Below are positions 1 to 64,000 of a stretch of DNA of 64,000 nt, in pieces. The notes beneath the pieces were generated by a model. That model saw only the letters and a list, made by a program, of their open reading frames with translations, was not told where the DNA came from and did no database searches. The stretch is from Mucilaginibacter robiniae (GTDB lineage Bacteria > Bacteroidota > Bacteroidia > Sphingobacteriales > Sphingobacteriaceae), in assembly GCF_012849215.1 (NCBI RefSeq), contig NZ_CP051682.1, positions 3,534,001 through 3,598,000 of the forward strand, in the 5' to 3' direction. The first letter of the stretch is position 1. Each line of letters opens with the position of its first letter. Both the position numbers and the translations under genes were made by a program.

Positions 1-36
1 TGTAAAAAGATTAGTCAGGAAATAGGCAAGGAGTAA
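1..36 (+). CDS. Possible C-terminal tail of a gene cut by the window edge
   Basis: Reading from base 1 gives eleven residues (CKKISQEIGKE) followed by TAA at 34-36. This could be the end of an upstream plus-strand gene. The piece is too short to identify, and an open frame of this length is expected by chance. Confidence 0.2.
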   Translation, partial: CKKISQEIGKE

Positions 37-216
37 AATGGGCATATCGCTTTAAGTTACAACCTGCCGGTGTAACAATAGTTTCACTGCATTACAAGTA
101 TAAAATATCAAGTTCTCATCCAGCACAAAATAATTTGCCTACTACACTATTTACTGTAAGTTAATATATTTTAATTATTGATACAAAGCAGATATCTTTA
201 TTGCAAATCTTGAATA

Positions 217-1413
217 ATGTCGACCGGAGAAACGCGTTCAAATGAGCATGAGGAGATCATAATTTCCCTTAAAAGTGAGATTGAACGGTTGAAGAAAGAA
301 GTTGATCATCTGCGTTCTGCGTGTTCCGCCGAAGGCAAAAAGGAGTTCGATAATAGTCAAACCCGCTTTAGTACCATATTTGAATATTCAAAGCTGGGAA
401 ATAAAGTGATTGCAGCGGACTTGAAGATTCTGCAGGTCAATTCTGCGATGGTTAACCTATTGGGTTATGCAAAAAAAGAGGAAATTATAGGGACACGAAT
501 TCTGGACTATTCTCCCAAAGAAAATCATAAGCACTGGAGAATGCTTCAGGAAAGATTATGGAAAAAGTCTACTCCATCCTTCAGCCTGGAAACTGTGCTA
601 ATCAAAAAAGATGGTTCCTTAATCTGGTGCCGGGTGACCTCTATATTGTTCCCTGATCAGGGTCAGCAAATGGGCTACACCATTATAGAAGATATTACTG
701 AAAACCACGAACTCCAGCTACAAAAGGATGAGTTTATAGGGATTGCGACACATGAACTCAAAACGCCGATCACCAGCCTGAAGGCGGCTTTACAACTAAT
801 GAACCGCATGATCAAAAATGAAGCTGCCATTCCAGAAAAGATAGCAAAGCTTGCCTTTGAATCACAACTTTATACATCGAAGCTTACTCATCTGGTAGAA
901 GATTTTTTAAACACATCGAAGCTTGAACAGGGCAAACTGTCCATCAACAAACGCTGGTTCCCCTTATCAGATGTTATCGAAGGTTGCTGCAATCATGTAC
1001 AATTGGACCGCAGGCACTTTGTTACGCATAGCGGTGATCTTTCCACGGTAGTATATGCAGACAGACATAAGATAGACCAGATTATCGTAAATTTCGTAAA
1101 CAACGCGCTGAAATATGCGCCACAATCCGAAGAAATATCCATTAAAGTAGAGCAGTTGGAAAACTGCACAAAAATTTCGGTCACTGATAAAGGTGAGGGT
1201 ATTCCGGCAAAAGATCTTCCTCATCTTTTTGACCGTTACTACCAGGTCAGGAAGGGTAACAGCCAAAGCCGGGGTTTAGGGCTGGGTTTATACATTTCTG
1301 CGCAAATTATTAAAGGTCATGGCGGCGATATAGGCGTTGATAGCAAGGTCGGCGAAGGGTCTGCTTTCTGGTTTACCTTGCCTCACGTGCAAAGAGATTC
1401 AGAAGTGGGATAG
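217..1413 (+). CDS. PAS-domain sensor histidine kinase
   Basis: A 398-residue signal-transduction kinase. The N-terminus is charged and probably coiled coil (about residues 8-45). A PAS domain follows (about 48-165), then a HisKA dimerisation helix with the phospho-acceptor His179 in THELKTP. The HATPase domain has the N box (NFVNNALKYAP), G1 box (DKGEGIP), the FDRYYQV stretch and G2 box (GLGLGLYI). No transmembrane segment or signal peptide is visible, so it is probably cytoplasmic and senses through PAS. No response regulator lies beside it, so the partner is unknown. The ATG at 217 precedes the coiled coil. Its kinase half closely resembles that of the kinase at 38639-40270, and a decayed third copy lies just downstream on the other strand. 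Confidence 0.95.
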   Translation: MSTGETRSNEHEEIIISLKSEIERLKKEVDHLRSACSAEGKKEFDNSQTRFSTIFEYSKLGNKVIAADLKILQVNSAMVNLLGYAKKEEIIGTRILDYSPKENHKHWRMLQERLWKKSTPSFSLETVLIKKDGSLIWCRVTSILFPDQGQQMGYTIIEDITENHELQLQKDEFIGIATHELKTPITSLKAALQLMNRMIKNEAAIPEKIAKLAFESQLYTSKLTHLVEDFLNTSKLEQGKLSINKRWFPLSDVIEGCCNHVQLDRRHFVTHSGDLSTVVYADRHKIDQIIVNFVNNALKYAPQSEEISIKVEQLENCTKISVTDKGEGIPAKDLPHLFDRYYQVRKGNSQSRGLGLGLYISAQIIKGHGGDIGVDSKVGEGSAFWFTLPHVQRDSEVG

Positions 1414-1490
1414 GCTGTCAATCCCGAAGATTTAGGCATGTTTAAACTGTTTACTTTTGTCTCTGCCGGCTAAACTTCAATCTGATGCTA

Positions 1491-1943
1491 CTAATTTAAA
1501 GGTAAGGTAAACCAAAAGGTACTGCCGTTACCGGTTTGACTGCCTACTCCAATCTTTCCATCATGCCTATCAATAATCTCCTTACGGATATACAGACCGA
1601 CACCAAAATCCGCTATGGACTGGTTTCCTGTCCCTCTACTTGGTAGAACCGGTCAAAAAACTTCGCCTGATCTTGAAGTCTGATTCCCATTCCTTCGTCT
1701 TTCACCGTTACATGAGCATTGTTACTCCCTGTAACACAAGCTATTTCAATGGTGGTATAAGGTGGTGAATACTTAATAGCATTACTGATAAAATATTGAT
1801 AACCTGTTCAATCTTGTCTTTATCAACATTGACCCAAGTTTCTTCACCGGTGCAAAGAGAACTTTATGCGAGGTAATTTCTGGCAATATACCATTCTCAA
1901 CCTCTTTTACCAGTACCGCCAGATCGTAATGCGCAGCCTTCAT
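1491..1943 (-). pseudogene. Decayed histidine kinase C-terminal fragment
   Basis: Read on the minus strand, this stretch encodes pieces of a histidine kinase ATPase domain in more than one frame. From 1943 comes a DLAVLVKEVENG stretch, then DKDKIEQVIN, then in a shifted frame FISNAIKYSPP and VKDEGMGI with FDRFYQVEG. After another shift come GVGLYIRKEIIDRH and GNGSTFWFTLPL before a stop at 1491-1493. At least three frameshifts are needed to join them, and the HisKA part is missing. The G2 box is worn (FGVGLYI rather than GLGLGLYI). It faces the intact kinase tail-to-tail and is best read as a dead relic of a related kinase. Confidence 0.85.
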
Positions 1944-2064
1944 TTAAACAACATTAATTTTACATTTTATCAGACCGAACGAAATAGAACTCGGATCCAA
2001 AATCAACCAATATTTACCGGAATCCAAATTTCAAAAGTATAGGTGAGCCATATTTAGAATAACT

Positions 2065-2096
2065 ATAAAAAAGCCCCTTATTTTCATAAAAGGCTT
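2065..2096 (-). terminator. Rho-independent terminator behind a tRNA relic
   Basis: On the minus strand the arm AAGCCTTTTAT, a GAAA tetraloop and the arm ATAAGGGGCTT form an 11-bp stem with two G-U pairs. A run of six T follows. It lies directly downstream of the tRNA 3'-end relic and was probably that tRNA's terminator. Confidence 0.75.
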
Positions 2097-2101
2097 CATT
2101 T

Positions 2102-2123
2102 GTATCCCAACAGGACTCGAACC
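2102..2123 (-). pseudogene. tRNA 3'-end remnant (possible integration scar)
   Basis: The minus strand reads GGTTCGAGTCCTGTTGGGATAC. It contains a standard T-loop (TTCGAGT), the 3' strand of a T-stem (CCTGT) and a following acceptor-like strand, with a terminator right behind it. The expected 5' part is absent: the five bases before the T-loop do not pair properly with CCTGT, and no TATCCCA acceptor partner occurs within a tRNA length. A tRNA 3' end without its body is what integrative elements leave when they recombine at a tRNA gene. No integrase is visible here. The parent tRNA cannot be named from the fragment. Confidence 0.5.
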
Positions 2124-2507
2124 AATAGCTATTCATAACGCCAATTTCTTTAAATCTTCCATGAAATAGTTCGAAAAATGGCTACTCTGGGTCCGGAATT
2201 AAGGTGACCCTTAAGAGAATCGAACTATTTAAAGTTACAGTTTGCAATTACTCAAATTTTTCAACGAATTGATATGATGTTTCGAAAGCCAATAAGTTGA
2301 AGGCAGATAAGAAGATTCGTTTCTAATTATTTATATAACACGATTATTTCTTAATGTATTATCTGTATTGTCGTCATTTGACTTGCAAACAATATGCAAT
2401 TTACATTTACAGCTATCGACGGCAATTCCATATCCTTAACCGGCAGAACTCTTGTAATCAGCAAAAGGAAAACATTGCTTTGTCTTTAAGTGAAATGAAT
2501 GAGAGTT
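2124..2507. other. Intergenic stretch with small inverted repeats
   Basis: No credible gene is seen. A short inverted repeat (GAAATAGTTCGA near 2163 and TCGAACTATTT near 2214) encloses a second dyad (GGGTC/GACCC near 2189-2210). These may be debris of the tRNA-linked integration event. The rest shows nothing recognisable. Confidence 0.35.
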
Positions 2508-3323
2508 TTAATCTGGTCTAGCAAACTTGTCTTTCATTTCTTTGCTTAAACTAATCGAGAATGCTATATAACTCCTGACCGGCTGACCGTGAAGATAATA
2601 TAACGGCCATTGAAGTAATCCTGCAACACGTTTGATTTCTTCCATCTGGTCTTTGTCATAGATTTCATAAGAACGGGCATTTTCCATTTGTTTGAGGTTG
2701 ATTAAATACCCCTTAGCATCTTGATCAAAACTAAAATATTCCCATCTACTATGCTCCGGCAGATTAGGGAACTTATTCCAGTTTATATGAGTATAAATAA
2801 ATTTGTGAAGCGAATCAGTGTTATTATAATAGCTATTCTTCACTGGTTTAGGGTACACAAATTTTTTAACCGAAATTACAATGCCCTTTTTTATAATCAG
2901 CCGGGTTTCCCTGGGAAAGGATGCGGCAAACATTCCACCCCAACTATTCGGCTGGTCTTTGGTCACCCAAATTTCTCCCGTATACCAGTCGGCGCAGAGC
3001 ATACCTTTTTGGAGACGGTCTCCGAACAGGTCGCTTAAATTTGCAGATTGTTTTTTCTGATTACACTCACAATTTTTGATGTTAGTGAGCATTAGGCGAT
3101 TATCTACAATCTTCCATGTTGATAAGAAAGAGCAATTATCTTCAGTGCAGTTGGTGCTGTAATCTTTAAGTTTCTCACGTAGTTTCACAATACTGGGATA
3201 CTTGTCAAAAGGCGAGAAAAATATAGTTCTTAGAGTATCCCCTTTGACGACAACGTTATCGCATTTTGCTTTACTATGAACCAGAAAGGTGATCAGCGTA
3301 AAGAACACAAAAAGCTTTCTCAT
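2508..3323 (-). CDS. Secreted protein of unknown function
   Basis: A 271-residue protein with a clear signal peptide (MRKLFVFFTLITFLVHSKA). The mature part holds several cysteines in a CTEDNC / CECNQ pattern at about residues 59-87, suggesting disulfides in the periplasm. A central region around WYTGEIWV looks like beta sheet. I do not recognise the family. It stands alone, with long gene-poor flanks on both sides, next to the tRNA relic, so it may be cargo of a former mobile element. Confidence 0.7.
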   Translation of the reverse strand: MRKLFVFFTLITFLVHSKAKCDNVVVKGDTLRTIFFSPFDKYPSIVKLREKLKDYSTNCTEDNCSFLSTWKIVDNRLMLTNIKNCECNQKKQSANLSDLFGDRLQKGMLCADWYTGEIWVTKDQPNSWGGMFAASFPRETRLIIKKGIVISVKKFVYPKPVKNSYYNNTDSLHKFIYTHINWNKFPNLPEHSRWEYFSFDQDAKGYLINLKQMENARSYEIYDKDQMEEIKRVAGLLQWPLYYLHGQPVRSYIAFSISLSKEMKDKFARPD

Positions 3324-4217
3324 AACAGCAGTATTAGACCATAGATTAGTTCAACATAAAACTTACTACAAATAGCTCCAGTGGTTATTATAGGTGTTAA
3401 GGTAGTAAAAATTTGCGGCTCACTTATAGAAGTTTTTGTTAAGTGTTTAATAGTAAAAAACACATCTAAAGGCAAAAATTAGAACGTAGGCGTTAGATGA
3501 CACTGAAGTTTATATTTGACTCGGTTTGAAATGATTAATAAATGAAGCTAACGAGCGATATTTCGTATTGTTTGTGCTACTACCAACGCTTACATATTTC
3601 AAACGATTGATTAAAGCTGACAAGACGCTATGAGAAATATCTTGTTTAGAATATAGCTACAATACTACGCAGCCTTTAGACACATTCCAACATTTTAAGG
3701 CTATCCTCCAAGCACATAATTTACTAGAACATCAATGCTGTTAATAGTCTCAAATCAGCTGCAAAATGGTTCGAGAAGCACCCAGTTGGGTGCACCCAAA
3801 AAAAGCAAAAATGGCCTTTACAATAGCGTAGAGGTTGTTTTTTAAGCCGCAATTTTTTGCGGCATCCCACATTTTCACGCAATGAGGGCACTGTTAGAAA
3901 GTGCTGTTCGCAATTTATTGTCAAATTATTTTTTGTGTCGCAGTTATGAGTGGCCGCATGAATGGTATGACTTGTAGCGTGGTTATGGATAGTAGGCCAT
4001 CCGCTACAAGGACTTTATAAATTATACTTTCAGATCTGGGAAATCAGAGTGAAAAAAGATTTAGCTATGGAGATTAAATGGTCAAGGATTTGTTTCATTA
4101 TAAAGCTGCAGATCCTCTTATGCCGATATAGGAAAATTAATTCTTATCAAAGCAAAGATTTCCTTCCAAACAGAATAGATATCCTTTTTGTTCAGGCATG
4201 ACATATCTAAAGCACTT
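3324..4217. other. Long intergenic region with two strong hairpins
   Basis: About 0.9 kb without a convincing gene. A 66-codon minus-strand frame at 3724-3924 lacks family features. Two compact hairpins stand out: GCACCC/GGGTGC at 3778-3793 and GCCGCAA-TTTT-TTGCGGC at 3846-3863. They may belong to a dispersed non-coding repeat or a decayed element. Nothing is recognised in 3324-3720. Confidence 0.4.
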
Positions 4218-4862
4218 ATGAAGGGATCCATATTGTATTTTTTCCTATTATCGATTTTAATTTTTTATGCCTGCAAGCAATCTGTCAAAACATCCAATAA
4301 TAAAAAAGACACGGTAATTAAAAGCGTAAGTACATTTAAACCGCTTGTGACAGACTCAACAACAGCTTCTGATACAACAACGGACGATTGCCCAAGAGCT
4401 GCGGCGGAGCCATTCATTAAAAGAAATGTTTTTCCTGATGCTCAGTTTACGCTGCTGGCAGATCACAAAACGGGACTGGAAACTTTTAACCTGGCTGACG
4501 GGGATCAGGTTAGTATTAAAGAATCAGGGTGTGAATACTATACGTTGAGTTTCCGGTTGGAAACGTCACGTTTTGCAGCCGATACCACGGATATACCTTA
4601 TTGGAGTAATGCCGCGTTTTCTTTGTTGCATAAGCTGGATAAAGGGTTGGTGGAGACTCCGTTTGATATGGAAAAAATGTTTAAGAACGTTTCAGCCCGT
4701 ATAAAGGAAGATCAGGTCAACCCGCAAAATAAGCTTAAATTAGGTGAACAAATCGACTTTGGCGGCGAGGATTTCAGTCAATTTCTCATTATTGATCGTG
4801 TTACTCGGCTGGCAGACCAACGCTATGCCCTTGAATTTAGCATGAGTTATGGTCCTATGTGA
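4218..4862 (+). CDS. Lipoprotein of unknown function
   Basis: The start is taken at the ATG at 4218, which places a type II signal peptide at the N-terminus (MKGSILYFFLLSILIFYAC, lipobox FYAC). The frame extends upstream only to a TTG. The protein has 214 residues. After a low-complexity Ser/Thr/Lys linker comes a region with charged and aromatic residues and no recognised domain. It is predicted to be membrane-anchored in the envelope. It stands alone between two gene-poor stretches. Confidence 0.7.
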   Translation: MKGSILYFFLLSILIFYACKQSVKTSNNKKDTVIKSVSTFKPLVTDSTTASDTTTDDCPRAAAEPFIKRNVFPDAQFTLLADHKTGLETFNLADGDQVSIKESGCEYYTLSFRLETSRFAADTTDIPYWSNAAFSLLHKLDKGLVETPFDMEKMFKNVSARIKEDQVNPQNKLKLGEQIDFGGEDFSQFLIIDRVTRLADQRYALEFSMSYGPM

Positions 4863-5328
4863 TTTTACATTAACTTATATTATATTTTGTCAGTTACCTC
4901 CTGTTGGTGGCTTGTTTGAATAGTTATTTAACGCCATAAGGCGTTCACCTTTCAAGTGTTCATTACGCTAATCTGTACATGGTCGGCTGTAGAACTGACT
5001 TCCGGTTCTAGCAATACTTACGTGAGCGAGGATTGGCTGACACGCATGTTACTGGTGACTGCTCTTGAATGCTGTTGAGCTTGGCGGTTCCCCCTCTTCA
5101 CCAAGAGTCGTAAGATACCACAGCAGGAAAGCTTGTGGTTAAATAAGCAATTTGCTCTGATGGTAGCTGTATTTTTGTTGTTTTCAACCTTGGATTATCT
5201 CCCCATAAGAAATTATACAGTAACGCTAGTAAGCGGCATTGTATAAGTTCATTTACAGGAAGAGGTATATCATGCGGCAATGTTAGAAAGTCAATTTTAT
5301 AACAAGAATTAAGGGGATCAGGTACTTG
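4863..5328. other. Hairpin-rich intergenic region
   Basis: No supported gene. Local dyads include AACGCC-ATAA-GGCGTT at 4930-4945 and TAGAAC/GTTCTA at 4990-5010. A 60-codon minus-strand frame with a TTG start (5098-5280) continues in frame beyond the stop of the next minus gene. It could be a small gene but has no support. Confidence 0.35.
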
Positions 5329-6342
5329 TTAGCCAACTTCTGGTTGATCCATAATCTGGTAGAGCTCCTGTACGAAACGCTCAATATTGCGACTTCTTCG
5401 GAAGCTGTGTACCACTATAACTTCAGGCTTCGGCTTGTCCGGATGCTGGAAATGCATCTGCACATCAGTACCTGAGTAAATAAAATTAATAGAACGGCGT
5501 AGGGTTTGTATGCCCGTAAAGTCGGCAAAATTCCAGGTTCGATTGCCTAAACCAATGGGGCTTTTGCGCTCAATGGTTCGTGCTGACTGGTCGAATGCTA
5601 CAGTGGTAAAGCCAGCAATAATAATAAGCGGACCACCCAGCACAAAGAAAATAAAAAAACAGATATTACCCAGCAAATTTAAGTCATCTATCCAGGCAGC
5701 AGGTGTAAACTCATGTATGCCAAAAGCGAGCATCAGCAAACCGAATATTACTGCTGCCACTTTATTTTTTTTGATGATATAGCGTCCATTCTCTTTCTTA
5801 AAGTATTTGTAATTAGTAATGGGAGCAACCGAGGCTGGTGCAAGCGCATCGTGCTGGTTCAGGTAATCATGAATAAGTGGAACCACGCCATCAACAAAAG
5901 CGATGGCATTCGGGTCGTCATTCCGGCTGTAGCCAGATGAAACAGCAACGCCTTTTCCGTATTTGTCAGCTTTTTTAAATACCCGATAATTGTACCCACC
6001 CATCGTGTTCGAAATAACATTAATGCCTGCCAACTGGTTGAAAGGAAGATTAACAACCGGGATAAAACCCATCAATTTTTTGCGCATTATGCCTTGCCTG
6101 TTGTTAAATTCAATTGACGTATTGGCGTACCCCCAAAACAAAATAACCAGGAGCAACAGGAAGAGCACAAAAGGTAAGGACTCCATGATTCCAGCGTTTT
6201 CATATTTCATGTAAACGAATAAAATGCCAGCAAAAATTATGGCCATTGCAGCGCTGAGCACATAGAATACACCATATGGAAACAAAGTAACGCGGTCGGC
6301 TTCCACCTTCCAACGCGTTTGGGAAAGGGTCTTTAATGACAT
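5329..6342 (-). CDS. Polytopic membrane protein of unknown function
   Basis: The start is placed at the ATG at 6342 (MSLKTLSQTRWKVEADRV), giving 337 residues. The frame reaches 6378 but the extra residues look non-coding. Two hydrophobic hairpins are predicted, around residues 25-45 and 58-75 and again around 200-245. Each is followed by a soluble beta-rich segment (SIEFNNRQGIMRKKL after the first, ARTIERKSPIGLGNR after the second). This internal repeat of a helix pair plus beta module recalls PH-like membrane proteins, but no family is assigned. It is transcribed divergently from the exported-protein operon starting at 6470 and opens the accessory block. Confidence 0.75.
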   Translation of the reverse strand: MSLKTLSQTRWKVEADRVTLFPYGVFYVLSAAMAIIFAGILFVYMKYENAGIMESLPFVLFLLLLVILFWGYANTSIEFNNRQGIMRKKLMGFIPVVNLPFNQLAGINVISNTMGGYNYRVFKKADKYGKGVAVSSGYSRNDDPNAIAFVDGVVPLIHDYLNQHDALAPASVAPITNYKYFKKENGRYIIKKNKVAAVIFGLLMLAFGIHEFTPAAWIDDLNLLGNICFFIFFVLGGPLIIIAGFTTVAFDQSARTIERKSPIGLGNRTWNFADFTGIQTLRRSINFIYSGTDVQMHFQHPDKPKPEVIVVHSFRRSRNIERFVQELYQIMDQPEVG

Positions 6343-6469
6343 AGTAAATAAAGTTAAGTTGCGACATAATAACAGCATCTGGCTGTATGGGTTTGCAATT
6401 ATTGAAATTGGTATTCAAAAACACATCTGTTTTTTTGCTGTTACGCTAACAACTACCTATTCACTTTTG

Positions 6470-7063
6470 ATGATACGTTTATCTTATTTGCTATCTACAT
6501 TACTTGTTGGTATGAGTTTGCAGAGTTTAGGACAACCGCCTAAAGAAGCAGTTGCTGTTCCTGCTAACTTAAAAAGCTTTATTCCCAAAGGCTACGAAGC
6601 GCTTGATTTAACTCAAGGCAATTTAAACCGAGATGCTTATCCCGATGCTGTTTTGGTGCTCTACAAAGTAGGCGAAGAAAAGTCCTCCAATGTAATTAGT
6701 CATCCCGAAAAGCGACCGCTGCTGGTACTCGTGGGTCAAGCCAATAAAACCTACCAGCTAGCTGCCCGCAGTAACAACGCGGTTTATTGTGTAGACTGCG
6801 GCGGGCAAATGGGCGACCCTTTTACAGGCATTACCATTAAAAACGGTTATTTTTCTGTGGAACATTATGGTGGTAGCGGCTGGCGCTGGACGCGCATCGT
6901 AACCTTTAAGTATAATACTGCTGAGAAAAGCTGGTATCTGTTTAAGGATGGTGGCGAACGGTTCCATGCCATCTCGCATGAACAAGGAAAGACTGAGATA
7001 AAGACGGTTAAAGACTTTGGCAAAGTGCCTTTTGAACGTTTTGATATTTATAAAGACAAATAA
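6470..7063 (+). CDS. Secreted protein with an FG-GAP/VCBS-like segment
   Basis: The start is set at the ATG at 6470, which gives a signal peptide (MIRLSYLLSTLLVGMSLQSLGQ). The longer frame from 6359 would bury it. The protein has 197 residues. DLTQGNLNRDAYPDAVLVLY resembles one blade of an FG-GAP/VCBS calcium-binding propeller. A later CVDCGG pair of cysteines could form a disulfide. It is the first gene of a tight plus-strand run of five (gaps of 10, 3, 16 and 45 bp). The function is unknown, and the fold call rests on one motif. Confidence 0.75.
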   Translation: MIRLSYLLSTLLVGMSLQSLGQPPKEAVAVPANLKSFIPKGYEALDLTQGNLNRDAYPDAVLVLYKVGEEKSSNVISHPEKRPLLVLVGQANKTYQLAARSNNAVYCVDCGGQMGDPFTGITIKNGYFSVEHYGGSGWRWTRIVTFKYNTAEKSWYLFKDGGERFHAISHEQGKTEIKTVKDFGKVPFERFDIYKDK

Positions 7064-7073
7064 TAATCTTCGT

Positions 7074-7865
7074 ATGATGAAAGCTAACCTACGCCTGGTG
7101 GGGACATGGATTTTTGTACTATGCGCTACCTTACTGCTGAGCAGTACTATCCATGCACAACCTGCCGGTACCACCAATTTTTATACCAACATTAAAGCTT
7201 ATAACTTAGCCTCTTTGTGGCGGGCAGACCGCTTGCGGCTATTAAGTCTGAAGCAAGTAGAACCTTTCCCTAAACCCTTTGGTGCAGTTGGCAAAAACTA
7301 CCAGCGGTTTTATATCCATTACCTTTCAGTAACTCAGGATGCGGCTAACCCTTACCGTTACTTGGTACAAGGTAAAACCCGTATAGGCAACCAGATACGC
7401 CCGTTCGCCGGAACCATTACCATAACCCAAGCCGGCATATTCAAACCAGATAATGCTTATTCGCCGGAGAGCTACAGGGGCTACAAGCGCGGGCAACTGA
7501 TTGCTAAGGTGGACTTTAAAGAAGATAGTCAGGACGGTGGCACGATTAGCGGTAAGCTGACTACTAATTTCTGCATCAACGCTCAAAATCAACTGCTGTA
7601 TGACACGCTTGATTTTGGTATAGACGGTTATGAAAATAATCAGTTTTTAGGTACCATCAAAAAGCCCAGCAGCGCTACCGCGCAAACTTTAAGATGGGGT
7701 GATTACAGCTTAATGGGTACCCCCATAGTTGACGAGGCGGGTATGAACATCCCGCAGGAATATGAAAAGTATGGCTGGCAAACGTTTAATGCAGCTATCG
7801 GTAGCGATTTGCGCCCGGCCAGTAAAGCAGCCATAGCTGAGGAAAAACGCCAATGGTGGAAATAA
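7074..7865 (+). CDS. Secreted protein, duplicated uncharacterised family (copy 1)
   Basis: The start is at the first of two adjacent ATGs (7074), giving 263 residues with a signal peptide ending near STIHAQPA. It is clearly paralogous to the minus-strand gene at 11317-12099. Both share a NLASLW start, NYQRFYIHY, VQGKTR, GTITI/V-Q, a T-T-N segment with a Y-DTL motif, and a C-terminal AEEKRxWW ending. Both are exported. The conserved aromatic patches suggest a beta-sandwich or binding fold, but no known domain is recognised. It is the second gene of the five-gene plus operon. Confidence 0.8.
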   Translation: MMKANLRLVGTWIFVLCATLLLSSTIHAQPAGTTNFYTNIKAYNLASLWRADRLRLLSLKQVEPFPKPFGAVGKNYQRFYIHYLSVTQDAANPYRYLVQGKTRIGNQIRPFAGTITITQAGIFKPDNAYSPESYRGYKRGQLIAKVDFKEDSQDGGTISGKLTTNFCINAQNQLLYDTLDFGIDGYENNQFLGTIKKPSSATAQTLRWGDYSLMGTPIVDEAGMNIPQEYEKYGWQTFNAAIGSDLRPASKAAIAEEKRQWWK

Positions 7866-7868
7866 AAA

Positions 7869-8546
7869 ATGAAGTATATGCACGCCAAACTTTACCTGAT
7901 TGCCGCTGCTACATGCGGCTTGCTTTACGCCTGCAATTCAGGCGGAACGAAAAAACAGGATGCCAACCAGGCAGATACCGCACGTAGTCAACCTAAAACC
8001 TCCGGTACAGGATTCAATGGTTATGTGGCCACTATACCCGAAGCAACTTTGCCTTACCGCTTTACTTATAAAAACATTCTGACTGCTGATAAATTACCCA
8101 GGCTGGAACTATCTAAGCTGAAGGCAGATCAAGGGCAATACTATGAGCCGGATCCGGATGCTACCTATGCACAGTTGCCCGGTGCGTACCAGGGAGCGGT
8201 AGCTTATCCTTTATTCAAATACACGATAGATAATAAACTCACCGCAGTAGCCTATACTTTTCAGAAAGGAAGTTCATCTATAATTTACTACCCATTTGTA
8301 GAGTTGCTGGTTTTTAATGCTGATGGAAAGATTAAAGGCAGACAGGTCATTGCAAGCGGCAGCATGGATGCTGAACATGTTGATAACACTACGTTTAGCA
8401 TCGTAACACCAACTCAGGTGAATATGATGACTGATGTTGATGAATATGCAGACAGTACCCGCAACGGTGAACCATTGCGTCACTTGGAAGATAAAAAAAG
8501 CTTCTCTATTCAATCTGATGGTAAGATTACCTCAAATAAACCTTAA
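7869..8546 (+). CDS. Lipoprotein of unknown function
   Basis: A 225-residue protein with a type II signal sequence (lipobox LLYAC, followed by NSGGTKKQD). A second in-frame ATG at 7878 would shorten the signal by three residues. It starts 3 bp after the previous stop, so translational coupling is likely. The mature part has a Lys/Gln/Thr linker, then a folded region with many Tyr and Asp residues. There is no domain match from memory. It probably acts at the periplasmic membrane face with its operon partners. Confidence 0.75.
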   Translation: MKYMHAKLYLIAAATCGLLYACNSGGTKKQDANQADTARSQPKTSGTGFNGYVATIPEATLPYRFTYKNILTADKLPRLELSKLKADQGQYYEPDPDATYAQLPGAYQGAVAYPLFKYTIDNKLTAVAYTFQKGSSSIIYYPFVELLVFNADGKIKGRQVIASGSMDAEHVDNTTFSIVTPTQVNMMTDVDEYADSTRNGEPLRHLEDKKSFSIQSDGKITSNKP

Positions 8547-8562
8547 CAGAATCTAAATAACT

Positions 8563-9057
8563 ATGCGTTTAAAAACATGTTTTATCGGGCAAATCATAGG
8601 TACCCTTATACTATTATTCGGTAGCGTTGGTGTTAGTGCACAGGACCATTACAATACAGAAGTGCCCAAGGATATTATTATTTTAAGAAGCACAAACGAT
8701 TACCAGGCTGCTTTAACTGCGGCTAAACAGGCCGCTTCAACCTTACATAAGAAGCTAGACTTGCGAGGGCTTAAACCTAAAGCAAAAATAGGCCTGAGCA
8801 TGAGCAAGGTTGATTGTGATGAATTGGGTTACCCGTGCTACATCGCTCGGGGCGATGGTGCCGCAGCGAATGATGATTACATTTCTATAGAGTATTCAAA
8901 TGCTTATAAAGGTTTTGCTAAAGGCTATTATATAGTGGTTGCGGCTATAACCGACGTAAATTCAGCGGCCCTGAAACTCAAGTTGGCTGCTATAAATAAA
9001 TTATATCCTGATGCTTATGCTAAGCGTACTTATATTTGGTTTGGTTGCATGCATTAA
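8563..9057 (+). CDS. Small secreted protein, SPOR-like C-terminus possible
   Basis: A 164-residue protein with a signal peptide ending near SVGVSAQ. The N-terminal half carries an Ala/Lys-rich helix (YQAALTAAKQAAST). The C-terminal half has GFAKGYYIVVAAITD, with spacing that recalls SPOR-type repeats. Two cysteines (VDCDELGYPCY) could pair. It is the fourth gene of the plus-strand operon, 16 bp after the lipoprotein. The SPOR likeness is weak and no function is proposed. Confidence 0.7.
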   Translation: MRLKTCFIGQIIGTLILLFGSVGVSAQDHYNTEVPKDIIILRSTNDYQAALTAAKQAASTLHKKLDLRGLKPKAKIGLSMSKVDCDELGYPCYIARGDGAAANDDYISIEYSNAYKGFAKGYYIVVAAITDVNSAALKLKLAAINKLYPDAYAKRTYIWFGCMH

Positions 9058-9102
9058 TCACAGAGACTGTTTGCAAACTTTAAAGCTTAATCTTACTTAA
9101 AT

Positions 9103-9723
9103 ATGCGCATTATACTTTTCATCTCTTGCTTATTCTTCAGCGTTTGGGCAAATGCACAACTTAAAACACAAGTAGTAGCCAAAACTTCAGTTCCTAAAAG
9201 CCTCCGCTATCAGGGTAAGCCTGTGCAGGCTGTGCAATATCAGGATCAAACAGGTACTTACTTTGCGCTTACTACACAGACAGGCGAACAGCCGCAAAAA
9301 GGTGAAGAAGGAGCCAGGCAAGCGCACTTGTATGCTTATGTATACCAACTGAATGACAATGCCGCGCCTACATTGTTATGGCAATTACACGATTTGGTGA
9401 GTGATTGTATATTAGACTTGGAAGCCGAATTTGTACCAAGCTCAATTACTGTTACTGACCTCGACAAAAATGGTAAAGCCGAAGTGTGGGTGGGCTACCG
9501 GCTGAGTTGCCGTGGTGATATAAGCCCGAGCGATTTAAAACTTATTATGCACGAGGGTACCACAAAGTATGCTATGAGAGGTGTTGGAAAGCTGAAAGTA
9601 AATAACGTTCTTCAGACTGATGGTGGTGAAATTAGTAGTAACGATTTTATTAAAGGACCTACTGCTTTTAAACCATACGCCCGTCAGCTATGGAATAAGT
9701 ATGCCCTGGAGGTCATTAAGTAA
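9103..9723 (+). CDS. Secreted M949_RS01915-like protein
   Basis: A 206-residue protein with a signal peptide (MRIILFISCLFFSVWANAQ). The central VTDLDKNGKAEVWVGYRL is a calcium-binding, FG-GAP-like loop. The following RGDISPSDLKLIMHEG and KYAMRG resemble the Bacteroidota family named after M949_RS01915, whose surface-polysaccharide label is weakly founded. It is the last gene of the plus operon. Its stop at 9721-9723 is 1 bp from the stop of the convergent WG-repeat gene, leaving no room for a separate terminator. Confidence 0.7.
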   Translation: MRIILFISCLFFSVWANAQLKTQVVAKTSVPKSLRYQGKPVQAVQYQDQTGTYFALTTQTGEQPQKGEEGARQAHLYAYVYQLNDNAAPTLLWQLHDLVSDCILDLEAEFVPSSITVTDLDKNGKAEVWVGYRLSCRGDISPSDLKLIMHEGTTKYAMRGVGKLKVNNVLQTDGGEISSNDFIKGPTAFKPYARQLWNKYALEVIK

Positions 9724-9724
9724 G

Positions 9725-10837
9725 TTACTTGCTGTTCTTCCAAAATACGGCAATTAATTTATACCCACTTGCGGTTCGCAAAAACGAATAATGTTCCTGG
9801 TAGTTAAGTTGTCGGTTCTGGTCGTAGTAAGGTACAATTACATCGAATGATGGATATTTATCCTCATTGGCTTCACCGCAGTCAGTATAGTAAGCGCTAA
9901 ATGCTTTTTGTGTATAGGTAAGGGGATTAAGCTGCTCGATGCCAATTTGCACATCTGCCCATTTAGCCTTTATGGGTTGTAGTTTTTTTAATAACAGATT
10001 GTGGTAAGTATTTTGAAATGCCTTTCGGGAATAAAATTTACGAAGCTGTTGCTTGAATAAGCCTTCTACACAAATAAGTTCAAAATTATCAATGGTTTTA
10101 CCAGATTTTGCATAGGTAAGGTAATGTTGGTAAAACCATTGCCTAAACTCTTTTTCATAATTGATGAAAGAATAGTAATGGCCATCTTTCGTTTTCAATG
10201 AAACCTGTAATGTGGTATCGGCAGGTTGATTACTGATTTGCAGGGAATACCAATTTAAGTTTTCCAAACGCGTTATATCCAGGCTATCGGCTATGATGTT
10301 GCCTTTGGAGTTAATGAGTGCCGTTATGCCATTCCAGTACCAGTGCTCGCAAGGATTGCTGCTATCATCTATAGGCTTCCCATCTGAGCATACACGCTTT
10401 CCATTATATAGCACTACTGCCAATCCATTATAAAAGGGTTCGGCATCGCTGAACATAGCTGGTATAACCACTTCGCCGTTCGCTCCAAAAAAGCCTACCT
10501 TATCCGTTTTAGGGTCGCGAAATCTGATTTTGCCTTCCTGTTCACAATCGTACGTCATGTCCCACACATACAGGCTATCATTACCAACCTGTTTACCGTT
10601 TTTTAGCAGATAGTATGATTTAAGCCTGTGCTCATCAGTAACGGCAATAATGTTCCTGAATACATTGGCTCTAAGCAAAGTATTGAAGCGGGGCGCAATT
10701 TTGATAGTGCCTTGCTTATCCTTAAAGCCGTATAAATCCTTTTTAACATTGTAATAACTAAACCAATTATCGGTTTGCTGTGCAAACGCAGGTTTTATAA
10801 CGGCTAATAAAAGGGCAATGACTAACAGGGATTTCAT
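9725..10837 (-). CDS. Secreted WG-repeat protein
   Basis: A 370-residue protein with a signal peptide (MKSLLVIALLLAVIKPAFA). WG-type repeats are visible: LYGFKDKQGTIKIAPRFN near residue 35, KVGFFGANGEVVIPAMF near residue 115 with EPFYNGLAVVLYNGK after it, and a weaker one with ALINSKGNIIADS. The second half is not repetitive and resembles a small alpha+beta domain. WG repeats generally act as binding scaffolds. It is the last gene of a three-gene minus operon and converges with the plus operon with a 1-bp gap. Confidence 0.85.
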   Translation of the reverse strand: MKSLLVIALLLAVIKPAFAQQTDNWFSYYNVKKDLYGFKDKQGTIKIAPRFNTLLRANVFRNIIAVTDEHRLKSYYLLKNGKQVGNDSLYVWDMTYDCEQEGKIRFRDPKTDKVGFFGANGEVVIPAMFSDAEPFYNGLAVVLYNGKRVCSDGKPIDDSSNPCEHWYWNGITALINSKGNIIADSLDITRLENLNWYSLQISNQPADTTLQVSLKTKDGHYYSFINYEKEFRQWFYQHYLTYAKSGKTIDNFELICVEGLFKQQLRKFYSRKAFQNTYHNLLLKKLQPIKAKWADVQIGIEQLNPLTYTQKAFSAYYTDCGEANEDKYPSFDVIVPYYDQNRQLNYQEHYSFLRTASGYKLIAVFWKNSK

Positions 10838-10886
10838 TTGAACAATATGCGGGATATTAGGTTGCGGTTGAAGTCACGAGGCCATG

Positions 10887-11300
10887 TTACCGTGTCATCT
10901 TTACTGAGCCGGTACACACATCACCTTCAGGTATTCCAGTCAGCCAAACTCTTAAAAATTTAATGCGTTCTCTGGTCAGCTTTTCCAGGTATATAGATTT
11001 ACACATCGGTTCAGCCGATCCGTTGTTGATGCCAGTATCAGGATATCGAGCCTCTAGCTCAGCATCGCGAAGCTGAATCCATAACCGTTGTGCGGCTTTA
11101 AACTTTTTAATAAACAGGGGCTGGGTAGCGTAACTCTTTAAAATTTTTTGATAAACGATGTTTAATTCGCGGTCAGCTTTAACAAAGCCATTACCGGCTT
11201 CCATGTTCATGGTGCCTTGCGATTGTGCATATGCCCACGAAGTCATTGTAATAAACGCAACGATAAACCAAGCGACTTTTATACAAAGTATTCTTTTCAT
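10887..11300 (-). CDS. LprI/DUF1311-type periplasmic protein
   Basis: A 137-residue protein with a signal peptide (MKRILCIKVAWFIVAFITM, cleavage near SWAYAQ). ADRELNIVYQKIL followed by FKAAQRLWIQLRDAELEARY is the characteristic DUF1311 helical pattern. Two cysteines (MCKSIY and GDVCTG) may form a disulfide. Some members of this family (LprI) inhibit lysozyme, others are uncharacterised. It lies between a novel secreted protein and the WG-repeat gene in a minus operon, with gaps of 16 and 49 bp. Confidence 0.85.
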   Translation of the reverse strand: MKRILCIKVAWFIVAFITMTSWAYAQSQGTMNMEAGNGFVKADRELNIVYQKILKSYATQPLFIKKFKAAQRLWIQLRDAELEARYPDTGINNGSAEPMCKSIYLEKLTRERIKFLRVWLTGIPEGDVCTGSVKMTR

Positions 11301-11316
11301 AATATCTAATTTTTAA

Positions 11317-12099
11317 TTATTGCCACCAAGGGCGTTTTTCTTCGGCTAAAGCTTTTTTGCCTTTCGGCTTACCAACATCAGCCAATTTAGCCTCCATATA
11401 GTTTTGCCATCCGTTGTTAATGTATTTTTCGTTCACATAAAATTCACCGGCACCTGTGTCTAAACTGCCGCTTTCTGGAATGCGAAAATCGCCCCAATTG
11501 CAGGTTTTGCTTGCACCGCCGTTGTAGGGCGTCCAGCGGGCCGCACATTCGTTATTACTAAAACCATCTTCCGGTATTAAAGTATCATATGCAAGCTGCC
11601 CTTGTTTGTTGATATACCAGTTTGTGGTCATTTTACCCTTGATTGTTCCGCTTCCGGCCTGCTTAGGGTTTTCTTTAATATTAACCTCGCATATCAAGTA
11701 CCCATATTTGTACTGCGGATATTCCATATTAGGCTCTAAGTTTCTTTTTGCCTGTTTAACCGTAATGGTGCCACTAAAGCTGCAAATATTGTTTTTTACT
11801 CTCGTTTTACCCTGCACATTATACTGGTAAGAGTTTTTGACATCTTTCACTACCGAAGTATAGTGAATATAAAACCGCTGATAATTACTTCCTATAAAAC
11901 CTATTGGCTCTGGAAAAGTATCCCATGGGTTCGGAGCTCCAACAAAGTATATTTTAGGTGCATGCCACAAACTGGCTAAATTAGCCTTGCCAGCCTGGGC
12001 GTAGTAATCGGCAACCTTGCCTTGCGCTGCGCAGGTGATGGCTTCAACAAGCATCATACAAAAAAGTACAATAGGCTTGCGCATTAACTTTTTAAACAT
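11317..12099 (-). CDS. Secreted protein, duplicated uncharacterised family (copy 2)
   Basis: The start is chosen at the ATG at 12099 (MFKKLMRKPIVLFCMMLVE, cleavage near CAAQG), giving 260 residues. An ATG at 12084 is an alternative, while the open frame to 12201 overlaps the divergent gene and lacks a signal. It is a paralogue of 7074-7865 (NLASLW, NYQRFYIHY, VQGKTRV, GTITVKQA, MTTNWYIN, ALAEEKRPWWQ at the end). Compared with copy 1 it has extra cysteines (NNICSF, NNECAA, KTCNWG). It is the first gene of the minus operon with LprI and the WG-repeat protein. Confidence 0.8.
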   Translation of the reverse strand: MFKKLMRKPIVLFCMMLVEAITCAAQGKVADYYAQAGKANLASLWHAPKIYFVGAPNPWDTFPEPIGFIGSNYQRFYIHYTSVVKDVKNSYQYNVQGKTRVKNNICSFSGTITVKQAKRNLEPNMEYPQYKYGYLICEVNIKENPKQAGSGTIKGKMTTNWYINKQGQLAYDTLIPEDGFSNNECAARWTPYNGGASKTCNWGDFRIPESGSLDTGAGEFYVNEKYINNGWQNYMEAKLADVGKPKGKKALAEEKRPWWQ

Positions 12100-12199
12100 G
12101 AACTCAGAAATATGATAAAACGTTGGGCGTAAGCTGACTGTAGGAAGTGATTTCATGGAAGTAAAACATGAAATGCACTTTAAATGTTTACCAGCCAGC

Positions 12200-13414
12200 A
12201 TGGCTAAAGATATTAAAGCAGTAAAGTGCCCGCATTGCGGCAGTATTTATAAAACCGAAACCAAGCCTGATTTTTACCGTTGCCAAAACTGCGGTACTGA
12301 ATATTTCATCGACAGCGATGATGTGCACATCTACCACCATCATCAACCGGTTACTCCTGTGCAAAGTTCGGCACAGGTTAATACTAAGCTACCGGTTTAT
12401 ATACTGATAGGTGCGGTTGCGTTTATTGTAATTATGTACTTTGTGACTATGCTTTTTCAACCTAAAAGCACGAGCACTTATAACAGCTATAGTACTTACA
12501 AAACGCCTCGTATGCAATACGGCAGCATAGTTTACATGAACACGGCTACGGGTAATCCGGTTTATTTACGAACCGGTGCAGATCAGATTGATAAGGGCAA
12601 CAACAAAACCGAAATGGAGATGCACGCACAATTCAATGACCCAATTACGGGTAAAGTAATTGTTGACCGGGTGATAGATGAGCCGTATAAAGGTGATTTG
12701 CGGTGTGATCTTAAAGTGAAAACTTACCAGACCGACCTGACGTACGCCATAGGTTGTAATGCAACCTTGTTCCAGCTGGATACCCGGAATAATAATTTGA
12801 TTGATATTACACAAAGTATTTTTAAGACATATCCGCAGTTAAGCTCGGGTGTAGCCAGGCTGGAGTTTGATTATGATAAAGACATGATCAATGTAATGAA
12901 TAACGAAGGCGACAGCTACCATTACTTTCCAACGCTTAAAAAATTGGTGAGCAGCAATGAGCAGGCCGAACAAATTTGGCAAAAGCAATTTGATCGGCAT
13001 TTTTTCGAATTTGGTTATTTAGGCAGTTATTTTGATGAACATAAATACAACCAGCTAATTGAAAACAAATACTCTCATGTAACCGGCCAGTTACTGCAAC
13101 GCAACTTAACTCCGGGTAGGAGGTACTTCGACCCGAAAATTATTTATCAAGATGGTAAAAATCTGTTGATTACTGTTCATACCACAGCGGCCTCTAATGC
13201 GCCAATAAGTATTCAAAATATTGATGTGACCACCGGGAAAATTAATTGGGTTTTACCACCCGACCAGTACTATCTATATTCTACAATCAAATGCAAACAA
13301 GGCTTTGCCATTGAATATCGTAAGGATGAAGAAGCAGATTATGCACACGGTGTACTGGTGATATCCAACACTGGCAAGCTCATTCATAATTATCAGTTGG
13401 GCCGTACGGAATAA
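12200..13414 (+). CDS. Zinc-ribbon membrane protein, partner of SPFH protein
   Basis: The start is taken at the ATG at 12200 (MAKDIKAVKCPHCGS), giving 404 residues. An ATG at 12155 in frame would add 15 residues. The N-terminal zinc ribbon has the CPHC-x(16)-CQNC pattern. A His-rich linker and one transmembrane helix follow (about residues 68-90, LPVYILIGAVAFIVIMYFV). The large C-terminal part is predicted beta-rich and extracytoplasmic. It is 31 bp upstream of the SPFH-SHOCT gene. In Bacillus subtilis the SPFH protein YdjI is encoded with the zinc-ribbon membrane protein YdjG, so this pair may be a distant analogue. Confidence 0.8.
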   Translation: MAKDIKAVKCPHCGSIYKTETKPDFYRCQNCGTEYFIDSDDVHIYHHHQPVTPVQSSAQVNTKLPVYILIGAVAFIVIMYFVTMLFQPKSTSTYNSYSTYKTPRMQYGSIVYMNTATGNPVYLRTGADQIDKGNNKTEMEMHAQFNDPITGKVIVDRVIDEPYKGDLRCDLKVKTYQTDLTYAIGCNATLFQLDTRNNNLIDITQSIFKTYPQLSSGVARLEFDYDKDMINVMNNEGDSYHYFPTLKKLVSSNEQAEQIWQKQFDRHFFEFGYLGSYFDEHKYNQLIENKYSHVTGQLLQRNLTPGRRYFDPKIIYQDGKNLLITVHTTAASNAPISIQNIDVTTGKINWVLPPDQYYLYSTIKCKQGFAIEYRKDEEADYAHGVLVISNTGKLIHNYQLGRTE

Positions 13415-13445
13415 TAATAAAATTAACAATCACAACTTAAACGCA

Positions 13446-14444
13446 ATGGGATTTACCGATTTTTTTAAAGGGCAATTTGCTACCATTATTGAATGGGCTA
13501 ACCAACCGCAACAGGTATTGTTCTTTAAGTTTCCTTTCAAGAGCGACGAAATCAAAAATGCCAGTAAGCTCATTATTGGGCCCGGGCAGGGATGCCTGCT
13601 GGTTTATGAAGGCAAGGTAACCGGTGTGTTGGATACAGAGGGTATTTATACCATGCAAACCGACAATGATCCTTTTATTACCTCGCTGTTTAAACTAATG
13701 CAAGGTTTTGAAAGCGAACATAAATTAAAAATTTATTTTTACCGTAAGTCCGAAGTGGTTAACCAAGGCTGGGGTACATCAAGCAGGGTGAAGTACGAGG
13801 AGCCGGTTTACCATTTTCCGGTTAGTTTAGGTGCTTACGGAAATTACTCCTTCAAACTCACCGATGCCAAATTGTTTTTGACAGAAATAGTAGGATTGTC
13901 AGACGTATATACTACTACGCAAGCGCAAATGCTCATACAATCGCGTATTGAACAACAGCTTACTGTTACATTGGCTACGGCGGCATACTCTATTTTACAA
14001 ATTGATAGTAAGTTGAATGAGTTGTCAGCGGAGCTGAAAGCACAGATGAACGTTAGTTTTACAGAACTGGGTTTTGAACTGACCAATATGCGCATACAGG
14101 GCGCATCATTCGATCAGCAAACGCAGCAACAGCTCAATCAAATTGCCAATGCCCAGGCTGGTAATCTCGCCGCCGAACAAGCTGGATTAAGCTACACCGA
14201 AATGGAAAAGCTTCAAGCCCTGCGCGATGCCGCTCGTAATGATAGCGGTATTGCCGGTGCTGGTTTGCAGTTCAATTTAGGGAACTACTTGGGTAATAGC
14301 GCTAATGAAACAAAATTATCATCTACCGAAACGCAGCCCGATGCGGTAGCTCAATTGCAAAAGCTTAAAATATTGCTTGATCAGGGCATACTAACTGTTG
14401 AAGAGTTTGAGGCGAAAAAGAGACAATGGCTCGATAAATTGTAA
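13446..14444 (+). CDS. SPFH-domain protein with C-terminal SHOCT motif
   Basis: A 332-residue soluble protein of the YdjI/'virion core' SPFH type (COG4260-like). It begins MGFTDFFKGQFATIIEW, then has an SPFH/band-7 body (GPGQGCLLVYEGKVTGVLDTEG and later ELSAELKAQMNVSFTELG). A Gln/Ala-rich helical stretch follows at about residues 215-255. The last 30 residues (LKILLDQGILTVEEFEAKK) are a SHOCT motif, typical of oligomerising membrane-associated proteins. There is no transmembrane segment, so membrane recruitment probably depends on a partner such as the preceding zinc-ribbon protein. It is the second of four plus-strand genes. Confidence 0.9.
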   Translation: MGFTDFFKGQFATIIEWANQPQQVLFFKFPFKSDEIKNASKLIIGPGQGCLLVYEGKVTGVLDTEGIYTMQTDNDPFITSLFKLMQGFESEHKLKIYFYRKSEVVNQGWGTSSRVKYEEPVYHFPVSLGAYGNYSFKLTDAKLFLTEIVGLSDVYTTTQAQMLIQSRIEQQLTVTLATAAYSILQIDSKLNELSAELKAQMNVSFTELGFELTNMRIQGASFDQQTQQQLNQIANAQAGNLAAEQAGLSYTEMEKLQALRDAARNDSGIAGAGLQFNLGNYLGNSANETKLSSTETQPDAVAQLQKLKILLDQGILTVEEFEAKKRQWLDKL

Positions 14445-14454
14445 ATTAAAACCG

Positions 14455-14889
14455 ATGAAAATACAGTATTTCTACATAGGCTTATTGCTTTGCCTGACAG
14501 GTTCAGTAATAGCTTCGTGTCAGCCGCAGAAAAAGAAAAACGCCCAGCAAATTAGCCAGGCAGCAGCGGTTAAACCAGCTGCATCGAACCCCGAAGATCA
14601 AGTTGTAGATTTGGTAATGAATCTGGAAGAAGTGAAACGTAAAAGCGCAGAAGTAGAAAAAGAAAGCAAAGGTAAAAGGCATCTATCAGGTTACGTAGAA
14701 ACAGCACCTACTATTAAAGATCCCAATTATTGGGTAAAAATAGCTGAAGATAATGGAGGTAGCTATGTAGCTTATTACACATTTGCTGTCGATAGCAAAA
14801 CGCATAGTATCCGTTATTATGACGTGGTTCAAGATAGCCTTGTCTCCCTAAGTCAATGGCGTCAATCAACACCGGCTGATGAGCGCTAG
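14455..14889 (+). CDS. Small lipoprotein of unknown function
   Basis: The start is placed at the ATG at 14455, 10 bp after the SPFH stop. This gives a type II signal (MKIQYFYIGLLLCLTGSVIASC) and 144 residues. The frame extends upstream into the SPFH gene, but that start would lack the signal. The mature protein has a charged helical segment (VMNLEEVKRKSAEVEKESKGK) and a C-terminal half with alternating Tyr and polar residues. The family is not recognised. It is the third gene of the SPFH operon. Confidence 0.7.
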   Translation: MKIQYFYIGLLLCLTGSVIASCQPQKKKNAQQISQAAAVKPAASNPEDQVVDLVMNLEEVKRKSAEVEKESKGKRHLSGYVETAPTIKDPNYWVKIAEDNGGSYVAYYTFAVDSKTHSIRYYDVVQDSLVSLSQWRQSTPADER

Positions 14890-14927
14890 TAAATACAGCT
14901 TAAACAAAAACTATTTAATATACATTA

Positions 14928-15359
14928 ATGAAAAAAAGTATCGGCTTATTACTGCTTTTGACACTGCCTTTTTTATCACCAGCACAAAACCTTACAGCAG
15001 ACAAGGGTGCTGCTATGCTTAAAACATTTTATACGGCTTACATATCTTTGTCGTCAGGAGAAAATGCTGATTTGGAAGCAAGTGAGGCAAAGCTGCTTGC
15101 CCTCAGGCGTAAGTATTGTACCCCAGCATGTTTAAAGCAATTTAAAATTTTGGTTGAAGAAACTGATGGTGATCCCATTATCAAAGCGCAGGATAGTTAC
15201 AAAGAGCTCATTAAGACTTTAGTAATTAAAAAGGATTTAAAGAAGCCTAATCGTTACGCGGTTTCTTACATTGACCTACAAGGCACGCATGAAAAGACCA
15301 CTATTTATGTGACATTAATTGAGCAAAGCGGTGCACTCAAAATCGCGCATCTGGAATAA
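14928..15359 (+). CDS. Secreted DUF3828-like protein
   Basis: A 143-residue protein with a signal peptide (MKKSIGLLLLLTLPFLSPAQ). FYTAYIS, a YCTPACLKQFK segment and DGDPIIKAQD match the general pattern of DUF3828 proteins, which are small periplasmic proteins of unknown role. Two cysteines three residues apart may form a disulfide. It closes the four-gene plus operon that starts with the zinc-ribbon gene. A weak GC-rich dyad (TAGCC/GGCTA) near 15402-15446 follows. Confidence 0.7.
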   Translation: MKKSIGLLLLLTLPFLSPAQNLTADKGAAMLKTFYTAYISLSSGENADLEASEAKLLALRRKYCTPACLKQFKILVEETDGDPIIKAQDSYKELIKTLVIKKDLKKPNRYAVSYIDLQGTHEKTTIYVTLIEQSGALKIAHLE

Positions 15360-15459
15360 GTTGTTAGCTTCTTTTTGAATCGAAATTTTTAAAAAAATAT
15401 TAGTAGCCAAGGCTGGGAGCTGATGCACCCGATGCCCCGGCTATCTGAAAAGCTTTTTA

Positions 15460-18123
15460 TTAGGGATTACTGCGTATAAAATCGCTTAGGTAACTACACT
15501 CATTTGCAGCTTTTCTATAGAATGCAGTGGTTTTATACTGCTGCATTTCTTTAAAATAACTGTTTTTCTTCAACTGCGTCATGTACTCTTTTGAGCGTTT
15601 GTCGTAAGTGTCATAGTTATCCATAAATGATGGTGCTTTGTGTTCTTTTTGTGCACACTTGGCGGCCATAAAAGTGCATCTGGCCTTCATTTCCGGATCA
15701 TTGCTTAACGCTCTCGCTTTTAAATAGTATTGCAACGCCCGTGAGGTATTAATATAATCTTCATCATAATAATAAAGCGGTTCCCGACCAAAATCATAAG
15801 CCGACCATTGGTAAGCAATAAGGCCCCATGAGTTGCCGTAGGTTGATGTATTGTATAAACCGTTTGCTATTAAATAATAAGTATCTGCTTTAGGCTCTGC
15901 TTTCAATTGACTTTCCAGCGCTGTCATTCTTTGGGCAAAGGTTAGTTTGGTGTAGCGCTTGCCGGCAAAGTATTTTGGATAATCATTAATCTCCACATAA
16001 AACGGATCACCCTGATAGCTTTCTCCATCGCTATAATAATCCTGTCCATTGTATGAGGCACTCATCAATTTTCCGTTTTTAACGTGTTGAAACGCTGTGG
16101 TTGCTTCCGGATAGTGGTGTTCGCGTAATGCAATTGTACCTAAAAGCTCATAAAGGTTATCCGCATCAACCCGCTTTAGCCCGTTGCTTAAAAAAGATAA
16201 GTAGCGTTCGGCAGGTCGTTTCATTTTCCAGCTAATAAGTTGATTTAAATGGTAGGAGTGAAGGTAATGAAACCAGAAATCAGGCATATTCCTGGTTATA
16301 TACCAATTATAATTTGCCACGTTACCATTGTTACTATTGAGCATGGCCAGCGCAGCTTTGGTAGTATCACCCTGACGCAGGTAGGCTGGCGCCAGCACAT
16401 AAGTGTAAAAGTTGCGCTCGGTAACAGCAAAATGGTTGTAGTTATTAGTATTTTCAGGATAAACATCAGCTTTGGCTTTTTCGCCGCTGGCTGCTTTGCC
16501 GCGCAACCACTGTAAAGAAGGGAGAAGTGAAGCTTCATCAACCGACTTAACCTGCTTCATGCGTTGAGCAGACAAAAGCAAGTTTAAAACTTGTTTCTGA
16601 TCAACCAGTTTACCAGTCAAGTTTTGCCCTTCTAATTTGTTTAAGGCAGATAATCCATCGTCGGGTCGGTTTTGCATAAAATATAAGTAAGCATCTGCTA
16701 ATGCACCTATCTGCGGTTCCGGATACTGCGCGTCACTGGTTAACTTGGTACAAAAGCTTCTTAATTTTTCAATATGATCGTTGTATTTGGTTTTAACGCT
16801 ATCGGGCATAGTCACGAAAAAGCTGCCTTGTGATAGTTTTTGTGTTTCAAACTCAGTTCTGGGGCGACTTACGGCAAACCATATCAAGCAAGCTGCACCA
16901 GCAAGTGCTAGAAAGCCTCCGGCTATTTTTATGCTTGATTGTTTAGACTGTTTTTTAAAAGAAATAATGAGTGTAACCAACCCTGCAAACAAAACAAATA
17001 TGCCGGTCCATAGAAGCCATTTTTTTGTGCTCGAATGTGGTTGAAGATAGGATTTTTTAATTGACTGTTCACTGTAAAACTGATCAGTGTTATTGCTTAG
17101 CGCCGGTGTTAAATAATATTCTTCAAGTTTATTAATCTCCCTCACCAGCAGAGTGCCAACCATTGGCGATGATGGCATATTATGATATACCTGCTCCAAG
17201 TTCTCAATTTCAATTTCCGGATTGGAAAAACCTTTAATTGCGTATAAGTGTGCTTTTTCTTCTGCTGTATGGGCAAGCTTTAATACTTCTGTAAATGGTG
17301 CGTTAATGTAGTAGTAATTTCGGTAAGCTTGTACCCGGCGTTCCGGATAATTGGCAAAAACTTTAGAGAACAAGTAAGCAGCTTGCGTAGTGTCGCCCAA
17401 TCGTCGCTTTTCACCGGCTTGGTAAGATAGAGCCCAACCTTTAATATGGCTTTTAGAAGGTAAGGCGGCAATATGCTGTTCGTAAATTATGTTTGCCTGT
17501 TCATAATACCGGCCGTAATGAAACAAACGCTGAGCCTGATAGTAATATCTGAGCTTAATAAAGCCATCGTTTACCGTACCTGCGGCTGCTAATGCTTTCT
17601 GGGCTGCGTTGGCTATTGCTGCTGTATCAATTGGTGCCGGATTCCATTCATCATAGGTTGTATTAGCCAGTGGTTCAACTTCAAGGGCAAATTTAAAGTA
17701 CTGCAACGCTGCCTGATGTGCCGGCTGCTTTAAACTTTGTAAAAAGGTATTGTTTGCTAACTTACCTGTCATAGGTAATTCCTGATCCAAATCTTGAATT
17801 AAATTCTGCTTGGCTGCACTATCCAACTCATACATTACTTTTTTTACATCGCCTGCTGTTACCGGTTGCTCTAAATAACGAGCCCACTCTGCCGAGTTGA
17901 TTGTGGCTTCGCTTTCCGGTTCATCGTCAGTATAAGTAAACCGGTAATCGGTAAAATAAAATGCGCCGAAATCTTTTTTGCTTTGAATGTTGGGGTTGAA
18001 AAACGAAGTATAATAATCATAAGGGTCGGGCTCGTCCGAACAGGCTACAAGAACGGCTATGCCTAGCAATAAGCAGCCTGTAATACTAACGAAATAAAGC
18101 AGCAGTTTTTTCCAAAGTTTCAT
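15460..18123 (-). CDS. Large helical-repeat membrane lipoprotein, uncharacterised
   Basis: An 887-residue protein. The N-terminus is hydrophobic and ends in a lipobox-like VLVAC before SDEPDPYDYYTSFF. Two transmembrane helices lie in the middle (about residues 365-390 and 395-415), splitting the protein into two soluble helical halves. Many paired helices with Ala/Leu/Tyr (for example AAQKALAAAGT, YLKARALSND, AKCAQKEH) suggest TPR-like repeats. The family is not known to me. Its start overlaps the upstream gene (18086-19114) by 38 bp, so the two are co-expressed and likely interact. Confidence 0.75.
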   Translation of the reverse strand: MKLWKKLLLYFVSITGCLLLGIAVLVACSDEPDPYDYYTSFFNPNIQSKKDFGAFYFTDYRFTYTDDEPESEATINSAEWARYLEQPVTAGDVKKVMYELDSAAKQNLIQDLDQELPMTGKLANNTFLQSLKQPAHQAALQYFKFALEVEPLANTTYDEWNPAPIDTAAIANAAQKALAAAGTVNDGFIKLRYYYQAQRLFHYGRYYEQANIIYEQHIAALPSKSHIKGWALSYQAGEKRRLGDTTQAAYLFSKVFANYPERRVQAYRNYYYINAPFTEVLKLAHTAEEKAHLYAIKGFSNPEIEIENLEQVYHNMPSSPMVGTLLVREINKLEEYYLTPALSNNTDQFYSEQSIKKSYLQPHSSTKKWLLWTGIFVLFAGLVTLIISFKKQSKQSSIKIAGGFLALAGAACLIWFAVSRPRTEFETQKLSQGSFFVTMPDSVKTKYNDHIEKLRSFCTKLTSDAQYPEPQIGALADAYLYFMQNRPDDGLSALNKLEGQNLTGKLVDQKQVLNLLLSAQRMKQVKSVDEASLLPSLQWLRGKAASGEKAKADVYPENTNNYNHFAVTERNFYTYVLAPAYLRQGDTTKAALAMLNSNNGNVANYNWYITRNMPDFWFHYLHSYHLNQLISWKMKRPAERYLSFLSNGLKRVDADNLYELLGTIALREHHYPEATTAFQHVKNGKLMSASYNGQDYYSDGESYQGDPFYVEINDYPKYFAGKRYTKLTFAQRMTALESQLKAEPKADTYYLIANGLYNTSTYGNSWGLIAYQWSAYDFGREPLYYYDEDYINTSRALQYYLKARALSNDPEMKARCTFMAAKCAQKEHKAPSFMDNYDTYDKRSKEYMTQLKKNSYFKEMQQYKTTAFYRKAANECSYLSDFIRSNP

Positions 18124-19114
18124 AGTTGTAGTGTTTAAGTGTAGGTTCGTTAAGGTGAAAGTAGATGATGTTTACAGTGTCTGATGCTAAGTGTTTTTCA
18201 ATATATTTTGCGGCTTCGCTGAGTTTATCGGCAGGGATAGTTTCCCACCTGATTTCGTCGCCATGTATCAAACCTAATTCGGGCAAATCTTTTTGTAAAA
18301 TATACAAGTTGTTGTTGGTTAGTTTGAAGGTAAGGCTATCGGTAAAGCTTTGCTGGTTTAACCGTTTAGCTATTCCGGCATATTGTTTTTGCCTGAATAC
18401 CACTGCCCAACTAAAAAGCGGCAGGCCAATATCAACTGGCAGCTGGTAATTGTTTAAATTATCGCCCACATATTTTTCCAGTTCACTCTGGTTCAAAATA
18501 GAGTTTTGAGAGCCATATTGGCGCAGGTTGCCCATATTATAACACATCAACATTACCCGGTTAACCGGCGGCACACCATTGCTTTTTTGATTTTTGAGCT
18601 GATGCAGGCGCAGCGTAGCCGATAGCTGCTTGTTTTTAAAGTTTGTGTTAGCTTTAATACGCTTCAATAGAAAAAAATAATTATCGCGTGTGGTTCGCGT
18701 CCAGTCGCAATCAATTTGTAACTCGTTAAAAGATGTTTTTCCTGCCTGTACCATTTTACCATTTACATAATAAACAATTTTTGCAGCTAGGTTATCCAGT
18801 TGTTGTTGTGTTTGATTTTTGAGTATATCATTTACAATAAATACCACCGGAATAACTTGTACCGAATCTGCGAACGTGGCCTTAAACGTAACGGGCGATA
18901 CAGGTACCGGACCATTGTCACCATTGTCTACATCCATCATCCGCAGGTATAGCTTATGGCTATGCAGCTTGTTAAAGTACTGCTTTTCTGTGGAATTAAG
19001 GACGTAAACTGTTTTCCAATAATAGAATGCGGTGTTAACAACCCGTGCTTTATGGCAGGAGGATAGTAACAGTAGAACAATGACAGTGATATAACAAGTA
19101 ATTAGTTTATTCAT
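18086..19114 (-). CDS. Lipoprotein with TIM-barrel-like (DUF3142-like) features
   Basis: A 342-residue protein with a type II signal (MNKLITCYITVIVLLLLSSC). FYYWKTVY, ELQIDCDWTRTTRDNYFFLL and RVMLMCYNMGNL alternate strand and helix as in a beta/alpha barrel, and the acidic residues of ELQIDCDW lie where DUF3142-type putative glycosidases carry theirs. The similarity is from memory and weak. The stop lies 38 bp inside the next gene (15460-18123), indicating tight coupling. It may bind or process an envelope glycan, but this is only a guess. Confidence 0.7.
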   Translation of the reverse strand: MNKLITCYITVIVLLLLSSCHKARVVNTAFYYWKTVYVLNSTEKQYFNKLHSHKLYLRMMDVDNGDNGPVPVSPVTFKATFADSVQVIPVVFIVNDILKNQTQQQLDNLAAKIVYYVNGKMVQAGKTSFNELQIDCDWTRTTRDNYFFLLKRIKANTNFKNKQLSATLRLHQLKNQKSNGVPPVNRVMLMCYNMGNLRQYGSQNSILNQSELEKYVGDNLNNYQLPVDIGLPLFSWAVVFRQKQYAGIAKRLNQQSFTDSLTFKLTNNNLYILQKDLPELGLIHGDEIRWETIPADKLSEAAKYIEKHLASDTVNIIYFHLNEPTLKHYNYETLEKTAALFR

Positions 19115-19177
19115 GTAAAGGTTACGGCTGTTTTTATCTGCAAGCAGCAGGTAGTATATATCCGAGTAATAATACGA

Positions 19178-19501
19178 TTAGGTATTAAGTGCTGCTTTTC
19201 TGCGCCTATCATCAGCAATGATAAAAAATATAATCGTGGATATTGGTATTGCCGTAATGGTTATCGACAAGCCTAAAATGGCAAAGCCTACCGAGCCAGT
19301 TGCGCATCTTGTATTAGAGGGTAGATTTATAATATCAATATAACTGGCTAATATGGGGAATACAACTCCAACAACTAAGCAAACTAAGGTGATAGCAGCA
19401 ATAGATATGCGCACGCGTTTTTTGAACCGAAGAGTACACGAAATGATATGCAGTAGCGGCGCAATGCACATTAATATGAAGCTCAGCAAAAAGGCAAACA
19501 T
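19178..19501 (-). CDS. Small membrane protein
   Basis: A 107-residue, very hydrophobic protein with three predicted transmembrane helices (about residues 2-22, 32-54 and 70-97) and a positively charged tail (DDRRRKAALNT). No family is recognised. It sits 63 bp upstream of the lipoprotein at 18086-19114 on the same strand and may be the first gene of that operon. Confidence 0.55.
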   Translation of the reverse strand: MFAFLLSFILMCIAPLLHIISCTLRFKKRVRISIAAITLVCLVVGVVFPILASYIDIINLPSNTRCATGSVGFAILGLSITITAIPISTIIFFIIADDRRRKAALNT

Positions 19502-19922
19502 AGGCTTGTTTTGATATTAATACCCTAAACCACTTTAAAGTAACCCTTGTGGAATTCTTCTAAAGCGCATAGTAAGACTACTGTGGATATCCTAGAGCCG
19601 TCAACTAACGTATTCTGGATAAGTCAGCAAGCAGTTCCGAGACATTTGGATTATCTTAAATTATAGAAAATCATCCCGGATTCTTTTTAAATTCAGTACA
19701 AGCTAACGCCTCACGGCGTAGTAAAATTTAGTGGTCAAGTTTACTGGAATGTTCAGTTGCCACTAAAAATTACCATTTTCCTTAGGTGTAAGGAACGGCT
19801 TAATTACTGTTGCTGTTATCTGCTTTAATTTTCATCGTTAAGGAACCATTAGCAAAATAATTCATTACCAATGGTTGAAAAGCCACGATCATTAAGTTTC
19901 CGTCTATGGCTAAGCTCTGAAA
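19502..19922. other. Intergenic region downstream of the ankyrin operon
   Basis: About 420 bp with no credible gene. A short dyad (ACGCC-TCAC-GGCGT, 19706-19719) resembles the AACGCC/GGCGTT hairpin at 4930. No T-run follows it, so it is not a clear terminator. Nothing else is recognised. Confidence 0.35.
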
Positions 19923-20900
19923 TTATTTTCCATCCGCGCCTGCCATTAATAATTGTTCTAATATTTCGGTGTAACCACGTTCACTGGCAAAGTCCATGGC
20001 GCTGCAGCTTTCGTTATTTACAGCGTTCACATCTGCTCCCTTTTCAATTAATAGGGCTGTGAAATCGTTGAACCCGCATTGTGCAGCTACAAGCAACGGC
20101 GTTTCGCTGAAACTGTTGCGTGAATTGATGTCGGCCTTGGCACCTAGCAGTAATTTTCCTATATGATGATTGCCTATACCGGCTGCGTAATGCAATGCGG
20201 AATTTCCGTTTAAGAGGTGCAGGTTTACATCGGCTCCACTTTTAATCAGTAGTTCGGCTAGATGAATGTTGGAGTTGTTTACGGCCAGCACTAGCGCCGT
20301 GACCCCATCATTGTTTAGTTCATTCACGTTGGAAGCATCTGCTTTCAACAAAGCTTGTACCGTCTCGCTGCGATTATTGAATACCGCCTGGTGCAACGGA
20401 GTATTACCATGATCATCTTTTTGTGCTACACCTTCGTTTGAGATAGCCGCAATTAAATCGCGCAAACCATTGGCCGTTGCGTGATCCAGCACATTAAAAC
20501 CGGCGTTATCTTTAACTGAAGTATCGGCCCCAAGGCTAATCAAATATAAGGCAGTTTCGGTTTTGTAAGCCAACACCGCATAAAATAAGGGTGTTTGCCC
20601 ACTGTTGTTACCTGCGTTCACATCAGCACCGGCATCTGTAAGTAGTTTAATAAGTTCTTTGCTGCCGGTACGTGCGGCAATGTGCAGCGGTGTTTCGCTG
20701 ATGTTATTGGCTAGGTTCACATCGGCGCTGGCATCAATGAGCATTTTAGCAATATCTTTGGCGCCTTTAACGCAAATATAATACAGTGGTGTATTGCCTA
20801 AACTATCGCGCTTATTTACATTGATGTCTCCCTTTTTCAGAAAAGCTTGTACAATTCCTTTTTGCGCATTTTTACACGCGTTTAAAAACATGTTATCCAT
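19923..20900 (-). CDS. Ankyrin-repeat protein (325 aa)
   Basis: Built almost entirely of about nine ankyrin repeats (TPLHIAARTGSKELIKLL, GADVNAGNNSGQTPLFYA, NSALHYAAGIGNHHIGKLL and so on). There is no signal peptide, so it is probably cytoplasmic and acts as a protein-binding scaffold. It is the last gene of a three-gene minus operon, 18 bp after a second ankyrin protein. In Bacteroidota, ankyrin proteins often accompany secretion-effector loci as immunity or adaptor proteins, but no toxin is seen here. Confidence 0.9.
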   Translation of the reverse strand: MDNMFLNACKNAQKGIVQAFLKKGDINVNKRDSLGNTPLYYICVKGAKDIAKMLIDASADVNLANNISETPLHIAARTGSKELIKLLTDAGADVNAGNNSGQTPLFYAVLAYKTETALYLISLGADTSVKDNAGFNVLDHATANGLRDLIAAISNEGVAQKDDHGNTPLHQAVFNNRSETVQALLKADASNVNELNNDGVTALVLAVNNSNIHLAELLIKSGADVNLHLLNGNSALHYAAGIGNHHIGKLLLGAKADINSRNSFSETPLLVAAQCGFNDFTALLIEKGADVNAVNNESCSAMDFASERGYTEILEQLLMAGADGK

Positions 20901-20918
20901 AATGCCTTACTTCTCTGT

Positions 20919-22355
20919 TTAGTTCATAAGTTGTTTAACTACAGCTTCGTTGTTCTGCTGAATAGCGACATCCATTGCCGTTTGCCCGGCATTATTTACC
21001 CGTTCCAAGCTTGATCTGTCCTTCTCCAGTATCAAAGATACTATCCGCTTACCCGACATTTGATCAGAATTTCCAGCGGCATAAATTAAGGCTGTATTTC
21101 CTGATTGGTCTACATAGCTGACATCAGCATTATTATCCAGCAACAATTCAGCAATACTATGTTTCATTTCGTTGCCTCGCTGTGCAAATGACATTAAAGG
21201 CGTTTTGCCTGATTGGCTGGGCTTGTTCACATCGGCTCCGGCATCAATCAATTCTTCAGCCAGTGTGGTATTCAGGTCAGCCAGGTAGCCGGCCTGGCAC
21301 AACAGATTGAGGGCAGTATTACCCTCATTATCAATAGCCGCATCTGTATCCAGCCGATTGGCCAGCAGAACTTGCAACATCTTTACAATGTCTTTATTAA
21401 CTTGGCTCATGCCCCGGCCTAAATTAAATACAGCCTTGGTAAGCAAGTAATACACTGCCGTTTCGCCGCTACCTGCTCTGAAGTTAACATCAGCCCCGCC
21501 TTTAGCCAGCAACTCTACCAAAGGGGCAGAAGCGTATTCGCAGGCTAGCATGAGCGGTGTGCGGCGGTACTGGTCTGCTACCTCGTTCAAGTCTGTGCCA
21601 CGCTGTAATAGCGCCTGCACCGCTTCGGCATCCCGGTTCAATACGGCTTCATGCAGGGTCATGCCGCCAGTAGCCACGTCATTTTCATCGCCCGAAAGTA
21701 GGGCTGCTATCCCTTTTACGCCGCTGCGCTGGGCATAGGTAAGTGGGGTAGTGCCAAAAACATCTTTGTCTTCAATGTCAATGCCGCCTTTTTCCAGTAG
21801 CACACGCACCGTTTTGGTAGCTGCATTTACAGCGCCAGGAATATCTTTCCGGTTACCCAGTTTCTCACAGATGACATGCAGTAAGTTCATGCCTCCGGAT
21901 TCGGCAGCATCCATCTTAACGCCGGCTTCACCCATAGCTTGTAAAAAGGGCCATATATATAATAAGCCTGCTTCAAAATAGGCCAGCTTCCCCGAATCAC
22001 TTTTCTTTTTAGGGTTGACGCCCGCCTCTAGCAACGCCTGAGTAGTATGATAAACCAGCAGGGCCTTTTCTTCCAATTTCGGATCGTTGAAATCAAACCG
22101 GGTGTTAGTAAGCGCATGCAAAGCCGTGTTGCCGTACTCATCTGCAGTCGGTTTTAGACCGGCCTCTTTCAAAAATCGAATAGCTTCCACATCAGTAAAA
22201 CGAGCCGCCAGGTGATACAAGTTTTCTCTATAGTCACTAGTAATGCTGATATCGGGCAACTGCTTGTACAAGGTTAACATATCAACCTTATCACCCTCCG
22301 CTGCAAACATATTGCGCTGATAAGTGTCTTTTAGTTCATTAAATTCCTTTGTCAT
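20919..22355 (-). CDS. Ankyrin-repeat protein (478 aa)
   Basis: A 478-residue cytoplasmic protein without a signal peptide. It has around ten ankyrin repeats, some interrupted by insertions (NTALHALTNTRFDFND, MTLHEAVLNRDAEAVQALL, TPLMLACEYASAPLVELL, NTALIYAAGNSDQMSG). The first about 60 residues form a non-repeat helical cap. Its first 17 bases overlap the end of the upstream TPR-like gene, implying coupled translation. It is the middle gene of the minus operon with the smaller ankyrin protein. Confidence 0.9.
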   Translation of the reverse strand: MTKEFNELKDTYQRNMFAAEGDKVDMLTLYKQLPDISITSDYRENLYHLAARFTDVEAIRFLKEAGLKPTADEYGNTALHALTNTRFDFNDPKLEEKALLVYHTTQALLEAGVNPKKKSDSGKLAYFEAGLLYIWPFLQAMGEAGVKMDAAESGGMNLLHVICEKLGNRKDIPGAVNAATKTVRVLLEKGGIDIEDKDVFGTTPLTYAQRSGVKGIAALLSGDENDVATGGMTLHEAVLNRDAEAVQALLQRGTDLNEVADQYRRTPLMLACEYASAPLVELLAKGGADVNFRAGSGETAVYYLLTKAVFNLGRGMSQVNKDIVKMLQVLLANRLDTDAAIDNEGNTALNLLCQAGYLADLNTTLAEELIDAGADVNKPSQSGKTPLMSFAQRGNEMKHSIAELLLDNNADVSYVDQSGNTALIYAAGNSDQMSGKRIVSLILEKDRSSLERVNNAGQTAMDVAIQQNNEAVVKQLMN

Positions 22356-22842
22356 GGGCTGTATTAGCTAATTTTAGAGCATCAGTAACATCTTTATATC
22401 TTTTGTGAGCAATTGGTGTGGCTATAGCAATCACTTTTGCATAATTGCCCAATTGCAGCCAGCAGTCTGTTTTGAGCCGGACAATATTATCATGGACTAA
22501 CACAGGAAAGCTTTTGATGTACACTTCGCTTATCCCATGCAAATAATCATTGGTTTGATTCTGCTTGTTTTTGATTGCCTTGTAACCACTATCTGCCTGA
22601 AGTTGATTTCCGTTGCTCACCTGCTGAGTAAGCTGAATTCTTTCCAGCCGGCTTAAGGCTTCCTGATAATTACCGCTCCAGTGCAGGCAAAGGGCCGTAT
22701 TATATAGCGCAGCTGTCTGAACAGGTTGTTGATTGATTAACAGTTCATACGCTTCTGCATAACGCTGTTGCAAGAGCAGCTGTATAATCAATGATTCTAC
22801 TTCTGAAGAAGTGCCATGATGAGCTGTTGTTCCTAAAAGCAT
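22339..22842 (-). CDS. TPR-like helical protein
   Basis: A 167-residue cytoplasmic protein. LLQQRYAEAYELLINQQ, ALYNTALCLHWSGNYQEALSRL and LKTDCWLQLGNYAKVIAIATP follow the TPR spacing of small and large residues, giving about three repeats. It is the first gene of the operon with two ankyrin proteins and overlaps the second by 17 bp. Its role is probably protein-protein contact. Confidence 0.75.
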   Translation of the reverse strand: MLLGTTAHHGTSSEVESLIIQLLLQQRYAEAYELLINQQPVQTAALYNTALCLHWSGNYQEALSRLERIQLTQQVSNGNQLQADSGYKAIKNKQNQTNDYLHGISEVYIKSFPVLVHDNIVRLKTDCWLQLGNYAKVIAIATPIAHKRYKDVTDALKLANTAHDKGI

Positions 22843-23084
22843 AGTTGCAGATTATTCATTTGAATTAAATTAGGCCTAACAACTATCGAGATAGACAGCT
22901 GTGATGTAGGACTGCGTTGTCCTTTGTCAGGGATGAAGTGTAAAGCTTTGCAACGAAAAACTTCTTTAAAGCACTCCTTACGAGCATACCTTTCGGTATA
23001 TCAGCAAAAACTGATTAGTAACAGATGGGTACAGCTTGCTGAAGCCATTTTACCAGTCCTGAAAGATAAATAGAACTAAATAAT

Positions 23085-23381
23085 TTACCTGTTTTTTATT
23101 TCTGCTAGCTTTGCCAGAATTGGACCTTTGTGTTCCAAGGTAAAAGCAACAAATTTATCTTCTTTTATTGCTAAACGCACCACCATAGGGAGCCAGGGAT
23201 AAATTTTGCGGGCCAGCATTTCAATTGTTTCGTCATTTTGAGCAGCGGCTAACGCTTGGTTGGCATAAGGTTCAATCTTGGGCCAGTGTTCTTTTATTGC
23301 AGGCTCCATGGCATTCATGATTTTTGTGGTCAGGTCGCTGCTATCAGCACCATTGTCTTTGCCTTTAAAAGATGGTAACAT
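23085..23381 (-). CDS. Small protein of unknown function
   Basis: A 98-residue protein rich in helix formers, with no signal peptide or membrane segment. A Pro/Trp motif is repeated (KEHWPKIEPY and YPWLPMVVRLAI), and the composition is that of a real soluble protein. The family is not recognised. It lies 242 bp upstream of the TPR-ankyrin operon on the same strand and is the last gene of the accessory block. Confidence 0.6.
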   Translation of the reverse strand: MLPSFKGKDNGADSSDLTTKIMNAMEPAIKEHWPKIEPYANQALAAAQNDETIEMLARKIYPWLPMVVRLAIKEDKFVAFTLEHKGPILAKLAEIKNR

Positions 23382-23969
23382 TGGAATATGTTTTATTAAT
23401 GTTTAGATTTCAATATTTCAACAAATGGGCATTTCTTTAGTTTTAACTACAAACAAATATCATTTTCCAGATTGAATACTTGCAGTATAACTGAGTTTTC
23501 TATATGACGCTTAAGCGTAGGAAATCCATCCTTTGAGATAATATTTAAGATATCCATCGATAAACTCCATTCATTGCACCTATACGGAAATTCTCTCCTG
23601 CCAGGTTTTACTAGATAGATAAAGTTGTACACATCATTTGCTGAGCTTTTTGGCTGGCACAGTAATTTATTTTTTAAAGTTTAAAGCAACAAATTGCTAC
23701 AATTTGACAAGATGTTGTTCACAAGGGTACATGAATAATGGTATGTTGATGCTAGTGAGCTTTTATATAAAGCTCATTCTAGTAACGGCTTTCTCCATTT
23801 TACTCATTTACTGCTATTAATCAATGAACAGGATTACACACGATCTTTAAAACAAAAAGCAAAGGTCGTCAGATCAACCATAGTAAAAACGTCTTTATAT
23901 CATGTTTGTGCCTGATGTTGGTCATATTTGTACCGATATCTACACCGCAATTTTGTGGAAAACAATTAC
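23382..23969. other. Intergenic region
   Basis: About 590 bp. A GTG-start minus-strand frame (23447-23632, 61 codons) and a plus-strand frame (23638-23820) are present, but both have atypical composition and no family features. No strong terminator or repeat is seen. Confidence 0.35.
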
Positions 23970-24515
23970 ATGAAATATTTATCAATTTTATTTGGCTGTA
24001 GCATGTTTTTAATTGCTTGTGGTGGTGGAGACAAAAGCACCTTGGGATCTACGGCTGATACTGGCAGGCTGGCTAAGGCGAGTAGCAAAACTAGTGCTGC
24101 TGCAAGCCAGAGTAACCCAGCTATTGAGTCGGAACCCGTGAACAATCAGATTGAACTGACTGCAAATGACCGCATGCAGTACAGCGACACTTTGTTTAAG
24201 GTTAGAGCCGGCGAAAAAGTGAGCTTAAAGCTAACTAATATTGGTAAAATGCCTAAGAACTCTATGGGGCATAATTTCACTTTACTCAAAACGGGTACGG
24301 ATATTACCAAGTTTGCTATTGAAGGAATGAAGTATCGCGACCAGGACTATGTTTCTCCGGCTTTTAAAGGTTCAGTTATCGCCCATACAGCATTGATTGG
24401 GCCTGGAGAAAGTACTCAAATTACCTTTGTTATAAAAAATAAAGGCTATTATGATTTCATCTGCACCTTTCCGGGGCATTATGGTAGTATGCGCGGTAAG
24501 ATCATAGCAGAATGA
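23970..24515 (+). CDS. Azurin-like cupredoxin lipoprotein
   Basis: The start is set at the ATG at 23970, giving a lipoprotein signal (MKYLSILFGCSMFLIAC) and 181 residues. A low-complexity Ser/Ala linker leads to a plastocyanin/azurin domain (about residues 60-181). It has the type 1 copper ligands: His in SMGHNF, then Cys, His and Met in ICTFPGHYGSM. Azurin-type proteins carry electrons in the periplasm, and here the protein would be tethered to a membrane. It stands alone. A respiratory or nitrite-reduction partner is not in view. Confidence 0.9.
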   Translation: MKYLSILFGCSMFLIACGGGDKSTLGSTADTGRLAKASSKTSAAASQSNPAIESEPVNNQIELTANDRMQYSDTLFKVRAGEKVSLKLTNIGKMPKNSMGHNFTLLKTGTDITKFAIEGMKYRDQDYVSPAFKGSVIAHTALIGPGESTQITFVIKNKGYYDFICTFPGHYGSMRGKIIAE

Positions 24516-24825
24516 TGAACATTGCATAGCTATATTGTGGTATTATCGAACGGAATAATGATCGGAGTGATGCAAGCAGCATAGCCTGTGTCGTTGTCGT
24601 GAATGCTACAAGCCTGAACAATATCAACTTAAACGTTAAATCAGCTTTGCTTATCGTTGTTAATAGATTATGTGCTATTTAAAATTTTATTGGTTTACCG
24701 CTAACTTTAATTAGTTGAAAAGGTGGATGATAGCTATTATTACTACTTATCATATCAACGTCAGTTATAGGGCATTAATATTAGTGATTTGTACAAACCA
24801 ATATAACGATGTAGATTCGCAGCAT
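24516..24825. other. Intergenic region before a dyad and terminator
   Basis: About 310 bp after the azurin-like gene with no open frame of note. Nothing recognisable is seen before the dyad at 24826. Confidence 0.35.
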
Positions 24826-24843
24826 ACAGACCTACCGGTCTGT
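24826..24843. promoter_or_regulatory. TetR-operator-like dyad
   Basis: Perfect 7-bp inverted repeat ACAGACC-TACC-GGTCTGT. The sequence and spacing resemble operators of AcrR/TetR-type repressors. The nearest regulator gene of that family is nearly 40 kb away in this window, and only a terminator follows. Confidence 0.4.
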
Positions 24844-24865
24844 TATTGTGATAAGGTTTAGGTTG

Positions 24866-24906
24866 AAAGCCTCCCGACAGCGAGTGTTAGGAGGCTTTTC
24901 TTTTTT
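24866..24906 (+). terminator. Rho-independent terminator
   Basis: AAAGCCTCC pairs with GGAGGCTTT across a 15-base loop that contains an extra ACA/TGT pairing. It ends in a T-rich run (TTTTCTTTTTT). No gene ends just upstream, so it may end a short non-coding transcript or the long 3' leader of the azurin-like gene. Confidence 0.8.
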
Positions 24907-25016
24907 AGAGTAATTTTTTGTATATTGATAAAAAAGAAATGGAATTTAACTTTGAAATGCTAAGCTAATGGTTAACCCAAAAAGGTATTGATTCTAATCA
25001 GAATTTACGTTTTTCA

Positions 25017-25691
25017 TTACTTTAATCCTGCGAAAACTACAAAGTTATTGTGCTTATAAATACAGTCTACTTCCAGAAAGCCTATCTTATCCAACATACT
25101 TAATTGCAAATCTAAGTACCCAAATTTGTCAAGCTTAATACGTTCTAGTGCGCTGTTGATTGCCGTTTCGTCTAAACCTGATTTTGAAATAGTTTCCTGC
25201 CATTGCATTTTATAGTAATTATCAAACCAGGATGTTCTTCCTTTCACTTGGTCAGCATTGATGAAAATTCCACCTGGATTTAAGTCGTTATAAATATTTT
25301 GATACAGAGCTTCTTTCAAGCTATCCTCTAAGTGATGAATGGCCAGTGAAGATATAATCAAATCATATTTTTGTTCAATAGTTCCTTTGGAAAAATCAAG
25401 TTCATGGAACGATACATTATTAGCACCTGCAAAGCGTTCTTTGGCAACAGCCAGCATCTCTCCAGATATATCAATAAGTGTAAAGTGCAGATCAGGCCGT
25501 TTCTGATAAATAAATTGTGTAAATAATCCGGTACCTGCGCCAATGTCTAAAACAGTTTTTAGAGAAGGTAGCTCCTCAATGAGGGGCAGGCAAATTGTAT
25601 AGAAATCATTAAAGCAAGGAATCAGCTGAGGCCGCTGGGCATCGTATTTTTTAGAAACCTGATCGAATTGTTCTTTTAGTGAATTGGTCAT
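25017..25691 (-). CDS. Class I SAM-dependent methyltransferase
   Basis: A 224-residue cytoplasmic enzyme. The SAM-binding motif I is clear (VLDIGAGTGLFTQFI, about residue 41), followed by the acidic strand (FTLIDISGEML) and motif IV region (YDLIISSLAIHHLED). This is the ubiquinone-methyltransferase-like superfamily, and the substrate cannot be told. It starts 2 bp after the PEBP-like gene stop on the same strand, so the two are probably cotranscribed. Confidence 0.9.
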   Translation of the reverse strand: MTNSLKEQFDQVSKKYDAQRPQLIPCFNDFYTICLPLIEELPSLKTVLDIGAGTGLFTQFIYQKRPDLHFTLIDISGEMLAVAKERFAGANNVSFHELDFSKGTIEQKYDLIISSLAIHHLEDSLKEALYQNIYNDLNPGGIFINADQVKGRTSWFDNYYKMQWQETISKSGLDETAINSALERIKLDKFGYLDLQLSMLDKIGFLEVDCIYKHNNFVVFAGLK

Positions 25692-25693
25692 AA

Positions 25694-26245
25694 TTATCTT
25701 TTACTATAAACTATTAATGAAGTTTTGGCTACCACATGCTTGTTGAGCATAAAGCCTACCAGTGCCGGTGTTGCTTTTGAATCTAAGCCTAACTTGATTG
25801 TATCAAGGGCATAAAGGGTAATAATATAACCATGTGGCCGGTCTCCTTCAGGTGGGCACAGACCACCATAACCCGGAATACCAAAGTCTGTAATACTTTG
25901 CACACTGCCTTCCGGTAATAAGTGATGGGACACGTTACCCGCATTTTTGGGTAAGCCTGTTGCTGAAGCAGGGATGTCAAATACTACCCAATGCCACCAT
26001 CCGCTACCTGTAGGCGCATCCGGATCAAACATAGTTAAGGCATAGCTTAGGGTTTTTGCAGGCGGTGTACTCCACTTTAAGGCGGGTGAGGTATTGCCGC
26101 CCTGACAACCAAATGTATTAGACAAATAACCTGTTGTGAATTGCCCCTGTATATCCGGGCTTTGAAGTGTAAATGTTTGTGCTTGCAATGTTGAAGATAA
26201 ACCAATTACCCAGCACAGCAGTAGTAAAAATCTTGCAGTTTTCAT
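25694..26245 (-). CDS. YbhB/YbcL-type PEBP family protein, secreted
   Basis: A 183-residue protein with a signal peptide (MKTARFLLLLCWVIGLSS, cleavage near LQAQ). The phosphatidylethanolamine-binding fold is marked by CQGGNTSPALKWSTPP, the MFDPDAPTGSGWWHWVVFDIP ligand-site motif and the later PPEGDRPHGYIITLYAL. Bacterial members are Raf-kinase-inhibitor-like proteins of unclear role. It lies 52 bp after an AraC regulator and 2 bp before a methyltransferase on the same strand. Confidence 0.95.
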   Translation of the reverse strand: MKTARFLLLLCWVIGLSSTLQAQTFTLQSPDIQGQFTTGYLSNTFGCQGGNTSPALKWSTPPAKTLSYALTMFDPDAPTGSGWWHWVVFDIPASATGLPKNAGNVSHHLLPEGSVQSITDFGIPGYGGLCPPEGDRPHGYIITLYALDTIKLGLDSKATPALVGFMLNKHVVAKTSLIVYSKR

Positions 26246-26297
26246 ACGGCAAAACTGGTCAATACCTGCTTCAAAGAACGACTGCTTTCAGCTCATT

Positions 26298-27188
26298 TTA
26301 TATTGCTAACGGCTCAGTTTGAAAGTTGATGCTTTGGTATTCTTTAGGCGTATAGCCAGTGTGTTTTTTAAACGCCGCAGTAAAGTTGGAAATGTTTTCG
26401 TACCCAGTTTCCATTGCGGTTTCAGCAGGGCTTTTGCCACTATGTAAAGCATGGCTGGCTATTTCCATTTTTCGTTTTAACAGGTATTTTCCAGGCGAAG
26501 TACCATATGCTTTTTCAAAGTCCCGCTTAAAAGTGGCCAGGCTACGATTGGTCAGAAAAGCCAGCTCTGTAAGTGTAAACCCCTTAGATATATTACTTTC
26601 AACAACTCTACGTAAATGTATTTCCGATGCATCCTGCGCTACATTCCACAGGTCGAAAAAAGTGTCCGGGTGCATTTCCGCAAGTACAAGAAATAGTTCC
26701 TGTAGTTTATGTAACATTACCGGATAAGTAAGTTCAGCTTTTTGTTCTATAAGAGTAATAATGTTTTTAATGTATAAGCTTAGATAAGACGTTACCTTAA
26801 AAGGCAAAAAGCCGTTGTTTGCTTTAAGTGCGGAAGAGCAGCCGGTTGTACCAGATAATTTAACCGGAGATGACCATATAAAGTCTTTAGCAATTTTAAG
26901 GGGGAAAAATATAACCAAGCTGGTGTATTCAGTTGCCTGTAGCCTGCGTTCAGAGATGATAGCATTTCCTTGCGGAATGATGATTCCTTCACCTGCCTGC
27001 ACCAGCGTACTTGCCGATTCCCGAAAAAACTCTTTTTGCCCACTAAGGATAAAACTGATAGCGCAGCTTTCAAAAGAGATCAAGTTTCTCCCTGCAGGGG
27101 ATGCTTCCCGATAATGTACGAATGAAATATCTTCGTTATTGATTTGGCTGCAGGTATGTAAAGAGTCAGGAACGTTTACAGTAAGCAT
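26298..27188 (-). CDS. AraC-family transcriptional regulator (ExsA-like)
   Basis: A 296-residue regulator. The N-terminal about 170 residues form a cupin-like sensor part (FILSGQKEFFRESASTLVQAGEGIIIPQGN). The C-terminal double helix-turn-helix has FTLTELAFLTNRSLATFKRDF and SPAETAMETGYENISNFTAAFKKHTGYTPKEY. It lies first in a probable minus-strand operon with the PEBP-like protein and the methyltransferase. The inducer is unknown. Confidence 0.95.
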   Translation of the reverse strand: MLTVNVPDSLHTCSQINNEDISFVHYREASPAGRNLISFESCAISFILSGQKEFFRESASTLVQAGEGIIIPQGNAIISERRLQATEYTSLVIFFPLKIAKDFIWSSPVKLSGTTGCSSALKANNGFLPFKVTSYLSLYIKNIITLIEQKAELTYPVMLHKLQELFLVLAEMHPDTFFDLWNVAQDASEIHLRRVVESNISKGFTLTELAFLTNRSLATFKRDFEKAYGTSPGKYLLKRKMEIASHALHSGKSPAETAMETGYENISNFTAAFKKHTGYTPKEYQSINFQTEPLAI

Positions 27189-27280
27189 AATGCAATTCTA
27201 TAAATTGTTATTCACTTAATCCTGCTAATAAATTGTATATTTCACAAAAAGGTTCTAAAGCTGCTTAAGTTAAATGCATT

Positions 27281-27316
27281 AAAAAGGGCAAGCCTGGTTT
27301 ACCAGTTCTTGCCCTT
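27281..27316 (-). terminator. Terminator downstream of GH31 gene
   Basis: AAGGGCAAG at 27284-27292 pairs with CTTGCCCTT at 27308-27316, a perfect 9-bp stem. Read on the minus strand, a T-run (A-run 27281-27285 on plus) follows. It lies about 80 bp after the GH31 stop and before the AraC gene. Confidence 0.7.
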
Positions 27317-27395
27317 CTTAGTCTATCAAATCCTTGTAAACCGAAGATGTTATTTTAATAACTTCATTCAGTTCCTGAATATAATGTTGTGGAGC

Positions 27396-30038
27396 CTATT
27401 GTTTCTCTGCCATATTTGTTTTGAAATAATCCCGAAACCAATTTGCATTATTTTCATTTGTTGCTTTCTCAACAGCATTAGGAATATCAGTGTAATTCTG
27501 ATTGAAATAATTTAAAGTCTTGTAAAATTGAGATGGATAATACTGTAGTCGAAGGTTGGTTTCTTCGCACTTACCAACAACCTCGGGTAAAATAATATCG
27601 GCATCCTTAAACTTCAATGCGGTTATTCCTTTGGTGAGCTGCCTAAACTTTCTTACCAATCCGGTATTTACGTTAACGCTATATGTTTTGCTGTAATAAA
27701 CAGCAACTTCTTGCATCTGTGCGCAGTTGGCTTTAGCTAATGGAATATTTACCGATAGTTCTTTGCCATTATAATTCCATGCTTTCTCATTGGGTTCACT
27801 AGCGTAATTAAGCTTGGTACCATTTACGGTTATGTATTCTGGCATTTCTGCACCATACAAGCGCACAGTATAAGTTCTGCTTAGTGGCATATTGGTGTAC
27901 TTGCCTTTGCGGGGCATGATTACCACTTTGTGCACGCGCCCGGGTAGGTGCTTGGAAGTTACTTTGGTAAAAGCATAGGCATTTGCGTAATCCTTGCTAT
28001 CTCCACCATCTTCATAAATTTCCGTCGAGCCATCTGCACCCGGGAATATGTCAATAATACATTGTTCCGGATCATGGCTAAGGTTTTTAACAGAAGGGTA
28101 GGTTGGCATTACCGTACCTGCTTTTACAAAAATGGGGTACTCTTCTAAACCAAACGCCCGGTCAGCGTACTGACCACCTTTGAGCAACGTGCCTGTATGC
28201 CACTCAAACCAATCATTTCCTGCTGGGAGCCAAACTTTCTTTTTAGCTATGCCGTTTTCCATGGGGCTTACAATAGGAGCTATCAGCAAATCGTCACCAA
28301 ACATGTATTCTGATGGATTCTCATAAGCATCTTTAGTTTCTGGATAGTCGTAATATAAGGGCCTGCAAAGCGATATACCTGTGTCATAAGTTTTTCTGGC
28401 CATGGTATAAACATAAGGCGCCAATTGATATCGTAAATGAATAGCACTACTTAAGGCATCGTAATACTCGCCTTGAAAGTTCCAGGCCTCTTTGTTCAGT
28501 GCTGCATTTTTTGATGAATGGGTTCTGAATATAGGGCTTAAAGCACCAAACTGCATCCAGCGTACATATAATTCAGGGTTAAGCGTTCTGTCTGAGCCGG
28601 GGCCGAACTGATGCCCACCAATATCATGGCTCCAGTAACCATATAATACGTTTGAAGCACTACTGGTGAAATAAGGTTGAAACGCTAATGATTTCCAGGA
28701 AATAACTGCATCTCCGGAAAAGCCAATTTGGTACCGGTGATTCCCTAAACCACCCCAGCGATGGTATAACATAGGGCGTGCAGATGAATTACGTTCCATG
28801 TCTGTAAAAAAAGCATAGTTCAGCCACCAGGTATTGTTTAAGTTTTTTATCTGCTTGTCATAAGGCCATTGTTGCCAGTCCAGCCACCAAAAGCTAATGC
28901 CTTTTTTCTGCATTGGGTGCAACACGGTGTTAAACAAAGCTTGCATAAACTTCTTGTCAGACCCTGCAAATGGAATGTTAGCTTTACTGGTCGTATCAAA
29001 ATTTAAGTATTTAGCTGCTCTTTGGTAAGGTTCTTCAAAGTGCGCAATACCTGAAGCCGGATGAAGGTTAAGGGTTACTTTCAATTCTTTTTCTTTCATC
29101 CAATGTAAAAACTGGTCAGGATCTGGAAACAGTCTCTTATTCCATGTCCAGCCTGTCCAACCTTTGGGTTGTCCAAATACATCGTCTTTCGCTCTTAGGC
29201 TATCCGTATAGTGCCAGTCCATATCCACAACGAACACATCCAGCGGTAATTTATGCTGCTCAAAGTTGCCAACTACACCGCGTACTTCATTATCAGAATA
29301 GCTCCAGTATCTTGACCACCAATAGCCAAAAGCATAGCGGGGTGGCAGTGGAACTTTACCTGCAATTTGCATGTAATCAAATAATGCTTTTTTGTATTGC
29401 CGTCCGTAACCTAAAAAGTAAAAATCTTGGTAGTCGCTTGCCGGTCGTTGCTCTACCCAAGGCCAGTCACTATGGTCAAAAAGCAGGCTTTTAGAATCAT
29501 CAATTAAACTCCAGCCATCGGTTGAAAGTAAGCCATCTTCCAACTCAATCTTCTTCTTACTATAAATTTGTTCGTCGCCATCATAATTATCCAAGGTTCT
29601 GTAGGTGCCTTTAAGATTTCCTTTTTGCTTTAATCCGGGTGTCCAGGTGAAAGAATGCCGAGCATCCAAAGCTTTCACGGAAAGGTTTTGATCTGTAAAT
29701 TTTCCAGAACCTTGCTTATATTGAAGTTCAAGTTCATCGGTTTTTATGATCAGCAGCCCGTTACGTGTGGTGGATGTAAAATGGGGTACAGGCAAGTTTC
29801 GGTTAACAACAATAAAAGTAGAGTTGTCTATAAACGTTCCGCTATTCGTCCATTCCATACGGATAAGGCGAGGCGTAAGTATTGTGAAACGAACATGTCC
29901 TTCTTGTATTACTGCTTTAGGGTTTGCTTTGGGCTGTACGCCAATTTGAGCTAAAACGGTAATAGATAGCTGAATAAATAGAAATAAAACGAATGCAGCT
30001 TTTGATAGTAATTTTTGAGTGATGGCCGTGTGAAACAT
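27396..30038 (-). CDS. Glycoside hydrolase family 31 protein
   Basis: An 880-residue exported enzyme (signal peptide near residues 10-30, ending VLAQ). An N-terminal galactose-mutarotase-like beta domain spans about 35-220, then the TIM barrel. The nucleophile is likely Asp387 in FWWLDWQQW and the acid/base Asp443 in GFSGDAVISW. Other GH31 features are VVDMDWHY and YWSHDIGGH. A beta-sandwich C-terminus and a roughly 90-residue helical extension at the end follow. GH31 includes alpha-glucosidases, alpha-xylosidases and others, and the WWLDW signature does not let me pick. It stands alone between an AraC gene and azoR. It may serve the GH43/GH2/SusCD system about 4-18 kb away. Confidence 0.9.
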   Translation of the reverse strand: MFHTAITQKLLSKAAFVLFLFIQLSITVLAQIGVQPKANPKAVIQEGHVRFTILTPRLIRMEWTNSGTFIDNSTFIVVNRNLPVPHFTSTTRNGLLIIKTDELELQYKQGSGKFTDQNLSVKALDARHSFTWTPGLKQKGNLKGTYRTLDNYDGDEQIYSKKKIELEDGLLSTDGWSLIDDSKSLLFDHSDWPWVEQRPASDYQDFYFLGYGRQYKKALFDYMQIAGKVPLPPRYAFGYWWSRYWSYSDNEVRGVVGNFEQHKLPLDVFVVDMDWHYTDSLRAKDDVFGQPKGWTGWTWNKRLFPDPDQFLHWMKEKELKVTLNLHPASGIAHFEEPYQRAAKYLNFDTTSKANIPFAGSDKKFMQALFNTVLHPMQKKGISFWWLDWQQWPYDKQIKNLNNTWWLNYAFFTDMERNSSARPMLYHRWGGLGNHRYQIGFSGDAVISWKSLAFQPYFTSSASNVLYGYWSHDIGGHQFGPGSDRTLNPELYVRWMQFGALSPIFRTHSSKNAALNKEAWNFQGEYYDALSSAIHLRYQLAPYVYTMARKTYDTGISLCRPLYYDYPETKDAYENPSEYMFGDDLLIAPIVSPMENGIAKKKVWLPAGNDWFEWHTGTLLKGGQYADRAFGLEEYPIFVKAGTVMPTYPSVKNLSHDPEQCIIDIFPGADGSTEIYEDGGDSKDYANAYAFTKVTSKHLPGRVHKVVIMPRKGKYTNMPLSRTYTVRLYGAEMPEYITVNGTKLNYASEPNEKAWNYNGKELSVNIPLAKANCAQMQEVAVYYSKTYSVNVNTGLVRKFRQLTKGITALKFKDADIILPEVVGKCEETNLRLQYYPSQFYKTLNYFNQNYTDIPNAVEKATNENNANWFRDYFKTNMAEKQ

Positions 30039-30389
30039 ATTTATTGATAATGATCTTGAATAGTTAAATCAATTAAAAAATTGATAATGAACTTTTCCCT
30101 AAGCAGGCAATGCTTACGTAACAAATTAAGCTATTTGTACAATAGCGCTAATGCTTGGCAAAGCAATAACAAATATTTGCAAAGACAAACTTTTTAGTTG
30201 CAATACCTGCTACAATTCGCGATAGCGCAATCGTTTATATAATTTCTTTGCTTTAATTATGCTATCCACAACGTTCAACTGGTACAAAGTTGAGCTAACG
30301 GCCACGTACGATGCTGCAGGTATCGTTAATTACCTGAAAACTTTTATAAAGTAGTTTGTAAGGTGCATGGTTAAGTGTATGAAATAGTA
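30039..30389. promoter_or_regulatory. GH31 upstream region with an 11-bp direct repeat
   Basis: ATTGATAATGA occurs at 30043-30053 and again at 30080-30090, in direct orientation just upstream of the GH31 start. Direct repeats about three and a half helix turns apart can be regulator half-sites, but the region is AT-rich. Nothing else is seen up to the terminator at 30390. Confidence 0.3.
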
Positions 30390-30420
30390 AAACCGCCTAC
30401 AATAACATTGTAGGCGGTTT
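30390..30420 (-). terminator. Strong hairpin terminator after azoR
   Basis: A perfect 13-bp stem (AAACCGCCTACAA / TTGTAGGCGGTTT) with a five-base loop lies 78 bp past the azoR stop. T-rich flanks on both strands are modest, so it may act in both directions. Confidence 0.7.
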
Positions 30421-30497
30421 ATGTTTTATCAACCAGACAACGTAGTTGACCTTAATACAAAAAGGATAGTTGAATGGACAGTTTAAGTAATGTATAA

Positions 30498-31100
30498 CTA
30501 ATCAATATGTATGCTTGCGATGCCTTTTTCAAGTGCATGCTCTTTCACCCCCGCAACTTTAACACCTTCTGCACGAAAAATAGTCAGGTCGGTCATGCCT
30601 AAAAAACCGAGGTAGGCTTTCAGGTAAGGCGCTACAAAGTCGTTACCTTGTGCAGGTCCTTTTGAATAGATGCCGCCGGAAGCCATAGCCACATACACTT
30701 TCTTACCGGTAACCATCCCAATCGGACCATTCTCGTTATAGCCAAAGGTAATTCCGGCTCTGGTGATATGGTCAATCCAGGCTTTCAGTGTAGTAGGGAT
30801 AGTAAAGTTATAAAAGGGGGCACCGATAACCAAAATTTCTGAATCCATCAATTGTTTTACTGCCTCATTCGAGTAGCGTATGGACTCCTTAGCTTCGGTA
30901 GACAATTGGTCGCCGGGCGTAAACATGGATTGTAGAATGGTGGGGTTCAAATGCGGAATATCTAGCTGGTTCAAGTTTACTTCTTCAACGGTGCTGCCCG
31001 GATATTTTTCGATCACCTTTTCAATAATGGCTTTGCTAAGTTTAAGACTGTAAGACTCATTTCCCTGAATGCTGGAAATTAAATGAAGAATACGTTTCAT
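30498..31100 (-). CDS. azoR: FMN-dependent NADH:quinone/azo reductase (AzoR)
   Basis: A 200-residue flavodoxin-fold enzyme. It reduces azo dyes and quinones with NADH and protects against electrophiles. Visible are the N-terminal HLISSIQGNESYSLKLSKAI phosphate loop, IGAPFYNFTIPTTLKAWIDHITRAGITF, and MASGGIYSKGPAQGNDFVAPYLKAYLGFLGM, typical of AzoR. The start is at 31100. It is divergent from an HxlR-type regulator at 31320 with a repeat-bearing 219-bp gap, an arrangement known for electrophile-responsive azoreductases (YodB in Bacillus subtilis). Confidence 0.95.
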   Translation of the reverse strand: MKRILHLISSIQGNESYSLKLSKAIIEKVIEKYPGSTVEEVNLNQLDIPHLNPTILQSMFTPGDQLSTEAKESIRYSNEAVKQLMDSEILVIGAPFYNFTIPTTLKAWIDHITRAGITFGYNENGPIGMVTGKKVYVAMASGGIYSKGPAQGNDFVAPYLKAYLGFLGMTDLTIFRAEGVKVAGVKEHALEKGIASIHID

Positions 31101-31266
31101 AAAAGTTTTAATTAAATGTGATTAGCTTTTGAGATGGCGGGAGCATTGATGCATGTTTTGCAGCGGGTGTTTAGGGTAGATATAATGTTTAAAGCTCAAC
31201 CTAAACAGCCTGTTCGCTCTCGCAATTCATACAGGCAAAGGTATTTGTGCTAACTATTGAAAAGAT

Positions 31267-31313
31267 AGTACTTACCTAAAGGAAAGCGCTTACTTTCAGG
31301 AAAGTGCGTAGCT
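31267..31313. promoter_or_regulatory. Repeat-bearing operator candidate for HxlR
   Basis: Two imperfect copies of a CTTAC-N4-AGGAAAG unit lie in tandem (TACTTACCTAAAGGAAAG and GCTTACTTTCAGGAAAG) just before the HxlR start. The second forms a small dyad (ACTTTC/GAAAGT). The TACTTAC-like core fits sites reported for this family. The site would cover the HxlR promoter and possibly the divergent azoR promoter. Confidence 0.4.
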
Positions 31314-31319
31314 TTGAGT

Positions 31320-31712
31320 ATGACAATGATGATTCATGATTTGGACACCATTCCCGACAAGGAAGAGTGTGCCAGTTCGCTTGGCAACGTGCTTGACGCA
31401 TTGTATGTACTTGGCGGCAAGTGGCGATTACCATTAATATTGAGTTTGGTACAATCGCCAAAACGATTTAACGAAATTCAGCATGAAGTTAAAGGCATCT
31501 CTCCAAAAATATTGGCTAAAGAGTTAAAAGATTTAGAGCTAAATGAATTTGTTAAGCGCCATGTATATGCAACCACACCCGTTACCATCATTTATGAAGC
31601 AACTGAACATAGCCGGACCTTAAAAAATGTGTTGCGTGAATTAAGTTTGTGGGGTGAGCAGCACCGGGAAAAGATTAAGAAGAGTATGAGAAGCCAGCCT
31701 GAGAGCCGCTAA
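31320..31712 (+). CDS. HxlR-family redox-type transcriptional regulator
   Basis: The start is taken at the ATG at 31320 rather than the upstream TTG, giving 130 residues. The single-domain winged helix has the signature LGGKWRLPLILSL and FNEIQHEVKGISPKILAKEL. Cys17 in KEECASSLG sits at the place of the redox-sensing N-terminal cysteine of YodB/HypR-type members. It is divergent from azoR, and an SDR gene follows 200 bp downstream. It probably represses one or both. Confidence 0.95.
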   Translation: MTMMIHDLDTIPDKEECASSLGNVLDALYVLGGKWRLPLILSLVQSPKRFNEIQHEVKGISPKILAKELKDLELNEFVKRHVYATTPVTIIYEATEHSRTLKNVLRELSLWGEQHREKIKKSMRSQPESR

Positions 31713-31911
31713 CACTATTGCATGTAGCTTTTAAAATGTTTTTGTATCCGTATTAATATTCACCAAAGGAATCAAATAAAAGACGTTCTAAAAGCTTTAT
31801 TGTAGGCTTAATCTTTAGAATCCGTAAAAAGTATACAACAACCCTGCATTCGTGTTATCTGCACCTATGCTTTTAACAAGACCTTTACACCATAATTAAA
31901 AACAAAAGAAT

Positions 31912-32727
31912 ATGAAAAAGACAATTTTAATTACTGGTGCAAGTAGCGGTTTGGGAAAAGAAACTGCCAAACTATTTCAACAAAAAGGCTGGAACGTTAT
32001 TGCCACCATGCGCAACCCTGAAAATGAAGCTGAGTTAACCATATTGAATAACGTGTTCGTTACCCGGTTGGATGTGCTGGAGGCAACATCTATCCAAAAC
32101 GCGGTAAATGCAGGTATTGAAAAGTTTGGTCAGATAGATGTGTTGGTTAACAACGCAGGGTATGGCGCTTATGGCCCTTTAGAATCTTTTCCACTGGAAA
32201 AAGTACATCGGCAGTTTAATACCAACGTGATCGGGTTAATAGCGGTTACACAAGCAGTGCTTCCTCATTTTCGTCAAAACAAAAACGGTATCATTATCAA
32301 TGTTTCCTCTATGGGTGGTAAAATTACTATGCCGCTGGGCGCTTTGTACCACGGAACTAAATTTGCCGTGGAAGGTATCTCCGAAGCCTTAAGCTTTGAA
32401 GTGGAGCAGTTTGGCGGTAAAGTAAAAATTGTAGAACCCGGCGCTATTGCTACTGATTTTACTGGCCGTTCTTTTGATCTTCATGTTGATGAAACGCTTA
32501 CAGAATATCAACCCTTGATACAAAAGGTACTAGCCGGCACACAGCAAATGTTTCAGAATGCATCGCCCGCAAGTACCATTGCTGATGTAATTTACCAGGC
32601 AGCTACCGACGGCACTTCACAGTTAAGATATGCTGCTGGTGAGGATGCTAAGGCTATGTTAATCACTCGCAAACAGTTAGATGATGAGGCCTATCTGGAA
32701 GGTTTAAAATCACAATTTGGTTTGTAA
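31912..32727 (+). CDS. Short-chain dehydrogenase/reductase
   Basis: A 271-residue classical SDR oxidoreductase. The NAD(P)-binding motif TGASSGLGKET lies at about residues 7-17. NNAGYGAYG follows at about 80, the catalytic Ser in INVSSMGGK, and the Tyr-Lys pair in ALYHGTKFAVEG. Substrate unknown. The gene follows HxlR and has its own perfect hairpin terminator, so it may be a target of the same regulator or of the AraC regulator downstream. Confidence 0.95.
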   Translation: MKKTILITGASSGLGKETAKLFQQKGWNVIATMRNPENEAELTILNNVFVTRLDVLEATSIQNAVNAGIEKFGQIDVLVNNAGYGAYGPLESFPLEKVHRQFNTNVIGLIAVTQAVLPHFRQNKNGIIINVSSMGGKITMPLGALYHGTKFAVEGISEALSFEVEQFGGKVKIVEPGAIATDFTGRSFDLHVDETLTEYQPLIQKVLAGTQQMFQNASPASTIADVIYQAATDGTSQLRYAAGEDAKAMLITRKQLDDEAYLEGLKSQFGL

Positions 32728-32738
32728 CTAAAAAATGT

Positions 32739-32783
32739 AAAAGTTATGGAAGCATTATGACACTAATGACTTCCATAACTTTT
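32739..32783 (+). terminator. Terminator after the SDR gene
   Basis: AAAAGTTATGGAAG at 32739-32752 pairs perfectly with CTTCCATAACTTTT at 32770-32783, a 14-bp stem. It starts 12 bp after the SDR stop, and the T-run is part of the stem. Confidence 0.8.
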
Positions 32784-32841
32784 TATAAAAAAAGGCATAT
32801 TTACACCAGAGATCAAACAATACTAAAAGTTGACCTAACCT

Positions 32842-33753
32842 ATGAGCGAGTTTATCCAATTAAATAGCATACCCGATTTATGCAAAATATTTGATGAGGG
32901 AATCACTGTTCAACATCCCTTAGTTGCCGTAGTAGATTTTGGCAAAGTAAACACCTGCATAAGTGATGGTGTAAAACTCACAACCGATTTTTATAGTATC
33001 CTGTTCAAAAATTACCACAAGAACAAGATTAAGTATGGACGTCAGCTGATAGATTTTCAAAACGGTAGTCTGGTGTGTATGGCGCCTAACCAGGTGATTG
33101 AAATGGATAATGATGTTGAAGAATCATTAGATATGCTGGGATGGGGTTTGTTTTTTCACCCGGATTTAATCAGACCTACGGCTTTAAATAATAGCATGAA
33201 GGATTACAGCTTTTTTACTTACGAGATTGCAGAAGCACTTCATCTGTCAGAAAAGGAAAAACAGATTTTATATGATTGTGTACTCAAGATTGAAGCGGAA
33301 TTACAAGAGAATATCGACATTCATAGTCAAGCCATTCTGGTTTCTAACATTGAACTGCTTTTAAATTACTGCTCCCGGTTTTATGGCAGGCAGTTCATTA
33401 CCAGAAAAAGTTCCAATCACGCTGTTGTAGTTCAAGTTGAAAAAGCTTTGAACGAATATTTTAAAGGGAACTACATCAGCGAGAAAAGCCTGCCAACAGT
33501 AAAATATTTGGCCGACCAGGTGCATCTATCACCAAGTTACCTGAGCGATTTACTCAAAAAAGAAACCGGCAAAAACACTCAGGATCACATACACTTTTAT
33601 TTGATTGAAGAAGCGAAGAACATCCTGTTAAGCACCAATAAATCGATTGGTGAAATAGCCTACTCATTAGGGTTTGAATATCCGCAATACTTTAATAAGC
33701 TCTTCAAGCAAAAAACTGGTAAAACACCTGTTGAGTTTAGAAACATGAATTGA
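32842..33753 (+). CDS. AraC-family transcriptional regulator
   Basis: A 303-residue regulator. The N-terminal about 190 residues hold a sensor fold (LTTDFYSILFKNYHKNKIKYG, GWGLFFHPDLIRP). The C-terminal AraC HTH pair comprises KYLADQVHLSPSYLSDLLKKETGK and IGEIAYSLGFEYPQYFNKLFKQKTGKTPVEFR. It lies just after the SDR gene on the same strand and converges with the GH43 gene. AraC proteins with this sensor type often sit next to an SDR gene they control. Confidence 0.95.
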   Translation: MSEFIQLNSIPDLCKIFDEGITVQHPLVAVVDFGKVNTCISDGVKLTTDFYSILFKNYHKNKIKYGRQLIDFQNGSLVCMAPNQVIEMDNDVEESLDMLGWGLFFHPDLIRPTALNNSMKDYSFFTYEIAEALHLSEKEKQILYDCVLKIEAELQENIDIHSQAILVSNIELLLNYCSRFYGRQFITRKSSNHAVVVQVEKALNEYFKGNYISEKSLPTVKYLADQVHLSPSYLSDLLKKETGKNTQDHIHFYLIEEAKNILLSTNKSIGEIAYSLGFEYPQYFNKLFKQKTGKTPVEFRNMN

Positions 33754-33792
33754 AACATTTGAGCAAAATAGGGCATTGCGGACTACTTGAGT

Positions 33793-35469
33793 TTACTGTT
33801 TATAAACTACATCATTCCCTTCATAACGTAGCCAAGGGTAGTTAGCTGTGCTGGTAGAGGCCATGCCGGATGAGGTAGCATACAAGGCAAACAAACAGCC
33901 AATAAATCCGCCAGCTTCATGCGTGCTCAAAAACTTGCCGTCTATGCCATCTTTTAGCAACTGCCAGTTATTGGGCTGCTCGCTGTAATAGAAGCTGTAT
34001 TGCGCTCCCGAAGCTTTAATTTGCAGATACACTTTTGCACCGGTACCCTTGAGCGGTGCCTGGGCAAGTAAATTCATGTTACCTGCCGATTGGCTGTTAC
34101 TTTGATAAAGCTGCATGACCGGCTTACCATCAGCAATTGATTTGCAGATGTAGTAAAAATGCTTTTCATCCTGAAAAATTAGCATACCGGCTTTTTCATG
34201 GTCATTAGCAGCTACAAAGTTTAGTTCGGTACTGGCAGAACAAATTAAGTGTTGCTGACGCTTGCCTACAAAAGCCGCATTGCCAAAATCCATGCAAGTT
34301 TCTGGCTTTAATTTCATAGTTAGGCCATGAGCATCTGTTTTCAACCAACTGGAGTCATAAGTTCTTAGAAATAGAAGTGAAGGATCTATCCCGTTTTTAA
34401 AATTAAGCGTATAGCTAAAATTTCCACTTTGCGGAAGAGTGTTTTGCTGCTTTACTTCTTGATAAGGTGCTGTGTAGGTGTACCGTACTTCTTTGAAATC
34501 AGCATTAATAATGGGCCAATCATTCGTCCACTTTACCGGAGCAATAAAGGTTTCCCGCCCCGTATTATAGTAATCATCAGCATAAGGCCTTACCGCCAAA
34601 AAGACGGCGTAAGTTTTGCCATCTGGCCCTTCCACAAATTGGGCATGGCCTGCTGAAGTAATCGGGTTAGGTCGTTCGGGAGGCAAACTGCGTTGCGTTA
34701 AAATAGGGTTATGTTCGTACGGTACATACAGCCCGGTAACGGAACGGCTGCGAAACACTACTTCGGAGTGGTTAACCGAAGTGCCACCTTCGGCTGCATA
34801 CAAATAGTACCAGTTGTTGGCTTTTATAATGTGCGGCCCTTCTATCCACACCGGTTTTTTGCTAATGTCAACGCCTCCGTTTACTACAATTTGAGGTTCG
34901 CCCATCATCTGCATTTTTACAGGGTCAAATTCGTAAATTTTAATGGTACGATGGCCCGAGTACAAAGGCTTGTTATCAGGAGCATCGCTGTTATAAACCA
35001 GATAAGCTTTGTTATCATCAAAAAACAACGATGGATCAATGCCGCTAACACTTGGCAGCCAAACTGGGTCACTCCAGGGGCCAGTCGGGTTTTTAGCAGT
35101 GACTACGAAGTTGCCTTTATGGTCTATAAGCGTGCACGTTATGTAGTAAATACCGTTATGATAGCTTATGGCAGGTGCAAAGAGGCCACGAGTCATACGG
35201 TCTCCCATAAAGTTCATTTGTGTAGGGCGGTCAATCACATTACCAATCTGCTTCCAATTCTTCAAATCTTTACTGTGAAATATTGGAATGCCTGGAAAGT
35301 AAGCAAACGTGGAGTTAATAAGATAATAATCTTTCCCCACTTTTAAAATGCTGGGGTCCGGGTAAAAACCTGCCAGTATAGGATTCACCAACCGGGTAGA
35401 TTGCGCCCAAGTTGGTAAAGTGCAGCACCAAATAATAACCAGCAGAAAGGAAAGTTTTTTAATAGGCAT
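33793..35469 (-). CDS. Glycoside hydrolase family 43 protein
   Basis: A 558-residue exported enzyme (signal peptide ends TWAQ). The five-bladed propeller has the GH43 catalytic set: Asp38 in FYPDPS (base), Asp145 in GIDPSLFF (pKa modulator), Glu210 in VWIEGPHI (acid). From about residue 350 comes a concanavalin-like C-terminal domain (GH43_C2/DUF1349 type). Family members are beta-xylosidases and alpha-L-arabinofuranosidases. It is divergent from the GH2 gene across a palindrome-bearing 174-bp gap, so the two are probably regulated together. Confidence 0.95.
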   Translation of the reverse strand: MPIKKLSFLLVIIWCCTLPTWAQSTRLVNPILAGFYPDPSILKVGKDYYLINSTFAYFPGIPIFHSKDLKNWKQIGNVIDRPTQMNFMGDRMTRGLFAPAISYHNGIYYITCTLIDHKGNFVVTAKNPTGPWSDPVWLPSVSGIDPSLFFDDNKAYLVYNSDAPDNKPLYSGHRTIKIYEFDPVKMQMMGEPQIVVNGGVDISKKPVWIEGPHIIKANNWYYLYAAEGGTSVNHSEVVFRSRSVTGLYVPYEHNPILTQRSLPPERPNPITSAGHAQFVEGPDGKTYAVFLAVRPYADDYYNTGRETFIAPVKWTNDWPIINADFKEVRYTYTAPYQEVKQQNTLPQSGNFSYTLNFKNGIDPSLLFLRTYDSSWLKTDAHGLTMKLKPETCMDFGNAAFVGKRQQHLICSASTELNFVAANDHEKAGMLIFQDEKHFYYICKSIADGKPVMQLYQSNSQSAGNMNLLAQAPLKGTGAKVYLQIKASGAQYSFYYSEQPNNWQLLKDGIDGKFLSTHEAGGFIGCLFALYATSSGMASTSTANYPWLRYEGNDVVYKQ

Positions 35470-35526
35470 GAATAATGATTTAAACAGGTATTAAAACTAG
35501 CTAATTATTAAGTTACTTCATAGTAG

Positions 35527-35548
35527 AAAATACAATCGATTGTATTTT
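35527..35548. promoter_or_regulatory. Perfect 22-bp palindrome between GH43 and GH2
   Basis: The half-site AAAATACAATC is followed directly by its exact reverse complement. It lies 58 bp from the GH43 start and 95 bp from the GH2 start, in a divergent promoter gap. The dyad fits a dimeric repressor site such as a LacI or GntR type. No such gene is nearby, and only AraC regulators and sensor kinases are in the window. Confidence 0.6.
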
Positions 35549-35643
35549 AGAGAAGTTTTTCACCTAAACAGAGATGAAGTTCTTTTTATTGGCAGCTACT
35601 TCAGAGATATGGTTAACTTTAGTGTGGTATTAAACCTACCTGC

Positions 35644-38406
35644 ATGAACCTTCATTTTAACATCTTCAACGTTCGTTCAATACACAATAAACGGGTATTT
35701 ATATTTATTCTCTTTCTGATGTGTACAATGCAAATCGGGCTTTTTGCTGAAACAGCAAGTATCAAACCTTCACCTCGTGAGCGCATTAACATCAACAAAG
35801 GCTGGCGATTTATGCGTTACTCAGGTGAGCCTGATCATCTGATTTATGATGAACGCCCCAAAACGTATAACCATAATGATGATATTGTGGCTGATACCAG
35901 AGCTTCTGAAACCGGAGGAGTTGCGGCGTCAAGACATGGGTTAAAAGCTTGGATATTACCTAGTGCAAATGATTTCATTAACAATCCGGCAAATCGGCAT
36001 ATTCGTCCGGCAGGTAATCCGGGTAGTGATTTTGCTTTCGTACAAAGTAGCTTTAATGACACACAATGGCGAAAAATCGATCTGCCGCATGATTGGGCTA
36101 TTCATGAACCTTTTTACAAAGAAGCCAATGCTATTGTAGGCGGTGGTATGGGGCGCTTGCCGGTTCAAGGGGTAGCGTGGTACCGCAAAAAACTGAATAT
36201 TGCCAAGGCTGATAAAGGGAAATCTATATACCTGGACATTGACGGTGCCATGTCATACGCTATGGTTTGGTTGAATGGAAATCTGGTTGGGGGCTGGCCT
36301 TATGGCTACAATTCCTTCCGGCTCGATCTTACCCCATATCTCAGGTATGGAGCCGATAATCAATTAGCCATTAGGCTGGATAATCCGGCTAATTCTTCCC
36401 GCTGGTACCCAGGTGCCGGTATTTACCGGAATGTATGGTTAACCAAAGTGCAACCTGTACATGTGAGGCAATGGGGCACTTACGTTCGTACCAGCAACGT
36501 TTCTGCTTCATCAGCTAAGGTTGATTTGGATGTTGATTTGGAGAATAGATCTCGTACTGCTCAGCGCATTAAAACAGTTACAGAAATTTACGTTTTAAAC
36601 GACAAGCTTGAAAAAGCAGGAGAGAGGGTAACCGTTTTTCCGGATGCCGTTACTGTGCTGCCTGCACAAACTAAACTGAAAATAAATCAATCAGTAACGA
36701 TAAAAAATCCTTTATTATGGGAGCCTATTCCCTCACAAAACTCGCATCGCTACATAGCAATTACCCGCTTGTACCAAAATGGCCATTGTGTTGATGAATA
36801 TGAAACCCGCTTTGGTATTCGTTCAATCATGTTTGACTCCATTAAAGGGTTATTGGTAAATGGTAAACCTATACGCATTCAAGGCGTAAACCAACATCAT
36901 GATTTGGGAGCCTTAGGCGCTGCCTTCAATGTAAGTGCAGCCCAACGACAATTAGAAATGCTGCGCGACATGGGGTGTAATGCCATCCGCCTGGCACATA
37001 ACCCGCCTGCACCTGAGTTATTGGAGCTTACTGATCGTATGGGGTTTCTGGTGATTGATGAGATTTTCGATTGCTGGGAGCGAGGAAAAACGCCATTGGA
37101 TTTTCACCTGATTTTTCCAGAATGGCATGAGCCTGATTTGAGAGCATTTATCCGGAGAGACCGGAATCATCCATCAGTTATAGCCTGGAGCTTCGGGAAT
37201 GAAGTGGGAGAACAGTACACATCAGAAGCTGGTGCTGCGCTGGCTAAACAGTTGTATGATATCGTAAAAGAAGAAGATGCAACACGAACAGCCACTGCTT
37301 CCATGAATTACGCCAAGCCCGATATGACTTTTCCGCAAGTAATGGATTTAATAAGTTTGAATTACCAAGGGGAGGGCATCCGTGATGCACCCGCTTATGC
37401 GTATTTAAAGGGCATTAAAACCTCACCTCTGTATCCAACTTTTCAAAAGCAGTTTCCGGATAAAATGATTTTTAGCAGTGAAACGGCATCGGCCTTAAGT
37501 AGCCGCGGCACCTATCTGTTCCCGGTATTTGAAGGTACAAGTGCCCCAGTTGCAGAGGGGAATGGAGGAGATGAGAAAAGAAAATATGTAAGTGCCTATG
37601 ATTTGTATTCAGCACCTTTCGGTTCTTCTCCAGATAAAGTATTTGCCACACAAGATAAGTATCCTTATGTAGCGGGCGAATTTGTTTGGTCGGGATGGGA
37701 TTACTTGGGCGAGCCTACGCCTTACTATACTGCGCGTAGTTCTTACTCCGGTATTATTGATTTGGCAGGATTCAAAAAAGACAGATTTTACCTTTACCAA
37801 TCGCGCTGGCGGCCTGATTTTCCTGTAGCGCATATTCTGCCGCACTGGACTTGGCCCGACCGTATAGGTAAGATAACGCCGGTTCATGTTTACTCATCAG
37901 GTAATGAAGCAGAGTTGTTTTTAAATGGTAAATCGTTAGGCCGAAAAAACCGGTTGCCTTACGAATGCCGCTTCCGATGGGATAGTGTGATGTACGAGCC
38001 CGGAGAACTAAAAGTTATTACTTACAAGAACCACAAGCCTTGGGCAACAGATAGGGTAAAAACAGCAGGTAAAGCAGCTGCACTTGAACTAACAGCAAGC
38101 AAAAAAGTTATAACTGCCGATGGAAAGGATTTATGCTTTATTACGCTCCGAGTACTAGATAGTAAAGGCACACTAGTGCCCGAAGCTAATAATCACATTA
38201 AGTTTGATGTTGCCGGACTAGCTGAGATAATAGCGACTGATAATGGCGATGCGGCAGATCTGGTATCTTTCAGTTCAAAAGAACGTGATGCTTTCAACGG
38301 GTTAGCTTTGGTTATTATAAAGGCTAAACCAGGCACATCCGGAACTATCCGGGTTAAGGCACAAAGCGGCATGTTATCTGGCCAAATAGTTATTGAAAGT
38401 AAGTAA
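35644..38406 (+). CDS. Glycoside hydrolase family 2 protein (beta-galactosidase-like)
   Basis: A 920-residue exported enzyme (hydrophobic segment about residues 18-36). Sugar-binding jelly-roll first (GVAWYRKKLNI, NSSRWYPGAGIYRNVWL), then an immunoglobulin-like domain, then the TIM barrel. The acid/base is likely Glu520 in SFGNEVGEQY and the nucleophile Glu613 in IFSSETASAL. A DUF4982-type module follows (HVYSSGNEAELFLNGKSLG), then an invasin-like terminal domain. The substrate is a beta-linked galactoside or similar. It is divergent from GH43, and a histidine kinase gene follows 232 bp downstream. Confidence 0.95.
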   Translation: MNLHFNIFNVRSIHNKRVFIFILFLMCTMQIGLFAETASIKPSPRERININKGWRFMRYSGEPDHLIYDERPKTYNHNDDIVADTRASETGGVAASRHGLKAWILPSANDFINNPANRHIRPAGNPGSDFAFVQSSFNDTQWRKIDLPHDWAIHEPFYKEANAIVGGGMGRLPVQGVAWYRKKLNIAKADKGKSIYLDIDGAMSYAMVWLNGNLVGGWPYGYNSFRLDLTPYLRYGADNQLAIRLDNPANSSRWYPGAGIYRNVWLTKVQPVHVRQWGTYVRTSNVSASSAKVDLDVDLENRSRTAQRIKTVTEIYVLNDKLEKAGERVTVFPDAVTVLPAQTKLKINQSVTIKNPLLWEPIPSQNSHRYIAITRLYQNGHCVDEYETRFGIRSIMFDSIKGLLVNGKPIRIQGVNQHHDLGALGAAFNVSAAQRQLEMLRDMGCNAIRLAHNPPAPELLELTDRMGFLVIDEIFDCWERGKTPLDFHLIFPEWHEPDLRAFIRRDRNHPSVIAWSFGNEVGEQYTSEAGAALAKQLYDIVKEEDATRTATASMNYAKPDMTFPQVMDLISLNYQGEGIRDAPAYAYLKGIKTSPLYPTFQKQFPDKMIFSSETASALSSRGTYLFPVFEGTSAPVAEGNGGDEKRKYVSAYDLYSAPFGSSPDKVFATQDKYPYVAGEFVWSGWDYLGEPTPYYTARSSYSGIIDLAGFKKDRFYLYQSRWRPDFPVAHILPHWTWPDRIGKITPVHVYSSGNEAELFLNGKSLGRKNRLPYECRFRWDSVMYEPGELKVITYKNHKPWATDRVKTAGKAAALELTASKKVITADGKDLCFITLRVLDSKGTLVPEANNHIKFDVAGLAEIIATDNGDAADLVSFSSKERDAFNGLALVIIKAKPGTSGTIRVKAQSGMLSGQIVIESK

Positions 38407-38638
38407 GAAACTACAACATCTGGTAATACCAGGGCTGATTGACTTGGATAGATAATTTGATGTATGACATTTTAGTTGATGAGTGTTTGACCTTATAAAC
38501 GCTGTATTTTAGTTGGAGAGTAAAGTTGATCTAGCTTTAATATTAACTCTTAAGTAACTGATTTTATTAAATTACGTTATAGGTACCAATAACGCGTAGC
38601 CTAAAAATTTCTGGGCTTTGCTGGTCAATTATAATATA

Positions 38639-40270
38639 ATGGAAAACACATTTGGAATGGATATCATTCCGGATAATGATCAAGAACGTTTAGCAGCACT
38701 TCAACGATATCGCATACTGGATACACCTACTGAAAGAGCTTTTGATAAAGTTGTAGAACTAGCGGCCGAACTATTTCAGGTACCGGTGGCACTCATATCT
38801 TTAGTAGATGCCGAACAGGTATTTTACAAAGCCACAGTAGGCATGGGAGACGTGCGCTGCGGTAGCAGGGGCCATTGTGTTTGTGCATTAGCTATAGTAA
38901 ATTCTGAGTGTACGATAATTGAAAATGCGCTGCAAGATCCATTATTTGATCATAACCCTTTGGTGCATGGTTCATTTGGTTTGCGCTTTTATGCAGGAGC
39001 GCCGCTAATTACACACGATGGTTATTTTATTGGAACTATTTGCGTTATAGATACGCAGCCAAGATTATTTAACCCGCAAGAGGAAAAAGTGTTGAAGCGC
39101 ATGGCGGCTGTAGTAATGGAGCAGATTGAATTGCGATTAACCAATTTACGAGAGGCAGAAAAACAAGCTCGGGCTAATAATGAGCTTGCAGAATCGTACA
39201 AAAAACTTGCTGCCAGTGAACAACGCTTCCAAAATATACTAGATACCATGGCCGAAGGGGTAGGTATAATTGATCTGGATGGCTGTTTAACATACTCGAA
39301 CGCTATGGCCCAACGTATACTGGGTTTGTCGCAAAGCGAAATCAATAAACGAACCTACTATGATGCTAAATGGCAAAATGTACGATTAGACGGTACGCCT
39401 CTGCCTAAGGAAGATCATCCGATGAGCATTATGCTAAATACGGGTATGGCAGTTTATGATTACGAGATTGGCGTAAAACCTCAAGAAGGTGAAGTGTTTT
39501 ATCTATCTATTAACGCGGCACCAATTATTGATCAAAACACCGGAAAAATCACCGGCGGTATCGCAACCTTTATGGATGTAACCAACAGGCGCCGAGTTAT
39601 GCAACAAAAAGATGAGTTTATCTCGGTAGCCAGTCATGAACTTAAAACTCCGGTAACCAGCCTTACGGCATCTATGCAACTCATGGAGCGGATGATTGAT
39701 AATCCTAAACCGGCAGTAATAAGTAAACTTATCAATCAGGCTAATAAAAGTTTAAAGAAGCTGAACAGCTTGATTAAAGATTTACTTAACAGCACCCGCA
39801 TTTCTGAGGGGCAACTCCATCTGCGTAAAGTAGAATTTACCATTGCTGATATGATTACTGACTGTTGTCATCATATTCGTACAGCTGGTAAACATGAAAT
39901 TGTTTTGCAGGGAGACCTAAATTTGAAGATATATGCCGATGAGCAACAGATTGACCAAGTTGTAGTTAATTTGGTTAACAATGCGGTTAAGTATGCTCCT
40001 GATTCTAAAGAGATATGTATTACTGTTGGCCGTGAAAAAAATAGGGTTAAAGTATCTGTAGCAGACAAAGGCCCGGGCATCGATCCGGATACGATACCGC
40101 ACTTGTTTGACCGCTACTACCGTGCCGATTATAGTGGTATACAATTCTCTGGGCTTGGCTTGGGACTATACATCTGTGCCGAGATTATTCGGAAACATGG
40201 TGGAGAAATTGGTGTAGATAGTCAATTAAGTGAAGGCAGTACTTTCTGGTTTACGCTGCCACTATCTTAG
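38639..40270 (+). CDS. GAF-PAS sensor histidine kinase
   Basis: The start is at the ATG at 38639, since the frame opens with TTG seven codons earlier, giving 543 residues. A GAF domain (about 20-165; DTPTERAFDKVVELAAELFQ, GTICVIDTQPR) is followed by a coiled-coil bridge and a PAS domain (about 195-315). HisKA has His333 in SHELKTPVTSL. HATPase_c has NLVNNAVKYAPD, DKGPGIDPDTIP and GLGLGLYI. No membrane segment, so it is cytoplasmic. Its kinase half parallels 217-1413. No response regulator is beside it. The GH2 gene upstream and the TonB receptor downstream raise the idea of a role in nutrient sensing, without proof. Confidence 0.95.
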   Translation: MENTFGMDIIPDNDQERLAALQRYRILDTPTERAFDKVVELAAELFQVPVALISLVDAEQVFYKATVGMGDVRCGSRGHCVCALAIVNSECTIIENALQDPLFDHNPLVHGSFGLRFYAGAPLITHDGYFIGTICVIDTQPRLFNPQEEKVLKRMAAVVMEQIELRLTNLREAEKQARANNELAESYKKLAASEQRFQNILDTMAEGVGIIDLDGCLTYSNAMAQRILGLSQSEINKRTYYDAKWQNVRLDGTPLPKEDHPMSIMLNTGMAVYDYEIGVKPQEGEVFYLSINAAPIIDQNTGKITGGIATFMDVTNRRRVMQQKDEFISVASHELKTPVTSLTASMQLMERMIDNPKPAVISKLINQANKSLKKLNSLIKDLLNSTRISEGQLHLRKVEFTIADMITDCCHHIRTAGKHEIVLQGDLNLKIYADEQQIDQVVVNLVNNAVKYAPDSKEICITVGREKNRVKVSVADKGPGIDPDTIPHLFDRYYRADYSGIQFSGLGLGLYICAEIIRKHGGEIGVDSQLSEGSTFWFTLPLS

Positions 40271-40383
40271 TCAGCTTAAATGAAATTAGGTAAATGCACC
40301 AAGGTTTTAGTAGGGAACATTTATGTGATATTCGAGTTAAAAGCCGGTATTTACCCTGGTATTAGGCTCACTAATCGATACAT

Positions 40384-40416
40384 TTTGCAAATTCTACTCT
40401 ACATTGGTTAGTTTTA
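40384..40416 (+). promoter_or_regulatory. Candidate Bacteroidota promoter for the TonB receptor
   Basis: A TTTG at 40384-40387 and TAGTTTTA at 40409-40416 are 21 bp apart, close to the Bacteroidota TTTG / TAnnTTTG pattern. The last G is missing. It lies 21 bp before the ATG. Confidence 0.3.
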
Positions 40417-40436
40417 CCGGCTCATTAGCCTAATTG

Positions 40437-42701
40437 ATGTTGAATAAACTTTTATCATTATTTCTTTTACTGCTAATCACTAAAGCAGGTTTCTCACAAA
40501 GTCAGGTTGCTGGTTTTATAGCAGATAATTTAACGCATAGCCCTATTCATGGGGTTACCGTAATTGTTGACCCTGGCAATCGAACCGATGTCACCGATGA
40601 AGGCGGACGATTTTCGTTCAGGAACCTGCCGGCATCGGCACGTGTAATTACATTTTCGGCGGTTGGTTATTCAAAAGCATCTATTCGCCTGGCTGAATTT
40701 AAAAGCGGACAAACCATTTACCTCGCACAGCATAATACCCAACTGGCCGATGTGATTATTGCAGCTGGCAATACAAACCCTTACAAAGCCATTAGCGAAA
40801 CTGATATTAAGTTGCGTGGGGTTTCAAATTCACAGGAAGTCTTACGCATTGTGCCCGGTTTGTTTATCGGTCAGCACCAAGGTGGCGGGAAGGCTGAGCA
40901 GATTTTTTTACGAGGCTTTGATAACGATCATGGTACGGATATTAACATGAGTGTAGATGGGATGCCTATCAACATGGTATCACAAGCACACGGGCAAGGC
41001 TATGCCGACAGCCACTTCATCATTCCGGGAACTATTGAAAATACAGTTTACGAAAAAGGAATGTACAATGCCCAGAAAGGCGACTTGGCCGTAACTGGTT
41101 TTGTAGATTTTCATACTGCTGATGCCTTAAATACCAACATGATTAAGTTAGAGGCAGGACAGTACAATACCTACCGTGTGTTAGGCATGGTCAACTTGTT
41201 AAGTGATAAAGCTAAGGCTAATAACCAATCCTGGTATGCCGCCTCTGAATACCGCTACAGCAATAGTTACTTTGACAATCCGCAGCATTTTCAGCGCTTC
41301 AACTTCTTTACAAAATATCATGGCAAACTTAATGCTAACAACTGGCTTACTCTATCAGCCTCAACCCTGTACAGTAAGTGGAACGCATCGGGCCAGATAC
41401 CTGAAAGTGCGGTTAATGATGGTAGCGTAGGTTTTTACGGCGCATTAAACCCCAATGAAGGTGGTATTACCTCACGTACTAACCTGAATGCACAACTAAT
41501 AACCACACTGCCCAATCATGATTTAATTAAAAACCAACTATACTACTCACGTTACAAGTTTGATTTACATACCAATTTTACTTTTTACCTGGTAGATACC
41601 GTAAACGGCGATGAGATACGCCAGCGCGAAGCTCGGAACCTGTATGGCTATAATGGTAGCTACCTGCATGAAAGTTATATTGGCAATCATAAGCTAACCA
41701 CCGAAGCTGGACTAAATGCCCGATTAGACGCTACTACGAATTCTGAACTTTCACATACGGTTAACCGATATACGCTGGTTGACCCAATCAAGTTGGGCGA
41801 TATAACTGAACTGAATGCTGGTGCTTACCTGAATGAAACGTTTCAGCTGACCAATCGCTTTACTGTAAACGCCGGTTTGCGTTTCGATCAGTTTTATTAT
41901 AAATACAATAACAAGCTGGCATCTGATAGTACTTTAAACGGTGCCGGAATTTACAAGGCTAACAATAATATCATCAGCCCTAAGCTGAAATTGAACTATC
42001 AAGCCAGTAACAAGGCCCAGTTTTACTGGTTTTTAGGTAAAGGCTTTCACTCGAACGATACTCGTGTTGTGGTGGCCGAAAAAGGTTTACAAACTTTACC
42101 CGCAGCTTACGGTACTGATTTAGGTACCGTATTAAAACCCATAAATAATCTGTTACTAAATGCCGCGGTTTGGTACAGCTATCTGCAAAAAGAATACGTG
42201 TATGCAGGTGATGGTGGAACGGTAGATTTTAGTGGCCGTACCCGCCGTATTGGGTTCGACCTTTCAGCACGTTACCAGCCGGTGAAAACCATTTACTTTG
42301 ATGCTGATTTAAATTATGCACATGGTAGAGCCATTGATGATCCGAAAGGGGCTAATTACATCCCGTTAGCGCCTGTATGGAGTAGTACCGGCGGTATAAC
42401 GTACATTTTTAAAGATGGCTTTAACGGAAGTTTTCGTTATCGCTGGCTAAGGGATAGACCGGCTAATGAAGATTACAGCTTGAAAGCAGAAGGCTATTTT
42501 GTAAACGATTTAGTGCTGAACTATACCAAGCGTAAGTATGAAATCGGGTTAACCATTAATAACCTGTTCAACGTGAAATGGAAAGAAACACAGTTTGAAA
42601 CCGTAACCCGCCTGAAAAACCAGCAGGCGGTTGATGGTATTGCGTTTACCGCAGGTACCAAGTTTTTTGCCGTTGGGCATATTAGCTACTTTTTCAAATA
42701 A
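40437..42701 (+). CDS. TonB-dependent outer-membrane receptor without SusD
   Basis: The start is at the ATG at 40437, giving 754 residues and a signal peptide (MLNKLLSLFLLLLITKAGFS). An N-terminal CarboxypepD_reg-like domain comes first (AGFIADNLTHSPIHGVTVIV). The plug follows, with QEVLRIVPGLFIGQHQGGGK and IFLRGFDNDHGTD. A long beta barrel ends in an aromatic residue (HISYFFK). The His-containing plug loop is typical of TonB receptors for metals or other small ligands. There is no SusD beside it, so it is probably not the glycan porin. It converges with SusD, sharing a bidirectional terminator. Confidence 0.95.
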   Translation: MLNKLLSLFLLLLITKAGFSQSQVAGFIADNLTHSPIHGVTVIVDPGNRTDVTDEGGRFSFRNLPASARVITFSAVGYSKASIRLAEFKSGQTIYLAQHNTQLADVIIAAGNTNPYKAISETDIKLRGVSNSQEVLRIVPGLFIGQHQGGGKAEQIFLRGFDNDHGTDINMSVDGMPINMVSQAHGQGYADSHFIIPGTIENTVYEKGMYNAQKGDLAVTGFVDFHTADALNTNMIKLEAGQYNTYRVLGMVNLLSDKAKANNQSWYAASEYRYSNSYFDNPQHFQRFNFFTKYHGKLNANNWLTLSASTLYSKWNASGQIPESAVNDGSVGFYGALNPNEGGITSRTNLNAQLITTLPNHDLIKNQLYYSRYKFDLHTNFTFYLVDTVNGDEIRQREARNLYGYNGSYLHESYIGNHKLTTEAGLNARLDATTNSELSHTVNRYTLVDPIKLGDITELNAGAYLNETFQLTNRFTVNAGLRFDQFYYKYNNKLASDSTLNGAGIYKANNNIISPKLKLNYQASNKAQFYWFLGKGFHSNDTRVVVAEKGLQTLPAAYGTDLGTVLKPINNLLLNAAVWYSYLQKEYVYAGDGGTVDFSGRTRRIGFDLSARYQPVKTIYFDADLNYAHGRAIDDPKGANYIPLAPVWSSTGGITYIFKDGFNGSFRYRWLRDRPANEDYSLKAEGYFVNDLVLNYTKRKYEIGLTINNLFNVKWKETQFETVTRLKNQQAVDGIAFTAGTKFFAVGHISYFFK

Positions 42702-42741
42702 TTCGCTTAGGTTGATGATTCTTTAAAAGAGTTCTAATGAT

Positions 42742-42773
42742 AAAAAAAGCTGTTCCTGAGAACAGCTTTTTTT
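42742..42773. terminator. Bidirectional terminator between TonB receptor and SusD
   Basis: A-run plus AGCTGTTC, a CTGA loop, then GAACAGCT plus T-run form a perfect 14-bp stem with T-rich flanks on both strands. It lies between two convergent stops (42701 and 42783) and can serve both. Confidence 0.85.
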
Positions 42774-42782
42774 GTTAATTTT

Positions 42783-44756
42783 TTACCAGCCAGGATTTTG
42801 TACTGCCGTTTTTTGCGCTCCTGTTAGTATGGAGCCGTTTTGTTTAACACCGTCCAAATAAGTTTGCGGAATAGGGCGTAGTAAATGTTTAGGTATAATA
42901 GGTTTAGCCTCATCATTAAAAGCTGTAGCACGTGCTAACAGCGTTTTAGTGCGCGATAAATCTTCCCAGCGCATTAGTTCACCCATCAGTTCTCTGGAGC
43001 GTTCATTTAAGATGAAAGCGATAAACTTATCTGACTGAGATGCAGCACCAACTTTAGTATAAAATTCTGTGTTCGAATTAAAAATGTCGGCTTCACTGTT
43101 CAGGTGCATACTGCTTAGGGTACTAGTTGTAGTAACCGGTATGTTGTTCGATTCAAAATAAGTATTCTTATCCGAGTAAGATACATACTGAGCCGTATTG
43201 GCAGCCGTGTTATTTTTGTAAGCTATACCACCATCTACGTAAGCCGAGCGGTCTTCGCCTGCTTTGTATGCTGCGCGATCACGAACTTTGTTCAGGTATG
43301 GAATGGCACTGCCGTATTGGCCCAAGCGACCATAAGCCTCAGCTGCAATTAGGTAAGTTTCAGCCAAACGGGCCAGAATGCCATCGCGCTGACCGAACTG
43401 GGAAGCTACCGCATTACGCGAACCATCCATGAATTTTGATAGCGCTACATATTGGCTGGTGCCATAGTTGCCATGTCCGCCTAACATATTCTCGGCTTGT
43501 CCGGCAAAGTAACGTACGTACATAGAAGGTGCACGCAGGGCAATGTTCGATGAGGTATAGCGGCTATCACCAGCACCATTAACAATATACAAAATAGATT
43601 CTTCGCCGCCAGCAAATTTAGCTTTGCCTACTAAGCTGGCGTTGGGTGCAGTTGTAGCCGTCCAGGTTGGGGCAGAAGAGGGCTTGTTGCACAGGTATCT
43701 GGTTTTAAAGCTTTTCCAGAACCGGGAGTCATTCACACGGTCATATACATCTATTGCATAATCAGTAGTGCGCAAGCGTTGAAACTCACGGTCACCTGGA
43801 ATGTCGCGCTGCATACCAGGCAGGTTTTGATATATGGAAGGATAATACAAGTGTACCTGGTTGCCATAACGCCCTTGCGTTGCCGTATTGTTGGAAAACT
43901 GTGCAGCCAAAATGATTTCTTTATTGGTTTCATTAGAACCATCAACAGTCGTGAAGTTCCATAAATCGCTAAAGTTTGTTGCCAGCGAAAAGCCGCCTGT
44001 ATTAATTACCAAATCGGCATATTTAATAGCGTTTTGTAAATCATCGGTCATGGTCTTGCTGTTCCAATCGCTGTTAATTTCACTAGCTCGGTATAAGTAC
44101 ACTTTAGCCAAAAAGTGAGCAGCCGCCCATTTAGTCAGCCGCCCGGTTTCAGATACAGTAGCGGGTAATAAATTGTAAGCCTGGGTAAAGTCCTGTACAA
44201 TCTGGTCACAAGTTGCTTGTGCAGTTGCACGGGTAAACTCTTCTTCAATATTAGTAGAAGGCACTAGTTTTAAAGGTACACCACCAAATTGCTTTACCAG
44301 CTTAAAGTAATCGAATGCCCGCATAAAGTAACCTTCACCCAAACGGGTGTTGGCATTAGCACCGCCTCCATAATACTGTGGCACGTTCTGAATCATGATA
44401 TTGGCAGAATTAATATTCTCATACATGTTATCCCACACTGATGATACATCACCGTTTTGTGACGTTAAGTTGGCATCGTAAGAGTTAAACATCTGCTCGG
44501 TACGGTCGCCACCAACGTCAAATTCATCTGTGCCATAGTTGGTGGTTGAATAAGCCCACTCATAGTTAAAGTGGAAGCGCAAGCTTTGATACATGCCGAT
44601 GGATAAGCCATCCAGTCCGCTGGCGGTTTGAAAGTTCTGCGTAGTTAGTTTGGTGATTTGGTTCTCATCCAAAAAGCTTTTTTTGCAGGAGGTAGGTGCC
44701 ACCATCAGGCAAGTTGCAGCAGCGGCACTATATATAAGTTTTGATATTTGTTTCAT
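42783..44756 (-). CDS. SusD/RagB-family nutrient-uptake lipoprotein
   Basis: A 657-residue surface lipoprotein (lipobox APTSC, then KKSFLDENQITKL). The SusD fold has an N-terminal TPR-like part (YFMRAFDYFKLVKQFGGVPL, AAHFLAKVYLYRAS) and the C-terminal RagB/SusD region (LAETYLIAAEAYGRLGQY, AFILNERSRELMGELMRWEDLSR). It is the lid that captures glycan for the SusC channel. Its start is 18 bp after the SusC stop, in the standard order. It is longer than typical (about 500-600 residues) because of insertions in the middle. Confidence 0.95.
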   Translation of the reverse strand: MKQISKLIYSAAAATCLMVAPTSCKKSFLDENQITKLTTQNFQTASGLDGLSIGMYQSLRFHFNYEWAYSTTNYGTDEFDVGGDRTEQMFNSYDANLTSQNGDVSSVWDNMYENINSANIMIQNVPQYYGGGANANTRLGEGYFMRAFDYFKLVKQFGGVPLKLVPSTNIEEEFTRATAQATCDQIVQDFTQAYNLLPATVSETGRLTKWAAAHFLAKVYLYRASEINSDWNSKTMTDDLQNAIKYADLVINTGGFSLATNFSDLWNFTTVDGSNETNKEIILAAQFSNNTATQGRYGNQVHLYYPSIYQNLPGMQRDIPGDREFQRLRTTDYAIDVYDRVNDSRFWKSFKTRYLCNKPSSAPTWTATTAPNASLVGKAKFAGGEESILYIVNGAGDSRYTSSNIALRAPSMYVRYFAGQAENMLGGHGNYGTSQYVALSKFMDGSRNAVASQFGQRDGILARLAETYLIAAEAYGRLGQYGSAIPYLNKVRDRAAYKAGEDRSAYVDGGIAYKNNTAANTAQYVSYSDKNTYFESNNIPVTTTSTLSSMHLNSEADIFNSNTEFYTKVGAASQSDKFIAFILNERSRELMGELMRWEDLSRTKTLLARATAFNDEAKPIIPKHLLRPIPQTYLDGVKQNGSILTGAQKTAVQNPGW

Positions 44757-44774
44757 AATAATTGCTTATAAAGA

Positions 44775-47700
44775 TTAGAACCCAACATTTATCCCAAATA
44801 CAACACCCCTGTTATAGTTGGATGTGCCCAGATCGGGATCAATCCAATTAACCTTCGAGTAAATGAGCCCTGGATTAAGTGCCTGTGCATAAACTTTCAC
44901 CCTCGATAGTTTAACTTTTTTAACCAACTTGGTAGGGATGAAGTAGCCCAAAGTAATGTTTCGTATTTTGATGAACGAGCCATCCTGATAGTTCATAGAG
45001 CTTTTGAAAGCATCGCCAGCAGCACTGTTATAGTTAGGTGACGGGTAATCATTAGTAGGGTTGGTTGGCGTCCAATAGTTTACTACCCTTTGGGCAAAAC
45101 GGCCTTGCAATGATTCGGCGCCGGTTTGTATAAGATAGTTCCAACGTGAGAAGATAAAGGCTGACAATTCAATGCCCTTGTAAGTAAATGTGTTGGTGAT
45201 ACCTCCTGTCCAGCTGGGGCTGCTGCTGCCACGCACAACACGATCATTATTAGCATCAATTTTATAGTCTCCATTCTGATCAACTACCTTAATATCGCCA
45301 GGGTTGAAAATTTGACCATTGGCTTTATACTTTGCCATTTCGGCCAGGTCTTCAGGTGTGTTTTGCCATATACGGTCTTTAACATAATCATAATACACGT
45401 TTAAGCGCTGACCAATAAACCATAGGTTGTTAATATCATTCACTTTACCGTTAGCCAAACTTACAATTCGGTCTTTATTAGCACCAAAATTTAGGGTTGA
45501 TGTCCAATTAAAATCACGGCTCTTGATGTTTACCGTATTTAATGTAATCTCAAAACCTTTATTAGCAGTTTCGCCCACGTTGGTTAAGGAAGTGGTATAA
45601 CCATTAATTGACAGAATGTTGCGTAATAGCAACAGGTCTGTTGTTCTGGAGGTGTATAAATCCAAAGCACCATTAACACGGCCTTTCAGTACATTGAAAT
45701 CAATACCTAAGTTGTATTGGCGGGTATGTTCCCAGCCTAGCTGAGGATTGGGGAAAGAAATAGGGTTTGCTAGCGAGGCATCCGAAGAAACATAGCCGGG
45801 TTGTACTGAGCTGCCATAAGTGTAATATAAAGTTTGTAATACACCTTCTGTACTGTAAGGGCCAATGGCAGCATTACCGGTAATACCAACACCTGCCCTT
45901 AGCTTCAACTCATCTATCCAAGAAATTTTCTTGATGAAGTTTTCCTGATCCAAGCGCCAAGCTAAGGATAAAGATGGGAAGAAATCCCATTTGTGGCCGG
46001 GAGCTAATTGCGAAGCACCATCCCAGCGGCCGAAAGCAGTCAGAATATATTTACTGTTAAAATTATAGTTGAAGCGAGCCAGGTAAGATACCAATGATGA
46101 TTGTACCAGATTGGTACTGAATGCATCCAATGCACTAACAGAATTGAGCTGATACCATAATTGGCTATTATAAGGCAGCTTGGTAGCCGTCATGCTTGAG
46201 GTTTCCTGACGGTACGAGGTAGAGTTTTGTAATAAAGTAATACCAAAAGAATGCTTACCTATCATTTTATCGAAGTAAATCAAGTTATCTAACGACCAGG
46301 AAAGATTATTGGTTTGATTGAGCTGGGCGTAATTGGTTGAGCCAGGCTCGCCACCGCCCCGGTTGATAGAATTTTGATCCATCCACCGGCCATTGTTGTT
46401 ATTGTAAAAATCAGGGCCGAAGTTAACGCGATATTTTAAGCCTTTCAGGAAAGTAACTTCTGCATAAAATGAACCCAAAGTTCGGGTTACCTTCCTCAGG
46501 TTAATATTGTACTGATCTTCACCAATGGGGTTCAGAATATTAACATCGCCACCTGGCAGGTTAATACGGTTGCCATTGGCATCAAAAGGTACAGCATATG
46601 GCAACATGCCTTGAGCCGCGGCATAAAGACTGCCCGGGCCGGTAGCATTGGTAGTTGAAAACCCGTAATTCTGTTTACTAAAGGTTGCATCAATAGTACC
46701 GCCCATGGCAAACCATTTTACCGGGTTTACATCCACACTTACTTTGGCGCTGTAACGGGTATAATCTTGACCAAGTTGCGTACCTTCCTGGTGCAAAAAT
46801 CCGAATGAACTATAGGCTTTAACTTTATCGGTACCGCCGCTGGCACTCACAATGTGGTCTTGAGTAACACCTGTTCTTTTCACCATACCTGTCCAGTCGG
46901 TTGTTGGTACTAGGCTACCATCCCAGGCGCCGTTTTGATAGCCTTTCTGAATATTGGCGAAGGCAACGGCATCATTCGGAAAGATGGCGGCATCAGCAGC
47001 TAACGTTGGTGCTCCATTAGGGTAGCCATTGGTGTATTTATATAGGGTTGGATTAAAGTTGTTTAAATAAGTTAAACGACGATAGGCATCCCTGCGGAAC
47101 TCAATGTATTGACCTGAGTTCATCAATTGTAACCTATCTTTAATACCTTCAATGGTTGAAGTTCCAACATATTCAAGCGATAAACGGCCGGCTTTTCCGC
47201 GTTTGGTGGTTACCACCACTACACCGTTAGCACCACGCGAACCATAGATGGCTGTTGCAGAAGCATCTTTCAAAATGTCAATAGCTTCAATATCATTAGG
47301 ATTGATATTTTCAATACCTCCTGATGATAGCGGAATACCATCAACTACATACAACGGGTTGTTGGTAGCATTAAGTGAACGGTTACCACGAATACGAATA
47401 CTTCCTATTTCGCCCGGGCGCTCGCTGGAAGTAACATCTACGCCGGCTGCTTTACCCTGTATGGCTTGTAAGGCGTTAGCTACCGGCCTTGATCGTATTT
47501 CTTCAGCACTCACACTTACTACTGAAGAGGTTACATCAGTTCTTTTTACCGTATTGTAACCTACTACCACTACATCGCTAAGGGCATTTGCACTTTCTTT
47601 AAGTTGCACGTTAATTTGTGCACGGTCGTTAACAGCTAACTCTTGGGTTAAATAGCCTATGTAAGAAACTACCAGGGTAGGGTTTGCTGTACCGTCGGGA

Positions 47701-48002
47701 ACGTTAACGGAAAAGTTACCGTTAATGTCACTTACAGTTCCATTGGTGGTACCTTTTACCTTGATGCTTACACCTATTAGAGGCGAACCCTTCTCGTCAG
47801 TAACTTTACCAGTAACTTTAGGCGGCACTTGGGGTAATTGCTCAAATCGATAATCAGCAGGATTATAATTTTGGGTGTGTGCTGTAGCGTTTTGGGGTAG
47901 TGCATTAAACAGTGATGCTACAGCGCACAAAATCAGAATCTTATTTTTGATTTTGTGCTTTGGGGCGGCTTGTAATGATAAATAGTAGAGGTTCTCTCTC
48001 AT
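44775..48002 (-). CDS. SusC/RagA-family TonB-linked outer-membrane protein
   Basis: A 1075-residue receptor. A long N-terminal signal region (KNKILILCAVASLFNALPQNATA) precedes the CarboxypepD_reg-like domain (VTGKVTDEKGSPLIGVSIKVKGT). The SusC signature VVVVGYNTVKRTDVTSS and the plug (IRIRGNRSL, NPLYVVDGIPL, SATAIYGSRGANGVV) follow, then a beta barrel ending GVVFGINVGF. It imports glycans with SusD. The N-terminal STN secretin domain of regulatory receptors is absent, so no ECF sigma/anti-sigma partner is expected, and none is seen. Expression is probably set by the long upstream leader. Confidence 0.97.
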   Translation of the reverse strand: MRENLYYLSLQAAPKHKIKNKILILCAVASLFNALPQNATAHTQNYNPADYRFEQLPQVPPKVTGKVTDEKGSPLIGVSIKVKGTTNGTVSDINGNFSVNVPDGTANPTLVVSYIGYLTQELAVNDRAQINVQLKESANALSDVVVVGYNTVKRTDVTSSVVSVSAEEIRSRPVANALQAIQGKAAGVDVTSSERPGEIGSIRIRGNRSLNATNNPLYVVDGIPLSSGGIENINPNDIEAIDILKDASATAIYGSRGANGVVVVTTKRGKAGRLSLEYVGTSTIEGIKDRLQLMNSGQYIEFRRDAYRRLTYLNNFNPTLYKYTNGYPNGAPTLAADAAIFPNDAVAFANIQKGYQNGAWDGSLVPTTDWTGMVKRTGVTQDHIVSASGGTDKVKAYSSFGFLHQEGTQLGQDYTRYSAKVSVDVNPVKWFAMGGTIDATFSKQNYGFSTTNATGPGSLYAAAQGMLPYAVPFDANGNRINLPGGDVNILNPIGEDQYNINLRKVTRTLGSFYAEVTFLKGLKYRVNFGPDFYNNNNGRWMDQNSINRGGGEPGSTNYAQLNQTNNLSWSLDNLIYFDKMIGKHSFGITLLQNSTSYRQETSSMTATKLPYNSQLWYQLNSVSALDAFSTNLVQSSLVSYLARFNYNFNSKYILTAFGRWDGASQLAPGHKWDFFPSLSLAWRLDQENFIKKISWIDELKLRAGVGITGNAAIGPYSTEGVLQTLYYTYGSSVQPGYVSSDASLANPISFPNPQLGWEHTRQYNLGIDFNVLKGRVNGALDLYTSRTTDLLLLRNILSINGYTTSLTNVGETANKGFEITLNTVNIKSRDFNWTSTLNFGANKDRIVSLANGKVNDINNLWFIGQRLNVYYDYVKDRIWQNTPEDLAEMAKYKANGQIFNPGDIKVVDQNGDYKIDANNDRVVRGSSSPSWTGGITNTFTYKGIELSAFIFSRWNYLIQTGAESLQGRFAQRVVNYWTPTNPTNDYPSPNYNSAAGDAFKSSMNYQDGSFIKIRNITLGYFIPTKLVKKVKLSRVKVYAQALNPGLIYSKVNWIDPDLGTSNYNRGVVFGINVGF

Positions 48003-48360
48003 AATTATTAATTTAGGGATACATACTTGGTTGAGTGTGCAGAGATACTGCTGGTTAGTTGCTGGCTATAATTCTCTTGTCGAAATTCCTCCTTTAGTTC
48101 AAAAGTTATTGCAGAAACGGCTACAGAAATGCAGTTTATTTTAAACCTTAGCACCATAAATTCAAGACATACCTTGGCCGTTAATACACTTCAAAAGAAG
48201 TGTACCGAAGGTGGCAGGCAAGAATTTTTCATAGTGCCAGGCAGGCTATATACCACACCCTTGTAATTGCTACAATGACTTGCTGGTTAAGAAATTAATT
48301 TAAAATTGGTTAATAATTGTAGTTGATATTGTGTCAACTAAGTATCAATAATAATGAAAA
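48003..48360. promoter_or_regulatory. SusC leader region
   Basis: Noncoding. A dyad ACACTTC-AAAA-GAAGTGT lies at 48186-48203. AAGGAGG occurs on the minus strand near 48090, but with no start codon behind it. The SusC promoter is probably in this stretch or just beyond, but it is not pinned down. Confidence 0.3.
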
Positions 48361-48380
48361 TATAGTACAATAATACTATA
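48361..48380. promoter_or_regulatory. Dyad upstream of SusC (site 1)
   Basis: TATAGTA-CAATAA-TACTATA, a perfect 7-bp inverted repeat with a 6-base spacer, about 360 bp before the SusC start. It could be an operator, but the AT-rich setting makes chance more likely than for site 2. Confidence 0.3.
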
Positions 48381-48428
48381 ACATCGTACAACAAAAGTAT
48401 CATCTGCTGTTAATACTCCTGTCCTGTA

Positions 48429-48456
48429 CTATCCTGTATTGTAACAAACAGGATAG
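48429..48456. promoter_or_regulatory. Dyad upstream of SusC (site 2)
   Basis: CTATCCTGT-N10-ACAGGATAG is a perfect 9-bp inverted repeat. Just before it the text repeats CCTGTCCTGTAC. The size suits a dimeric regulator site in the SusC leader. It lacks a T-run, so a terminator is less likely. Confidence 0.4.
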
Positions 48457-48523
48457 ATTAGCGATTAAGGATTCCCTTAGGGAGATTCCGTGTAGATTGA
48501 ACTGTAGGGTGTATTATAACAAA

Positions 48524-48564
48524 AGCTCCATATCTTATTGATGCCTTCAATAAGTTATGGAGCT
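48524..48564 (-). terminator. Terminator after the RND operon
   Basis: AGCTCCATA / TATGGAGCT plus TTATTG / CAATAA form a long interrupted stem with a two-base internal loop. On the minus strand a short T-run follows. It lies 27 bp past the adaptor stop at 48591. Confidence 0.65.
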
Positions 48565-48590
48565 ATAAAGCTTTCTTTAGTAAGATAAGC

Positions 48591-49679
48591 CTATTTCACA
48601 GCATCACCTTCTTTAATATCATCACTGGCATGCAGCATAATTTGTTCGTTGGCTTTCAAGTTGCCAAAAACTTCGGTAGAGTCATGGCTGGTTAAGCCTT
48701 CTTTTACATCAACAAGAGCAGCCTTGCCGCTACGTACGGCCACTACATATTCCCGCTCGGTTGAACGTACAATGGCTGAATTAGGTACTAACAATGATTT
48801 AGCGCCTGATAACATCGGGATTTGAACTTCCGCATACATACCCGGTTTTAGCTTTCCGGAGATGTTCATTACATCCACCTCTATAGCTTCCTGCCGCATG
48901 GTACCTAATGCGTTAGCTGAACGGCTGATTTTAGCCGTATGCTGCTGACCAGGCATGGCGTTGAACGTAAATTGTACCGGACGTGAAAGGTTTACCTTAT
49001 CCACATAATCTTCCGGTATGTTTACTTCCAGGCGCAGTCTGCGAATATCTTGCAAAATCAACATAGGCTGATCGGTAGCCTTGCCGGGTGCTACCAGTGC
49101 ACCTGGCGATACATTACGCTGAATAATCATGCCATCAAACGGCGCGTAAATGTTCAGGTAACCAATCATGGTACGTACTGAAGCTACGTTAGACCGCTCA
49201 GAGCCAGCAATAGCGGCATCGGCTTTTGTTTTAGCCAGGGCATTGTCCAGATCAAGCGGCGATACCGAACCGGGTTCTTGAGCGGCTTGTTTCAAACGTT
49301 GGTATTTTTCTTGGCTGGCCACAGCGGTTTCCTGCGCTTGTAAATACCGGGAGTTGGCTGCCTGCAATTGTGATTGCATTTCGGGCGCTTCTAGCGTAAC
49401 CAGTAACTGACCCTTACGTACTATGGAGCCGCGGTCAACATACATCTTCTTCACAAAGCCGTTAACTCTCGGGAACAAGTTTACTTCATTAAACGGCTTT
49501 AACTGCCCGGGTAAGCGGATGGACGTAGATAATCCTTTCTCCGTTATGGTGCCCAACTCACTTTTGTTAGTTGTGGATTTGGCGTCTTCATTAGCCGTTA
49601 AATCAACCGGCTTTTGGTTGCCTGAGCAGGCATATAGGGTGCAGCTGATTGCTGCGAATAACAAAAATTTATATTTCAT
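48591..49679 (-). CDS. RND efflux periplasmic adaptor (MFP) lipoprotein
   Basis: The start is at the ATG at 49679 (MKYKFLLFAAISCTLYAC, lipobox TLYAC), giving 362 residues and a 7-bp gap to the permease stop. The longer frame to 49730 overlaps the permease. Lipoyl-type and hairpin elements are visible: GFVKKMYVDRGSIVRKGQLLVTLEAPEMQSQLQAANSRYLQAQ, then APFDGMIIQRNVSPGALV, then a beta-barrel domain. It links the RND permease to the outer-membrane channel. It is the third gene of the pump operon. Confidence 0.95.
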   Translation of the reverse strand: MKYKFLLFAAISCTLYACSGNQKPVDLTANEDAKSTTNKSELGTITEKGLSTSIRLPGQLKPFNEVNLFPRVNGFVKKMYVDRGSIVRKGQLLVTLEAPEMQSQLQAANSRYLQAQETAVASQEKYQRLKQAAQEPGSVSPLDLDNALAKTKADAAIAGSERSNVASVRTMIGYLNIYAPFDGMIIQRNVSPGALVAPGKATDQPMLILQDIRRLRLEVNIPEDYVDKVNLSRPVQFTFNAMPGQQHTAKISRSANALGTMRQEAIEVDVMNISGKLKPGMYAEVQIPMLSGAKSLLVPNSAIVRSTEREYVVAVRSGKAALVDVKEGLTSHDSTEVFGNLKANEQIMLHASDDIKEGDAVK

Positions 49680-49686
49680 GATGGGG

Positions 49687-52600
49687 TTATGCGTTAAGGG
49701 TTTCAGTTTCGTGATGGGTTTCAAATTCATCTTCCGGCATTAGGGCAGGGGAGTTATAGGTAGTTTTATCCTGCACCCAGGCGAATACCTGCGGCAGTAT
49801 AAATAAAGCAGCTAGGGTGGAGGCCAGCAAACCGCCAATTACGGCACGGCCCAGAGGTGCCGATTGTTCGCCGGCTTCGCCCATGCCTGAAGCCATAGGT
49901 ATCATACCAGCTATCATGGCCATACTGGTCATCAAAATAGGCCGTAAACGGATAGAGGCGCTGGTGATTGCCGCTTTAGTAGCGTTACGGTACTCCATTC
50001 GCAAACTTTCTGCATTGGTTACAATCAGGATAGCATTAGCTACCGATACCCCGACCGACATAATCATGCCCATGTACGATTGCAGGTTTAAGGTGGAACC
50101 GGTAATCAGCAGCATAATCAATGAACCGAATATTACTGCTGGTACGGTACATAATACGGTTAATGAAACTTTAAACGACTGGTAATTGGCGGCCAGCAGC
50201 AGGAAGATCACCAGAATGGCAAACAACAAACCATTCTGCAAGCTCGATAAGGTATCAACCAGTAAGCCCGACATACCACCGATGGTCGCTAATAAGCCTT
50301 TAGGTGGAGCGCCCAACGAGTTCACCGCTTTTTTAACATCTTCTGTAGCCTGCCCTAAATCTTTTTTATAGATATTAGCACTTACCGTCAGAAAGCGGCG
50401 TGGTCCGCTGCGGTCATATTCACCGGGTACATAGTTGGTTTTAAAGGTGGCAATATCGCCCAGTACCGGGCTGCTTTGACCTTTTACCAAGGGCACTTCT
50501 TTCAGTTGGTCCATGGTGTTCATTACATATTCTGGTACCTGCACCTGTACCTGGTAGGTATAAGCGCCTTTTTCATCCAGCCACAGGTTCTTTTCCGTAA
50601 AACGGCTTGATGAAGTACTAGCAGTAACCGAGCGGGTAATTTCCTTGATATTTAAACCCAATTGCGCGGCTTTCAGTCGATCTAACGTAATGCTGATTAC
50701 CGGGAATTTAAGCGGTTGCACAATTTGTACATCACGCAGGTAGGTGATTTGCTTAAGCTTGTTAACTACTTTGTTGGCATACCCTTCAATTTGCTGCATG
50801 TCTTTACCCGCTACCTGCACCTCAATAGGGGTTGAAGCACCCTGACTCATGATTTTCTCCGTCATGTCGATTGGCTCAAAGGTGATTTGCAGCTCCGGTA
50901 GTTCGTGAGCTATATTTTTGCGCAGGGCATCTTTTAGCTCATCCATGTTTACATGGTAGTTTTCATCCAGGTTTACCTGCAAAATAGCCTCGTGCGTACC
51001 GGTATTAAAGATGTACAGGTTGCTACTGCCATAACTGCTGGGTATCAAGCCGATGTACCCCGAAGTGATTTCGACATGGTTGTTTACCGTTTTATTAATA
51101 ATTTGCAGTACTTGCTTAAATTTATCTTCGGTACGTTCAAGCCTTGTGCCTTCAGGTTCTTTCAGGCGTATTTGAAACTGCCCATTGTTAATTTTAGGCA
51201 TCATGTCTTTACCGATAACAACAAAGCACACACCCGCTAAAGCAATTATAGCAACCAGATAAATGGGTACAATAATACGTTTGTTGGGCATCCATCCGGT
51301 CAAAATACAAGTAAAGCGAACTTTGACTTTTTCAAAAAAGTCGTTTTTCTCCGGTTCGGCCTGTTCTGCCGCAGCGTGCTGGTTCACCTCTATTTCTTCA
51401 TTACGATCTAACGCTTCACCCGCATGTGCATGTAGTTGTCCGTGATGCCCATGTTGATACTGCTCAGCCTTAATCATCCAGTTACTCAAGATAGGTACCA
51501 GAGTTTGCGCCAGTACATACGATACAATCATGGTTAAGCCGATAGACATAGAAAGCGGCAAAAACATGGCTTTAGGTACCCCGCTCATCATAAAGGAAGG
51601 GGCAAATACGGCCAGGATACAAAGTAAAATCAGCAACAACGGAAACGCAATCTCCTCGCAGGCATCATAAATAGCCCGGCGTTTGGATTTACCCATTTCC
51701 AGGTGCTGGTGTATGTTCTCGATGGTTACCGTAGCCTGGTCAACCAATATCCCAATAGCCAGTGCCAGTCCGCTCAAGGTCATGATGTTGATGGTTTGGC
51801 CGAACAAACTTAAAAGCAGTACGCCAATCAGGATAGAAACCGGAATGGTGATTACCACAATCAAACTGCTTCGCCAATCTCGTAAAAACAGCAGCACCAT
51901 CAATCCGGTAAGCAAGGCGCCTAAGCCACCTTCGGTCATCAAGCTTTCTACAGCATTTACCACAAATACGGATTGGTCAAACGCATAGCTGATCTTGACA
52001 TCATCAGGTAACAGAGACTGCATTTCGGGAAGCTTTTTTTTCAAATCTTGTACTACCGTCCAGGTGGAGGCATCGGCTGTTTTTACTACCGGAATGTACA
52101 CCGACCGCTTACCGTTTATCAAAGCATAATCAACTGTAATATCGGCTGCATCAGCTACGCGAGCCACATCTTTAATGTAAATAGGCGAACCATTTTTAGT
52201 AAGCACCGGGATGTTACCAAAGTTGTCGGCACTTTTAATTAACGAGTTCATGGTGGTCAGGTAGATGGTGTTATCCAACCGTAGGTTACCCGAAGGCGAC
52301 ATGACGTTAAATTTGGATAGCGCATCTACCACCTCATCGGGTGTTAAATTGTAGCTGCGTAGCTTATCCGGATCTACATTAATGGTGATGGAGCGGGCGT
52401 TGGCACCAAATGGCGGCGGAGCCGACAAGCCCGGAATGGTAGCAAACATAGGCCGTATCTTGGTAGCGGCCTGGTCATAAATATCCTTCAAGCTTCTTGA
52501 TGGGCTGGAAAATACCAGCTGGCCCACCGGCAGCGAAGAAGCATCAAAACGAATAACTTGCGGAGGTAAAGCGCCTGGCGGGAAAAAGCTGGTAGCCCGG

Positions 52601-52938
52601 TTTACCTGTAAGGCTACCTGGGCCGAAGCTTCGGCCATGTTGGTGCTTTCGTAAAACTCCAGCTTGATCAGCGTTAAGCCTTGGATGTTTTTACTGGTAA
52701 TATTTTTAATGCCGTTGATATACAAAAACTGGTTTTGCAGCCCTGTAGAGAAAAAGCCTTCCATTTGTTGCGGCGACATACCACCGTACGATTCGATAAC
52801 ATAAATGGTAGGCAGATTAAGCTGCGGGAATATATCAATGGGTATTTTGAGAGCGCTGAGCACGGCAAATATCAAAAGGCTTAGCGTAATTACTATGGTA
52901 GTAATAGGTCTTTTGAGTGCGGAGGTGACCATAGACAT
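49687..52938 (-). CDS. RND-family efflux permease
   Basis: A 1083-residue inner-membrane transporter of the HAE/AcrB group, with twelve membrane segments in two halves and two large periplasmic loops. In TM4, GILVDQATVTIENIHQ carries Asp400 followed by Gln401 where AcrB has two Asp (407/408). In TM10, SVANAILIV has Ala967 where AcrB has Lys940. The proton relay must therefore differ from AcrB. A His-rich insertion (HGHHGQLHAHAG, about residues 490-505) sits in the central cytoplasmic loop. Its stop is 7 bp before the adaptor start. Its start is 8 bp past the TolC-like stop, so the three form one operon. Confidence 0.95.
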   Translation of the reverse strand: MSMVTSALKRPITTIVITLSLLIFAVLSALKIPIDIFPQLNLPTIYVIESYGGMSPQQMEGFFSTGLQNQFLYINGIKNITSKNIQGLTLIKLEFYESTNMAEASAQVALQVNRATSFFPPGALPPQVIRFDASSLPVGQLVFSSPSRSLKDIYDQAATKIRPMFATIPGLSAPPPFGANARSITINVDPDKLRSYNLTPDEVVDALSKFNVMSPSGNLRLDNTIYLTTMNSLIKSADNFGNIPVLTKNGSPIYIKDVARVADAADITVDYALINGKRSVYIPVVKTADASTWTVVQDLKKKLPEMQSLLPDDVKISYAFDQSVFVVNAVESLMTEGGLGALLTGLMVLLFLRDWRSSLIVVITIPVSILIGVLLLSLFGQTINIMTLSGLALAIGILVDQATVTIENIHQHLEMGKSKRRAIYDACEEIAFPLLLILLCILAVFAPSFMMSGVPKAMFLPLSMSIGLTMIVSYVLAQTLVPILSNWMIKAEQYQHGHHGQLHAHAGEALDRNEEIEVNQHAAAEQAEPEKNDFFEKVKVRFTCILTGWMPNKRIIVPIYLVAIIALAGVCFVVIGKDMMPKINNGQFQIRLKEPEGTRLERTEDKFKQVLQIINKTVNNHVEITSGYIGLIPSSYGSSNLYIFNTGTHEAILQVNLDENYHVNMDELKDALRKNIAHELPELQITFEPIDMTEKIMSQGASTPIEVQVAGKDMQQIEGYANKVVNKLKQITYLRDVQIVQPLKFPVISITLDRLKAAQLGLNIKEITRSVTASTSSSRFTEKNLWLDEKGAYTYQVQVQVPEYVMNTMDQLKEVPLVKGQSSPVLGDIATFKTNYVPGEYDRSGPRRFLTVSANIYKKDLGQATEDVKKAVNSLGAPPKGLLATIGGMSGLLVDTLSSLQNGLLFAILVIFLLLAANYQSFKVSLTVLCTVPAVIFGSLIMLLITGSTLNLQSYMGMIMSVGVSVANAILIVTNAESLRMEYRNATKAAITSASIRLRPILMTSMAMIAGMIPMASGMGEAGEQSAPLGRAVIGGLLASTLAALFILPQVFAWVQDKTTYNSPALMPEDEFETHHETETLNA

Positions 52939-52946
52939 ATATTTTC

Positions 52947-54341
52947 TTATTTTAAGAGGTTTAAAACAGTATTAACTTGATTGTCGGCAACAGCCTTTTT
53001 GAACAGCGCATTGGCATAAGCATATTTGGCTTGTGCATAGTCCGTTTCGGCACGGTATAGAATATTGAGTGCGGCATTTAACTCAATAATGTCCGTAAGG
53101 CCGCTATGGTATAAGGATAGCTTTTGCCGGTAGCCGGCATTGGCCGCCCTCAGCTGATTGGGTATTTCGTGCAAGCGTTCTTGGGCTGTAGTTAACTCCA
53201 CATCGGCCTGGCTGGCGTTGGCTGCTAATACCGTTTTTTGTTCATCAAGCTGTTTGCGGGCATATTCGGTAACTGTTTTCTGTGTATTTAATTTCAAATG
53301 CCTTCTGCGTAAATCAAACAAGTTGTAGGATATACCTACACCCACCAGGTAGTTGCCCCGGTCAAAATCAAAGCCACTGGCTACACTGCCAAAATGGTCA
53401 TTAGCATCAATACTAGAACCTCGCCCCCAAGCAGCAGCCTCCAATAATACTTTAGGGTTATACTGCTTTTTAACCAAACCTTCACGTTGCAGGCTGTTTT
53501 GATAAACGGATTTGTAGTAGTTAATTAAAGGATGATTGGCAGTATCCAGCTCGGTAGGTAACTGCTGTGCCTGGCTGATTAGCCGGTTGGATGCGGTGGT
53601 GTCAGGTACAATATTAGGGTAAGCCAGGCCACTGATAGCCGCTAACTGCAATTGCACTTGCTTGAACTGGTTGTTAAGTTCGATGTAGTTTAACCGGGCT
53701 TTAGATAGTTCGGCTTCGGCAATGCTGGTATCTACGCCGGGCCGAACTCCGCTTTTAGCCAGCGACATAATAGAACGCTTGATTTCTTCATTGCGGCGAA
53801 TGTTTCTGGTTTGAATAGCCAGGTAATCTTGTAGCCTGACCAATTGCAGGTAATTGCCGATGGTGTAAGCCTGTAATTGATACTTAGATTGGGCATACTG
53901 GTTTTGTTCCACGTTAATTTCGGAGTTGGCTACTTTGTTTTGTGCGCCGTAAGCACCAAAGTTATACACCTCCCAATCTAGCGCGGCAATGCCTAGGTTT
54001 ACTGAGGCTGTAGTAGCGTTGCTTTCAGTGCGTACACCACGGGAGTTGGATGGGATAATGCCAAAACCAAAATATGGACCGGCCACATTGTTGTTGGTGC
54101 CTATATCGGCCTGGTAGTTTAAGCGCAAATTGGGCAGCCAGTTGTTGCGGGTTTCAACAGCTTGTGCCCTGCGGATGAGGATAGCGGCAGAGTCAGTAAG
54201 CAACGATGGCGCTTTCTGATTTACCTGTTGTAGTAATTGGGGTAAAGTAATAGATGGTGGTGCTATTTGCTGTGCATATACTTGTGCCACTGCACAGCAT
54301 ATGAACAGCAACATGGCCCAGCTTTTTTTTAAGCCTGACAT
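52947..54341 (-). CDS. TolC-family outer-membrane efflux channel
   Basis: A 464-residue exported protein (signal peptide ends QVYAQ). It has the two TolC-like coiled-coil repeats: the first around AAILIRRAQAVETRNNWLPNLRLNY, the second around LKLNTQKTVTEYARKQL and ANASQADVELTTAQERL. The N-terminal SITLPQLLQQVNQKAP is typical of the family. It begins the pump genes, with the permease starting 8 bp later. Confidence 0.95.
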   Translation of the reverse strand: MSGLKKSWAMLLFICCAVAQVYAQQIAPPSITLPQLLQQVNQKAPSLLTDSAAILIRRAQAVETRNNWLPNLRLNYQADIGTNNNVAGPYFGFGIIPSNSRGVRTESNATTASVNLGIAALDWEVYNFGAYGAQNKVANSEINVEQNQYAQSKYQLQAYTIGNYLQLVRLQDYLAIQTRNIRRNEEIKRSIMSLAKSGVRPGVDTSIAEAELSKARLNYIELNNQFKQVQLQLAAISGLAYPNIVPDTTASNRLISQAQQLPTELDTANHPLINYYKSVYQNSLQREGLVKKQYNPKVLLEAAAWGRGSSIDANDHFGSVASGFDFDRGNYLVGVGISYNLFDLRRRHLKLNTQKTVTEYARKQLDEQKTVLAANASQADVELTTAQERLHEIPNQLRAANAGYRQKLSLYHSGLTDIIELNAALNILYRAETDYAQAKYAYANALFKKAVADNQVNTVLNLLK

Positions 54342-54445
54342 GGGATGTGTTCAAAAAATAATAAAACAAGAAATGTATAAAGGTTTCCCCGATAGGGTAG
54401 CCAAACAGATAGAAGTACCGCAATTATACGGTCGGAAAGAAAGGC

Positions 54446-54817
54446 TTAAATAGTAAGTTTTCCGGTAAGCAGATAGGTTTGCTCATCGGGTAGTAGCTTC
54501 AGGAATAGCTGCTGAAGAAATCGGTTGGTGAAACTAAAAGTAACAAGTACCAGCGGAAAGAGCAGGTTAATCAGCTTTCTGATGCTGAATAGTAATTTTA
54601 ACGGCGGTTGGCCAAGTTGTTGAACCAGGGCCGTTTTCTTTTCCTGAGCATCATCTAAAAACTCAGGCTTGCGTTTGCTGAAAACCTTAACCAGAATATT
54701 ATCAGCATGGCGCGATTCAATATTTTGCGTCAATACACTAAAGCCTAAAAAAGGCTTTACAATGAAAAACATTGCAGCTAAAACCAATAAGAGTTTTGCA
54801 GTTTTCAGCTTGTTCAT
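54446..54817 (-). CDS. Small membrane protein upstream of the RND operon
   Basis: A 123-residue protein with an N-terminal hydrophobic segment (LLLVLAAMFFIVKPFLGF) and a second hydrophobic stretch near residues 85-105 (LINLLFPLVLVTFSF). Charged linker between. The family is unknown. It is 104 bp upstream of the TolC-like gene on the same strand and may be cotranscribed with the pump, but need not be functionally linked. Confidence 0.65.
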   Translation of the reverse strand: MNKLKTAKLLLVLAAMFFIVKPFLGFSVLTQNIESRHADNILVKVFSKRKPEFLDDAQEKKTALVQQLGQPPLKLLFSIRKLINLLFPLVLVTFSFTNRFLQQLFLKLLPDEQTYLLTGKLTI

Positions 54818-54905
54818 GATACGTGTATTAATACAAAAATCCGCATAAATAGTTCATGGCAGCAAGAAGTAACATGAATGTTGCATTGTGCCGCTGCTTT
54901 TAATA

Positions 54906-54933
54906 TTGCTGAGTTTTGTAAATAGTAGGTTTG
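54906..54933 (+). promoter_or_regulatory. Candidate promoter for heme A synthase
   Basis: An exact TAGGTTTG (-7 type, 54926-54933) with TTG at 54906-54908 gives a 17-bp spacing, a little short for the Bacteroidota consensus. About 97 bp would remain as leader before the start at 55031. Confidence 0.35.
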
Positions 54934-55030
54934 ACTATGTTCGCTGCTAATGGTTTAATTACAAAAGTGATGTTTATCATTTTTCTGTAGCTATAAACGA
55001 ATGAAATTGCACCTTTTTTAATGGTGTATT

Positions 55031-56128
55031 ATGCAGGGAATGATAACTGACCAAAGTGCGGTAAGAGTAAGTAAGAAGGGTAGTAAAGCTGTAGCCATCT
55101 GGCTAGCCATTGGCGTAGGCATGATTATGGTTCAGATCCTGCTGGGCGGCATTACCCGTTTAACCGGTTCCGGATTATCCATTACTGAATGGAAGCCACT
55201 ATTGGGTGCTTTGCCGCCACTTAACGAGCACGCTTGGCAACAAAGTTTTGAAAAGTACCAGCACATAGCCCAATTTAAAAAGGTAAACAGCAGCTTTACC
55301 TTGGCCGATTATCAAGCCATCTTTTTTTGGGAGTGGTTTCACCGAGAGTGGGCCAGGCTTTTAGGTGTGGTATTTATAATACCTTTCGTCATCTTTATTT
55401 TTCAAAAAAGGATAGGTCGCGATATGATTAAGCCTATGCTCATCTTGTTTGTATTGGGTGGATTACAAGGAGCTATTGGTTGGATTATGGTACAAAGCGG
55501 CTTGAATGATACTGACGTGCGGGTAAGCCATATCCGGCTGGCTATTCACTTTTTATGTGCCTTGTTTTTGCTGGGCTATTTGCTTTGGTTTACCCTGAAA
55601 GTAAGTGTACCTACCCAACAGATGGCAGCGCAGCCACAACTCAAAAGGTTTAACCTGCTGTTGTTGGTACTACTGTTTTTCCAATTAATGTATGGGGCTT
55701 TTATGGCCGGCTCACATGCGGCATTGAATGCACCTACCTGGCCAGATGTCAATGGCGCTTACTGGCCCAGCAATTTATCGGACACACATGATTCGTTGTG
55801 GTACACCCTGTGTTATAATCCGATTGCCATTCAATTTATTCACCGTACGCTGGCTTATGGTATTGCCATACTAATTGTGGTGTGGTATTTTAAAGCCAAT
55901 AAGGTAAGCAAAGGGCTATGGTTAAGGCAGCTAAGAGGCGTGCCTCTGTTGTTGGTACTATTGCAGGTTACTTTAGGTATAATGGCTTTACTGAATAGTA
56001 TGTATCCGCACGCTATTTACTACGCCGTAATACACCAGTTTACAGGTATGCTGTTACTACTATCGTTGCTCATTACTTTGTATTTAAGTAGCGGTAAAGA
56101 AACTGTATCCGCTATTGTAAAGGGATAA
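55031..56128 (+). CDS. ctaA: Heme A synthase (CtaA/COX15 family)
   Basis: A 365-residue inner-membrane enzyme that oxidises heme O to heme A for cytochrome oxidase. About eight transmembrane helices are visible. The four helix histidines expected for heme binding are in FFWEWFHREWARLLG, SHIRLAIHFLCALF, IQFIHRTLAYGI and YAVIHQFTGMLLLL. The GGITRLTGSGLSITEWKP motif follows the first helix, as in COX15-type (two-half) proteins. Other oxidase genes are not in the window. An ATG at 55040 is an alternative start. Confidence 0.95.
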   Translation: MQGMITDQSAVRVSKKGSKAVAIWLAIGVGMIMVQILLGGITRLTGSGLSITEWKPLLGALPPLNEHAWQQSFEKYQHIAQFKKVNSSFTLADYQAIFFWEWFHREWARLLGVVFIIPFVIFIFQKRIGRDMIKPMLILFVLGGLQGAIGWIMVQSGLNDTDVRVSHIRLAIHFLCALFLLGYLLWFTLKVSVPTQQMAAQPQLKRFNLLLLVLLFFQLMYGAFMAGSHAALNAPTWPDVNGAYWPSNLSDTHDSLWYTLCYNPIAIQFIHRTLAYGIAILIVVWYFKANKVSKGLWLRQLRGVPLLLVLLQVTLGIMALLNSMYPHAIYYAVIHQFTGMLLLLSLLITLYLSSGKETVSAIVKG

Positions 56129-56458
56129 AGTAGATTCGAAACTGAAGTTAAATCAGCATCTGCTCAATACATTTATATAAATTGCTTAAGAGTTGATGAT
56201 TGCCTGGTAGCTATCAGATTTGCATATCACTGTCCATTACTTTTGAAATATAATATTATACTTACTTCCAACAGCTATAAACCAGAGGAGGTTAAAAAAT
56301 ATTGCGACTCGCTTTAAAATCATTCAAACGCACTTAATTCAAATTTGTAGCCGGGAAATATTAGGCAACCAGTTAGTAAGTATAAGGCTTGTTCTATTTA
56401 AGAAACTTGTAGTTAAACCTTATCTTTACCTGATGTGTTACTGCATAACACGAATTTT
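56129..56458. other. Intergenic region before XdhC
   Basis: About 330 bp with no gene. A TATCTTTA near 56421 is a one-mismatch -7 element, but no well-spaced -33 partner is seen. No hairpin of note. Confidence 0.35.
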
Positions 56459-57616
56459 ATGAAAGAACTGGAAGATATTGTACGGGCTTTTGATGAAGCG
56501 CAGCAACAAGGAAAGCAAACTGCTTTAGCTACGGTGGTGCAGGTAGAAGGCTCATCGTACCGGCGGGCAGGTGCTCGTATGCTGGTTACCGAAGATGGGC
56601 AGCTTACCGGCGCTATAAGCGGTGGTTGCCTGGAGGGTGATGCTCTGCGCAAAGCCCGGTTGGTAATGGCGCAGCAACAGCCTATGCTGGTAACGTATGA
56701 TACTACTGATGATGATGATGCCAAATTGGGCGTAGGTTTAGGCTGCAATGGCATTATCCATATTTTGATTGAACCTCTTTTTGCCGAGCGTCCCAATCAT
56801 CCTATTAACTTGTTCAAAAAGTTCATGAGCAAGCGACGCAATGCGGTGGTGATTACGCTGTTTTCATTAGCCGACCGTAAAGGACCGCAGCCTGGTACTT
56901 GTTTGTATCTGACCGACGAAGAGCAAATCAATCAATGTGACACCACTGTATTGATTGATACTTTAATACAGGATGCTCAGCAAGTGCTGCAATCGGGCAA
57001 GTCGGTTAACAAAACTTATCATACCGACCGCGAACTAACGGGCTTTGTAGAACTGCTGAAGCCGGCGGTTTCCCTACTGGTTTTTGGTGCGGGCAATGAT
57101 GCCATTCCGCTGGTGCAAATGGCCGCTGTGCTGGGCTGGCATACTACCGTGATTGATGGCCGTACCAACTATGCCGTACCTGCCCGTTTTCCGCAGGCTA
57201 AGCGGGTGTTATTAGCTAAGCCCGACCAGGTACAATCGCAAGTTAACCTAGATACCCGTACCGTAGTGGTGTTGATAACGCATAACTACAATTATGATTT
57301 AGCCATGCTGCGCCAGTTATTACCCCTGCAACTTACTTACGTAGGTAGCCTGGGCCCTAAAAAAAAGCTACAACGTATGCTGAATGAACTAGAGGAAGAA
57401 GGCTTTATACCTACACCGCAGCAGTTGCAGAGTGTGTATGGGCCAACCGGGCTGGATATTGGTGCCGAAGCTTCGGAAGAAATTGCTTTATCCATCCTGG
57501 CCGAAATACAGGCCGTATTACAGCAAAAAGAAGGTAAAGCCTTGCGCGACCGTAAAGCGGCTATTCATGAACAACCTAAAGCGGAAGTGCAAGCCGTGTT
57601 AGATAGCGCTGGATAA
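56459..57616 (+). CDS. XdhC-family molybdoenzyme maturation factor
   Basis: The start is the ATG at 56459 (MKELEDIVRAFDEA). The frame goes back to GTG at 56435. The protein has 385 residues. The N-terminal XdhC/CoxI domain carries ATVVQVEGSSYRRAGARMLV and GAISGGCLEGD. The C-terminal Rossmann domain starts with LLVFGAGNDAIPLVQ and has VVLITHNYNYDL and YVGSLGPKKKLQRML. XdhC proteins bind and sulfurate molybdenum cofactor before it enters xanthine-dehydrogenase-type enzymes. Its stop is 1 bp before the start of the cytidylyltransferase gene, so the two are coupled. Confidence 0.95.
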   Translation: MKELEDIVRAFDEAQQQGKQTALATVVQVEGSSYRRAGARMLVTEDGQLTGAISGGCLEGDALRKARLVMAQQQPMLVTYDTTDDDDAKLGVGLGCNGIIHILIEPLFAERPNHPINLFKKFMSKRRNAVVITLFSLADRKGPQPGTCLYLTDEEQINQCDTTVLIDTLIQDAQQVLQSGKSVNKTYHTDRELTGFVELLKPAVSLLVFGAGNDAIPLVQMAAVLGWHTTVIDGRTNYAVPARFPQAKRVLLAKPDQVQSQVNLDTRTVVVLITHNYNYDLAMLRQLLPLQLTYVGSLGPKKKLQRMLNELEEEGFIPTPQQLQSVYGPTGLDIGAEASEEIALSILAEIQAVLQQKEGKALRDRKAAIHEQPKAEVQAVLDSAG

Positions 57617-57617
57617 T

Positions 57618-58208
57618 ATGAGTACCACAGGCATTATCATTCTGGCAGCCGGAGCCTCATCACGTATGGGGCAGCCTAAGCAAAAACTGGTTTACCAGCA
57701 GCAAACTTTATTGCAGCGTGCCGTAGCTGCGGCCTTAGCATCAAACGGATTGCCGGTTATTGTGGTGCTGGGCGCTAATTATGAAGCAGTACAGCCTGAT
57801 ATTGCCGAGCAGCCAGTCCAGATTATACATAATGCCGATTGGGAACAAGGTATGGCATCATCTATACAAAGCGGCCTTCGGTATTTGCAGGAAAAATGCA
57901 ACCAGATTGATAGCATACTGCTGATGCTTTGCGATCAGCCTTTTGTAGATAGCGCATTATTAAACCAGTTAATTAACCAGCAGATGGTAAACGAAGCTTC
58001 CATAGTAGCCTGCGCTTACCAAAATACTTTAGGTGCACCCGTTTTGTTCAGTAAAGCTTACTTCCCGGAACTACTAGCCTTGCAATGGCAGGAAGGCGCT
58101 AAAAAGCTGTTGATGAAGTATCGGGACCAGGTAAAAGCATTTCCGTTCCCGAAAGGAAGTGTGGATGTAGATACCCCTGATGATTACCAGGATTTACTGC
58201 AAGACTGA
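57618..58208 (+). CDS. mocA: MocA-like molybdenum cofactor nucleotidyltransferase
   Basis: A 196-residue enzyme of the NTP-transferase fold. The nucleotide loop IIILAAGASSRMGQPKQKL, the NADWEQGMASSIQSGL motif, the LLMLCDQPFVDS segment and the C-terminal VDVDTPDDYQDL agree with MocA (CTP:molybdopterin cytidylyltransferase). A related guanylyltransferase or other sugar-NTP enzyme is less likely given the neighbour XdhC. The two together would make the molybdopterin-cytosine-dinucleotide form of a xanthine-oxidase-type enzyme. Confidence 0.9.
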   Translation: MSTTGIIILAAGASSRMGQPKQKLVYQQQTLLQRAVAAALASNGLPVIVVLGANYEAVQPDIAEQPVQIIHNADWEQGMASSIQSGLRYLQEKCNQIDSILLMLCDQPFVDSALLNQLINQQMVNEASIVACAYQNTLGAPVLFSKAYFPELLALQWQEGAKKLLMKYRDQVKAFPFPKGSVDVDTPDDYQDLLQD

Positions 58209-58467
58209 AATCCTGAATAGTAAAAAGTTTGGAGGATAAAAGCTCATCTTTGTTAAAGGTAAACTGGACTGTTCATATCTATTCTCGCGCTTGTAAAAAA
58301 TAATGGTGATTATAATTGATTTAGCAGGTTGGCAAATACAGCCAAGATGCATAAGCTAAGAAATTGAAGTTACATGTTTAACTAAAATGATATATTATCT
58401 TTAACTATTAGATAATATGTTACAATAAGTGGATAATATTCTTCAATAAAACTGGTTAACAGGCACT
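58209..58467. other. AT-rich intergenic region
   Basis: About 260 bp up to a promoter-like element. Repeats of GATAAT(A) occur (for example ATTAGATAATATG near 58409). No gene or clear terminator is seen after mocA. Confidence 0.35.
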
Positions 58468-58475
58468 TAGATTTG
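58468..58475 (+). promoter_or_regulatory. Candidate -7 element for the secreted protein
   Basis: An exact TAGATTTG lies 32 bp before the ATG. No good TTTG partner is seen about 20 bp upstream, so the call is weak. Confidence 0.25.
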
Positions 58476-58507
58476 ATTAAATATAAACCAATATTATACC
58501 TTTTATT

Positions 58508-59071
58508 ATGAAAAAATCTAAACTAATCCTGGGGTTGGTGGCACTAGTTTGTGCGTCAATTACTACAGCTTTTGCTGCAAAAAAAGCAAATGTTGTTCAA
58601 TCATCCAAATTGGGCGTACCGTACTCACTTGAGTATATTGCCAAACATTCGACTAAAAATTTGGTCAGCAGTTTGTTGAGCAATTTGGTAACTTTTCATG
58701 AATCTGGTGCAACGCAGAGCGTGTACAAAACTTATGATTGGTCTGTTCAATTTTACCAGAATGGAGGTCTTCTTTACACCTTTGATACTAATGGTGCTTA
58801 CCATAGCTGGAATAATACCAGTTACAATGATGAAATCTGGATAGGCGATACTGTTTCACCTGCTGCAGGTACTTATACCATCATCATTCAAAACACTAGT
58901 GGTGTAGGCGGTACTTATGAGTCTGGAGTTACCTTTACTAATGCTAATGGGCAAGACGACAGTGTATGGTCAGGTGATGTGATTACCGATAGAAGAGATA
59001 TTGTTCTTTCTGATGTTTCTGTTGATGGAGTGAGTCCAATAAACATTTATGTTAATAAAACACAATTCTAA
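58508..59071 (+). CDS. Secreted protein of unknown function
   Basis: A 187-residue exported protein (signal peptide MKKSKLILGLVALVCASIT, cleavage near TAFA). The mature part is Gly/Thr/Asn-rich with alternating hydrophobic residues (WSVQFYQNGGLLYTF, GTYTIIIQNTSGVGGTY), suggesting a beta-sandwich. There are no cysteines in the mature part. The family is not recognised. It is monocistronic with its own terminator. Confidence 0.75.
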   Translation: MKKSKLILGLVALVCASITTAFAAKKANVVQSSKLGVPYSLEYIAKHSTKNLVSSLLSNLVTFHESGATQSVYKTYDWSVQFYQNGGLLYTFDTNGAYHSWNNTSYNDEIWIGDTVSPAAGTYTIIIQNTSGVGGTYESGVTFTNANGQDDSVWSGDVITDRRDIVLSDVSVDGVSPINIYVNKTQF

Positions 59072-59091
59072 ATTTTTAACGAATTTCAAAG

Positions 59092-59128
59092 CAAGAGGCT
59101 GCCTCAAAAGGGTAGCCTCTTGTTATTT
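59092..59128 (+). terminator. Terminator after the secreted protein
   Basis: CAAGAGGCTGCC pairs with GGTAGCCTCTTG (one G-U) across a short loop, then TTATTTTT. It lies 21 bp past the stop at 59071. Confidence 0.8.
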
Positions 59129-59684
59129 TTAGAGAGGTTTTCCTTAACTATAAACGCATAGGAAAGTAAGCCCTATGCGCCGGATTAACTGATCTTGTTA
59201 TCTTGCAGTTCAGAAAAGCTGCTTCCACAAGGACATTGGGGCAGAATGCTACAACAAACAAGTAATCGACCTAGTCAATACTAAGCCTATTAGCTCTAAG
59301 CCTAAAGGCAGTGTTGTTATTAAGTTATTATCCGAGTTTATTGTTCAGGTATTGATAATAGGAGTATCTGTCCAATATTTGTTCAAGTCGTAAACTGGAA
59401 AATAAGTATAGTATAATATTCATTTCATACGGCTTTGTGGAATGTCACAACTTGAATATCATACCATAAATTGTTTCTGTAATAAAGATTTGTAAGGAAC
59501 CTTAAAGCTATTTTTTGCAAGTTGCGCTGTTAATTATACTTAGGACTAATGTTATACATGAATGTGAAATAGGTGATGCCTGTCACCTTTTATTACAACC
59601 GAACTCATTTTTGAAACCCGCTTTCAACTTCAACTTTACAATCATAAATCAGCTGCCTTAAAGGTGGGCTAAATAATAATTATT
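59129..59684. other. Intergenic region
   Basis: About 560 bp without a supported gene. A small dyad (CGCATAGG / CCTATGCG, 59155-59179) lacks a T-run. Nothing else is recognised. Confidence 0.35.
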
Positions 59685-59900
59685 ATGGATTTTACGGGTA
59701 ATGAGGCGCAGCACTTTACGCTGACCCTTTTGATTTTAGGGATTGTTTATGTTGGTGTTTGTTTTGCTATTGCTTGGGTTTGGGGGCGTAAGCGAAAAGT
59801 AGGTTTTCTACTCTCATTGGTTTTTTCGTTAATGCTCACACCGTTAATTGGTGTAGTACTTACATTATCAAGCAAGGCCACTAACAAAAATATAGTTTAA
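59685..59900 (+). CDS. Small membrane protein
   Basis: A 71-residue protein with two transmembrane helices (about residues 12-33 and 40-62) separated by a charged turn (WGRKRKVG). The positive turn suggests both termini face outside. No family is assigned, but the length and layout are typical of real bacterial small membrane proteins. Confidence 0.55.
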   Translation: MDFTGNEAQHFTLTLLILGIVYVGVCFAIAWVWGRKRKVGFLLSLVFSLMLTPLIGVVLTLSSKATNKNIV

Positions 59901-60040
59901 AGTAAATATGGATGCTTAATTTATCTTATGATAGCAGCAATTCATATCTATTAAAATATTATCAGCACTTCTTAGTAAACAGGATTTACTAAATAATTCA
60001 TTCCTGTAAAAGTATTATCTTTCTGGCTCATTATCCCTTT

Positions 60041-60820
60041 ATGAAAAGGAGCTTGCTGGTTGGTTTTGCTATTATGGTACCCTTGTTTTTGCGTGCACAA
60101 GAGCATTCGGCCAGGATAGTCAGTGCAAATGAGCACCAAGCGTCGGCTTCCACGCAGCAAGGTTGGGTAATGAGTCAGCATGAAGTAGTGAGTGGTGCCC
60201 TGGTACAAAATAAACGATCCTACGAGCAAATAAGAAGTGATATTCATGGGCAGTTTGCCATTCAGGCAGCAAAGGGTGATACGTTAGTTACCAGTTTGCT
60301 GAATTATAAAATGGATACCTTAGTTGTAGGTAATCAGCCTTATTTAAGTATCAATCTGCAAAAGGCTTCAACTGTACTGCGAGAGGTCATTATTAAAGAT
60401 ACGAAGCTGAGTCCGTTGGAAAAATTCCGTAAAAACCAGCAAGACTATCATGATATTTATCGCAAAGGCAATAGCAGTGACATGGTCACGATTAGCAGCG
60501 GCATAATGGGCAATGGTCTGAGAGCTGGACCGGGAGCCGGTGTGGGGTTGAGTATAGATGCTATTTACAGCGCATTAAGCAAATAGGGTAAAGATGCCCG
60601 GCGTATGCAACGCAGACTGGTAAATGATTATAGGAATGATGTGGTAGATAGCCGGTTTACCAAAACACTGGTTAGTCGTGTTACCGGATTTGAAGGTGAA
60701 AGGCTAAGCGATTTTATCTTTAAATACCGACCTGCATATGATTTTGTAGTAAAAGCTTCTGACTATGATTTGATGGTTTACATCAAGCAAAAGATGCTTG
60801 CTGATGCTCAAATAAAATGA
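60041..60820 (+). pseudogene. CarboxypepD-regulatory-type exported protein interrupted by amber codon
   Basis: The frame from 60041 begins with a signal peptide (MKRSLLVGFAIMVPLFLRAQ). A CarboxypepD_reg-like beta domain follows (IRSDIHGQFAIQAAKGDTLVTSLLNYK), then a helical part (LSPLEKFRKNQQDYHDIY). At 60584-60586 a TAG interrupts it between SALSK and GKDARRMQRRL. The same frame then runs on to TGA at 60818-60820 with protein-like text (DYRNDVVDSRFTKTLV, DFIFKYRPAYDFVVKASDYDL). Related intact proteins read straight through here as I remember them. A one-base change (GAG or AAG to TAG) explains it. The ATG at 60605 could restart translation. Confidence 0.8.
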
Positions 60821-60892
60821 GTTGAATAGCTAGCGTTTCCCAATTATTAGAAAGTATTTACTGACAGAACGCTGCCACCACTGCCAATGGTT

Positions 60893-60952
60893 TGTCAGTG
60901 TTACAGGGTGTTACAGGTGTTACACACTGAAACATGTAACACCTGTAACACC
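60893..60952. repeat. 17-bp inverted repeat containing tandem GTGTTACAG units
   Basis: GGTGTTACAGGTGTTAC at 60907-60923 pairs perfectly with its complement at 60936-60952 across a 12-base loop. The left arm and the sequence before it hold three tandem copies of GTGTTACA(G). It lies between convergent genes (stops at 60820 and 60976). There is no T-run, so it is not a classical terminator, but it can make a very stable RNA stem. Confidence 0.8.
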
Positions 60953-60975
60953 ACAATTTATTCAAGACGTTTATG

Positions 60976-62301
60976 CTACTGCGCCAGCATTACATGTGGC
61001 TTGTAGGTATCAGTTTTGATTTGCGCCTTCAGCTCATGCAGAATGTTGTACAACCCAAAATTAGTACGGTTTACATAGATAAAGTCTTTCACGCCTCGCG
61101 CTTGTTTAAATTCAGGCATGCGTGATACCTGTTCGCCAAAACCATATAGCTCATCAAAAAAAGCGGTTTCGCCAAAATCAAAACTGCTGCTCATGTAAGG
61201 CTGCGCAAATAGGCCAATCATTTGCTTATACATGCGGTAGTAAAACTCAATTTGCTGCGGCGTATCCTTCGGCAAAATCATTTCCAGCTTGCGGAAAGCT
61301 TTAATGGTTTCTTCTTTATTATCGAGCAGGTTGGTAGAGGTTAGCGAGAAGAACGGATAATAAAACTCTTCCGGCATTTCTTTGATACAGCCAAAATCAA
61401 TAATACCCAAATTTCCCTCAGGCGTAATCATGAAGTTGCCGGGATGCGGGTCGGCATGTACAGCACGTAACTCATGCTGCTGAAAGTTGTAAAAGTCCCA
61501 CAAAGCCTGTCCAATCTGGTTACGCAACTCCTGTGATGGGTTAGTTTGTAAAAACTCCTTTAAGTGCTGCCCTTCAATCCAGCTCATGGTGATAATGCGC
61601 TTGCTGGATAGCTCAGGGTAGTAAGTAGGAAAAACCACATGGTTGAGTATTGAGCAAGCGTTGGAAAACTCTATCGACCGGCGTACTTCCAGTTCATAAT
61701 CAGTTTCCTCCAGCAAGCGTTCTTCCACCTCGCGCATATACACATCCAGTTCTTTCTCGCTCATACCCAATAACCGGAAGGCAAAAGGCTTTACCAGTTT
61801 CAGGTCAGACGAAATAGAATCGCCTACGCCCGGATATTGAATTTTTATTGCCAGCTTTTGCCCGTTCAGTTCTGCCTGGTGTACCTGCCCGATAGAAGCG
61901 GCATTAGTAGAACGCAGGTTAAACTTATCATAAATCTGCTCAGGCGACTTGCCAAAATATTTCTTAAATGTTTGTACAATAAGCGGCCCGGATAGGGGAG
62001 GAGCGTTGTACTGCGACTGCGAAAATTTATCGGTATAAGCTTTAGGCAGAATGTTTTTATCCATGCTCAGCATCTGGGCTACCTTTAAGGCGCTTCCTTT
62101 CAGCTCACTTAATGAGTCGTAAATATCGGCTGCATTATCTTCATTCAATTCTGTTTTGTCCAAATCGGGATTAAACAGCTTTTTGGAGTAATGCTTAATA
62201 TAGTTGCCACCAACTTTAATACCCGTTTTTACAAACTTGGCCGAACGTTGTACTTTACTGGTGGGTATGCTGTTTTGCTCTTTTGCTTTCTCGTCGCTCA
62301 T
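60976..62301 (-). CDS. AarF/UbiB-type atypical kinase (ABC1/ADCK family)
   Basis: A 441-residue soluble kinase-like protein. The ABC1 signatures are visible: LKGSALKVAQMLS (KxGQ motif with Ala for Gly), NAASIGQVHQAEL (Ala-rich loop), the VAIK-like KLAIKIQYPGVG, EERLLEETDYELE (ExD), ADPHPGNFMI (catalytic) and IIDFGCI (DFG). The N-terminal 30 residues are charged and there is no C-terminal membrane segment. Such kinases support quinone or lipid metabolism in other organisms. The gene is 6 bp past the HAD stop and probably cotranscribed with TetR and HAD genes. Confidence 0.95.
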   Translation of the reverse strand: MSDEKAKEQNSIPTSKVQRSAKFVKTGIKVGGNYIKHYSKKLFNPDLDKTELNEDNAADIYDSLSELKGSALKVAQMLSMDKNILPKAYTDKFSQSQYNAPPLSGPLIVQTFKKYFGKSPEQIYDKFNLRSTNAASIGQVHQAELNGQKLAIKIQYPGVGDSISSDLKLVKPFAFRLLGMSEKELDVYMREVEERLLEETDYELEVRRSIEFSNACSILNHVVFPTYYPELSSKRIITMSWIEGQHLKEFLQTNPSQELRNQIGQALWDFYNFQQHELRAVHADPHPGNFMITPEGNLGIIDFGCIKEMPEEFYYPFFSLTSTNLLDNKEETIKAFRKLEMILPKDTPQQIEFYYRMYKQMIGLFAQPYMSSSFDFGETAFFDELYGFGEQVSRMPEFKQARGVKDFIYVNRTNFGLYNILHELKAQIKTDTYKPHVMLAQ

Positions 62302-62307
62302 ATCATT

Positions 62308-62973
62308 TTAGTCCTCATCAAATAAAGCAGCCAGCTTGTTCAGGGTAAGGCCGGTATAATCTGTAATGGTTAAGTTAACCGGATGCAGTTCATCTGCCGA
62401 GTGGGTGGTGGTAATACCCACTACCTTCATGCCGGCAGCATTACCTGCTTTCACACCTGAGAGTGAATCTTCAAATACAATGCAGTGTTCGGGTTTTACG
62501 CCTAAATCTTCTGCTGCTTTTAAAAATATCTGCGGGTTGGGTTTGGGTTTACTGATGCGCGGCCCATCAACAATAGTGTCGAAGTATGGTTTGATAGGCA
62601 GCTTATCCAGCACAAAGTTAATGTTAGCCTCCGTAGCCGATGAAGCTACCGCCAGTTTTACACCACCGTTTTTCAGTTCGGCTAACAGGCGTTCCAGCCC
62701 GTTTATAGGTTGTACGTAAGGGGCATAAAGTTCTTTGTAGTTGCGTGTTTTTTCATCAAACATCTCTTTCATTTGATCTTCATCATAATCATCACCAAAA
62801 AACTCGCGCATAATGACCATGCCGGGTACGCCGCTTAACTTTTCGTTATATAATTTGGTAGTTACTTCAACGCGGTTATACTTTTCAAACAGCGCCTTCC
62901 AAGTTTTAAAATGATAAGGATTATTGTCAACCAGAGTACCATCCATATCAAATATTGCAGCAAATTGTGTCAT
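62308..62973 (-). CDS. HAD-family phosphatase (beta-phosphoglucomutase-like)
   Basis: The start is the ATG at 62973 (MTQFAAIFDMDGTLVDN), since the TTG five codons earlier is less likely, giving 221 residues. The HAD motifs are all visible: FDMDGTLVD, then AVASSATEANI, then KPKPNPQIFLKAAEDLG, then VFEDSLSGVKAGNAAGM. The helical cap follows motif I. The substrate is a sugar phosphate or similar. It lies between a TetR regulator (103 bp upstream) and the UbiB-type kinase (6 bp downstream). Confidence 0.95.
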   Translation of the reverse strand: MTQFAAIFDMDGTLVDNNPYHFKTWKALFEKYNRVEVTTKLYNEKLSGVPGMVIMREFFGDDYDEDQMKEMFDEKTRNYKELYAPYVQPINGLERLLAELKNGGVKLAVASSATEANINFVLDKLPIKPYFDTIVDGPRISKPKPNPQIFLKAAEDLGVKPEHCIVFEDSLSGVKAGNAAGMKVVGITTTHSADELHPVNLTITDYTGLTLNKLAALFDED

Positions 62974-63076
62974 AGCATTTTCCTGCAAGTCGCTACTTGT
63001 TCAGCACAACTTTTAACAGGCATTTTTTAGATAGATAAAAACACCGGGTTTTCAAGAAAGTTTCCCTTTAATCCTT

Positions 63077-63730
63077 TCAGAATCCCATCTTCTCTTTAAA
63101 TCCACCGTTCTTAGCTAGAAACTTACCATAGTCCAGTAAATTATCTACCGGCGAACGCTGGAATAAATCAAAGGTAACATTCAAGCCTTTTTCAATAGCT
63201 TCATCTGTTTTCTCAAAGCCGGCCGAGTTGTCCTTAGTCCAGAAGTTTAGAATAAAGCCCAATTGCAGCCATAAGGCGTCTTTATAGCGTTTGGAAAAGA
63301 ATTTACGGTCGGTTAGCTCGCCCGTTTCAATGCCTTCACGCAAAATTTCATCAGCAAAGCTTTCAAATAGGGTTTTTAAGTTATCCAGTACGCGTGGCGT
63401 AGATAAGCCATGTTTATGTTTCTTCAGGCTGTAAATTGCAAAACTCCGGCTGCCTTTCAGCAATTCAAAAAAGCTGTAAAAGAAAGATAAGGCTCTTTCT
63501 CGTGCTGAATACTGCGCCCATATTTCCTGTGCTTTAACTTCAGTAATGGTTTTACGGCCCAGTTCGGTCCATATATTCTGTTCAATAGCCTCAAACGAAC
63601 CAAAGAAACGGTAAAACTCATCTTCGGTCATTTCATTGTTTTTAGCAAATAAGTACACCGACTTAGGCTCATGACCTTCGGTAAGTACATAATCAATATA
63701 GGCGTTTTGAATGCTTTCGATAGTAGCCAT
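63077..63730 (-). CDS. TetR-family regulator, atypical
   Basis: A 217-residue all-helical protein. The N-terminal YIDYVLTEGHEPKSVYLFAKNNEMTEDEFYRFF matches a TetR DNA-binding domain in spacing. The C-terminal part (ERALSFFYSFFELLKGSRSF, FADEILREGIETGELTDRKFF) is the ligand and dimer part found in TetR-C proteins. It is the first gene of a minus operon with HAD phosphatase and AarF/UbiB kinase. A dyad (63791-63814) lies 60 bp upstream and may be its own operator. Confidence 0.85.
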   Translation of the reverse strand: MATIESIQNAYIDYVLTEGHEPKSVYLFAKNNEMTEDEFYRFFGSFEAIEQNIWTELGRKTITEVKAQEIWAQYSARERALSFFYSFFELLKGSRSFAIYSLKKHKHGLSTPRVLDNLKTLFESFADEILREGIETGELTDRKFFSKRYKDALWLQLGFILNFWTKDNSAGFEKTDEAIEKGLNVTFDLFQRSPVDNLLDYGKFLAKNGGFKEKMGF

Positions 63731-63790
63731 AAGTTGCTGCGGTTATTAATGAATTTATATAAATATACGTTTAAATCGGCCGGCTAGTGT

Positions 63791-63814
63791 CATGCCTGTT
63801 TAAAAAGAGGCATG
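63791..63814. promoter_or_regulatory. Possible TetR operator dyad
   Basis: CATGCCT-N10-AGGCATG is a perfect 7-bp inverted repeat. It is placed between the divergent TetR gene (start 63730) and the DUF2256 gene (start 63930). The position suits autoregulation. The long spacer is unusual for a TetR site. Confidence 0.35.
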
Positions 63815-63929
63815 TACAGTTTAAATTCAGTACAGCAATGCAAAATGATGTTGGCATGATAACTCGTAAGCCAACTATAACTAAATTGCTCCTGATGGCA
63901 ACATTACCCTACAATTTTTGTTCAACTTT

Positions 63930-64000
63930 ATGCGAGCCGCTCCGAAACAGATTCTGAAAGAGAACCTTCCTCAAAAAATATGCGCTGTTTGCCAACGCCC
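63930..64000 (+). CDS. DUF2256 small zinc-ribbon-like protein, cut by window edge
   Basis: An ATG at 63930 opens a frame that runs off the end, reading MRAAPKQILKENLPQ then KICAVCQRP. The LPxKxCxVCxRP start is the DUF2256 signature, a short protein with a treble-clef-like zinc site. Only the first 23 codons are present. Confidence 0.7.
   Translation, partial: MRAAPKQILKENLPQKICAVCQR

Follow-up and report, generated by a model that had tools for sequence, protein, structure and literature searches.

The ribbon-propeller gene and the SPFH-SHOCT gene described here form a real and strongly conserved pair. It lies in a 64,000-nt stretch of Mucilaginibacter robiniae DNA (the window, i.e., the whole stretch that was analysed), and its features are collected in the table below. 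The best explanation, to which we assign a probability of roughly 0.5, is that the two genes make up an envelope module, in which an SPFH protein working without PspA would be held at the membrane by a tether protein whose propeller may act as a sensor. A preliminary description of this DNA had recognised a CPHC/CQNC zinc ribbon joined to one transmembrane helix and a large outer domain, and, 31 bp further on, an SPFH protein whose C-terminus carries a SHOCT motif. This domain content was borne out by computation: protein 1 carries both cysteine pairs, one hydrophobic segment and a C-terminal domain, and the gap between the two genes is 31 nt.

Table. Features of the ribbon-propeller and SPFH gene pair in the window.
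Feature	Coordinates	Strand	Basis or remark
Zinc ribbon, transmembrane helix and predicted beta-propeller protein (protein 1), 404 aa	12200..13414	+	ORF and start; proposed membrane tether/sensor
Four-cysteine zinc ribbon, residues 10-31	12227..12292	+	CPHC (10-13), CQNC (28-31)
Low-confidence linker, residues 41-64	12320..12391	+	pLDDT <50; His/Asn-rich in the family
Transmembrane helix, residues 66-85	12395..12454	+	Hydropathy; helix 66-85 in the model
C-terminal domain, probable beta-propeller, residues 105-404	12512..13411	+	All-beta model, PDB fold matches, weak profile hits
SPFH-SHOCT protein (protein 2), 332 aa, without TM helix	13446..14444	+	PF13421 and SHOCT matches
SPFH domain PF13421, residues 27-234	13524..14147	+	125.9 bits vs. 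cut-off 24, E 2.1e-36
SHOCT motif, residues 302-327	14349..14426	+	C-terminal; 30.9 bits vs. cut-off 27
Small lipoprotein-like gene	14455..14889	+	Occasional neighbour, not core; homologs in L067 (57%) and L104 (55%), both Mucilaginibacter

The start codon of protein 1 was set at 12200 and not at 12155, because its relatives open with MAKxIKAIKCP. The four ribbon cysteines are invariant in 90 aligned homologs (alignment A4), an invariance that is partly by construction, since nine rows, either ribbon-gene fragments or sequences lacking the motif or the start, had been excluded beforehand. The ribbon was matched by TIGR02098 (22.8 bits vs. a cut-off of 20.9), and all Pfam ribbon models scored below their own cut-offs on protein 1. 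Its weak-score likeness to ribosomal, RNA-polymerase and TFIIB-type ribbons would suit a different function, in which the ribbon binds nucleic acid or polymerase and the propeller signals to transcription, with the SPFH protein as a scaffold. However, these ribbon scores are generic and no regulator gene recurs as a constant neighbour across the mapped loci; we regard a role in transcription as very doubtful. Across the 90 proteins, an 18-residue stretch of the linker behind the ribbon contains 9.4% His and 17.4% Asn, the outer domain 1.3% and 5.7%. Hydrophobic residues alternate in the linker of many homologs, and at least two His are present in the 18-residue stretch in 44 of the 90. Hydropathy indicated a single hydrophobic segment in every one of the 90 aligned homologs. 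The charge rule gave a weak signal for topology, with the excess of K+R before the helix in 42 proteins, after it in 26 and equal on both sides in 22 (n=90), and the propeller side of protein 1 would be the periplasmic one.

The C-terminal domain of protein 1, for which no covering Pfam family was found, is probably a beta-propeller, as judged from structure prediction. The AlphaFold2 model calculated on the 90 aligned proteins reached a mean pLDDT of 86.0 and a pTM of 0.70, and its residues 105-404 contain strands and short helices only. A Foldseek search returned 153 PDB matches at E ≤0.001 with chains that we take to be propellers at the top, and the TM-scores were low, 0.17-0.31 by query length among the matches listed. 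VIA-align gave Z up to 10.9, with an rmsd of 7.0 over 270 residues; since numerous unrelated propellers fell within 1-2 units, this comparison indicates the fold and not the family. Sequence profiles gave weak matches that were one repeat long, the best at E 3.8e-4 to a designed propeller, with BamB at E 0.0073. No PQQ repeat family reached the Pfam cut-off in protein 1, and the NCBIfam PA2928 family scored 19.8 bits vs. a cut-off of 70; the likeness to BamB, other PQQ-type propellers and PA2928 is weak and at the repeat level. BamB, unlike protein 1, is not known to have a ribbon or a membrane helix.

The highest 19-residue hydropathy mean of the SPFH protein is just 0.94 (threshold 1.6), thus a membrane helix is not expected. 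In alignment A5, which comprises the window protein and its relatives from 47 of the 80 named loci described below, 47 of the 48 proteins stay under the same threshold, L070 being marginal. The model of the SPFH protein was of moderate quality (pLDDT 72.6), and its fold matches included stomatin, prohibitin, flotillin and the HflK/C-FtsH complex; its profile found nothing among PDB sequences at E 0.01, and PHROGs gave SHOCT-region and weak matches only. The prohibitin and HflK/C-FtsH matches, although they stand beside stomatin and flotillin, together with the weak profile likeness of the propeller to BamB among other PQQ-type propellers, are consistent with another function: the SPFH oligomer could act as HflK/C and prohibitins act for FtsH, i.e., as a chaperone or as an adaptor of a protease, with the ribbon-propeller protein as a receptor for damaged envelope proteins. 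HflK/C and prohibitin have a membrane helix of their own. The window SPFH protein, unlike them, has none, and we consider an adaptor function unlikely. Stomatin, flotillin and QmcA-YbbJ (SPFH-NfeD) complexes resemble the window pair in the SPFH fold and, according to a Hinderhofer-type operon survey (PMC2636767), in pairing the SPFH gene with that of a membrane partner. In SPFH-NfeD complexes the partner is NfeD and the SPFH protein has its own N-terminal helix, whereas in the window the partner is the ribbon-propeller protein and the SPFH protein is without a helix. As for SHOCT, PF13421 is described as its commonest companion, and one test of SHOCT as an oligomerisation domain gave no support (PMC3581485).

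The adjacency and co-occurrence of the two genes were assessed in 351 genomes of the host's family, where the ribbon-propeller gene was called at E ≤1e-20 and the SPFH gene at E ≤1e-60. The ribbon gene was found in 60 genomes, the SPFH gene in 56 and both in 55, and in all 55 genomes with both genes they were adjacent and on one strand. The ribbon gene lay upstream in 53 of the 55 (match gaps of 4-178 nt) and downstream in the other two (284 and 292 nt). Fisher's test for co-occurrence gave p 3e-57, a value that overstates independence since the family genomes are related. A first search with a single protein had undercounted the ribbon gene (6 of 121 family genomes); the count of 60/351 was obtained with a 90-row profile. 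In G100, the only genome with the SPFH gene alone, the SPFH protein is more distant (E 1e-105) and its gene has other ribbon genes as neighbours; the five genomes with the ribbon gene alone contain an intact copy in one case (G555) and fragments in four. Ribbon genes more than 6 kb from any SPFH gene amounted to 12 of 73, of which seven are in genomes that have a linked pair too, one is that of G555 and four are fragments.

Decayed copies of the ribbon gene were observed at L207, L208, L209 and L210, where an intact SPFH gene is absent. Behind the ribbon fragment lie the C-terminal 21 residues of the SPFH protein at L208 and a two-helix gene at L207; such remnants behind the fragments read as a deletion inside a once-complete operon.

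A second sample was obtained by searching an SPFH alignment against 84,980 species genomes and taking the best 80 of 120 relatives as named loci. This sample overlaps the family sample, and it is biased because the query derived from linked genes. Eleven of these best 80 of 120 loci are from Gammaproteobacteria (Gilliamella, Frischella, Zophobihabitans, Intestinirhabdus and others), the remainder from Bacteroidota. A same-strand ribbon-propeller gene was present near the SPFH gene in 80/80 of them; in 73 of the best 80 of 120 it lay no more than 600 nt upstream, six had it on the downstream side only, and in one it was 2.3 kb downstream. The preliminary description had named linkage in other genomes as a point on which its proposal could fall, and both samples speak for linkage (55/55 genomes, and 80/80 loci as the best 80 of 120). 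Moreover, the distance matrices of the ribbon and SPFH proteins were correlated (r 0.83, 67 pairs), with 0 of 2000 permutations as high. A flanking gene in common was found in 63/1953 locus pairs below 60% SPFH identity, 20/208 at 60-80% and 27/50 above 80%; the low sharing below 60% identity shows that it is the gene pair that is conserved and not the region. A third gene, encoding a protein of about 79 aa (73-90) with two helices, was found in 59 of the best 80 of 120 loci, in one of them 2.5 kb off. Three of these proteins were scanned and had no Pfam match above cut-off, and the window has no two-helix gene behind its SPFH gene. Its clade is likewise without this usual third gene, which speaks against the tether reading.

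Several loci contain two to four ribbon-propeller genes, either in tandem or on both sides of a single SPFH gene (four in L103, three in L144, and also L072, L077 and L104), and short and long forms of the protein occur in L077 and L104. In alignment A1, row L052 was entered with a cut N-terminus. A promoter and terminator scan gave site numbers not above those of shuffled sequences.

The patchy distribution (60/351 family genomes), the changing flanks and the decayed copies are also features that a conflict or defence module, e.g., an anti-phage or toxin-immunity membrane device, might display. Against a defence function, neither the SPFH protein nor the two-helix protein was matched by PADLOC, nor were the two genes downstream, and protein 1 had only weak matches in the ribbon region (E 5.7e-4 and weaker). 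The viral contigs scanned for the ribbon protein yielded 11 pattern matches and zero relatives, and the identifiable neighbours in 31 loci mostly resemble unrelated housekeeping families. Such a function seems to us quite improbable. A match to the SPFH protein was seen in 21 plasmid records, always below 60% identity, and by identity none is a member of the subfamily.

The pair had also been likened to YdjG-YdjI of Bacillus subtilis, with the membrane partner recruiting the SPFH scaffold. The general likeness holds: pspA-ydjGHI likewise encodes a soluble PF13421-type SPFH protein together with a zinc-ribbon membrane protein (PMC8581546; PMC11237479). The details differ, in PspA, TPM, the number of ribbons, the outer domain and the SPFH C-terminus. 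PMC11237479 describes YdjG as having an NTF2-like domain besides two ribbons, and gives the band-7 protein a C-terminal ribbon, whereas the window proteins have one ribbon, a predicted propeller as the outer domain and SHOCT at the SPFH C-terminus, respectively. A YdjH-type TPM gene is part of ydjGHI; none lies between the ribbon and SPFH genes of the window, and PF04536 (TPM) was not found in the ten window genes scanned (9103-19114). The host genome has two TPM domains elsewhere, at 0.76 Mb. TPM-type proteins were seen in 6 of the best 80 of 120 loci; in one case the match was weak and lay at a distance of 4.7 kb. The 286-aa neighbours in L131, L132 and L142 had been considered as TPM proteins and were rejected, being NadC-type and aldolase proteins.

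The idea of YdjG as the recruiter is also only partly upheld. According to PMC8581546, ydjG and ydjH are both required for the membrane localisation and foci of YdjI, but the two-hybrid contacts reported for YdjI are PspA and YdjH, not YdjG. Since the broad pairing is the same as in B. subtilis, the window genes might constitute a phage-shock module working with a PspA encoded elsewhere, and among the six ribbon-positive genomes of the 121-genome draw two (G064 and G102) do have PspA, in neither case near the pair. However, PspA (PF04012) had no match in the host genome, in a search whose control recovered 9 of 14 known genomes, and it was present in only 5 of the 121 family genomes, 4 of them above cut-off. 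We find a PspA-dependent function most improbable. The window pair is best read, by analogy, as a probable PspA-free variant of the theme of a PF13421-type SPFH protein with a zinc-ribbon membrane partner, as in B. subtilis YdjGHI.

The same theme recurs with other partners. Of 395 genomes drawn evenly from the phylum, 27 had a close SPFH protein (cut at E <1e-120), the window's own among them. In the flanks read in the other 26 the propeller-type partner was missing, and this result counts against a strict pairing of SPFH with the propeller. A 9-row ribbon profile, used in a phylum draw before the 90-row one and too insensitive as a count, matched 4 of 395 genomes, the only strong match being the window's own. 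The SPFH proteins of the 26, in those compared, are about 40-43% identical to the window's, and 25 of the 26 genomes are from one other Bacteroidota family (f18). The protein encoded next to SPFH in f18 begins with a Gly-rich segment and has two ribbon motifs, Tim44 domains (PF04280, E 5.7e-16 and 2.9e-17) and a hydrophobic stretch visible by eye, and no propeller. Such Tim44-like double-ribbon genes follow a related SPFH gene at L147 (2515-4011) and L154 (3-1490, minus strand). These pairs are like the window in having an SPFH protein of about 40% identity and a same-strand ribbon protein; they differ in that the f18 partner is of Tim44 type with two ribbons, whereas the window partner is a predicted propeller protein with one. 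A same-strand ORF with a ribbon pattern follows SPFH in 23 of 25 f18 loci, one miss being a contig end. More broadly, a same-strand ORF with a CxxC pair was found within 1.5 kb in 47 of 51 PF13421-type loci vs. 191 of 2000 random pieces; the 51 include 25 from one related family and five window-type pairs, and exclude L040-L046 (weak PF13421) and L033 (the window). On the basis of the f18 partners and these 47/51 loci, the general rule looks like an SPFH protein together with a ribbon protein whose second domain is exchangeable, the propeller being one form.

What we infer for the pair, i.e., topology, physical contact or recruitment, oligomerisation, sensing and an effect on the membrane, can be put together as follows. 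Protein 1 would reside in the inner membrane by its one helix, with the zinc ribbon in the cytoplasm and the beta-propeller in the periplasm. Protein 2 would be a soluble cytoplasmic SPFH-SHOCT protein that oligomerises. Through its ribbon, and perhaps also the His/Asn-rich linker, protein 1 may tether protein 2 to the membrane; the propeller might sense an envelope ligand or damage, and sensing could in turn alter SPFH assembly and local membrane organisation. The tether is suggested because the SPFH protein is without a helix and its partner has one, because the two genes are found side by side and seem to decay jointly, and because YdjI foci in B. subtilis need both YdjG and YdjH (PMC8581546). 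A more specific version, which we put forward tentatively, is a widespread PspA-independent envelope surveillance in Bacteroidota and insect-gut Gammaproteobacteria, where a periplasmic propeller would sense ligand or damage and, via the helix and the ribbon, assemble or release an SPFH-SHOCT scaffold at the inner leaflet, usually with the two-helix third protein. If this surveillance occurs, the general membrane adaptors of PF13421 SPFH proteins would be ribbon proteins in which the outer domain (propeller, NTF2-like, Tim44-like) can be exchanged. The module, if correctly understood, would offer a testable rule for how a soluble SPFH protein reaches the membrane, namely by way of a zinc-ribbon adaptor whose outer sensor can be swapped, here free of PspA. 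It would also give a likely partner and a first assay to a gene pair that occurs in Bacteroidota as well as Gammaproteobacteria and for which Pfam has no matching family, either for the outer domain or for the usual third gene. No description of the propeller partner was found in the parts of the open-licence literature available to us, and one may be in print elsewhere.

The preliminary description had added two further exported proteins, a lipoprotein and a DUF3828-like one, as a periplasmic arm in a four-gene order. Of the best 80 of 120 loci, 2 had a homolog of the lipoprotein and 0 had one of the second exported gene (14928-15359), hence the four-gene module was rejected. Nor was there a DUF3828 match for the second protein, with Pfam searched at E up to 1.

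Other genes around the pair were also noted. On the minus strand further downstream, the product of 15460-18123 is large, has two hydrophobic segments and matches TPR weakly, and 18086-19114 is a lipoprotein-like gene upstream of it and overlapping it; neither has a family above cut-off. Divergent from the pair, 11317 to about 12099 (minus strand) encodes a probably exported protein with no Pfam match and with homologs at L067, L082 and L211 (two copies). At L211 the similarity reaches the start of the ribbon gene, thus the start of the 11317-12099 gene is uncertain. The LprI-type protein (PF07007; 10887-11300, minus strand) recurs in the neighbourhood of the pair in L069 and L211. Four of the best 80 of 120 loci, L067, L069, L104 and L107, all of them from Mucilaginibacter or Pedobacter, have a homolog (52-63% identity) of the WG-repeat protein (9725-10837, minus strand) in the vicinity of the pair.
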